Of a stretch of DNA of 64,000 bases, positions 1 to 64,000 are shown one piece after another. A program made the position numbers and the translations under genes. Position 1 is the stretch's first letter. The number at the start of each line of letters is the position of its first letter. Source of the DNA: Lagopus muta (lineage: Eukaryota > Chordata > Aves > Galliformes > Phasianidae); NCBI RefSeq assembly GCF_023343835.1, contig NC_064437.1:57114972-57178971 (forward strand). The letters run 5' to 3'. The notes under the pieces are model-generated. The model did no database searches and was not told the origin of the DNA. It worked only from the letters and a program-made list of their open reading frames with translations.

Positions 1-321
1 AAAGTAGTTCAGTTCTCTGTTTCTGTTTGTTGAGAATATTTGCAAAGTTGGTTGTATTTAAGAGTTGACTTTATCTGAAAAACAACAAAAATGAAACACT
101 AGTTTGTTATAAATTGGCCTAAATACTGTGGGATTAATTAAAAAACTACATGCATTTCTAAGTCATTAAGTATGTGTGAAAGACATTGGCTATAAAAAGG
201 ATAAATAGAGTTTTGTGTTTGCAGGTATTTCAAGCTCCACTAACAGCTTTATATCAAGCCCACAGGACTTTTATTTGTTGCCTGATCTCCACAGAAGTCC
301 AGGAGAAGGTCATTTGCCTCT

Positions 322-440
322 CATTTCACAGAATGATAGAATATCCTAAGGTGGAAGGTACCCATAAGGATCATAGAATCCAGCTCCATTCAGTGCCTTT
401 CCAAGGACGCAGTTCTGCTTTCTATCCCTCCAAAGAAACA
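322..440 (-). repeat. CR1 LINE 3'-end fragment
   Basis: The plus strand reads as the reverse complement of an avian CR1 3' end: a CACAGAATGATAGAAT stretch is followed by a diverged form of the GGTTGGAAGGGACC...GATCAT block. The copy is old and short. The inner boundary is uncertain because similarity fades after about 40-60 bases. Confidence 0.65.
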
Positions 441-1062
441 ACAAAGAAATGGAAATAAATCGGAGAGTTGAGGGGAGCATGGACCATTTTTTGGGGGGAA
501 AAGAAGACATAGCATAAATAAATCACAAAATTGTGATCTTATCAAACTCACTATGACTCATCCTTGAGGGCTGGCAAATTGCTATAAGAATAACACAACC
601 ACTAATTATCATGAAATGTCAGACTAGTTTTTCATCAGTATCTCTTGAGGAGGTGATTTTCACTGCTCAGGTTGGCTCTGTTCTGCAGCTGTCGACTTTA
701 GAAACACTTTCCACATCTTTCAACCCCCAGGAATGTGGATATTGGAAGTCATGAACACAGATGTGTCTTCAGTACAGAAAAACCTATACAACAGATTATT
801 ACATGAGGTTTCAAATACACCATGTCTGACCCCTTCACTTTAGTAGGGGTATCAGTGTCCCCCAGCCTGGAGCTGGTATTGGACACAATCCCCACATTGT
901 TCACACATCACAAGGTCTGGGAGAGGCAGTGGGACTGCACCAGCAAGGTGCAAGTTGTGGGTGCTGCTCTGTGGCTGCTGGAAGAGGCTTAATACTTCTG
1001 CTGTGAAAGGCACAAACGCTTGGTGTGACACTATCAGAATTGCTGGGATGTCTTTTGCAAAC

Positions 1063-1132
1063 ACCTAGAGAGGTCTGACCTTACACAGTGATCCTGTAGG
1101 TTCCTTCTAACTCGGACATTCTAGGATTCCAT
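1063..1132 (+). repeat. CR1 LINE 3'-end fragment
   Basis: The tail of a plus-oriented CR1 is visible: a GAGGTCTGACCTT block, then GATCCTGTAGGTTCCTTC, then a diverged terminal ATTCTAGGATTCCAT. Only the last 70 bases are convincing. The preceding 200 bases may belong to the same element but are too diverged to claim. Confidence 0.6.
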
Positions 1133-2595
1133 ATTCCAATGAAGGTGTCACAACCCCAGTATTTTCCCATCTCTTGTTTGATTACCTGCAATGAATGGAG
1201 CCATCTCCCAAATGCAGGCTCCTCACAAACCCCCACCCAATTTACCCAGGCAACAAAATGGGTTTGCTGGTTTTGCTTCTGCAAAATAAGAACTAAAACT
1301 TCCCATAATTGTTCAGACTTTTTTTTTTTTTTAACATCAGTCTCACCAAAAAAATACAAGATCGCTAGGCTTCGGTTTATCACATATATATCTATTACTT
1401 TGCATTTTTCTATGTGATTACTTAAGTAGACCATAAACAAAAGGTAAGCTATACTTTCTGTTTCAGCGCCACAAAACTGACTAAGTACCCTGACAAAAGG
1501 AATTTTATTTCAAAAAGCCTTTGGTTTTTTTCTTTAGACTAATCTGGCTATACCAGTTGTTACATTTCAATTCTGACACTCAAATCACGTTGAGCAATTT
1601 TCCCACAGCGTGTTTCCCAAACAAAAGCTTTTTTTTCCTACTCCCACTTATGTGTCTCTTGAATCTGAGAACTGCAGCAAATATCCTTGTTAAAGTTCTG
1701 GAACTTTTCAGTGATTAAATAACAGATATTCAGCTCACAGCAGGATGAAATTCTGCTTAGTTTGGAGAGTGATTTTTTTTGTCTGTTTGTGTATGTGTGT
1801 TTATTTTTAACTGTTTGAAGCATAAACTAATAATTTTCCAAGCTCCTTATACTTCTGTGACAGAACAGATCTTGTATGCATATATCCTAGACTGTTCTTG
1901 GAATAGCAAGTTCTTGAAAATAGTATTTTCTCTTGCAAATAGATGATGTTTTTGCAATTCTCACCTTTGCACTTTATGAAAGGACATTACATACGTTCCA
2001 GCTTTGTATTTGTACATGGACAGCCATTGCTTCAGGAAAATTATATGGCGTGCAGCATTACAGGGTGGTTCCATCAAGCTGTTTGTGGGGTTAGGATCAA
2101 GTCACTCCACAGGACTGCCAGATTTAGGACCATATATACATAGTTCATTGTTACTGCTCTTTTCTCTTGTTTCTCTCAAAAGCAGAGGTAAAGCAGAATT
2201 AGGTTTTGGAGGGTTTTTGTTCACATGTAGTGAGAGTTACCCCAGCATCTTGCAGAAAAACTGAGCTCCTCCACTCAAGCTTTTTCCAGCTTTTCTCATG
2301 AAAGAACTTTCTGAGCATTTTCACCTCTCAGATTTGTTTTTGCAGATTGCTACATTCACCATTTCTTACATGCATATGTTTAAAATGTGATAATCAAGTT
2401 AATGAATTAAACAACAACAACAAGAAAAACTACTGGGAAGCACTGCCAATAAAATGGAGATGAAAATGTTACACAGGAAAAACTGGATGTTCATAGTGAC
2501 CAGAACAATAGAAAATGGATGAAATGCAAGAATGCACCAAAAACTGACATAAATTGCCTACAAGTTTTCATTGCCATCAGTTAGAAATGGCAAAA

Positions 2596-2620
2596 ACCAA
2601 CCAACCAACCAACTAAAAAA
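2596..2620. repeat. (CCAA)n microsatellite
   Basis: A short run of about four to five CCAA units, slightly interrupted at its end. It has no visible relation to any gene. Confidence 0.8.
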
Positions 2621-4113
2621 AGCAAGCCACCTTGGGGTTTAAGTTGACCACACCATGAGTGTAAGCCACCAATGTGGTGCCACGTGAGAAAGTATTTCCC
2701 ACAGTATTTTCAACACAACCAGAATATATTCCTGCATTATTTGAAAAGTGACATTATTGGGGAAGGTATAAAACTTTATCTACAGTACCATGTCCAGTGC
2801 AGCTGCCATTCTTCTAAGCAGATGACTTTCCACAGTAACAGGTACAGAGCAGGGCTAACTCTATGGTGATCAACTCTAAAGCAGCAGTGATGGAGGAGGA
2901 GGCTCCTTTCTAGAAATTCCTCAGGGAAAACAGTAGACAGGGAAGAACGCTTCTGTGAACTATGAGGCAATGTTGGCACAACTGAGAAAATGAGTAAATG
3001 CTGGCCAGATCACAAACTGGAAGAGGCTTCTACACAGTTAAAAAGTAATTTCTGGAACAGCTTTCCAAGAGAATTTTTGGGCAAAAAAAAAAAAAGCAGC
3101 CTCTGCTCCAGCCTACATCATGGGATCATCCAGACATTTTTGGGCATTCCTTGTTCATTTTTAGCTCCTCTGGTAGATCATCAGTGCGTCTGGGCCAGGA
3201 TGCACCATTAGTAATCCCAGAATTATGAAAGATGGAGTAAAATCTCATCTTTTTTGTTTTTACACTAAGGACACAAGTTGCAGCTATAAATATCTTAGGT
3301 ACCACACTTTGACAATATTCCAACCTGTAGCATAGTTTCACGATTAACCCTCAAGCCCTCAAAATTAAAGCCAACATATTTTGAAACATGACTTATTTTC
3401 TAACCTGGGCCTTGTTGAATTTCACATAGCCCAGGTCATATTGATCTGGAGAGAAAGTTATCTGTGTCTCTGTACTTGCAAAATCTGGAAGTAGAACAAT
3501 GAATGATCAAAGAACCTGAATGCCATTTTGTAACTTTGTGGTCAGTAGCACAACACACTCTCTCCCCTTCTCTCTTCCATCTTTCTCTACAGGAGACACC
3601 TATATAGGATGGTTTCTGAATACAGGTGTGCCACATCTTATATTCACACAGCCAGCTGATGTTCAGAATTGAAAAAGTTCCATGCAAAGCAAAGTGTGCC
3701 TTTGCAGAGGACCACATCAGATTATATGTGCTGATAGGGCACTCCAGTGAAGAAATGCCTTAAATCTAACTTTTGGGGTCTGCTATTAGGCTTCAAATTA
3801 ATAATTCAGACATCTTAATGGAAAAAAATTAAGTGTTTTAATAGCTGGCAACATTGCAATCACAATCCTTTTAGCGTACTTCTGATTTAGATTTAAATAC
3901 TTGTTTTGCTTTTCTTAAACTAAATTCTCCCCCTAATTTCAAGTGTCTTCAATCTTCACCATTCCAGGCTAACTCCTGTCTTTAGTGCAACTGCCAAGAC
4001 ATCTTCAGACTCTCTTTCATCAGTACAGATACCAGCTTGGCCTAAATAAAATCAGATTAAATACAAGAAAAAAAGCTAACACATTGGGTGATGTATAAAA
4101 TGCACCTCCTCCC

Positions 4114-4147
4114 AAACAAACAAACAAACAAGCAAACAAGCAAACCC
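4114..4147. repeat. (CAAA)n microsatellite
   Basis: About eight CAAA-type units, with two CAAG variants near the right end. This is simple-sequence DNA. Confidence 0.85.
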
Positions 4148-7100
4148 ACCTTGTAACTTGACTTCTGGTGTCTTTTCTGGTGTCTGTATGTTACTGTGTT
4201 TTAGCCAATTTAGCATGAGACCCTTGGGGAAAATCATGGCAGCACAAAAGCCATAGGTTAAACTCCTAAACAAAATTTCATCACGTGTACCATGTTGTAG
4301 GATGACTACAGCTGCATGCTTCCCGAGGTCTCTTTTACCTTCTATCAGCCTTCTGTATTAATCAAGCATTTGGTTTATGTAGAGATGATATTAATGAGTG
4401 TAAAATTAATTCCACTGAGAGTAACCTTTGTAACCATGCTCACATTATCAGTGGTGATTTGTGCAGGATACCACATGGAGCTGTAATCTATGCATCCTTT
4501 CGTAACAGGCATTAAGAAGCAGTTGCACAACTTAACACAAACACCAACATGGCACAGACAGGATCTTGAGTAACAACCAAAGCAGTGCCAGAAGGCAAAT
4601 TCTACCTGCAGGAAGTCTTTTTCCATGCTAAATGCATCTCAAGAGATGCTCTGAATTTCAGTGGCTCGTAAGCAGATAGTCCATTTGCAAGCCTTTACGA
4701 ACAGTCTGCCAAAAAGTTGTACTTCATCTTAAAACTTTTGCCTTTAAAACCCTGTTAATACAAACTTTGGCCAACACTGACACAAAATGTGTGTGCAATT
4801 CAACTCATATCTTTATTGACTGCAATAATAAACTTTTGCTCTAAAGCAAACAGATCATTAGCAAACATATTGTTGTGCACTGTGGTCTCTTGGGCCTCAC
4901 TCCTCCCATGCTCCCATTCTTCCACTTGCTGTTCACATGCTTCAAGTTTGGTATGTGAGCCTGTCTTGGTGGTGCCGGGGCCTTGCAGCTTTCTCAGATC
5001 TAGTTCAGGAGTATTGTTTCCTTCAACAAAACTAAACTCCATTTGTCAAAGCTCTTTAAAGCAGATTAATCATCAAAAGATGTTCCTCTTGAACAAGGTG
5101 TTCTCTCAGATCTGTTTTGCTGCAGTTTACACCCAAGTCAGCCATGCTTGAAAACACTAAAATTATGTCACTCAGGAACATAATTTTATTATTTTTTCTT
5201 AATGAAATACTTTCCTAAGTGGTTTCTACCACCTACAGTTTGGAAGACAGTATAATGGCATATAGACTTCTTTCCTCCCAAGCAAAAATCACACCACTAT
5301 TATTTGCAAAGTGCCATTTTATCTCTATATACTGCTGCATACAAACTAAGTGTCTATGAATACAGAGAAATCTGGGAAAAGTTCATGAAGGATTTACTTA
5401 CTATATTCTGAATTCCTTTTAAACTTCCTCACTACGTTTTTTTAATGCTTCTGTGTACAGGTTGCTCCAGAGTTGTTTGTCATCTACAGTATCCCATTTG
5501 TATTGCTTGGAACTAGCAGATAGATACCATTCCATAGATTTATTTCTAACTGGATTTTCCTTCCTGGATTAAAAAGTAACAATACAACTTTGATTAAGAA
5601 GTAACAATAATGGAATACACAAAAAAAAGATGACTGTAAAGCAGGTCACAATTCCAAAAATAAATAAAATAAATAATGGAAAAATTAAGCTGCTCTACCC
5701 CAAGCAATTCAGTTCACTTTGCCTATTGCAGGAGACCTGCAAACCATGAATTTCCCACCCCTCCCTCTGCCCGAGCACTGTATAAAAAGACAAAATAGAC
5801 AGTGTCTTACCACATCTGACTGGTGCTGCCAAATGTTTGGTCATAGATAGGGGCATAAATCAGATCTGCCTGGATGAAACATGATTCATATGTAGAGGGG
5901 AGGTACCCAGGAGACATGCCAGGGATTATCTCTGCCTCCTGCTATTTTATCTGCCTTGGTGAGGCATTTATATGGCTCCCATTACTGTGCCTGAATATAC
6001 GAGAATATAGAGCTATTCTTACAACACCCAAATAGGGTGGAGAGCATATATGGGTCATCTCAGGCCAGAAGATTGAAGCAGAGCACATCATTACACTGGC
6101 TTCACAAGCAGTTGATCAATAGAAAATGCTAAGCAACCATTTCTACATAAATCAACATGTAGCCCCATTCCCAAAACATTAGTGCTACCAAAAATGTCAT
6201 AAAGAATTCCCAAACTGGATGCTTTCTTGGAAATAAACCAAGAGTTGTAATGAACTGGTGTTTAATTCATCACAGCTTCTTCTCAAATGCTCTTAAGCTA
6301 TGGCTGTCAAGATAAATATGTTTCAGGATGAGACTTCTAGAAGTCTATTTTAGGTTTTCAAAGTTAGAATAGCAGAACATGCTTTAATACAGACTTACAC
6401 ATGAAATTAATTGGAAGCAAAATGTACTTGTTTACATGCATCAAGAAGCTGTCCCTAGGATACATTTTATATGAATATGATCTTGTTGGTTTACTGAAGC
6501 CAGCTGTGAGGTTTCTGCATGTGACAAAGGTGTGGTGAACATCTGCCATGTGTGATATTAAGTTCAGGCTGATGACTGTCTGACTCCTGTAGGTTCTCCT
6601 GTAAAGGAACCATTGCTGGCTAATGCCTCATACATCCCTTAGTCCATAACCTCTATGCAGCTGCTTTGACACAATATGGGAATTATGTTCTTATTTATAC
6701 AATTTATGATTCTCATGTGATACCATACAGCCGTAAAGCATTAACATGTTTATAATTATTGTTATCTCTGAAATGGACAAATGCTTACCTACCTGGTAGG
6801 ATGTTGGGAAAGACAATTGTTATTTAGAGAGGCCCTTACACTGCTGAATGGCAATTTCTGACAGAGACATGTCTGATCCACTGACACTTGTTTAACAAAC
6901 ACCCACCACATTGCCCCTGCAATCCTTACAGCTTCACACCCTCAGTAGCAAAGAGAAATAAGCAGGGCTTAATTGCTCAAATGTAATAATGGGTTTGGAC
7001 AATGTTTGGCAATGAAAAATATGTGCTCAGTGTGTTGATATCTTTTTCCTTAAGACATCTATTTTTCCAGTTTTACCTAAATATTTCATCTCGTACCAGC

Positions 7101-10100
7101 CTTCTAACAGAGTGCATTCCTGTCTCCCATCATTTTGTTGATGTCAATGCGTATTTGTGCTCAGTGAGTCTCGTTATCAGTAATTTTTTTTAGTCATTTA
7201 GTTTTTAAATCAATTTTTAGTTATTATTCTTTGTTCTGGAGTCATGACAATATGTTGGAGATGTCTAGACAAAATCCTCATGACAGAAAACCTGTGAAAA
7301 ATAAAGGCATGGAGGGAAAAAATACACAAGAAGAAAATGCCGTGAAATTTCAGATGCCAAAGACACTTTCTGCAGCAGCACTATTGCAGCAGTGCAATGA
7401 AAGGAGTTTTCAGCACATATTTAATAAGCTACTATTTTTACTCTAGACAGTTTGAGCTTAGTTGAAAAATCAAAGGCCTCGGGTGGGAATTGATGGCAAC
7501 AATGCTAGACAGTTTTGCAAAGTTCACCTATTCCAATGCTTTCTGGAAGCGACAGTCTCCACATCTCATATCTCCATCTGAAAAAATACTTGTGGCTATT
7601 TCAACTGCAATCAAGATGAGCTTTAAGATCAATTCCATACACTAACTTTAACATGTTGCAGTCACATCTATGAGCCAACCAACTCTAAAAGATTCTTAAC
7701 AGGTTTTAATAGTGTTTTGCATTGGTATTTCTGTGTGAAAGATGGCAAGTTTCACATAAAGTTAGCCTTTATGGGAATATTTCTTGCAATTCAAATCAGG
7801 TTTCATCCAAAATGAGAAGTATTTTTGACCCAATCACTGGCTGAAAAATGATGTTGGCCTACAAATATTGCAGCATTGCCTTATGGAGTTGGAGGATCAG
7901 CTCACTTTGACAGTGATGTCATTCTGCTTCAGGAGAGATGTAATTCAGATACTTCCTGCTTTCATTCTCCAAAGCACGCCAGGACCCTTGGCTAGGCTGC
8001 ACATTGTGCAACATCCTCTCTGGCATAGTGCATCTTGAGAAAGATCTTGAGATAGAAGATCACACACCAAAATGTATCTTTCAGGTCACCCTACAATATT
8101 TCTGAGTAGGCATGCGTTGCAGTTCTCTCTTTAAGAAATCTTTGGACAAATCTGTGAGTGCATACTAACTTGTTTCTGTTCTCTTTAGATAGCGACAGCA
8201 CTGCACATACACATGACAGTACATCCAGTACGCTCAGCTGTGCAGGGCTGTTTTGGGGCAGAAAAGCATAAGTAGATAATATTGTTTAAAATTCAAGATC
8301 TGGCCCTTCAGCATTTGTTCAGCTGATCAGTTCTCTTCCTGCAGGTGAATCTTGCTGGTGCTGAAGGGTCCTGTGAGGATCAGAACTACAGCAGCCATGG
8401 CGCAAAACTGGAAATTCACTTCCAACTCGCTCATTATGCATGAAATGGTTTCAGTTCCCTGAACAGCCAGGCCTACATGGATCATACATGGGAAGAACGA
8501 AAATCTCTAAGCATTCGACATAAATGTAACAGTAAATTACTGCAGTAGATATGTATCTGCAGACACCTGCACAGTAAATGGGATCAGCTGGTTGTTGCTG
8601 CTGAGCCATGCTTCAGACCAGCAGTTTCCACAGAGAGGAAGTGGGGCAGAAAGAAGGCTACAAGGAGTTCCCACATCCCACATTTTTACACCAGCATGTC
8701 TAAATATTCCCAGCAGGTCTTCAAAATTACCATTTCAGCCCCTGGATATGTATAATGATTAAGATTCAAACTGCAAGGACCATAATAGGCAGTAAGGAAG
8801 AAATCTATGCATGAATAAGAGGAAGGAAGAAATAGTTTCACTCTTCACTATTCAGTGCGGATGAAAATCTGCTCATGAATAATGTGGAGAAGGCTGAAGT
8901 GTGTTGTGCCTTTCCATTTTCAATGACCCCAGATAACAATTCCAACAATTCACTGAGTGTTTTTGCTAATTCACTGAATATTCTAATGCAGATTTTTTAA
9001 ACTCTCGTTCTCTCTGTATATATGCATTAAAATATTCTTCAACCTGTTCTTTCTGTTTCTCCTACCATAAACATGGAATTCATTTACTAAACTTTTGGAC
9101 ATAACTAGCTTTCATTTGGAAGCCTTGAATAATTGTACTTTCTTATCATCTGCTATCTGATCTGTTTCCCTGTTAGGTAGTGAATTTCCAACTTTTTTCT
9201 TTAGTTTACATTTTCATTATGGAATCTTCTCTTTTTGCTTTTATGTAACCTCGTAAATATATCTCAGTTTAGCTTTCCAGACTGTATTTCTGTATTCTTG
9301 GCCTTCATTCTCATCCTCAGTTGTTCCTCCTTATTCCTACTTTTCAACTCACAAAAGTGATCCTGATGCAGCGTTGTCAGTTTTGGGAGAAGTATGTAGG
9401 TACCTCCAGAACAGCAAATTCAATTTTCAGTCTTTTTCAAATGCACCCCTAAAATAAATTTGATCATTATATTACTCGGGGAAATCCAGTCGCTGCTAAT
9501 GGTACGATTAGTAGATATTCAGATGAGTGGAATAGATTTGGTGCTAATCAGGTGAGAAAGTCTGAAGTTACAACAAAGAAAAACATTGTGGGTTCTTAAA
9601 TTAGAGGAGGGTAATCATCTGGGATAATACTGCGTATGTTGTAAACACAGTATTGTAACCATAGCTGTAGCCCGAAGGGAGCTGTGATTCTCTTTACCTG
9701 GCCTGGGCTAGATCTAAAAGGGACCAAACAGCCCATAAGTACAGGTGTTGCTTTGGTACACTCAGAAAGGGATGATTATTTTAGGTTTTTTGTTTGTTTG
9801 CTTGTTTTGTTGGATTTTTGTTTGCTTTAAAGCATTAATAGTGCAAAACTGGAATGGACACCTAGGTCCAAACAAGTTATGCAAATGATTTGCCACTCCC
9901 TGCTTTCTATCTACTTTCTCTGCACCTCCTAAAATGTAGAAAAATCGACCTAAGTCCTACTTAGTCCTACTAATACTGAGAGATTACTGAGAGGCTAATA
10001 AAAAGCTGACCTAGAGTGAAGGCCAAATGTACTGGGTGAGTTTCATCCAGCTAAGCTTTGGCATCTATATCTGTACCTCAGTCTGGAAAGAAACATTCAT

Positions 10101-13100
10101 TTCTAGGGCACAGTTCATCTGATCTCAAAGTAGATGACTCGAGCATTCAGATGCATCGTTCTAACAGCCTCGGAAGGAGCCTCCTTCTCTGAACTGAGCA
10201 CAAAATTAGCTTGAGAAGGCTAGCCCAAATATAGGCAAACCACTGACGTCTAGTGCTGGGCAGGGAAAGCCCCATCCCAATTGGTAAGCCTTGGCAGTAC
10301 AATACAAAGGAAGTAATTAAATGTGTACAGATGCACAGGGCTAGCATAAAGCCCTGAGATATTTGTATTTACCCATTAGACCAGCTATAGGAAGTCAAAG
10401 CTAGACTTGAAAATATGAAACTTTAAACAACTTGAAACTGAACTTCAAAGGCTCAAACCTATTCCAGCAATACTTCGCAACTGGGCTCCCATCTTCCCTG
10501 GAGGGCTGTTTCAGTCCCTGAAGCAGATATTAGCCTCCCACTGAAGATCTCCAAAGATCTAGTCGAGATGGAGCTAATTATAGGTAATCTGATGATACAT
10601 AATTAAATATGCTCACCAACACAACTTGCAGGCTATGTGGTATGTTCTGCTTTATCAGGTAAGAGGATCTGACATTGAACAGTAATAAATACCAGCTTGG
10701 ACTGCAGGAGATTAGTGATTTGAAGCACCTGTTGTGTGACAAAGACATCCAAGCCAGAAGGCAGCTCAAGGAAATTCCCTTAAACAAGGAAGCCTTGCCA
10801 TGTATGTGCTCAGAAATACAGGTCTTCATTAATCACTATTAAAGAATAGCTTTTGAATATTTACTTTTTACTACAGACCAGAGGAGGAGTGGATGTAACC
10901 ACAGATCCATCCATAGTCCTCGATGTGCTACAAATATAGTAAGAAGAGACAATTCTTCCACTAAAGACACTGCAGGCTAAAAATACAAGACAGAGGCTGA
11001 AGGGCAGCCAAAGGCACAGGGCAATTTGCTGTGCCTGTGATCACCCAGTTGGTTTCTGCCCAACGGTTGCTCTCTGTCCCTGCAGCACTGTTTGAATGCA
11101 GCCCAGAGAGTAACTGCAAACATGAAAAAAGCCTCTGGAGACCACTAAAAAGAAATTGCATGGAACGTCTTTAAGTTAACATAAAGCCAAAGATGTTGGT
11201 GAGTGCAAGATTGCATGAGTTGCTGGCTACTTTTCTGCAAAACAAATGGCAGAACTTGCTCCTAAATGGCAAAACCCTACCAGTACTGTCTCAGGATTGA
11301 TAAAAGCAGCAGGGCATTTATTGTGAGCAGTCTCAAATTGAATCAGAAGAGCCTCGAAGTTCTTTAACAGAAACCATTCTACAAATCACCAGATGAGCTT
11401 TAGGAAAGATCCAAGGCACTGCAGAAATCATTCAACTGGATGTGCATCACTTACAACCATGTTCCCAGAGCGCCTTCATTGCTGAATGTAAGAAATGGGA
11501 ATATAACACAGAGGCTCAGCCATGGAACATAAGTGATTCTGTTTTCTACAACTTAAAAAACCATAAACCATAGCTAAGAATGAACATACCTTAACTGCTG
11601 AATCTTGATGGGAGAGTCGAGATGAAATTATGACCTCCGAAAAGTTTTAACTACCTTCAAATACACCCAGGGCTCAAAAATGCACAAAAGACCCCTGTGA
11701 GCACGGTGAGTTACAAAATGAGTCCAAAGCGTTCTGTTCAAGTCACTCCTTCAAGGTTGCCATCAAACGAGAAGCGGCCAAAAACAAAACAAAACAAAAG
11801 CATTAAAATGCTACCAAAAGAATGTCAACGAAGAATTCACAAAATCCAGAGAAACAACGTGTGACTTCTGATTTCCCACGACAGGGTTAGTACGTCGGTA
11901 TACCTGAACGTAACTGGTTTTATCCTAACCCATGGACTACTCAATGTATTTATGTTTGGAATCAGTCTGTTAAGCAATGCAAGAATAACACAGTAATAAC
12001 AGAGCATAAATCAGTTTCCTTGGCACCAGGTTCTAGATAGCAATAACCTGCAAATAACACATGACTCATTGGTAATTCCCTTTCATCTGCCTGTTTGAAG
12101 GGAACAATTTTGAAGTCCATACAGTCAGCTACCTTTTCGGATAACCAGTTTGTATAGGTACCGGGGCTGAGGCATTCTGTCCATTTACCAAGTTTCTGAG
12201 CCAAAATCAAAATTGGCTACAAGAGGATAATGAATATGACACAACTAAAGCAGTATCCTCTCAGACTAAAAACAGCTATTACATAACAGCAGAGCAAAAT
12301 CCACAAATGAATCAACAGCTCTCAGTTTTACAGGTGGGAGAGAATTTTTCCAGAAAGAAGGTGGAGGGCAAATGTGTTTGGAAAAAGTTAATGCCTACAG
12401 TGCTAGGATGATAAAACCTAAGCCACCACTGTTGGTTGTTTCAACAAGAAGAGTAGAAGATAAGCAACCACATCACACAAGGCGTTTGATTTTGATCAAG
12501 AAACTTCTCCATTTTAAGCCTTGTCTTTCAGTCTTGCTCAGTTCCATAGGAATAATATAGGGAGTAGAAATCCAGCACAAGGAAGGCAGGTGGTGAATAC
12601 AACATGCTTCCAAATACTGCAGAGTTAATTATAGGCCTGGAATCACACTCAATTGATAGTGTGGGACAAATAGATGCTGGGGTTTGAAATTGCTTGTTGC
12701 TATATTAATGTTACTTTTCTGGTCATTAAAGGACATGAGTCAGAACTGAGCTACCACAGGAATGACAAACATTTCAAACTTGAAAGAAATGCACTGGTCT
12801 TTCCTGATGAAGATCCATCAGGCAGTAAGGTGGTAAAAATGGAAGAGAACCTTATAGCAGATCAAATATTTTTCTTAACCCGTATACATTATTAAATACC
12901 TACTAGTTGTGAATAGCACACAGTCCTGCAGGGCACAAAACCGATTAAGTCAGGTACACTGTGCAAGTGGTTCAGAAAGCCCAGACCCTTCTAAAGCAAA
13001 GAACCCGATTGGGTAAATCCACTGTTGCTGCAGTGTTGATTCAGACATCCGCAGGTGGGTGCCAAGCTAATGGGTGCACTTACACCCACAGCTGAACACA

Positions 13101-16100
13101 CGCACGCAGGCAGGCATGCACTTAGGTCCTGATTCAGAACATCGTATCTTCCCTGCATTGTACAAGCACTATTCATGCAGTTTTTCTGGTGCTTGTGCTG
13201 ATTTGACGTCCCAATCTTATTTCTTTTTTTTCTAACTCATTTACCTTCACTTACCTGCTTGTATTTCTTTTGCCTTTTGATGTTTTTCGAAAACAAGTGA
13301 ATGCTATGCAAAATATGTGTCAGTGCAATGTTTGTCCAGCAAGGTCAGGAAGATGGCAAAAGCTATCTGGCATACAAAGATGGGGGAGAAGTGCAAACAA
13401 GAGCAGTCATGCCAGACTCTTTCAGAAGCATAGCCAAATGCAGGGTCAGAGAGACCAGAACAGCTCAGAGCAGTCAAAATGTTCTATCCTGAGCACTGCA
13501 GCAAGGCACAAAGGGTACGCATGTGAATCGTCACCAATCTCAACAGACTAAAAATATGCTTAAATTTTCCTTCATGTTGTGTTAGGAAAGTTTTCACATC
13601 AGATGCAAGTATTTACTTTGTCTAACTCTCCTAAAGGTCTCTCTTACTGCAGGGCATAAACAAGAACAGGATGCAGAGGCTATTTTTCTGCTCTCTTCTG
13701 GCTCCTAGTTGGCTATTTAGAAACTCATTAACTTCCTCAACAGACCTTGACTCTAATTAGTGCCTGGACTGACCACCCTGCCCCTTTCTCCTTCACCTCT
13801 GCCTCTTAGAGCCTTCCACAGTGATTAAAGGAAACCATATTCCTTTTCTACAATTTTCTACAGCTGCAATTTCTGGATCAGACAGGATCTGCACGCAACT
13901 GTTGAATTCAGTTCTTGCAGCTTACCAGGCCATCCCAGAATTATCCAGCATGCTTTGACACCCTAATTCTTCATGCGTACATAAATCTTAAACCCTTCCC
14001 TAAGCCAGGCTCTGTACTTTCCTTTTCTTTGCATTTTGTACGACAGAATCTGTTTAACTGTGATTGAAGTGTCATGAGGGCCAAATGCAGCATTATGCCA
14101 ATCCTGTAATCTTTTACATCATCAATGAGAAGGAAATGAACAAAATGGACTCCAAATCTTCCAAAATTATAATATATTTTTGTATAAATATGTACACATA
14201 CACTCCACAAAGGGAATAAAACCAATATAATAACACACAAACAGAAAAAAAAAAAACCAAAAAAAAAAACACCAAGAGGACTCCGTGTTATGTTCAGTAA
14301 GTATGGGAATTCAAAGAAGATCAAAATGAAAAAAACAAAATGATAGAAGATTGCAAAACATAAGCATGGTGTTACTCAGGCATTTACACAGTTGAATACA
14401 TGTGGCCTGTTAAGGCAAAATATTCTTTATTTCCTGAGTTTCTTCCAATTTCTCAGAAATATTTTTTTCACATTCAGCACATTTGTGGAAGAAAACAAAT
14501 GCTGCCATGCCATGAGGCTGGTATTTTTGGGTAACTGGACACGGTTTCCACCACTGCACAAGCGCATTCATTTTCCAGCTCAAGTCCTTACTCACTAAAA
14601 TAAGAGGAAGTATTGTTCGTGAACATGGACTATTAAAATAGTCAGTCCAAAGGCTATAAGGGAATAATGGTATCCTAACAGCTCTCTGATTACTGTAATT
14701 ACTGTAAAGGACACATAACGACTCTTATCTTATTTTGGATATGGACACATCTTCCATTGGCATTACAGGAAGGCAAACTGAAGCCATCACAATTCATTAA
14801 CATAATTATATATTAATGATAACCCCAGAATTTTTTTCCAAAACAATGTTTGAAAAACATCATCTATCACTATAACAACAGAAATCCCAGCAGGAGTAAG
14901 GATGGCAATTTCCTGAAGTTATCACTGGCTACCTGTAACAAACAAAATTATAATCAACAGATTTCTCAACTCAAAGTCAGCCTGATAAAAATAATATGAT
15001 GTTTTCATACAGTACTGTAACAAAACACGATGCCATGAAACCCAAGCAATTGCTTACCATCATATTTCAAAAAGGCATGAGACTACAAGGTCCATGTAAT
15101 GTAAGTCAGTAGCTTGTTAAAAACCTTCCAGTTCTGGCATCCTTACCTTGAGTAGTCACTTATTTACCAAGTGTCAGCTGCAGACATAGTTAAATGACTG
15201 ATTAAATATTTCCTGAATTCTATCACTGTTTTCCTCATGATTCCATATATACACACTCAAACCACACTTGCTTTTTTTTCCTGCTTTCCCATATTCTCAT
15301 ACGCTCAAACCCAATTCTAAGCTAAGTGTCCTTTGCTGGACTCAATTGTATACAATCTCCCTCATGTTCTCATGCCTTATCAATATCTTTAAGACCAGTC
15401 CTCAGAAATGCATTTCTTGAATAAGCAGACATTTCCCTTCATCCTTCCAAAGTAAAAGTTTCAGTTTATATAATTCCTGGGATAAAAGATACCTGCTTCA
15501 AAGACTTCTGGGGATGGGACAAAGAACAGATTATTTTTTTTCCAAAACAAGTAGTGCTTCCAGCTTTGTAAGCACAACTGATCAGAATTCAGAATTTCCA
15601 TCCTAAAGAACACTGTAATATTTCCACATTCATTCGGTGCAGAATTTGGATGAAAAGTTGAAATAACGACTCTATGAAAATACTGATATATCCATGAGAT
15701 ATATTCTCCCCATGGAACAAAACATTGCTTCCTTAGCAGTTCTCATTTCAGAACACCACAAGGTTCCCTTTGGAGTATTCAGTGCTTTTCAAAATGGCCC
15801 TCTCTGCCAGTATTCTCAGAGCAATTGACCTCAGAAATTCTGGAGGCTCTCTGTACTTACAGGATGAAGAACGATTTGAAAAATAAATGGCAGGCTCTGT
15901 AGCCTCATTGTAAAGCAGCCTCTCTGCATACAAAGTAGCTCCACTGAAAAAAGTACTTTCTGAAAGATTAAAAAAAAAAAAAGCTGTTGTCCATGAAACT
16001 CAAAAAATTTATTTGGCAAATATAAATGGAGAAGCTTCCAATGCTGAATAATGATGGCAAGAGGGCTATCAGTTTTGTAATCCTGAACATCACATTGTGA

Positions 16101-16669
16101 TTTCTAAATAACTTGTTTGAAGATAGATATTAGCCATCTAAATCACCTAGATCAAGATTTCTGTTTATTGGTTTTGTTTATTTGTTCTTTTTTGAAGATA
16201 TTTCAGCATCGAGTCTCAATAGAATTAAAATTTTGGGCAATAAAGTTGAAGATTTTAATAGAATAGCTACGTCTTTTCAAAATTAGAGCATACTGGCTAA
16301 GAAGAAAAAGCTGTTACTATCCCAGTAGCCAACCACATAAATAAACCATTGGCGTGATTGATCTCAGCGGCCTTTGACTCTCATGGCTCTTTTCCCAGGC
16401 CTAGGACACTGTGTCCAGTATGTTAAATCGAAAAGATAATAATTATTGTAGATTACATGGCTATATATAGCACTAAGAAACTATTACAAAGGCATTTCAC
16501 CATACAAGAATTATCTTGTCCACTAGTCAGGATGCTCCCAACTTTGATGTAGAGATAAGAGGGCAAGAGGGGCTGCCCCATTTCATGCATCCTGTGCAAA
16601 TATGTGAGGCAACAACTGGTCTGCATCAGGGAAGATCGGGGCAGGTTTCCTTCCACACCAGGGAAATTT

Positions 16670-16740
16670 CCCTGATAGTAATAATAATAGTAATGAAATA
16701 TCATAGTAATGAAATATTTTTCATAGTAATGAAATATCAG
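16670..16740. repeat. Imperfect minisatellite, 16-22 bp unit
   Basis: A short AATAATAGT run leads into about three copies of a unit containing CATAGTAATGAAATAT. The middle copy is extended by a TTTTT insertion. The array is internally repeated and unlike its flanks. Confidence 0.8.
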
Positions 16741-17642
16741 GGTGCACTTTCTTTCCCCTATGAGCACATATGATTTCCGAGCAGCAAAACTCAGGCTGCA
16801 GACGGCCTTCACTTCATGAGAGCATAGTTAGACAAAGACTAAGGGGTCCAGGCTGGCTTGATAAAGTGCAAACCCATACCCAGCAACAGTCTGGTGCCAA
16901 GGAGCCATGTTAGTTGATCATCTATCCGCCAACCAATGTCTCCCAGGCTGCAGAGCCTGGCTTCACTGATAGCCAATTTACAGAGAGATAAGCAGAGGCA
17001 GGAGAGCAAGGGGAAATCACTGCTGAAACCCTGCACAAAGTGAGAGTGTGCTGGAAGGAAAGGCTTACAAACAGAACCTCACACAGAAGCGTAGTGTAGG
17101 CAAGTCAAGAAGTGGAGACCAGACAAGTACCAGTATTCAGAAAGATCTGGATGACCAAACTTTTCTCACATCCAGAGTGATGTAGGCCTTGATCAAGTCT
17201 AATTTAAATTACCAGGTAATAAATTATGTACGTTACTAGTTAATTAATGTATCCCCAATGATTCAAGGAAATCACATTTGTCTTTATATTGTGACTTGCT
17301 TGCCGTGTTGAAACAGCAACACTAAATAATTGTCTCTACAGATAATGCAAATAATCAGAATAGGCCAATGAAAAGTTCAAGGGATGGAACAACACTCAGG
17401 TGAGGGTAAGACACCTTCACCAGATTTAATAGGACTTAGTCACTTTGCTTTGCCATCACGTGTTGTTTACAGTACACCACTAACACCACCTCCTGGCCAA
17501 CTGGTGTCTGGAGTTACATCTCTGTAATGGTCTCTGAAAACCTGGAAAGGAGGACACTGCAAATATAGAAAATGCTGTCTTTGCAACATTTTATATTCGT
17601 GAACCTGTGACTTCACACGTGCCAAAATACTACACTCCCCCC

Positions 17643-17666
17643 AACACACACACACACACACACACT
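17643..17666. repeat. (CA)n microsatellite
   Basis: A run of about eleven CA dinucleotides in otherwise unique non-coding sequence. Its length makes it a likely polymorphic marker. Confidence 0.95.
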
Positions 17667-20590
17667 TAGATATAAGATGCAGATACTTCAACTTCATTAT
17701 TTTATTTTTCAAAGAGTTTCCTGCCAGAGGTATCAGAGAAGTGTGAAAACAGCTTACATTTGCAAAAGTAACCATTGATTCTGGTAGGTTTTAACAGAGG
17801 CTAACTGAGAAAACAAAAAAAAGCTGAAATAAAGGAAAAGCTTTAACAGATCCTCTTTCAAGATCTTAATTTCAGCATTTTAAACTTCAGACACTCACAA
17901 TATCTGTAATGGACCTTCCCCACTCGATGTTAAGAATGATTCACCATTCACTTTTTTTTTCTCCATATGTTTTTCAGATATGAAGATCATTCAAAAATGC
18001 AAAGAGTAACCACTGAACTTCATTTGCTTTTAGCACAGGCAACAAAGGACAGGTTTGTCCTGTTGTCACTCATTGACTTTATCCAGCTGTTTTCAAGCAT
18101 TTAAAAGGCTTTGACATCTTCTTGATCTTTAAAACTCTTAATATTCTCCAGTTGTGAAACATAGCATGTCAAGGACTTACCTTGGAAACTGCTCAGGAGT
18201 TATTGCTCATATATGTTAGTTGTCCCAGACACTTTCATTTCAAGATCATTTAAGACCTGACTCAAGAAAGATATCTTCTTAGCTTTGACTTTAAAGACCA
18301 CATTTTTTACAGAAAAATGTACAGAATCAGTAAACTGTGTTTTTGCTTTTAAATTAGGCCAGGAACACGGGGTCAACTTCTCATTTTAGCTAATCCTAGA
18401 ATGAACAACCAACAGCAGATGCTCCTGCGACATTAGCAGCCTAATAAATCTGGAGTTTCCAGCACAACCTGTCCTGGAGAAATCAGTACTTGGAGGAGTG
18501 CAACTCTATGAACCCCTTGGAAGAAATCAGATTATTATACTCTTGAGGGATTCTCATAGAAGAGAACTTCAGTGTCATGTTTAGTAGAACAGTTTGTAGG
18601 AAATATTACTTGAATGTCTCTGGTGTGTTGTAAGTGCAGACATTTTACAGATCACCACAGTGCTCTGTTCAGCCAGCTTGGATTGAAATATGTCTTTCTG
18701 TTGAATACATAATTCGCCCAATTGTGTTAATCATTCCATGAACCACACTAGAAGACTGAAATAATCATTTGAAAAGCTAGTGGATAATATACTTAAGATC
18801 ATCATACAAAATGGTCTAATTGATTTTCAGTCAGTCAAAGCAACATCAGCTACAGCCCATTAGGAGAAAAAGAAAAGGTGACATCTTCATCAATCTTGGC
18901 TATCAGAGGAAATCCGTGAAAATCACTGAAGAGTTTTATGTGGGTAGCAACAAAATCATCTCTTGCATTTGGTATTCCAACTATCCCCCTAAAAATCCTA
19001 ATTTTAAGCAATCAGCTAGTTTAATCATAAAGAAAAAATACATGAATTCCAACCTGAGTGCCTCAAGTCTCTAGACTATTGCTCTGCTTCATCCTCACCA
19101 CAAAGAGACAGTAACATCTCTCTATTACCGTACAGCATGATGAATGGGAGAAAACATCTCAATGCATATCATCATCATAAATGTGTTGGGTGCAATTTTA
19201 AGAAAATTATATCTTATATGTGGTCTGAAATCTGGTCTGCTATCAATAGGAAATCCCAGAAAGCATCTTATTTGGAGGCTGAATGCATTAAAGACTCTCT
19301 CTTGTCAAATTGGGAAGAACTTTCCTTGACATTTGAGGGGGCAAATCCACCAGGATGCTCAGCTGACAACACAACATAACTCATCAAGTCATCATTAAAA
19401 AGCTTTAAGTCCCAGTTTGAATAGTAAACTGGCAAGAAGGGTGGTTTGGTTCTTTAGGTGGCAAAATAGCTTTTGAGATAAGCCAGGAGCTCTCTGTTCC
19501 AGATGTCATGGCCTAATAGTCAAGGCAAGACTCCTGCAGCTGCACAGAAGGCTTTTCTTATCCAACCAGCTTGCTTGGCTAGCTCCTTCTCCAAGCTATT
19601 TACAGTTTGAACGTCAGGGGGAAAATAAAAGCAGTATGGCCACATCAAGAGCCCTACAGTGGGCGTTGCCTTTCTGTAGCTCAGTTCTATCCGCAAAATA
19701 GAGATAATCGTACTATGTTCACAATAAGCAATATTATGATCACTTTACTAACACAGCACAAGCTAATTAATACAGGTAATTTTTATACATATAGCTCTTA
19801 AAGCCACGTAAGAAACCTTATAATTCCTTGTAAGAGAGACTGTCTCTAAGCATAATGCTACTGGCCTCCTGAAAAATCACCAACTCTTAAAAATGGGGAC
19901 AATGCTGTTATAATGGAGACAGTGTGCTAAAAAAGTCGGTCTAAGAGCAAACTAGCAGGATTTTGTAGCTCAGGAAACCAGAACTGTGATTCTAATCAGC
20001 TGCTGTTATTGAGAGAAGAGCAGAGGTTTAGTGTCGGATTTGAGAGGGCAGAACTACAGATAAAGATTAATTCCTATAGAAAATGACTGAATCTTAATTC
20101 TTCAAAGGATAGGAAATGTAAACAGATTACGTGGACAGTCCATGTTTCTATACATATGAATGGTCATCCTCAAAGAAAAAATAACACGGTAATTGTAAAC
20201 ACGCTATTTGTACTCTTGTTTTAAGAGTTCCTGTTGGTGAGCATGATGAAAACTCGTAGTTTTAGATTGCAGCTGGGATTTACAAAGCACACAGGCTCAG
20301 AAACTGTAGGAATAAATGAGGATAAAAGGCACTCAAAGTGTAAAGGTAGCTTTCTACCACATGAATAGGGTCACACATGAATAGGTGCTAATCCATTTCT
20401 AGAACCCAGTTTTTGCTCATCCTTTATGTATGCAATCATATCCAAATCCCACCAAGCAGCTTTGTAATTCAGCTGGCTGAGACCACTGCAGGAAGCTGGA
20501 GGTAGTCTCTGCAGCTCAGTTATGGCTAGAGGTGTTCCGGGGGGCCTGAGTGGACACAGACGCTTTCAAGTTAGGGTTGATTTGTCTGTA

Positions 20591-20630
20591 ACATTATTAT
20601 TATTATTAATTATTATAATTATTATTAATT
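20591..20630. repeat. (TTA)n microsatellite
   Basis: Tandem ATT/TTA triplets, broken by TAATTATAATT in the middle. This is simple-sequence DNA of about 40 bases. Confidence 0.9.
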
Positions 20631-23600
20631 CCTCACTGTTTTTCAGCCCTTCTGTAGCCAAGCGTGTAGACATGGTGAGCAGCATTATTTATGGCCATCA
20701 TGGCCTGGAACCAGTCAGAAAAGCAGACAGCTACTAATGGAGTATCTCAAAGCTGCAGCGTTGTAACCCAGCCCACGCTCAGCAACATGATGCTGCTGCA
20801 ATCCTCCCAGCACTGGTGTCCAGGAAAAAAAAAAAAGAGTATTACTGGAACATGAGGAGCAATGGTTACTGTGTCAGAGCACACTGCCAACCTGAGAGAA
20901 TTAAACGAATGAGTGACACAAAGAGTCCATTCTACCTTCTTTCTCACCTTCCACTAAAAAACCTTCCCCACCTCCAACACCAACTAGAGATCAAGACCTG
21001 TTGTTGAGATAACATGAGCTGAAAGGCTTACAAGGTGTTATACAGCATGGCACGTTTGAGATCCAAAAAAGCACTTAGAAACTTCAAAAGCCATGCAGGC
21101 CAAATTCAGGTGATTCCAGAATACTAATCCCCAAACAACATTATTCCTCTGAAAAATATTTAACCTTACGCTCAACAGAAAATCCCTGCAGTTCTGCTCT
21201 GCCGTGTACAGAGAGACACAGCAGCACCAATTACCGTTGAGTACAGAAGCCAAAGCCAGTCTTTCTTTACAACATCACTGGATAAGACAGGCCTGGTGAT
21301 TAGAGTCCTTGCACTTCCAGCCCATCAAGTTTAACGCTGTTTTTTTCCTGAAATACCCTGACATCCACATAGGAGTTAGCTTTGGCCACTCAAACAAAAT
21401 GCTAAGAGCACTGTGCCAACTAGAGCAGGATCAGGCATGTGTACAGGAGAGCACACAGGGTCCTTCAGCTTCCAAGGCAGACAAAAAATAAACATGAAGC
21501 CAAGCAGAGCAACATGCCTAGCTCTCAATCTGGATGCCCTCACACAACATTCAGCCCCTTTGGAGATGCCCTTGAGTATCCTCCAGGTCCTGCTCCGAAA
21601 GATCACGAGTCTCTACAGGTCCTGTGGCACAGCTGCAGAAACCTTGGCCTCCTTACAGCTCCAATGAATGCACTGCATGCCTGGTTAAAGCAAGGGAATT
21701 GAGCATCTTGCAAGTTTAGGCATCTCCAGAAGAAGCAAGCAGTCCAAGGATGGCTGTGGTCTCACGTGATCAGTGTAAGTCATCAGTAGCAGTCTCACAT
21801 GACCTGCTTTGCATGTCTCATGCCCTCATTAAATCAAGCCCAAAGCCCTTAACCTAAGCAAATAGTTGGCTCTGGGACAGCCCATAAGGAAATAGGTAAA
21901 ACAAAACACTTACCTGAAGTGTTTTGGCGTGAAGGAAACTCAGCTGGAAATCAATGATTTTTTCCAACAGTAGAGAATTCAAGAGAAAACTTAGATGGAC
22001 AAGCTTCTGAAGAATATTACTTTGAATTTGCTGGCAAAACTAATCAGCAGCAAGCATTCAAATATACACGATTATTTCCTCAACCACAGCTCTGCAAGCT
22101 GTAAGATTTCCTGCTGTGAACATCAGTAGGAACGCGCTGGACATCAGAAATGTGAAGGGAATGGTTCCTCAGCTGAGTGTATGCTCAGCCACACCCCAGG
22201 TGCTGCACGTCCCAGCAGCAGTGCTGCTCGCTTAGCATATGGCTGCAGATGATAGTTCACAAGTTATGAATCAGCATTGCGTAGTTATACAGGTGATACA
22301 CAAAGCAATTTAGAGCAGGAAGCCATCACTTCCAATGCTCCAAAACTGTATTTCTGATTTTTATGTCTCTTTCTCCCACAATTACGTTTTCCTCTGACTT
22401 CATCTGCTACTGCTTTGATTTTGGGCAGTTATTGAAGAATGTGAGCTACCTGAGGATGTATGGGTATGGGGTACAGATGGGTGCCAGGTGCTCTGTTATG
22501 TGTGAGCACAGTTCTATCATCTGCTCATTAAGGCTGAAACATCATGTGCTAAAATGAGTGACCAGCCACATGCCGCAACTGACTAACTACTGGGCAGGTA
22601 TTTATTCTATGAAATGGAAAACAATGCTGAAATCCATAAGGTACTTACAAGTCAAGGCAACAAGTCTGCCAAGCACAGCCCACTCTAGACGTAGGATCCA
22701 GAACAGACTGTAGCAACTCAGTTGCGTGATTCCATAACAGAACCCTTTAAGTCATATCAAGCACAGTACAAATACACCCCCTGTGCTTCTGGACCCACTG
22801 AGCACATCTCCACACTTGTATTGTAAAGGCACCCCTTATATCAGATGCAACTAAGAATGCCAGGTTTTGGTGCATGATCGGAAACACTATGGCACTTTTA
22901 CAGCACATGGCAACTTCCAGTCATCAGGTTTCACTCCTAGAGTCAGTGAAACACCTCCACTGCTTCTCATTACCCTATGAAGTCCTTCCATAAAATTAAG
23001 TTCTTCAAGTTCACTGTCTTTTCCAAAACAATAAAAACTGAATGTCACAATAAGTTTGCAGATTCTAAGAGCAAAACCTCAATTTCTCCATGTAAGAACC
23101 AGACAAAAGATATTCGCACAGCTTTCAATCACAACCAGAGGAACAAAACTAAAGAGACAAACTGCCCTTGTAGGCAAAATTCACAATAAGGCCTTCATTT
23201 GCTCTTTGACAAAAATCTTTAGAGATACTTAGATTGCTGAGATTATTCAATGGGCTTGGAAAGAGTCAGGGAAATGCAACAAACCTCAATGGCCTCCTTT
23301 GCAAATTTAATGGCTTTCCTTTCTCTGTGATTCAATTACTGAGAGAAACCTAACCCTTCCCCAAGCCGTCACCTTTGATCAGAGCAGGTATCCAATGCTG
23401 TTCAGTTTAGGTACATTTTGTGCTTTTTTCTCATGCAAATGTAAATTGCTGTAGACCAGATGGCACTTTTGCCAAATTCGTTTCATAGATTTTAGTCTGT
23501 TTTCTACCTTTCACCTAAAAGGAGTATTATGCACACGGAGATTGCTTTTCTGTGAGAAGATAATGAGAGATTTGTTTTCTTTCAAAAGTTACAAGATTAG

Positions 23601-24008
23601 ATCTAGCTTGAAATAATTCCACTGAAACCTGTAGCATTACATCAGTGATTATTTAATTGCATCATTTGATTAAAATAATAGAATAACAAAGACAATCTGT
23701 ATTTCAGCTATTAGTATTGTGGTGAAGTTGCATCGTTTTTAGCAAAATATTTACACTAATCATCATCAAGTTTAGCCAAATATTTCATGCTCCAAATTAG
23801 TCCTGCAAGACCCACAAAATCCAATCCAACCCCAAGGCTGAAGCTGATCTCCTGAGCTTGAAGAATCAGTTTGCACACGAGGCCTTTTTCATGTACAAAG
23901 TTGCAAGTAAACCTTTGCCTTGTTCCTGGTCTGTGAAGGCTTGCTAGCAGAGTGGTTCAAAATGCCTTACCAGCTCCCAGTTCCCAGTTTTAATCCAAAT
24001 GCACAGGT

Positions 24009-24028
24009 ACACGCACACACACACACAA
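24009..24028. repeat. (AC)n microsatellite
   Basis: A short AC run of about nine units with one CG interruption at its left end. Confidence 0.85.
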
Positions 24029-26779
24029 AAAATAAATGAACACTTACACTGTCTATATTCAGCCACAGCTGGGAGTTAGAAATCGAATTTGGGCTTCGGT
24101 GCCTGCAGAAAGATTGCTTGTAAGACTATAAGACAGATTCATTGAGTTAAATTTTCCTTATTTTAGAATTCCTAATAAGGATAATCCCTAGCTAGAGCAA
24201 ATCAAACAATTTATGAGCCTCTGTTCTTGTTCAGTGGATTATTCTTTAATTCAATTAAAATAAAAAAACAAACTCTAACCAAGAGTGTTTATCTGTTTGT
24301 ACCTCTTTAAGTAATCTCATTAAACTGGTATGTGATGGCTTGTGGAACCTGACCCACAAGTACAGAGGGAGCAGCCTATTTAACAAGATGCAATCCTTCT
24401 GATGCTTCAGATCCATGTGCAAGTTCATTATCTGAAACAAAGCACAGACTTTTAGTGGCTTTTTAAACTTTCTTCAGGGCTTTGAATAAGTTTGCCAGAA
24501 TTAGAAGTCACTCCAATTATGTATTAATATTTTCACATCTTTGTAGATTCACCTTCACACCATCATTGCTGGGCAAGAATTAGCATCCCTTACAATGCAC
24601 TGCATCTATAGCCATGTTGCAAGCTCCATGGCATTAGCTAAGACTCTTCATGGTCTGGATTTAGGGCAGCAAATGCTCTCGTGGAGGTGGGCTCATACAT
24701 CTCACTGGTTCTTCTCTATATGGAGCACCCACAGGAGAACTGAACCTGCGTAGTTCAATATTTCAGTTTAAGATCAGAGCTGCTGTGCTTTTCTGTTCCG
24801 CTTCTTCCTGCGAAAACCTTTCTACTGCATGACCCCCCTAACCCAAAAGCCACTTGGAAGAAGACTCACATTAAATTCTGCCAGAAATGAGGCAGAATTA
24901 AACTCTTCCCAAATGGAAAACTTCACAGAAGGGGCCACTAAACTCAGCTCAGAGGAGCCACAGGACTGGATCCATCACTTGTCATTTTTATGACTTGTCA
25001 TTTTTCTTTAGTTCTGCAAAACAGCATCACACTCAAGTCCTTTTCCTAGGTCTGTCACCACAAACAGGATGCTATGGGTCACATGAAAATCTACTATGAC
25101 TGTCATGTGGCAAACACACAGCATGTGTCATAGTGAAGGCAAACTCTTTTGAATGCTCTGTACAGAGGTGAATTTTACACTGTAAAATAATGTGATGTGT
25201 AATATAGAAGTGTGATAAATATACACTTACATAATGTGATATTTAGCATATATTTTACAGTCCTAAATACACTTAGCATGGTGTGGTGTAACTATATAGT
25301 ACAATGGAAATACGAAAGATCTCACCTAGACTCAGCTGTGGGCTTTTAGGAAAAATAAGCATGAGATAATTCCAACGGTGGCATATGATGCTGAAATTAC
25401 TTCTGTCCATCCGCATGGCACAAAACATTGACCTTGTCAATAACTCACTTTAAGACGAACATCTAATTCCTATAAAGATCTTTTCACTGAGTTCTCTAAG
25501 GCAGCTGTGATTTTGTCACTGCAGAAATTCTACATTTTCATAAGAAACTTGGAAAAGAGAGAAATTATGTCAGTCATACACCTTCAGCAGGTTTCTGATA
25601 TTTCCAAGATCTGCTAAAAACAAACACCACAGACTAAAGAACTCAAATAGCAGCAACACAGTCCCATCTAAGGGAAGGGAATTGCTTTTCTATAACTTTT
25701 TTTTTCCTCCCACAGTGGACAATACTGGCGGGCTGAGATTTAACCAGAGATGGGCTCCTTTTACAAGATTGCTTATATAAAGCGGAGATAACGCCAGCTG
25801 GGTTCATTTGAAAGAGGACATCTTGGGAAGAGCAGGCAAAGCAGCTACTGGAATAAGACCGCAATGAAAATCTGAAATACTTAATCCCCTCCTCTCTTGT
25901 AGGTATTGTACTTCATTTACAGCAGAATGCATAGGATTATAATTAGAAGGGGTTGCCTCTGAAATGTCGTGCGTGTGCTTTTTATAAATGTATTTAGAAA
26001 GAGGATGAGTGAAAATGCTGAAATTGATTTCTTTTCGTGGGAATACTTAATGGGCAGGACTTTCTCCTTTACCTAAATTATACTGCTTAATTCTGACACT
26101 GTGCTCAGTAATGCAGATATGAGGGCAGATGCTGGAGAGTGTCTGTAAGGGCAAAAATAGGAGCACAGCAGTCCCAGCCCCAGCCCTGTGGGGTGCTCCG
26201 TGCTGAAGCATGTTTCTGTTCTCAGGAACCAGCTGGCAGGGCTGAGGCCTGCAGCGGAGATGGAAACAACAGCCACACAGGATAATTACTGCTAAACTTA
26301 CAGTTTTCGGAACAGAAATTGTAACAATTTAAAAAGTTAACAAGAAGTTAAGATTATATACTTCAGGATAGACATCAACACAGAATAATTTTTGCATTAC
26401 ATTATTCAGCACAGTATGTATGTTAGTTGCATAGTATTTCTTCTAGTAATTTTTATTGTCTCTTTTTTCAGCCCTCATTGTTTCAGTTTCCTTTAGGTTA
26501 TACTAACGTTTCAGGTTTAGATTCTTTAAAAGAACAAAAATATCCTAGAGTAACTTTAAATCAGCTCTAAACTGAAATAGTAGAACTGTCTAGTAGTGAT
26601 CCATCGATAAGAGTATCTTGGAAATTCATGTCTTTTTGATGCAATGAAATTGGGTGACAATATCAGCAATCTTATTTATTTCTCTCTGCAAGACTGACAA
26701 GTTTAAATAGTAGCCAGTTTAACAGTTTCATGTCTTCCAGTTGAGAAGACAAATTCAGCTTTTTTCCCTGTGTCCTCAG

Positions 26780-26792
26780 GTCATTGCAAGAA
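26780..26792 (+). other. TECTB: TECTB 5' UTR part of the first coding exon
   Basis: Thirteen bases precede the start codon. Just before them is a pyrimidine-rich tract ending in TGTCCTCAG, which reads as a splice acceptor with AG at 26,778-26,779. This suggests that transcription starts further upstream in a separate non-coding exon. The alternative is that this exon is the first one: an AT-rich box (TTTAAATAG, near 26,701) could then act as the core promoter. The sequence alone does not decide between these. Confidence 0.5.
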
Positions 26793-34407
<7,615 letters not shown>

Positions 34408-34491
34408 AACTCAGCTTAGCTGCGTTTCTTAACAGTTCCCAATCCTGGACCGGGACTTCTTTACTAAAGATGTTTATTTTACAGGAGAAAA

Positions 34492-34539
34492 ATTAAAGTC
34501 ACCAACAATCCTTGTGCACTGTTTCACCAGATAAATAAA
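34492..34539 (+). terminator. TECTB: TECTB polyadenylation signals
   Basis: An ATTAAA hexamer lies at 34,492-34,497 and a canonical AATAAA at 34,534-34,539, 85 and 127 bases after the stop codon. The second is followed within 25 bases by a GTGTCT-rich stretch, which fits a downstream element. Another AATAAA at 34,630-34,635 could give a longer 3' end. The 3' UTR is therefore short, about 110-250 bases. Confidence 0.7.
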
Positions 34540-35464
34540 CCATTCCACGAGCCTTGTGTCTCTAGTATTGGAGAGCCCCAAAGCAGCTGTGCTCCTCCCA
34601 GATCCATGCAAACATTTTAAACTAGGGAAAATAAAACGGCTATGTATTTTATTGATGCCTCCTCTTACAGAGCTGTGATGCCAATAGTATTTGTTTCTAC
34701 ACAGAACATAAGGATATTCAAACTCTGCATTTTTCACTGCCAAATTTCCCTTCAGCATCCTCATTCCTTATCAGCCTCAGTGTTGTATCAGACTTCCCTT
34801 CAGGCCTGGTCTGCCAAGGCTATGAACACTTCAGTTTGATCTGTAGAGCCCCTCAATGCTAAGAAACCAACCTAGCAGTCAACAATGGCAGAAAATAGTG
34901 CCTTCTATGAAGCAATAGTTCAGAAGTCCTAGGAATTACCTGATGTTTCTTTCCTGTTTCTCACCATCGATTGGATGGGTGAAGTAGAGCTCAGCACATG
35001 CTGCAGTAGGTATGGTGCTCTTGGAACCAGGCAGCCTTGTGACTGGACAGGACAGACTGAACATCTGCATTGTATGGATGTGAAATAAGCATATCTGAGG
35101 CTGGAAAACAAGGTAGTGAGCTTTAGGATGCATCCTTGGAGACAGATGGTGTCAGATACAGCAAGGTCCAGGTGCTAGTTCCTGTATCTAAGGAGAAATC
35201 AATAGAAAGGGAAACAATAATTACTGAAGAGCAGGACATATCAGGGCATGAAACAACTTTCCAGCAAATAATGGTAGGTATCTTACTTTCTGTAACTGCT
35301 AAAACAATACTCAGCAAAACATCTGAATATGTCAGGTAAGAAATATTCCTAGGCATTTTCCATGAAACTTTTGGTATCCTAATGGTGACAGCAAGAAGAA
35401 TTACTACAGCTGTTACTACAGTTACGCCCTTTCCAAGCTGCCATATAGAAGTAATTTTCTCTCA

Positions 35465-35543
35465 TCTCCAATTCTGAAGGAACTTTCTAACTTGAAGCAT
35501 GGTGAACACAGTGATGCTACCTCAACCCCTCACTGGTTTCAGG
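35465..35543 (-). pseudogene. GUCY2G: GUCY2G relic block H, cyclase end exon
   Basis: An acceptor-like ATCTCTTTACAG precedes 35,543. The minus strand then has CCAGTG, a gap, and a 25-base stretch with CACTGTG and ATGCTTCAAG matching codons for DTVNMASR. TTAGAAAGTTCC follows (LESS for MESS), then AGAATT (RI). The MPRYCLFG part appears deleted, and an in-frame TGA or TAG occurs depending on frame. It is short and degraded but collinear with the other blocks. Confidence 0.45.
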
Positions 35544-38500
35544 CTGTAAAGAGATGTTGGATTTCTGCAAAATAGCCTCCTCAGAAGTGGGAACCAAAAG
35601 GATCACAAACATCTTCAAGCAGCATCCCTATGTCCCTATGTTAGCTGTTCTTTTGCTTTCTTTGGTATTCTAAACTCCACGTTCCATAATGGATTGAACT
35701 GTTTCTGAAAAGAGGAACAGCCCTCTGTGAGCATCATTTTATTACACAGAAACCACCACTCTAAATATGAAAGTTCCTACATAATTATATTAAGTTTCTT
35801 CAGCTCATTGTGCTTTCTGAAATAATTACAAAGATAATACATAGCTGGTTCTCTATTTGCTCCTCTTGGTGTGATTTCAATATATTTATAAAATACAGAT
35901 GTATTCATAAAAATGGAGAACAAAGCTGGTTGAGGTTGAGATTCTAGGAGACAGCATCCACCCTGCCAGCCCGAACGGTCAGCTCTGAAGGAGTGCATTT
36001 AGTCATTACGTACAACAGAGGGCACTCTCTTGACAGTATTGTCCGATTCAAACGACGGTTCAAAGAATTGTTACTGTGAGGCAAGTCTTGGCGGCACAAA
36101 TGTGCCACTAGGCAGAGCAGAGCTGTTGTACATCTTGTGAATCATTCAATATTTTCATCAGAGACCCCGCAGCTGCTTCTCCTCCATTTGCTCTCTTTTC
36201 CCTCTTCCCAATAACACCCCAAATTTCAAAACCTTCTACCCAGCAGCTTCATCTCTTCAAATTCTCATTCGCCACACAAGATTAACAGCATGACTTCTCC
36301 AAAGCTTGTTTCTTTTGCTTGCCCTTTGCAGCAGCCACTCTCCTCCTCCAGTCGTGGCTATATAGTGCAGAAACCCTTGAGCTGAGCACCCTTGAGAGGA
36401 TGACTAATTTTCTTCCTGATTATGCAATAACTTTTTCATTGGAACAAACCTTGCATGATTGCAGTGTGCCTCCAAATTCCCAGGCTTTCTCCCTGCCCAC
36501 CGTGGGATGGAGCCTCTGGGCATACATACCTCCCCGTGGTTACAGCACTGCACTGAATGTGGTCCACCCAGGCAGCTGGCTGTGGGTGCAGGATGGGCAA
36601 AGCCCTGTCACCAGTCCAAGTTTGGATCACTGTCACTCGACAAGAATCGTTTCTTGATAAATAACAGTAACTATAATAATACAGCCCCCAGAGGTGACTG
36701 TTAAAAGACCTGTCCCAGAATACAGTACCATATGAATAGGTTTCATCTCTAGAAACGAGTTAATTACTATTATTTAAGGTAGCACAAGTTGTCCATACTA
36801 AAAACCTTGCTTAAAAAATGTACTATACTTCACTTACATTTTTCTTAACCTTTCTTAATAATATTTACTGAGCTAAATAATATTTCTTTTCCAAAATTCA
36901 AAAATACATGTGTTGCAAATGGTTTTAGTGCAAGCTAATACTTGATAAGCTCCTTAATTTCAGATGAACTGTAACTCCACATCTTTTTCAGCTGTTAGAG
37001 CATGAAGGTGCTTGCCTAGATCTCTGCATCTGCATGTGAAACTCAAAGCCATTCATGGAGATGCAGGGAAAGGGAGGTTAGTTACAGTGAACACAGGTAA
37101 TCTGTTTAGAAGCGGATTTACCCAAAGGTTACAATTTGTCCCAATTCCTCCTATATGAACAAACTCCAAAGGAGTAAGAGATTTTACATGTTTATCACGT
37201 GTAGTCATTGTAAAGATGACACATAAGGCCACCAAGGTCATGGCAAGAATCAGAAGAGCCAGAGAACACACACAGGTATCAAAATAACACAGCTTGCAGC
37301 ACAATAGTGCTAGCACAGTGACATTTACACAATACTTTGGTCATTATATGTAGGTCACAATTCTCACTTGTGAATGGTAAACACTATTAGCTGTGATGGC
37401 CTTTGGCAGTCGCTGCATATGCAAATAACAAATAAGAAGGTCCAAGAGAAATTGCCAATAAAAGAGTGAGTCATACCTAACAAAATGTTCAGGAGTACAT
37501 AGCAGCAAGCATGCCATCTGCAGCTTCTTGCCAGCCTGGACGCTCTATACTCAGCACAGCAAGGCGCTAAAGTAAGAGACATCCTGAGCTGTCAGAGCTG
37601 CACTGTACCCTACAGCTTGTAGATCAGCACTCTTTCCAATACACTTAATTGTTATTCTGTCCTTCAAAAGCAATTGTGTAAGACGTGCTCCAGTTCTGAA
37701 TTCTGAGATAGATGCTGTTAAATGCCCCTATACAAAGCCCAATGGAATGGAAACAGCTTTTCTGTTGGTGCAACTGGGTCTCCAGCCTTCCCAGGCTGGT
37801 TCCACACAGAGCAGCCTGTGCCTCCTCTCCTGCTAAATTCTCTCTGCGTGTGGTTTCATCCACATTAACTGCCTCCTCTCACAGACTGGCTCCTTGTGGA
37901 GATTTACAGACTGTGACACAAAACACCACTGGTAGGGATCCCACTCTGCTGTAAGTTAGCCTTCCTTCCCTGCTTATGCTCACCTGCTCTTCTATTCAGA
38001 AAATAACATCAATATTTTTCTTCTCACAATGGCATACATCAACAGAAAGATTCGGGACGTGTGTCAAGGTGACCTAATTTTAAAGAGATGATTAACTCAC
38101 CATAGATAGCATGGACTTGTCAGCAACATGGCCCTGAAATATGTTTTGAGAAGATCCTGCAGGTTTAAATCACTCTATCCTTTTCCATAAGCACACTCAG
38201 CAGTGCAATATCCATATGATGCGGTACTGAGTGATGGGAATGGGGAACACTGATCCTACTCCTTGGTGAGTGATAAAGCCAATGTCTAATGCTAGAGCAG
38301 AGGTCTTGTTGCTGTGAAATGTTTGCTCTGCAGTATATATTTACACACTGATTATTCAGCCCTGATAGGGGTATTCTGAGCACATTTCATTGCCTTAATG
38401 CCCAACACTTCTACAGCAGCTTTTAAGGAAAACTTCAAAATACTCCAAAAACAGTAACTAATCTGAAAAACTTAATCCTCCCTCTACAAACTGAGAAAAA

Positions 38501-38976
38501 CTGAAGCAAAAGGATGAAGCCAGCAGATCATAGCAGGGTAGCAAGTCCGACTCCAACTCAACCTAGACACAGGGAATGTTACTTGAATAACAAAAATAGT
38601 CATCAAGGAAAAATAAGTGGCCTGACCTGATATCTGAGTATGAGTTATGAAATCAGAAAACTTGCCAATTTTGTATTTGTTTCATTTGTCTTAGAAAGAG
38701 ATAACCCATGCATACAGAAAATCAAGAGAACAAATGTAAAGGTTGTGATATACAATTAATTATCTATCTGGTGATCTACAATAACGACCCACGAGCACCA
38801 ATAGCAAACAGAAGGTAAAATTCAAAGGTTAATCACTTGGAATCTTACACCAACAGGTTCTACCTCACACTTGCAATAGGTGTATCATTATGCTTCAGTG
38901 GGTAGCAATTTCTTACCCTCTGCTGCACCCAGACCTCCACCTCTGGCTCACCAGCAGCCAGACCCAGTCTGTTTAC

Positions 38977-39149
38977 TTGTGCAAATGCCAATAACACAGT
39001 CTCAGCTCTCCGGGCATGGAGCATATCTCACAAGAAATCACAGCCATCAGGAATTTCAAAGGCATCACAACTATTTCTTCAGTGCAGTTGATCCCATTGT
39101 GGATGAGCTGGCTGCCAGATACCATATAGGCATCATCAGCAGTTTCTAC
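38977..39149 (-). pseudogene. GUCY2G: GUCY2G relic block G, cyclase middle exon
   Basis: The block starts after TTTGCTGAAG, a fair acceptor at the known exon boundary before VETIGDAYMV, and reads VETADDAYMVSGSQLIHNG, then EEIVVMPLKFL and MPGELRL. This aligns with the purine-binding VETIGDAYMV segment through RNG, DEI-TMSL and HMPEERL-LRIGLHTG. The glutamate is kept but IGD has become ADD. One Arg codon is missing after MPGE, and an extra base before the IGLHTG-equivalent shifts the frame. The block is 173 bases, near the usual size of this exon. The donor is weak (A|GTAAAC). Confidence 0.88.
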
Positions 39150-39284
39150 CTTCAGCAAAATCAATAATGAAAAACCAACTATTCTTATTAGATATACTAC
39201 AGGAGGGGAATAAGACCAACTTCAGCCAACTTTGGAGATGATTCAGACAAGAAAACTAAGCATAAAACCAGGAGTTAAGATGCC

Positions 39285-39455
39285 TTTTCTCCACTAGTTT
39301 CAGTGCTCTCTTCCCAAAAGCCACTTGCTTTGTGGTTGATGGAGGGAGAAATAAAGTTAATGGATCTATGTCTGAGAAGAAAACAGAGAACCAAACTTTG
39401 CAGCTCCACCAGTGTTTAAGCAATAAACTACAATCCACTGAAGTTGAAAAGGAGG
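39285..39455 (-). pseudogene. GUCY2G: GUCY2G relic block F, dimerization region and cyclase start
   Basis: Reading the minus strand from about 39,454, a gap-free match to MLPSFVGEQLIAGKSVE-ESF is interrupted by TAG at 39,428-39,430 (in place of Gln) and TAA at 39,416-39,418 (in place of Gly). About five bases are then missing. The frame shifts to SVFFSDIDPLT, the cyclase FFSDIVGFT motif that carries the metal-binding aspartate. QVAFGKRALKLVE follows, matching QVV-LLNDLY-LFD. This block combines the clearest family signature with the clearest inactivating changes. Confidence 0.85.
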
Positions 39456-39914
39456 AAAAAAAAGGATAGTTTTTTTGTGATTTGTATTTCTTGTTCATCA
39501 TCTCTTTCATTTGTCCAATGTTTCATTATTTTGGAAATAGGCAGAAGTTACTGAAAGCTTTTTCCAAACTTTAATAAATATCAAAGAACATGATTCAAGG
39601 TATTCACCATTCATCACACTGACCAATATTGACTTTGCATTTCTTCCCTACTTCTCCCCTTCTTCCTTTGCATCCAAAATTAGCTTGTATTTCTTACAGT
39701 CAAGAAAATGAGAGAAATACTTTGGTTAGCAAAACATCTGTACAGAGCCTTAATTGAAGGAATCAGGTAGTACTGATGACAAATTGTGTCTGTCTTCCTT
39801 CTATCTGCCAACAACTGCTTTGCCCTTTCTGCACCAATCCCTCCAAGCGATTGATGTCATTTTGCAGTTTACTCATCAAATATCAGAGTGCCATAGGCAG
39901 AGATTCCTCCCGCT

Positions 39915-39985
39915 AGATCAGGTTGCCCAAAACCCCATTCAATCTGAACTTGAACACCTCCAGAGATGCTGTGTAAGATCCCAAC
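39915..39985 (-). repeat. CR1 LINE fragment
   Basis: The plus strand reads GATCAGGTTGCCCAAAACCCCATTCAATCTGAACTTGAACACCTCCAGAGATG (shown here only by its start and end blocks GATCAGGTTGCCCA and AACACCTCCAGAGATG). It is the reverse complement of an internal part of the CR1 3' region. The element lies in a relic intron of the GUCY2G pseudogene. Its outer limits are unclear. Confidence 0.7.
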
Positions 39986-40299
39986 ATGCCTACTGGAACC
40001 TCTACAAGGATTGTGTTAGTTTATCATCCAGGGCTAAGAAACATAGCAAATAGTGTAGTGTGAGATTCCAGTAATTCTGTTTTGATGGCCGGATTTCATG
40101 GCAGGGAAGGGACTGACCAGTCCATTTGTATTACTAGTCTTTTCATGACATCCCATAGTTTGATCATGCTTTGGCCCTTCTGCTGGTGCATTTTTGCAGA
40201 ATCTGCATATGATGCTAAATATACAGTTCTTTCTCATTCTAGTTTAAATTGTAGCTAGCTGATGCAAGAAATAATTTTGAAAGAAAACAAACCATTCCA

Positions 40300-40390
40300 T
40301 CCAGGATAATTTAATACTGGCTGCAGGGGACCAGACAAAAGACTCATCCACTTCAAAAGCCTCTCTCTGACAGAAACCATCAGCCACAGC
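40300..40390 (-). pseudogene. GUCY2G: GUCY2G relic block E, end of kinase-homology domain
   Basis: The minus strand reads DESFVWSPAASIKLSW, which aligns with the DESPELRPIFPSIKKTL stretch near the end of the kinase-homology domain with one codon missing. Just before it, AAGTGGATGAG looks like TGCTGGGATGAG with a one-base deletion, so the conserved ECWDE motif is frameshifted. Confidence 0.55.
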
Positions 40391-40719
40391 ATTGAAACAA
40401 CAGAGTAGGTACATACTGCATCTTAAGGTCCCCTACAGTACCTAAGGTTAAGGTTACCTACAGTAACGGTGGTAACCACGGCTATCTTGCAAAATACAAA
40501 GCTGTAGGCTTGCATCCTGATCAAATTCTATCATAGATTACTACATAATGAAATACAGACACACTGAAAGGAATAAAATTTGATAATCTGATCATATGGA
40601 GTGTAGGGAGAGGGATTTGGCTGTAACAAGGCAGGATGTGACATTTTTAGGTATTTGAAATTTTTAGCTTATTTGAAAGCTTTTCACACACAGCAAGATT
40701 AATTAATATTTAGCTTCAA

Positions 40720-40878
40720 GAAGAGATTAAAAGAACATTTGTAATGAGAAGGAAGAGCATTGATTAATGATATGGAAGAACTCTGTCACTTCAGGCAATA
40801 TCAGTGATAGGTGGATGGTTGGACAAGATGATCTTAGAGGTCTTTTCCCACTTTAATAATTCTATGATTCTTTGATTG
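40720..40878 (+). repeat. CR1 LINE 3' end
   Basis: A plus-oriented CR1 tail with the blocks GGATGGTTGGACAAGATGAT, CTTAGAGGTCTTTTCCCACT and a terminal ATTCTATGATTCTTTG. The terminal octamer repeat is still visible. It sits between relic blocks D and E. Confidence 0.8.
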
Positions 40879-42010
40879 CATATCAGATGTAGTAACTGTA
40901 GTCTGTCCAAAACACCAAACCAATTAAGTGGTGACTGGTTTATTACTTGCCTAACCAACATGACATCTAGATTCAACTGGCTATTAATCATCTTCACTTC
41001 CTCTCTAAACCATGTATCATTGTCACGGTGGGTTGTCTGGCAGCTATTTCCCTTCTCTGAAACAGCTGCATTAGAGCAGTGAACAAGCTCATGCACATGC
41101 CAGAGTCCACAAAGCACCTGCTGTCTGTTAAGTGAAAAGCACAGCCTATTTGTGGTAATAACTCTCCTATAAGTGAGCAAAACTCGCACCGCACTTCAGT
41201 GAGAATTTGTGAGACATTTAATTCACTCGTTTATTTGTTGATTTACTCTTACTGATCAACGAGCACACAATAAAAAAAAATAGATTACTTAATTGCTACT
41301 AAAATTAAAATGCTGGACAGCAAAGAAGAGTTTCCCACTGAGCAGAACTGTTTAACTTCTTGCATAGCAGACTTGATATCTGAAGAGCTGTAGATCATAA
41401 CCAAAGATTGCAAGTAGAGAGAGGAGGTGAAGAAGCAGACACAGTTCCAGTTTGACACAGAACAAACAGAGCTATTGATTGGTACTAGTATTACCTGGAT
41501 TTAATTAAATGGTTTGTCACTGCAAAGCAAACATTTATGTACAGAATTTAATCACATACTTGTCCCTGGAAATTCACTGGGCTACTACTGAATAGGTAAA
41601 AGTGTATGATGTGCTGAAGGCCAATTGATTCTGTTGATTGAAAAGGAATTATTTTGGTGGCAGCTAAACATTGCCATCAACAATTCATCCATCATTCATT
41701 CTTGCAAGCAAACCGTCTGGATGCAATGCAAGATGAGTATAGAGCCTCATGCAAGAGACTGGCAGCAGAAGGCTTCTCTTTGCAGCAAAGAAAAATAACT
41801 TCTGCCAGAATATCAAACCAAATTAAGTGATAGAAAAAGCATTTCCTTGAGTGACAGTGAGTAGCAACTTTAACCAGCACAAAAACATTTGCAAACAAGA
41901 CAAAGACAAAAATAGCTTCATTCATCTTCTCTTCCACTCGCCTTTTGTGGAGGAAAACTTATTTTCAGAAATCTGTTGGGCTTTTTTTTAAAGTTGTAAT
42001 TTATTAGAAC

Positions 42011-42029
42011 TTTTTTTTTTTTTCTTTTT
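42011..42029. repeat. Poly-T tract
   Basis: Nineteen bases of T with one C. The origin is not determined; it may be the tail of an old minus-strand retroelement. Confidence 0.9.
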
Positions 42030-42599
42030 GAGGGAGTGCAATTTTGGCAATGCTGTGTTAAAATCCCAGAACTCCATCAGTATCTTGAAATTTACCATTT
42101 CCCCGTTTTGCAAGAGAATACTTCCCTGTTACTAAAAAATACAGAAGAGGGTATTTCTTCCTCTAGGGGAATTTTCAAGTCAATTCACTGTTTTTTTTTC
42201 TCCAAACTTCTGAGGGGAAAAATAAAACGCACAGATTTTTTCAACGTGTAAAAGTAATAGTAACAAAGCCTGACCTCACACACATACCCAACTACTCAAG
42301 AAAAACATTCTAGTCTTGATGTCCAACATTATTGAAAACATCTATCAAAGCACCTGAGGGTCCTCAACTGCCACAGAGAATAGACACTCCCCAGAGAATA
42401 GACACATCCTTCACAGGTCCATGCTTTATTTCTATTAGTCTGGCGTCTGTAGGGTGTACAGATCACCTCATTACAGTATGCACTGACCAGTGCTCTTAAG
42501 CAGAAATAGTCTCAGCCTGACACAAAGAGCTGAGTCACAGAGCAGTGCTCTGCTCCTGGAAAAGCCATGGGGAAGCAGTGCAGACTCCTTCTGTGCTTC

Positions 42600-42700
42600 A
42601 CTCATGAGATCAGCATGCTGGCAGGAATACATACCTCACCCAATACTCTTCATAGGCCCAACTCTAGCTTCAACATCCTGGGGTTTTCTAACTGCAACCC
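42600..42700 (-). pseudogene. GUCY2G: GUCY2G relic block D, kinase-homology domain
   Basis: The minus strand reads LENPRMLK, comparable with WTAPELL at DNA level, then after ten codons (twelve in the family) GEVCIPASML, comparable with GDVYSFAILL. An in-frame TGA lies between the two, and another follows at 42,602-42,604. Most differences from the family codons are single-base changes. The match is weaker than the cyclase blocks and relies partly on its position in the series. Confidence 0.45.
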
Positions 42701-43064
42701 CTTTTGTTGCAAGTGTACAGTTTCTGCCTTCTTTACCAATGATTTATTTTGTCTTGGTGCTAAACAGGCAGATAAGTGCGCCTTCATCAGGATTTTTCTG
42801 CCTTCTTTTTGATCTTTCAGTTTTACTCATATTTTATGATTAGTGTTCCTCTGGGGAAGTACAGGGAGGACAAAGTTGCTGTTTTGATCTGCACTGTCCT
42901 CTCAAAGTACTCAATGTACAGTCCCACAGTGTAATGCATGGGAGTGACCTAGGTCAGAGGTTGTTATGCTCCAGGCTTCACATGTGAACACATCCCTCCT
43001 CCCAGGTAAATGAGCAAAATGCTAATTTACAGTAAGTAGACTGACATCCTTGTCCTGCAGGTTG

Positions 43065-43260
43065 TTAGGATGCACCAAGCAAATGGAAAGCAGCACATGC
43101 TACCAGCACAGTGTTGTGGCCAAGTACCATGCCAGCAACAAGTCTGTCAAAAGTCTGTCTTAGGCATAATTTACCTAGACTCTGTGGCCTGTGCTGGGGA
43201 TCTATTGCTGAATTGCAGAACTGCATCTACATTACATCTACTGCAGAATTCTATGTCTTT
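43065..43260 (-). pseudogene. GUCY2G: GUCY2G relic block C, kinase-homology domain
   Basis: An acceptor-like TGTGTTCCCTTAG precedes 43,260. Reading on, KDIEFCSRCNVDAVLQFS aligns gap-free with the KDVLRTSDVEMDWIFKLSF region after the GSL motif. Further on, LVAGMVLGH matches DIVNGMLFLH near 43,127-43,142. A DNA segment at 43,068-43,090 matches codons for PSNCLVDS in a shifted frame. The spacing between these motifs implies small deletions and an insertion or relic intron. Confidence 0.6.
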
Positions 43261-43599
43261 CTAAGGGAACACAGCTGAAGAAAATATCTATGTATTTCAA
43301 AGATGATATAGGAATTTTGGAATCTAAGTAAGAAGATCTTCACTGATCACAGCTCTCAAAACCTGTGCACTTAATAGATTCCTACAGAGCTCCTATGCAG
43401 AATGCTATGAAACAGTCCTGAGTACAGACATCCTAATAGGAGATATTCTGACAACTGAATCACATAACCATTTAAATTCAGTTTTTTGCTCAGTCAATGA
43501 TTTGCCTTTTTAAGATACTAGGTATTTTGGATGAAGATCATAGAAGAAGCATAACATTCTCATTATAGACTTAAAGATGGAATAGATAGATTCAAATTC

Positions 43600-43645
43600 C
43601 TCATAGAAGAATTATAGAATCATTTAGGTTGGAATTGCATCAGTT
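43600..43645 (-). repeat. CR1 LINE 3'-end fragment
   Basis: The plus strand carries TTATAGAATCATTTAGGTTGG, the reverse complement of a CR1 3' terminus. Only about 40 bases are recognisable. Confidence 0.6.
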
Positions 43646-45825
43646 TTTGTCACAGAGTAATCATTGCTGAACGTTCTGACCTGCACTGTGCTACTGAAGA
43701 GTGTAAAGTAATGTAATACGTACACACAACAAAAGCAAATGGCAAAGAGGATGGTTGCACGTTTATCACCAACCAGTTTTCAGTACTAACAACACACTGC
43801 CTCAGCTGCATCCTGGCCCAGAGAAGAACATTTCCTGTTAGTAAAGCATCACATGCTTTCTGCAAGATCCATGTATAAGTCCTCCTTTAAACATCTAACA
43901 ACAAGGACCAAATCCACAGTTTTGGAAAGTCCACAGGGAGTCAACCTTTGGCCAAGTGTTTATTACCCACATGAATATCAACCATCACGAACCAGAAAAC
44001 ATTTCTTTACAGCTAAAAAAGAAAATTGGTCAAAGGAAACAAGCAAGAGGCTCAACACTATCCCATTTCAGTTCTAGGTAGTATCAGAGAAATGCTATGC
44101 ATTACACTCAGTTTTACATTCCCAGGTAAGAAATGCTGAGTTACAACCTGATGAAATCAAACTGATTTAACCTTGCTTTGCTCCCTTAATGCATTCCTGC
44201 TGATGCATACTAGGAAAACTGGAATACATGATCTCATTCCCTTATACATCTAGAGAGCTGTGGGTCCATCCACAAGGCAAACCAGATACAGTTGACCTCT
44301 GTGCAGATGTCTATTCTTTCCTGTTGATGACAAAGGAAACCTAGGATGACTAAACCTTCAGTTTAAGTAGTACAGTTAAGCACCTACAGCTAAACGACTG
44401 CATGTGCACAGAGCATGTATAATTCAACATCTTCCAGCTGGAGAGACAGGTTGCTTTCTCTTTGAAATGCTCATGTAACTAGGAGCAGAAATTCACTTAG
44501 TTAAACAATATCGACTGGACATATAACACTCAATAGAATAACTGGTCATACTCATTTTCTATCTTATTTAATAATGTTGTATACTTGACAATGCCAAATC
44601 CAAATGATAAAGGAAAACTGTATTTGAACTGGAACTTCTAGTAGCAGACAGTACGTACTTGAAGTTCTCCTGCTGCAGGAACACATCTTCTATATTGTAT
44701 CTGACCTTAACAAACGTTAACTAAGCTGGTTTTGCACAGATACATATTTTATCTGCTTACCCCTACACAGCAGCTTCAGGTGAGTGTCCAAGTAGCACAG
44801 CACAATTCCAGCCAAATACTTCAGACTTTTATGTAGTTCTTCTAACCGTGATGGATGAAAGATAATTTTGATATAAGTGGCTGAGAAGGATGTTGTGCAG
44901 TGTTGCTATCTGATCACATAAACAATGGGATATCACAACCAGAAGGCCAAAAAATGTATCTAGGGATGATGACAAGATGACAGGTTTTTTGTGTCATAAA
45001 ATAAAAATAAAAAGTTACTTTGTAGTGCAACTCTGAATCATTCTGTAATCTTCACTCATCCCAGTTGTCACTTGGTTCTGGATTTTGTCTCACAAATCAG
45101 TTTGGTTCTATTCACAGCTTACAGCTTAGGGTTGTTTTTGTACTTGATAATATCATGAGCAAGTTCCATCATAAACCTTTGACTGTTAGCTAAACCAGTT
45201 ACTGCACAGCTGAAAAATTACCAGATCTAGCTTAAATTGCAGATGACTGTCCACTCTTCTCTGCTCAAGAACAACAGTCAGCCACATACAGAGATCAGCC
45301 AACACAGCTTTCTTATAAATCCCAGATCTGTGACTCAGTCATCTGGTGTCAAGTTTGAACCTTCAGCAATGAACTGAGCCAATGTCTTCAGTTGTTGGGC
45401 AAATGAAAATGCCCACATCACCTTATTCCCTCTGGCAGGGCTGAGGTTTACTACTGTTATCCTAAGGTAGGATACAACAGGGAAATAATTCCCACATTTT
45501 TAACCCACAGATATTTGTCTAACTTCCTTCTATCAAAATACTGGCATTCTTTGCATTATTGGAATAATACTTGCATTGAAGATCAAATTTCAATGGCTTT
45601 GGCCTGATGTTGTTTTTAGAAGAGGCCACACTGAAAGGAAGGAACTTGCAGAATAGGTAGAGAATGCAACAGATGACAAATAGAAGTAACAACAGAGAAT
45701 TATGTGTTATCTAACCCCCATCAATCAGCAATAGAACTTCTTTTCCCCCTTTATATGTCTCTACCAAAATGTATGTCCAGTAACTCAAAGTGTTGAACAA
45801 TTTTGTCCCTAAGCAACCTCTGATT

Positions 45826-45843
45826 AAAAAAAAAAAAAAAAAA
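45826..45843. repeat. Poly-A tract
   Basis: Eighteen consecutive A residues in AT-rich sequence inside the GUCY2G relic region. No parent element was recognised. Confidence 0.9.
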
Positions 45844-46965
45844 GTGAAATCAATTTACTAGGGAAAATGTTGCTAAGGAATGAAAGCAATCAAGCAAACA
45901 AAACCACTGCAAGCTGAAAGTTAACCATTCTTCCCTAGAAGCATGACCCATGAAACCATTTGCAGCAATCTTGTGACAGTGCAGAGAATGGCACATCACT
46001 CCCTGCAATATAACCGAGAGCAGGAACAGGCACAGCTGTGTTATTGGCTCTTGGGCATCCTTTCTAAGAACTTATTACACCCTCATTAAAACACTGCAGC
46101 AACACCCCCCTGTGAGCCACAAACCACTGACACCAAAAATCACACAAGTCCTTTCGATGAACAGTTATTTACCTTTGACACACTGCTGTAAACTGTATTT
46201 TAACTCTGAGTACCAAACTTTCATTAAAGAAGTTTCAATACCCAAAAAGTATACAGAAATTGTTGAAGAACCATTACTGTAAAAGTGACTTCATTCAGAA
46301 AATCCTTTCCCAATCGGTGTAATTTAATGGGGAAAAAAATAAAAATTCAGACTGAAATTCTTCACTAGTTTGCTCCAGATTTTAGAAGCCATACTGGAGG
46401 CAATCTTGTAATCACATAAAACATCCCACTAACAGTCTAGAGAGCCTGCTGGCAGGCAGGGTCCTGTGAAGGGAGTGAAGGAGTGTTTTCTGGTTTGCAA
46501 TCTTATGAGTAGGTTGGGTAAATCACTAAGGTGAATGCACTGCATAAAAACAAGTTATTATTATGTGAGGGTGTAGGTGTCAGTATAAAAGATGGGTGAG
46601 TAAGCAACTGAGAAGCAAAGCACAAGAAGCTAGCAGCAGTGCTAAGGAGATTACAGAAACAACAGTGATACTGTATTGAAAGAGGTGAGTGACTGAAAAC
46701 ACAAAAATTACAACAAAATAACTTGAAATCAAAAAACCGTTGCTTGCTTTATTCATTTGGGCAAAGATGCATAGCTGATGGTAACAACTCTGTGTTGCCA
46801 TAGGATTAAGGCTTTAATGATATTTTTTATCTCTTCTGCTCTCCCTGGTGCGGTTTGTTCTCTTGTACGAAGCTTCTTAATAGATGCTAAGATTTTTATG
46901 GTTGTATGTATGATGAATGTATTTTCTAGAATATCCACTTCCACACATCATTTTTGCCTTGCACT

Positions 46966-47011
46966 TACTATCATGCTATCATGCTATCACTTTGCTATTA
47001 TGCTATCATTT
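46966..47011. repeat. CTATCATG short tandem repeat
   Basis: About four to five imperfect copies of CTATCATG/CTATTATG, with one CACTTTG interruption. Confidence 0.8.
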
Positions 47012-49229
47012 GCTTTTTGGGACTGAAGATGAGTAAAAGAAAAAGGATGAAGAGAAACCCTAACTCTTGTGAGAACTATTTATGTCTGGACATTTGGAAA
47101 GAGCAGAAATAAACATCAGATAAATGACCACTATCAAGTACAACAAATTGTGAAGCATGTGGACTGGATAAAATGCCATATAAAGAGCTAAGAACCAATT
47201 TATACTGGTACATATTTTTGAAGACTATGTTGACTTAGTGCAAGACTGGAAGAATGCAAATAGCATCAGACCCACATGAAAAAAAGATGATCCAGTAACA
47301 ACGTGGATGCTATTTTTTTTTCTAAATAATGAAGCAGTAATAGTACTAACAGTATATACCACACTGGTGACTGCACAGAAATAAGTGAAGCCATCAACAG
47401 TACTGGTTGGATATACTTGACCACGCCAGACAAACATCATAAGGTTTTTTGTTGTTGTTGTTCACTAAAAAAAAAAAAATTGCAAAATGAAGAGATAAAG
47501 AGTATTCAAATGAGATGAAATCTAGCTAGGTGTTACAGAGGTATTTCCTAATGCGACTTCTTGCAAAAACTTAACCTGAAGAAAAAAAAAAAATTAAAAG
47601 CACCAGTGTGCACCAGCTTTGGATGGAACAGAAATAAAGGAAAGCAAAGAAAGACTCACTGTTCCCAGCACCTGCAAGATCTCCAGCGCCCTGGGTTCTC
47701 CCTCCAGCTTTGCTGAGAGGGTGAAGCTGAACACCTTTTACATTAGTTTCTGCTTTACCTTTGTGTTTGAGACCACCTCTTGTGCATTTGGACAACAAAC
47801 TAGGATCTGGAAGTATGACATTCATATGAAATAATTAATGATACTACTTACACCAAAGGTATTACAACAGTATGTGGGTGTTTAAAATGAAGTATGGTAT
47901 GTGGCTGCTATCAGGAGGAAGACTCAATCACCTGTGCTCCTCACCTGCTGAAACATGAGTAGGTTTGGAATCACAGCATGCAGAACAAGGTGTTACTGTG
48001 GGACAAAACATTTTTGAGCAGTCTATGCAGTGTATGGGGCAGATACTGCTTATTATGGCCAAGTAGTTTTTAGTCTTCACAAAGCACTGATCTGATCTGC
48101 CAAATGTTCATTGATTTAACTAATGATCCATTTCTCACAGATGATGATGCTTTGACATTTATAGATTGTATAGCATTTATGGCATGCTAGTGCAATCAGA
48201 GAGACAGATTACATTACATGATACAGACACTGGCTCTTCTTGGATGAGGTAACTGCCTCCAGGAAGGTTTCAAGCTGGATTTTAGCAGTTATAAGCAGAG
48301 ATGTGCTGTTACAGGAATATTTCCTAGCACTCACTTTACTCTTGAATAATTCTACCGGGAAGCACATTCTTTGGATTTCTATAGAGCCAGCCAAAATGTT
48401 GTGACTGCAGTCTTAGCCAATTCATTTAGAGCTACATACAGCTGGATAAGCAAAGCTCAAGGCACACCCCTGGGACAAGCCACACTATGGCAGGTGTTAG
48501 ATCTGAGAAGTTAAGGAAGGAGCAGGCTATGTGTGCCAAAGGAGAGGCACACTCAGGGGCCTAGTGGCCTAGAGAACAGGAAGATCCCACAGTACAGCAG
48601 TGAATCTTAACTGTGCACTGTGCTGTGGATGAAATCACTGCCTCACACTTGAACTGCAGGCAGCAAGAGGAGAGCCTGAAACACTGTCCTGGGCTGTATG
48701 CACGTATAGCTGCAGACAGCCTGCTGATAGTCAATTAAAGCATTTATCAGATTTGTATCAACTGTGGCAAGTCATTTTAGAAAGCAAACAAAACAAAACA
48801 AACTCAGCTGGAGAGCACCAAGACTGGAATTAAAATAATGCAAATTCCACTCAGCTGTATCTGCCTTCTTGCTTGTTAGGTTTGCTCTAGCACTGATTGT
48901 TTCTAGAAACTGCTTTGTAGGAAGCACCCCAGAGAGAAGTCAGCTCTTTGTATGAAGCCCAGCCTACAGCCACTGACATCTCCAGAGCTCAAGGTAGCCG
49001 AAGAGCAAAATCTTGCCCGGACCTACTATTAAGTGCTTTCTGCCTGTTACTTGTTACAAATGACAGAGAAACAAATCCCCTTCCCTCTCACTTCCTAACA
49101 GAAAACAACAGTTTCATAGCATAAGCAATAAGCTTCCAGATCTGGCTCAGGCCCAAGTGTCGCACATCAAAAGCAGCGAGAAGTGGTGGGAGCACCGCAT
49201 TCACACACAGCAAGCTGGGGCTGGGTACG

Positions 49230-49400
49230 TACAGAAGCTGCAGTCCCCACATCCTCCTCACCCCACATTTCTCAGCTCATTGCAGCAACTACGTGCAGCA
49301 GCACTGAGGTGTCTTTGGCCGTTGCAGACGAGCAGCAGATCCTCAGGATGAATTTAGAGCCAGTGACGCCATATCCGGTGAAAATTTGTTCCTCCCTTCC
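49230..49400 (-). pseudogene. GUCY2G: GUCY2G relic block B, ectodomain
   Basis: The minus strand of 49,311-49,355 reads KFILRICCSSATAKD, which matches the VIILICSS-DAK segment of the ectodomain with one extra residue. The frame runs on through VLLHVVAAMS into an in-frame TGA at 49,272-49,274, where the family continues. The block is GC-richer than its surroundings, as expected for a former exon. It lies about 1.1 kb downstream of block A in gene direction. Confidence 0.7.
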
Positions 49401-50404
49401 CTTTTCCCAACAAGATGAAGCACACAAACTGCAGCCCAGGTTAAAAGTTCAACCTACACTGAGGGAACCTGCACTGTGATGAGAACAGACTTACCCCAAG
49501 GTAAGTCTGTAACCCCTCATTGCATGAAAAGCTGAATAATAGGGCAGTACTTCACATTCGGAGATGGAAAAATCACAGACCAGAGCATTTCAACTGGAGT
49601 TCTAACGTTCTCCAGTGGAAGTGAAAAGCTTTTGAGAGGGAAAGGTCGCTCCTCTTCTTTCCCTCTTTCCCCCCCCCCTTAAAATACAGTTTTGTCTTCC
49701 TACTATTCTCACTGTTCTCACTCAAGGCTTTTCTCCTTGACTTGGAAACAGACCAGGAAGTTAGCTCACAAATGTTGTTTAACTTAATCATCATCTAACT
49801 TGACTAAGCCTTGTTTATTTTATTATTACTTTTTTTAATGTACATGCAAACTTTACTAGGAAGCCAGACAATTTCAAAGGTTTTTAAAAGGCTAAAGGTT
49901 TAAAAATACGTATCTAATTTGGGTTGTGATATTTTGGGTATAAAAGCATAACTTAAATTTTAATGTCTGCCTATGAATGCTAGACATAATTTCAGCAACC
50001 AGAAACTTTGTACTTCAGAATGCATCAATCTCAAACTTTAACAGTGGGAAAGGACTTGTTATCTTTCAGTTTAGACATGTGATCTCAAACTCAGAAGAAA
50101 GTAAGCAGAAAAACTCAACAGTAGAAGGATGTCAGTATTTTTACTGAGAAAATATTTTAATATCATGCTCAGAGATGTCCACCACAGTAATCTGTGAGCT
50201 CAGAGGCAAAAGAAATGTATCAGAGGAGACAGATATCCACATGAATTCCTCCTAGCTCCTGAGAACAGCTTCCAGATGCATCTCTCCAGAACAGCTTGTA
50301 AAAGGAACACAATATTTCAGCATATACACGAAAGCAGCAGTGAAGCTGCATCTTGCCAAGGGTGATGGATGCAGCCAGGCCAGCTATTAGACAAAACCTT
50401 CCCC

Positions 50405-50660
50405 CCACTGCAGCACTTCCCACTGAGATTGAGAAGCCAATGGTCCAAGCATCACGCTCAAGTAGAAGCCCAGAATCACTGGACTGGGAAAAAAGCAAAC
50501 CACAGGATGTCACAGTCCACTCAGCTGCTTCTTGGACCATCCGGCCTAAAAGAGCTGAAATATTTGCCTGCTGAACATGACAGATGAAGGCACTAAGAGG
50601 CTTCTTTACATCACAGACAGAATCAGTATAACCAAAAGGCAGGGTAAAGTTGGTACTGAA
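50405..50660 (-). pseudogene. GUCY2G: GUCY2G relic block A, ectodomain
   Basis: Read on the minus strand, 50,520-50,648 gives an open frame with YTDSVCDVKK, FICHVQQANISALLG and EAAE. These align without gaps to the part of the GUCY2G ligand-binding domain with the YT-S-C, F-VQ-ISLG and PEAAE pattern. The cysteine is kept, but the usual GP-CPEAAE has become GRMVQEAAE. After EAAE the match continues only by changing frame: a stretch like DIPVFDF, and GEVLQ near 50,410-50,420. A long minus-strand open frame over this block (50,220-50,726) is a chance extension, not the ancestral frame throughout. Confidence 0.8.
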
Positions 50661-52024
50661 GGGCACACTAAGACTATGTTGTTTCCAAGTTGCAGTACAT
50701 TTGAACCTGAGACACATACCTCCCATTCCTCTTTTTATTCTGCTGGTTCAGCTTCTTTGGCTGTCACCAGATTTTAAACAAATAATCCTAATTAACCAAG
50801 GATTTTGGCTTAATCAGAGCAGATAAGGAAGTTCCAAATCCCCAGGCAACCTAGGTAAACACCTCCACGTACCAGCAAATGGTCCAGAAGCAGTAGGTGG
50901 CACTCAGGGCCCTATGTGTTGCTCAGGGTATCATCTGTGTCCCTCAAAAAGGAGCTACCAATCGCTGCTCCAAACACCTAACTGACTTTTTTTTCCTGCC
51001 CATATCATTTTTCTGACCTTCAAACTTTTACACAATCAAGAGCTCACAAGTAGTCCAATACCATCAGTGACAAAGGTCACGAAACTACCAAGGCAGAAAG
51101 GTTGCTTTTTTACAGCCAACATACATTTATTTTCCATTCTCCCGCATTCTGCTTATCCTGTACTTTCCTCCTCTTTCTGTAAGTTGTTTTCTTCTTTTTA
51201 ATAAGGTTCTTAGCACTGCCTGTCTTTCACTGGACATCAGGAGCAAATCCAACATAATTTACTGGCTGTGAGAGTCTTATTTTATTTTGATTCATGTGAA
51301 ATAGCCCACATGCTCTAAAACAGAATATGTAACACAAATAAAATATGACTGAGCTTCCCTGGAATAGGCAGCAGAAAAAAACATGGGCATCAGGCCCAAC
51401 TGGGCCTGAAATTTTCTAAGAAAAGTTTTCTTGAAAAGTCAACCGTTGTGATTGCAGTACAAATGCCACAGATCCACATTAGGGCATGTCACACACTCAT
51501 CCGTTGTACATGGATTAATCAGGTAGACAAGGTCATTTACTCACCTCATTCCAAACCCTAACTAAACATGACGCAGGGGTTACAACTCCTTCATAGGAAG
51601 TACTGATTGCCTAAGTTTGAATATCACTACATTTTTTTATTGACGAACTTCTTTAAACACCAATGCACACCTATTTTTATTCAAACAAACTACGTCTTCA
51701 AGATCAATAGCTTCAACGGACACAAAGTTGAATACAACTGTTCTTCACCTGTAAAATCATGAAAAACACCGTGTGCTATTGAAACTACCTCAATTATTAT
51801 CCCTAAATTTCTGAATCTCGTTTTAGGTACCAAAATACAAGTACAAGAAAAGTACTTTCAAAAAAGGAAGGTTTAACTAAAGTTTAGCTACACAGTTTAA
51901 AGCAATGTCTCCTTTTGTGATCTTGTGCAACAAGGATATGAAAAATCCCTCTAGCTATTGGAGCATTTAGCTCCAATGATCCATTTCAACAGATTTCTAA
52001 AGAAATACATAATTATCTTGGAAA

Positions 52025-52674
52025 TTAAAGGTCATGCCAATACCAGATGGCAGTGGTCAATGTACCGAGCTGCTGGAGTTCAAGGAGTGTTTGGACAGTG
52101 CTCTCAGACAAAGGTTTTGAATTTTGGGTGTTCCTTTGCAGAGCCAGGAGTTGGACTCAATCCAGAGCTGTTGGAATGGGTCCAGAGGAGGGCCACAAAG
52201 ATGAACAAAGGGCTGGAGCACCTCTCCTAGAAAGAAAGTCCAAGTGAGTGGGCTTGTTCAGTCTGGAGAAGAGAAGGCTCCTGGGAGACCTCATTGCAGC
52301 TTTCCAGTACTTGAAGGGAGCTTACAGGCAGGAGGAGGACCAACTTCTTACACAGTCTGATAACAACAAGACAAGGGGAATGTCTTTAAGATAAAAGAAG
52401 GGAAATTTAGGTTAAGTGTTGGGAAGCAATTTTTTTACTCAGAGGATTGTGAGGAGCTGGCGCAGGCTGCCTAGAGAAGCTGTGGATGCCCCACTTCTGG
52501 AGATATGAGGCCAGATTGGATGTGATCCTGGGCAGTCTGATCTGGTGGGTGGCAGCCCTTCTCATGGTAGGGGGGTTGGATCTTCATGATCTTTAAAGGT
52601 CTCCTCCAATCTATACCATTTGATGATTCTATGTTCCTCAGTGATCCAACTCAGGATATTCTGTGATTCTATGG
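52025..52674 (+). repeat. Older CR1 element split by a nested insertion
   Basis: The first part (52,025-52,160) has the CR1 blocks GAGCTGCTGGAGTTCAAGGA, TTTGGACAGTGCTCTCAGAC and GAGCCAGGAGTTGGACTC. The expected continuation (CAACTCAGGATATTCTGTGATTCTATG) appears only at 52,648-52,674. Between the two lies a second CR1 copy. Both are on the plus strand. Confidence 0.85.
52161..52633 (+). repeat. Younger CR1 element nested in an older CR1
   Basis: A 5'-truncated CR1 of about 470 bases. It begins near TTGGAATGGGTCCAGAGGAG, continues through GTCTGGAGAAGAGAAGGCTCC and GAAGGGAAATTTAGGTTAAG, and ends in GATGATTCTATG. The preserved blocks make it one of the better-conserved repeats in the window. Confidence 0.88.
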
Positions 52675-55552
52675 AATCTTCATGCCTACCTATACCTCAT
52701 TTGATTCAGTAAGTTACATCACTGTGACACGTAGAGGCATTCCAAGTGGTCTTTAAACTTTCCTCGTCTAAATATTATACATCAGATATTACTACCTTTG
52801 AATCTATGGACTAATAACGTTCGAAGTCTAAAGTCACTAAGAACAATTTCCTTCTTTATTTTACTTCATAGTCACTTGGCAAAGTCTCTGTTCTTAAACT
52901 GTCATGCCTGCTTCTCTTGCCCATGCTTTATCCTAGCAGTAGAGGAGGTTAAATGCAGCAATTTTTAGAGGTAAATTATTAGGCAAAGTAACAGAGCCAA
53001 ACTTTGAGAAGAGCTGAACAAATGAATCTGAAATTTCATTTCTTGGATTATTTCTCAAGATTTGAGTTAAAGGTCTAAAGAAGTTGATGCAGAAACCAAG
53101 GTCTGGGTGGCCATAACAAACCTGTATTGAGCTTCAAAATATCATCAGAACCTCAACTGTACAAGGCGATTTTCATTTTCATCAGGTGTTAATACCAGGA
53201 AACCTTCAGCTATTGCTACCAGCTGGATGTGAGCTCATCAGTATCCACTGTGTTTGCCCATTTTATGTTTGAGCAGTCCCCATTATATCGTTAACCTTTA
53301 AAGGAAGAAAAGACCTGACAACTCTATCTGTCCACAGACTTTCATCACAGCCTTGCTGTTCCAACCATTCAGCCAGGCAGAATATATGCAGGGTGATCTC
53401 TGGAGTTAACATGCAATATGCAGCATTTAATGCTTTTGAGATAAGCATGGTATTACTGCGCTGGAGATTATGCAGAGTTAGGTTTCCCTCCTTTTTCCAT
53501 CCATGATTCCCATTAAATGGAATAAAAGTGATATATACCAAATATTTTTCAGGTCTAAGCTAAGAAGAGTTAATCTCATGGTACAGATTTTAATACCAAA
53601 TAGAACTACGTGGAATTCTCAGAGTCTGCAAGTCAAGGCACAAATCCAACAGTTCCAGTTCCTCCATAGTGACTCAGTTTAATTCATATTTCTGCATATT
53701 TACTTAACATCTACAGTTATCATAAGTGCCACTGGTCTGGCTCTAAAACCATTAACAGTTTTTGGGCTATGCCACTGGAGCTCTACATGAAGAAAAGAGA
53801 GTGCAAGATTGTCACAGCAACATGAAAATTGCAATTTCAGTGAGATCCTTCAGTATCACACAGCATCAGTACTAGAAAATAAAACAAGACCGTGGCTGAT
53901 CTCGGGCACCAGGGTAATAGTAAACATTCAGACATAAGCAGTCATTAATTCATTATGTATCCATCCCTTTTACACAGAACTATTAACACAGTAAGAATGA
54001 CTTCTAAAATACTGTCACCAAACTTAACAAATGTCAGGAACATTGTTTAGACTGAAGGGTTAGAGTTTGTTTCATGTTTATCACTTGATAGACTATCGCG
54101 TCTGAGTAAATTTCACAAGACCAATAAAAAGAGATTTCTTATATTTTACCTGGAAGAGTGACTAAACTCCAGCTTTGTGTAGTAATGACCTTTAGCTCCA
54201 GTCTTTACAGCTTGGATTGGTTGCACACCTCAGCAAGAATCACTTTTGATCAGCATTCAGGGATACTCTATGGTATCTACAGTATTCTTGCAAATCCCAC
54301 TGTTGGTAGCAGAGCTGTAAGCAAGCTGGCACGCACACTCCTTGCAAATTTTATTTCCTCTTGGCATATGTTCTTCATCACTCAAGTGCCAAGTTTGCAC
54401 AAAGGGTAAATGATTAAATTGCTTGAGCGATATTTGAAAGAAATGGTAATGCGACTAGTCATACTTCAGATAAGCAGAGAAAATTAATTTAAACCAAGGA
54501 AGCAAAGTATTAAGCTTTCTATCACCAATAAAAGTCAGCCAAAGAAAATTTGGATTGTCACATACTTAAAAAAAAAAAAACACTAACTGCAGACATCTGT
54601 CAAAAATCACTAATTTTGAATAAATATTTTGAATCACACCCTGCCCAAAGATTTCCATTTAAATTAGAAAACTACTTTCTAAGAAATTCTTAACTTGATA
54701 AATAGTTATGTGATCCCTGCTGGTCTATAAAGAATTCTTCCTGTCATTTGTCATCTCTTTTCTTCAGAATTGTCTTGAGGGAGAAATTAATTTAATTTTC
54801 GATCATGAAAATATTGGTGATTTTTTCCTACCTCCTGGAAAAACAGCTTTTGTTAATTGTGACAAGTTCTACCTTGAGCTCCTCCTTTTCAAAACTAGGA
54901 CATAGGTGATATTTCCACAACTGTTACAGCCTCTTTTATGTCACTGGTCGTGTGTTCTAGTCACTGAGATCACAAACTAAGACATCACTCATTTGGAAAC
55001 AACAGGGAACACAGATAATGCATACAAACAAGTTTGCAATACAGAACATAAACCCAGGTGTTTTTTAGGGCATGGGTAAATGTTTTCTCACACCTGCTTT
55101 CAAAAGAAACAGGAAAAGGTCTACCACCATTAACAACTCAGCAAGACTGAGACTTACTCAAGAGCCCAACCTACCCGTCTCAGAGATGACAAACTCATTG
55201 CTCAGAAATGCCTACTACTCTCAGCTCTTGTTTTAGCAGTAAACTATTCGTTTTCATTCTTCAGGAAGAAACGTTATGGGTGAAAGGTGACAAAACACCA
55301 CAACTTATTAATCTGTTGTTAAAAAGATGTAAAAAGACACACCTTATACACTAGGAAGAAAGAAGTTACAGCCTAGCACATACAGGTATCTTACATACCT
55401 GGTTTTGTTGTCTCCTTGCTATGCTTCCATCGTGCATCTGTATGCAAGTTAAGATATATCTAGAGCCAAAAACACTGTCAGTAATTTTAGCTCTTTAGAG
55501 ACAATGAGGCAATACTCACTTATATTGAATATAAGGATCTACCCAACTAATC

Positions 55553-55593
55553 TTTTCTTTTTCTTCTTCTTCTTTTTTTTTTTTTTTTTTTTA
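55553..55593. repeat. (TTC)n followed by poly-T
   Basis: About five TTC triplets run directly into twenty or more T residues. This is a pyrimidine-only strand of about 40 bases. Confidence 0.9.
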
Positions 55594-56809
55594 ATCTTCA
55601 TATCTACTGCATACCTCATGCAGAATTAAATCAGTTGTTTCGTTTCCCTGATTCTGGAGGCACCACAGACCAGAACCAAGAGACCTTAACACCATTATTA
55701 TCTCTTTACAGCAAGCTTGGAGCAGTCCCACTCATTCTTTTATCCTTCCCAAAACTGTCATTTTCTAAAAACTTAGAGGATATTGCAGCTCAGAAGGTGT
55801 AGGTGGATAAGTGGTGCAGCACTGATGGGAGCCCGATTCTGGCACTCCTGGCACAGGTGCTTCTACTTGTGTTAACATATACTGGTATGGGCAGGTTTCC
55901 CACCCCAGTCAAAGATACTTGGGATCTCAAGTAAAAAGTAGTAATATGTTGTAATTCAAACATTATGCATAAGTTAAGTTTCAGGTCTAGTCAAACCAGA
56001 CCTAAATCAACAAAAGCTTTGTGATCTTGACCAGTCCTGACAATACTAAAGAACTTCGGAATTTTTAGCTTTGGTTTTCAGATCCCAAGCTGCAAACCTC
56101 TTCCAAAGTTTGCAGCCTCAGGAAGTGAAGCCAAGAAGTTTCACCTAGCTGCTCAGTGCCAGTACCTTACAGCCTGTTTTCCATCAGCATTAAGCACAAC
56201 ACCTTTCATAGAAGGAGGAAGACAAAAAATAAATAAATGCAAATGGTTAAATGAATATAAATCCCTTTTGAACTAGGCTTAGCCTAGCATCATGGGCATC
56301 AAACTGCCCTTGTTCGTTCAGCAAGTAAATATTATTTGTACATCTTTAGATGCAAAGATATATAACGGTAAGATAACTATTGTGTATATCCTAACTGTGC
56401 TCAGAGCTCCTGCCATAAAGGAACATGGTTCTTTGTGGACCACTTGAGCTGCAAGGGAAACCCATTCCTCAGCAGTCAGACATGCTAGAGAAGGAGCACC
56501 TCCACAAAGCAACAGGGAAAAATGTAAGGATACGTTTGCAAACTCTACATGCAATCCAGGAGGCACCTTGTCTCTGCAAAATAACACTTACTCTGTGCTC
56601 CATGTGTACTCACAATTAATAAGAGCCCTATTGAAAATCCAAGTGTGCAGCTCTTGCAAGACTAGGGTTCACTTTCACAGTGTGCTGCCCTCTTCGAAAG
56701 CTGTTGCACAAGAGCTGTATGTTTAACATCTCTAACCAGCCAAAATTGCTCTTTATATTTGATCAGGAATAATTTTTACCTTTGAACCTGTTGCAACGCA
56801 GGTTCAAGG

Positions 56810-56974
56810 GTTACCTGGGTGCAGTGTTGCCTGTTTATTAAAGCCACACACCGATGGTTCGGGGCTCAGTCCTGCCACGGGAGCTGGGGAAGCACCAACC
56901 CTTCAACGCCCCCCTTGGAGTTGTAAAGCAGTGAAGCAAATCAGCTGTGCTGGCCCCTCCTTTGCGTGGACAAA
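56810..56974 (+). other. Possible non-coding first exon
   Basis: This short stretch is richer in GC and CpG than its surroundings and ends in a near-perfect donor, GACAAAG|GTAAGC at 56,968-56,980. It contains no long frame and no recognisable protein. In mammals ACSL5 lies beyond GUCY2G on the same strand as TECTB, so a 5' non-coding exon of that gene is one possibility, but nothing here names it. A chance donor in a locally GC-rich patch is equally plausible. Confidence 0.2.
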
Positions 56975-57818
56975 GGTAAGCAAATCTCTTTTGCCTACAC
57001 CTTCCAAAGTACTGACCTTCCTGCTTCTGCAGAGAAGCACAGCAAGTAGTAAAACAGCCTTAATTCGCTGCAGTGCTGGGATCCAAGTGCACTGCTCTTA
57101 TCACGTTGTATACTTTTAAAGCCAACAGCCCAGGAGTTGGCTGTCTGCTATGGAAGGACCAAGTCTGAGCTCACAGAGGCATACAAAGAAATCACAGCCA
57201 TAATAAAAGCCCAAGCAAAAGCAACCACCTGAACACTCCCTGTTGCTATAGACTGGAACTGGAAATCTGACGTCCATCCATGCTGAGGCTGTTCTCTTAT
57301 CAGTTTTTACTATTTAAAGATACAGTGCACAGAGCACCAGTGCCAGGCTCCCATTCAGACTGTAGGTGAAAACAGAGTGACAGAAAATGAGCCATCATTT
57401 GGTTCCACAGCACCAGAGGCAGATTTTGTAGTTCATTAAAATATTACTATACACTAGATTGGTAGATGCACAAGCTTTTTGGCCATATTCAGTACAACAG
57501 GACCTTAGTCCCTAACTAAAATCACAGAAGCTAGCTATAATGCCTTTTTTTTTTCATTATTAAACATTTTTAAAGCACAGCTTTCACAGTTATACAGATG
57601 GAGGCCTCTCCAATCTCTTGCTTGTGCATAGATCTACAGCAGTAACAGAGGAGGGGATAGAAGAGAGGTTAACCAGAAATCAAGCTGCAAGTGAGACCTG
57701 GCAAAATGTGTGCTGCTCTTCCAAGCCATAGTCCATCATCCTGCTCAGTGCATCCCCTGAGGAACCCAGTGCGATTATTTATTTCCCTGTGCATTTTATT
57801 TGTTTACAACAGACATAC

Positions 57819-57855
57819 AAAAAAAAAAAAAAGAAAAAAAAAAGAAAAAAAAAAG
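57819..57855. repeat. Interrupted poly-A tract
   Basis: Three A runs of ten or more, separated by single G residues. Confidence 0.95.
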
Positions 57856-60800
57856 TAGCAGAGTAATAAAGAACTATTAATTTTATAGCATTAAGAAAAC
57901 TGAAATTAAAAAACCCTACCAATAAAGTGAGCCCACATTTTGCACAGACTCACACTATCAAGATCCAAGTCTTGAAGCTACAACAAAGCTATGAACTGAG
58001 CTAATGCTTCCTCTTCATTTATTTACATCCTTTGCTATTTGCTGTAGGTAGACAGAATATTTGGACAGTCGATGCTCCTATTGTGCCACGACTTTATGGT
58101 TAGTTATAAAAGCTCTTTTTATCCCACCTTTTATGACAGTAACAACAGAAAACAAAAAATTAAAGTTTGTCTATACATACTGTACTTACTGCACATCTTA
58201 ACTTGTTAGTGGATATGAAAGATGCAGGTAACTACTTGAGGCCAGATTTCTGAAGGGGGAACGCCTCAGAGAAGCACTCAAAGAAGTTAATGCAGGTACC
58301 TGGGCCATAAGCCTGGCTTTCCTTGCCTTCACTGTAAGAACACTGCCTTCCTCCAGGTGTAGGAGCACCCTGACTGGCACTATAAGAGCTGAAGGTCACA
58401 ACTTCACTTAAATGCCACAGGCGCAGCTGAGGAGACAAAGCCAAATGTATAGGAATTCCATGCAGAGCAAACTGTTTCTTTTTCATGTTCATTCAAAGCT
58501 CATGGCAAAATCAGGAATTTAATCATCAGCTTTCCTAAAGGTCTATCTGCACTGCTAAATAATGCCACAATTACAGTGTAAGTTAGTTTTACCCAATTAA
58601 TGTATAGTTTAAGCAGCATTGAAAACAACAGCAGTTAGTAGAGCTGAATGCTTTAGCAAGCCAAGGTCCAGGGCATGTTGCACACTATTACATTGTATTA
58701 CTCCATTTTAGCTATAGTTTATTCTATCAAGGTGTACATTATTCTGAAATCATATGGTATAGGAAAGCTTTCAGATGTGCAATCTGAGATGTGCAAAACC
58801 ATTTCCAAGATCTGAGGTCCAGACATTAAAGAGAGCATGTAGGTGAATTTAATACCTTCCCAGCCCTCAAAGCCTGCTGCAACATTTCAGCAATGTTGGC
58901 AGAGCACAGGATAGAAAAAAAGCTACAGCAGCCTAGCGTATGCAGAAAGCAAATCTCTGTTGGAGCAGGAAGTAGAGTTTGAAGCACGATTCAACGTGAA
59001 TTTGTGCAAAGAACTGCACATAGGTGACTATAGTACAGCAGAAAGCACTTTAGAAAGACAAGGCAGCTTCTAAAGAGAAAAAGAGAAGAAACCAGGATCC
59101 AGACTACCAATAAGTATTACACCAGTGGGTGAAAAATACTGTACTCAAAGCATTTTGTTACTAGTACAGCTGCAAATCCCTGCTCACTTTAACTCACAAT
59201 ACAGCTATAGAGAGAAAATCCCTAATATTGAAAGTACAGCTTTATGTAGAGGGGGAAGAAAAGAAACTAGATTGAGGTTATTATGGGACAGAAATGGTAA
59301 ATTACAAACATCATATTTTTCATCAGCTTCTTCAGAAACTTTACCCTTCTTGCCTCACCAAACCAAAACCAAAACTACTACCAGCCCTTCGCAGCAAATT
59401 CTTTTCTAACCACTTCACTTCCCCCTTTTGTTCCCAGCATGCTTTTCTGCTCGTTGATTTATTTAAACCAGGGAGAGGGAACAAGCTGTAGCTTTAACGT
59501 GAACGCTATCTAATTGTTTTTGTTTTGCTATTATGCTTATAAAGCTTCCTTTTACTTAAGGAAAAGAGGTTGGCTTCCTGCCCCGTCAACGAAATGGTAT
59601 GTGCTTTTGATTGCTGTTTTTTTTTTCCCTATGTGCTTGCTCTGAAATGCAGAAGCATTAAAGGTCTACTTTTGTTTCATTGCTCATGGCCCTGCTGGTG
59701 GTTGCTCACGGAAGTCTCAGCATTACCCATGTGCAAATGCAGAGCTCAGTTCAAGGGGCTGAAGGTAATGTGTTTATCAGGAACCAGGTAGGAGAGTTCC
59801 AGTAGAACCACCATCGGCATGATGCTAATCTTAAGCTTAGTTAAGTTCAGATATATATTTGCTCTTTGCTCTGGGTGATACAACTGCTGTAATAAGTTGT
59901 CATAAAAACATCAGTATTTAAAAATTCTTACTGTTGGCTGTACTCTGTAAACTGCTACATTCTGGTTTTCTTTGGGCAATTCTAAGTTGGGCTTTTGTTC
60001 TAGATCTTTGAACACACTTGGAGATAATTTCCCATTAATGTACCAGTAGTGCAGGTACAAGTCTATTTGGTGAGGATATTGTGCTATATTATCTAGTAGG
60101 AACAACTGGTAACAAAACTGATTAAGTTAACTATGTTTACGATTCTTCAGAACTTCAGGGAGCTGAATATGTTCTGTCTTTGTGTGTGCCTGATACACCT
60201 TTTGGACAGGGAGTTTTCAAGGAGAAAGCCTGAAATAAAATGTACACGGAAGCTTGACTTTTGAAGTTTTCTGACAAAGCAGCATCATGGTGTCATGATG
60301 TTCCTGATGAAGGGACAGAAATATCAGACACTGTACTTTTTCTTATCATAATGAACTTTCTATTTTAGCAGGCAGAAAGCCTGAGTTGAATAGGTTTCAT
60401 GAGGCGGGTTCAGAAATAGGCCATAACGCAGTCTGAGTGCTGTACTTCCTGGATGTAAATGACTGGGACCTCGTGCTTTCCCGGCTGATAGCAGAGTGCT
60501 TCTCAGGCAAACAGAGGGCACTTAAACTGCTACGCTCCAAAAGCAAAGCCTTCCTAAAGTGAGACTCCATGGATTCTGCTTTAGACATGTCTGCCTCTAA
60601 ACAGGGTTCTGTGAAAAGCTGTGGCTGTTAACTCTGGGATTTTATTTCTCTTTACATAACTGAGTCAGCAATATTATTTGTCCTTAAAGTCTCACATCTA
60701 CTAGGGCATTATATTAATAAGTGATGTGGTCTGTACATGGCTGCACTCAGCAATTGCTGCTCAGGTCTTGCTTTTAAGCCTCTTTCTGGATACTAAGTCC

Positions 60801-61033
60801 TTCAGAACACACACTTCTTGCTGAGCTGAAGAAAGATGGGACATAATGCTTCCAACTCATTAGCTCACATCTGCAGACCAGGCAAGAGCTGCACTGTGGG
60901 AAAGCAAATGTCAGGAGTGAAATAATGGTGGTTAACTAAATAAAGACCTCAGAGCAGTTGGTTCCATTCTATTTCTGCTTGGAAAGTGTCAGCATGTTAC
61001 CTTACTAATGCTGATTTCACAATTACCTCAAAA

Positions 61034-61050
61034 GTGTGTGTGTGTGTGTT
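61034..61050. repeat. (GT)n microsatellite
   Basis: About eight GT units. A shorter GT run occurs at 62,156-62,168. Confidence 0.9.
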
Positions 61051-62994
61051 TCTTAAGCAAACTTAAGACAAAAAAATATAATCTTAGAAGATCTCATAGG
61101 CAGAGCATGACCTTTGCCCCTAAAATAGCACAAGGACCAGAGATCTGTTGCCTGTAAAGAACTACAGTGAGATAAATTTTCTTTCTTCAAATTATTGTGC
61201 TTGAAATCATAGAATTAGTTACTTACCAATGCCTGCTGCCTTGGAGAGAATAGAGAAAAATGCTCCTTCATTCCTTCTAGCTAATGAAGGAGTTGCCCTG
61301 GAGAGTATGGGGCATTTGGAAAGTGGGGTACAGTAGAGATGAGAACACACAGTCCTGAACTCAAGACTGGACTTACTATAATCTCTTCTGATAAAAAAGA
61401 GGGATGGGGAAAGCCTAAGCCTTCGCACTCTTGATCCCAGTGCACCTTATCCTTGATCACTGATCAGGCCAGACAGTTGAAGTACACTTTAATTGTCTCA
61501 CCTCCTGTTGCACGGGGGGACCAACAGAGGTGATTTGAGACATCCTATGCATTTTCTAGTCACAGGGAGTTAAGTCCCTCAAAACTCAGGGGTTTAAAGC
61601 ACTCCAACCTTTCTACATGGTTAAAAGAGTTCAGGCTCATGGTCAGAAATGCTGTGACACTGTTGCATACTACACTGAGTAACACTTCCAGTCAGTGTGT
61701 ATGGACCAGATATCATCCATATATAGAGGACCCAGAGTTTTGGGTTGAATTCTGGTGTAGTTGCTCCAAAGCTTGGACTTAAGGAAGAGCTCTTTTATTT
61801 CCATGCTTAGAAGACTCATGAAGAAAAATTTCTGTCCACTCTGCTGGCTGGCTCTTCTGCAATCAGGACAGCAGGATTAAGTGCCTTCTGGACAATGCCA
61901 GAAGTAGCTAACCAGCAGTGCTTTGGATCTCACAGGGATTTATAGTATAAATTCTAGGCATAGTAGACAATTGGCCTGGTTATGGAAGCTGAAACAAATT
62001 TGCTGATGGTCTCTTCCCACAGCCTGAATAACACTCCATGTACTTTGACAGGAGTGGCTAAAGCCCAGCTGTAGAAACTGTTGGAAAGTAAAAGCAGAAT
62101 GTTGTTCCTTCATAACATAAGGTCATTTAAAATAGTCTTTCAGGCAAGTGAAGCTGTGTGTGTGTGTATAATGTGAAGATTCAGGTATACGTGCTTTTTG
62201 ACAGAACAGTAATTTCATGGTTTTAAAGCACATTAAGTTTTGATTCTTGCATATCTAGTTTCAGTATTGTAAGCAGGCTAGTTATTATGGTTGCCAGAAA
62301 AATAGAAGCAAATGAATGTATTTCCCAGACTTACAAGATTAGATTGGTATAGGATCTTTAAATTAAACATTGCTTTGTTTTGGCCTGTAGCTAGTCAAGG
62401 ATGATTTCAGGATGTAGGAATGCTGAGTAGATTATGCTGGGATAAGACTACTAGCAGGTTTTTCTGAGGACAAAATCTTTTCTGCATTTAGTTATCTTCA
62501 GGCTTCTCTTGATCAGATTTTCTCACTGGGCTTCTTTGAGATTGCTACTCCAAGTATCTTTATCCTTCCAGGCTCAGTTGTTCAGTCTTTTTGGATATCT
62601 TGGCATAAACTGCCTTGCATGTGAGTTAATGAGGTAGCTAATCTTTTCTGTTATCTAGGAAATAGTCATTAGAGTACTATTAAAACAAGAACATGAGAGC
62701 ACAATTCATTCAATATTGTCCAGCTATGCAGGTACGTAGTCTTTTCAGTAGCCTACACATAGCTCTATCCTCAATGCTGGTCAAAAGAATTTCATGCCCG
62801 GGAAAGAGACATCTGAAATACCTCAAGTGAAATCTCATTTTGGCCCATCTAGAGATGGAAAAAGATGTCAAAAGTTGATTACTATTGTAGCAATTGAACA
62901 GGTAAATACAGTAGGAAAGGTGTTACAACAAAGGTGTGATAACAGAAGGGCTGGCACAATAGAAAGGTGCTATAAAGGAAGGGAAGAATACTCA

Positions 62995-63211
62995 GCTGTA
63001 TCGGAAGATTCCACCAGGGAGGGATCTCCAGAAAGAGATCCTTCCTCTGTGACAGTCAGCCCTTAAATGCGTTCTGAAAGAGGTAGAGCCAGGCTCCAAC
63101 CCTTCTGGTCGCACAGATGAATTGCCTTCACCTGTACCCCCAGGGCTGACTGGGTCCTTTCCCCAGGTGCTCAATCAGTGGTTCACGCTGTGACTCAACA
63201 GTTCCCATACA
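62995..63211 (+). repeat. LTR-like interspersed repeat, second copy
   Basis: This is the partner of the repeat in TECTB intron 8, with the same block order and the same CCCATACA end. An open frame crossing its left part encodes nothing recognisable. Similarity may extend upstream to about 62,880 at a lower level. It is likely a solo LTR or other non-autonomous retroelement; the family is not determined. Confidence 0.65.
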
Positions 63212-64000
63212 GCTATGAATGAAAATCCACAGGAATTGGACATGAGTACTCTGGTATCCCTCTAAGAGGATGGAGCATAGATGTACCAAGGTTTAGTTTT
63301 GCCATCTTCCTATGAACTAAGCTTCCAGCATACAAGTGGTTCAAATGTGATTTGTTCTGCCACTGAGAATCTGGGAATAGGCTCTGAGTTAAAGGAATAA
63401 AGTTTGTATACTGAATTCCTTTTTACGTTGAGCAGTGGAGATGCCTCCACCAAGCTGCCTCAGATCTCATACTGTAACAAAAAAGTGGTTGACTACATAC
63501 ATACAAACTACATACTGTTTCATCACCTCCAGAAAGCTGTTTACTAACTGCTGCAGTATTGGGTTACAAGTCCAAAAAATGAAGAGTAGTTGCCTAACAA
63601 ATTCATCTTACCAACTCCTTAATCTTCCAAATAAGAGTAACAGACTTCTTGGTGTCTTTGACATGAATTCAAACTTCCTCAGCAGGCTTTATTTTCAAAG
63701 ATTATTTTTCCCTAGACTTACCTGACAGAAGTCAAAGGAAGGGGGCACAGATGTGCAATAGTCTGTGCTGAAAAAAATAGGGCTATACTTGCTAGGTGTG
63801 GTATGTCCAGTGGCCAGACATGATAGTCAATGCAGAGTCATGAGGCAGGAGCTTTAGCCATTCTTGCTGTAGCACCATTGTGGGGGGGGCAGACCTTTCA
63901 GTATCTGAGATGATGATCTGAGAAGATCAAAGGTTTGATGTGCACGTTGTAACTCAAAATAAGTAGGTCTAGGGAGTTGGTACATTTCAGGTGATGTACT

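Follow-up and report, generated by a model that had tools for sequence, protein, structure and literature searches.

The window, a 64,000-nucleotide stretch of Lagopus muta DNA, carries TECTB (beta-tectorin) on the plus strand. To the right, between TECTB and a plus-strand ACSL5, lies a relic of GUCY2G on the minus strand. We located the TECTB exons by tblastn with a TECTB query sequence and found a zona pellucida domain (PF00100) within the gene at ~30876-31052 (E 7e-9). ACSL5 lies at 65392-76216 on the window scale, beyond the window's right end. The features of the locus are as follows:

28599..32698, plus strand, conserved exons of TECTB, the near neighbor (tblastn E 3e-36, 5e-31, 2e-46, and 9e-6)
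38978..39152, minus strand, relic block 6, cyclase catalytic exon, columns 916-974 (tblastn E 3e-7; 63.1 bits)
39367..39387, minus strand, block 5, tentative, SVFFSDI, columns 873-879 of the first cyclase exon (20.8 bits)
39756..39870, minus strand, relic block 4, dimerization/signaling-helix segment, columns 816-853 (33.1 bits, collinear)
40734..40872, no strand assigned, interspersed repeat inside the relic, overlapping a false kinase-domain match (matches repeats in loci L006 and L007)
41307..41401, minus strand, relic block 3, moderate support, ectodomain columns 247-280 (29.8 bits, collinear)
44637..44912, minus strand, relic block 2, GUCY2G ectodomain, columns 147-244 (tblastn E 8e-4; 47.5 bits over columns 159-244)
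50484..50660, minus strand, relic block 1, GUCY2G ectodomain, crocodile columns 83-137 (tblastn E 4e-10 with P0081; 72.0 bits)

We searched the locus by tblastn with 10 GUCY2G proteins chosen from 120, with the low-complexity filter and composition correction off, and with a frameshift-tolerant profile built from 26 GUCY2G proteins. The profile returned five collinear minus-strand blocks (blocks 1 to 4 and 6) at the scores listed above, and the remaining listed minus-strand matches scored 25.5 bits or less. Run on the plus strand over this 18-kb region, the profile reached a maximum of 21.6 bits; the maximum was 26.5 bits in 60 dinucleotide shuffles and 28.7 bits when 20 column-permuted profiles were run against the real strand. 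As sequence matches, the three strongest blocks are beyond doubt because their scores exceed all three of these maxima. Block 4 is clear by the same measure, and block 3, which is barely above the shuffle and permuted-profile maxima, is marginal by score but correctly placed. The tblastn searches agreed: all 10 proteins matched the regions of block 1 (50651-50484; E 4e-10 to 3e-5) and block 6 (39152-39006; E 4e-8 to 1.3e-4), and 7 of the 10 matched block 2 (44912-44637) or its 3' part (E <= 0.012). Block 5 is rightly placed but is not significant alone (40 shuffles of the same gap gave a mean of 14.3 and a maximum of 23.8 bits). Weak minus-strand matches out of order included columns 197-206 at 43957-43928 (23.5 bits), within the range of the 60 shuffles. 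A match to columns 362-370 (41863-41837, 23.0 bits) was likewise out of order and did not reach the shuffle maxima, so we rejected it.

A preliminary description of this DNA had proposed eight GUCY2G blocks in N-to-C order on the minus strand. Both searches bore out the similarity and its order; the number and identity of the blocks had been overstated, and five stand, with a sixth tentative. The alignments of the five blocks contain a total of two stops and seven frameshifts, as expected from the stops and frameshifts described earlier. Block 2 has two in-frame stops and three frameshifts, block 4 has two frameshifts, and blocks 3 and 6 have one each; block 1 is without stops and carries a 4-codon in-frame insertion. 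The ectodomain, dimerization, and cyclase parts of the receptor were recovered, and the kinase-homology part was not.

The best kinase-homology match (columns 769-778, 40880-40851, 25.5 bits) exceeded its own shuffle maxima (21.1, 23.7, and 24.8 bits) and was rejected because it overlaps the interspersed repeat, which we take to be CR1-like. A repeat search within the locus also returned two A/T-rich inverted pairs. The C-terminal cyclase (columns 975-1089), sought from 38977 down to TECTB at 32700, gave at best 19.0 bits versus a shuffle maximum of 23.9 bits, so that the relic appears to end near 38978 and not at 35465 as first described. Nothing above shuffles was found for columns 1-85 in the interval up to ACSL5. 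Thus, the N-terminal 85 residues, the transmembrane part, the kinase-homology domain, and the last cyclase exons were not credibly detectable in these searches, and part of the missing middle has probably been deleted. A functional GUCY2G receptor would have an ectodomain, a transmembrane part, a kinase-homology domain, and a complete cyclase in one open gene. Here the frames are broken and large parts expected of the gene appear absent, and the locus is predicted to yield no working receptor. The relic is faint, since the Pfam scans (covering 35-50 kb in two of the three minus-strand frames, plus ten pieces) gave no cyclase or ligand-binding domain and a genome scan with PF00211 listed nothing inside the window; such scans are too insensitive for a relic this decayed.

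A whole-genome search with crocodile GUCY2G as the query (46 matches; 42 of 98 candidates scored) and alignment of seven receptor-type loci revealed no intact GUCY2G elsewhere in the assembled genome. The genome-wide match to columns 83-131 was the window relic itself (C8:57165485-57165631, minus strand, E 4e-6). That the genome is a bird's agrees with its mitochondrial cytochrome b, which scored highest against PDB 1bcc, the chicken complex (812.6 bits, compared to 665.6 for the next). In the cyclase domain, the seven receptor-cyclase loci were 61 to 70% identical to crocodile GUCY2G, compared to 81% for coelacanth GUCY2G. HNOBA (PF07701) was tried as a lister of receptor cyclases and set aside; its eight matches we take to be soluble cyclases. 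Both tests that the preliminary description had set in advance therefore came out in its favor, as there is significant GUCY2G similarity and no intact copy was found elsewhere in the genome.

The relic sits at the ancestral position, with TECTB to its left and ACSL5 to its right. Its arrangement agrees with the order and orientation that we take to hold for TECTB, GUCY2G, and ACSL5 in mammals, as had been proposed. The remnant of this one gene carries disabling changes, and the full-length GUCY2G protein models of crocodilians, turtles, and squamates represent intact orthologs in relatives, all of which fits a unitary pseudogene. The mammalian gene set at the locus (GUCY2G, TECTB, and ACSL5) is documented in PMC7589484. 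We conclude that this is very probably a decayed GUCY2G remnant at its ancestral TECTB-ACSL5 place. The gene likely lost its function early in avian evolution, before the divergence of living birds.

One could instead suppose that part of a different receptor cyclase arrived here by chance, as a processed or duplicated fragment. The catalytic exon is common to receptor cyclases, and six of the seven receptor-cyclase loci in this genome match block 6 as well. However, the blocks remain separated by 5.6, 3.2, 1.4, and 0.6 kb, and block 6 is preceded by AG and followed by GT at the splice positions of its paralogs. These kilobase gaps rule out a processed copy, in which introns would be absent, and support the earlier view of decay in place. 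The ectodomain blocks fit GUCY2G and were unmatched by the genome's own receptor-cyclase loci, taken as 10-kb stretches with some ectodomains lying outside them. The cyclase exon shared 28 to 34 of 58 residues with ten GUCY2G proteins versus 14 to 27 of 48 to 57 with the seven loci. With place and orientation also ancestral, we regard a chance fragment as extremely improbable. Another gene or a noncoding transcript might also have reused the two strongest blocks as exons, leaving a locus that is not plainly dead; block 1 does lie in an open frame of 175 codons, and 1 of 60 shuffles had one at least as long. But its alignment requires the 4-codon insertion, and near-invariant residues have been lost from it at a rate similar to that in the other four blocks (15 of 21 kept versus 56 of 92), which makes such reuse very unlikely.

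A loss that is young and confined to this bird's own lineage, that is, a galliform-specific pseudogene, has somewhat more in its favor, as the two best blocks remain stop-free and bird DNA was examined in one genome only, the bird-wide reading resting on protein models. No bird GUCY2G model appeared among the best 120 of 4,430 matches or, in a second search, among the best 120 of 5,129, in a database searched without a bird positive control and with models below ~215 residues expected to escape; an ectodomain-alone search gave no bird among the 12 named of 13 matches. GUCY2G models were present in crocodilians, turtles, squamates, tuatara, frogs, and fishes. With the gene retained by crocodiles and no bird version, full or partial, among the matches listed, the loss likely extends to all birds, and the loss in a bird lineage first proposed holds as a loss, with a scope probably drawn too narrowly. 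Little of the gene can still be recognized, and 71 of 113 near-invariant residues (~63%) are left, both of which also argue against a recent event. A galliform-specific loss thus seems unlikely, and an old, bird-wide loss of GUCY2G is probably the better description. We roughly estimate ~80 to 140 million years of decay, on the order of 100 million years, with assumed neutral rates, as no published avian neutral rate was found, including in PMC2911116.

We consider it likely that a single inactivation of GUCY2G took place on the bird stem, after the crocodilian split, and that the gene's fossil persists in the TECTB-ACSL5 interval of every living bird. Inactivating mutations would have come first, and deletions would then have taken the last cyclase exons, the signal-peptide end, and some or all of the transmembrane/kinase-homology middle. 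In living relatives, GUCY2G is predicted to act as a membrane receptor producing cGMP, and mouse GUCY2G is reported to sense cool temperature and predator odor. The Grueneberg-ganglion link drawn earlier comes from such mouse work, and the sources say nothing direct on birds. On the reading of a single stem loss, a GC-G route for sensing cool and danger odors would have been given up in the Mesozoic, as an ancestral loss parallel to the losses in mammals. If so, the relic would locate and roughly date, on the bird line, the disappearance of a sensory receptor that crocodilians, turtles, and squamates retain, and birds would join the amniotes without a receptor that mice use for cold and danger odors. 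The TECTB-ACSL5 interval is a concrete, testable place, where disabling changes shared across birds would fix the time of loss.

We found no report of GUCY2G loss in birds in the literature covered (including the available text of PMC10061024 and PMC6170504; supplements and most subscription journals lay outside). Human GUCY2G is stated to be a pseudogene, GUCY2GP (PMC1435932), and dog GUCY2G is described in PMC7589484 as inactivated in place beside TECTB and ACSL5. These resemble the relic in gene, neighbors, and in-place inactivation, but they are independent events on another amniote branch, and it is in the bird that the middle and end are undetectable. GC-F (GUCY2F) was lost in all sauropsids and GC-D (GUCY2D) in turtles (PMC7674705), also clade-wide losses of receptor guanylyl cyclases, of other genes and at other dates; neither "GUCY2G" nor "GC-G" occurs in that article's main text. 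The 274 genes missing in birds and largely kept by crocodilians (PMC4290089) share this distribution with GUCY2G; they are mostly in syntenic clusters, whereas GUCY2G has left a relic and its neighbors are still in place. The main text of that article does not mention GUCY2G. Crocodilian GUCY2G (Crocodylus P0081 and Alligator P0082), the full-length model from the closest living relatives, is predicted to be functional, in contrast to the broken bird copy. Its likeness to the relic is one of sequence, with 57% identity to P0081 in block 1 (56 columns) and 51% in block 6 (49 columns).

We searched the window, bases 57114972-57178971 of the 65.9-Mb contig C8, with 10 GUCY2G proteins by tblastn and with a frameshift-tolerant local alignment of a GUCY2G profile. 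Among solved structures, the cytochrome b on contig C165 (16,683 bases) scores highest against 1bcc, the chicken complex (812.6 bits; next chain 665.6 bits), which points to a bird. The queries were chosen from GUCY2G relatives retrieved with a mouse GUCY2G sequence (the best 120 of 4,430), which span mammals to sharks and are mostly named GUCY2G or guanylate cyclase. The profile combined 26 GUCY2G proteins from crocodilians, turtles, squamates, tuatara (this member taken from a separate crocodile GUCY2G search), monotremes, amphibians and coelacanth. Crocodile GUCY2G gave significant tblastn matches in order on the minus strand, and the profile alignment kept five blocks there in N-to-C order (columns are GUCY2G positions, bits are profile scores, and E values are for crocodile GUCY2G by tblastn).

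50651-50484, minus strand: block 1 (columns 86-137; 72.0 bits; 57% identity over 56 columns, E 4e-10)
44912-44637, minus strand: block 2 (columns 159-244; 47.5 bits; E 8e-4)
Minus strand: block 3 (columns 247-280; 29.8 bits)
Minus strand: block 4 (columns 816-853; 33.1 bits)
39387-39367, minus strand: block 5, tentative: seven residues left from the first cyclase exon, in the expected place with a score inside the shuffle range
39152-39006, minus strand: block 6, the catalytic exon (columns 916-974; 63.1 bits; 51% identity over 49 columns, E 3e-7)
28599-32698, plus strand: TECTB, neighbor gene
65392-76216 (window scale, just beyond the window end), plus strand: ACSL5, neighbor gene

Blocks 1 and 6 were each matched by all 10 queries and block 2 by 7 of the 10 (E <= 0.012); six of seven receptor-cyclase loci from the same genome independently matched the block 6 site. 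Top control scores were 21.6 bits on the plus strand, 26.5 bits among 60 dinucleotide shuffles and 28.7 bits when the real strand was searched with 20 column-permuted profiles. The remaining minus-strand profile matches listed scored at most 25.5 bits, some out of order. A 175-codon open frame (50220-50747, minus strand), the longest in 34-52 kb, encloses block 1; one of 60 shuffles attained that length.

The GUCY2G relic is real, and the preliminary description was right in the main to read it as a unitary pseudogene, given the ordered, decayed blocks, kilobase gaps and conserved neighbors. The stops and frameshifts it noted are there (two and seven, respectively, in the scored alignments of the five blocks), and the blocks lie 5.6, 3.2, 1.4 and 0.6 kb apart. 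By eye, the catalytic exon retains an AG directly before GTAGAA, which is the acceptor site in five of six paralogs (the alignment of the sixth begins later), and a GT at the donor position of five of six. The relic adjoins TECTB, as described, with ACSL5 on its far side, in the mammalian orientation. The gene set in dog is likewise TECTB, GUCY2GP, ACSL5 and ZDHHC6 (PMC7589484).

Columns 281-815 (the rest of the ectodomain, the transmembrane part and the kinase-homology domain) had no credible match at the locus, and columns 1-85 and 975-1089 were undetected as far as the neighboring genes. Therefore, of the eight blocks proposed at 35465-50660, the strand, the order and five blocks stood, and the kinase-homology block and the end at 35465 were unsupported. 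One kinase-homology candidate (25.5 bits) scored above local shuffles but overlapped a repeat and was rejected. Because columns 281-815 require 1,605 coding bases and only 1,436 bases separate blocks 3 and 4, at least part of this region must have been deleted if block 3 is real. For columns 975-1089, deletion is more likely than drift, since one exon within them is highly conserved: crocodile GUCY2G and several paralogs share 80-88% identity there. An interspersed repeat at 52041-52580, presumably CR1-like, has copies at several other loci of the genome.

No second or intact GUCY2G copy was found by a whole-genome crocodile GUCY2G query (46 matches listed; 42 of 98 candidates scored) and alignment of the seven loci of receptor-type appearance among those in a PF00211 scan of the genome; we take the remaining cyclase loci of that scan, by their pattern and a separate profile result, to be soluble and adenylyl cyclases. 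Among the matches listed, ectodomain columns 83-131 matched C8:57165485-57165631 on the minus strand (window 50514-50660). The sole other match so near the N terminus (columns 42-211, 25% identical) is probably part of the cyclase locus at C1:191.69 Mb, where further matches lie 13 kb downstream of it. Cyclase domains of the seven loci are 61-70% identical to that of crocodile GUCY2G; the coelacanth GUCY2G domain is 81% identical.

Two genomic stretches, L002 (G000:C59:69966000-69975900; cyclase domain 61% identical to crocodile GUCY2G) and L008 (G000:C24:5506000-5515900; 67%, catalytic exon fused), hold guanylyl cyclases of the receptor type in which the catalytic motif reads 'RAGIH'; we presume that these are not obviously among the classical seven types. 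Cyclase domains at C18:2696188-2696676 and C18:2752529-2753104 lie in uninterrupted frames of 680 and 477 codons, which is unusual in a vertebrate genome.

No bird GUCY2G model appeared among the matches listed for crocodile GUCY2G (best 120 of 5,129) or, with the ectodomain alone as query against proteins of about 215-680 residues, among the 12 named of 13 matches. Crocodilians, turtles, squamates and tuatara were present in these results; a bird ortholog should rank near turtles and would therefore be expected inside the listed matches. The five blocks keep 71 of 113 near-invariant residues (shared by 95% or more of the 26 proteins), or about 0.21 substitutions per site at 2.25 replacement sites per codon. 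If the neutral rate is assumed to lie between 2.5 and 1.5 per billion years, the rough age is 83-138 million years, biased younger by counting only recognizable blocks and older by imperfect constraint before the loss. From this age and the absence of birds among the listed matches, we infer that GUCY2G was lost around the time when living birds arose or earlier, and the loss is likely bird-wide.

We found no mention of a GUCY2G loss in birds in the main-text literature covered on GUCY2G and its relatives, which took in few subscription journals. The relic is a fresh case of a known type of event: human GUCY2G is a pseudogene (PMC1435932) and clade-wide sauropsid losses are described for other receptor cyclases (PMC7674705).

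TECTB lies at 57 Mb of the 66-Mb contig C8. This length would suggest a fusion of chromosomes 6 and 8 in this lineage, because C8 equals what we take to be the joined length of chicken chromosomes 6 and 8.
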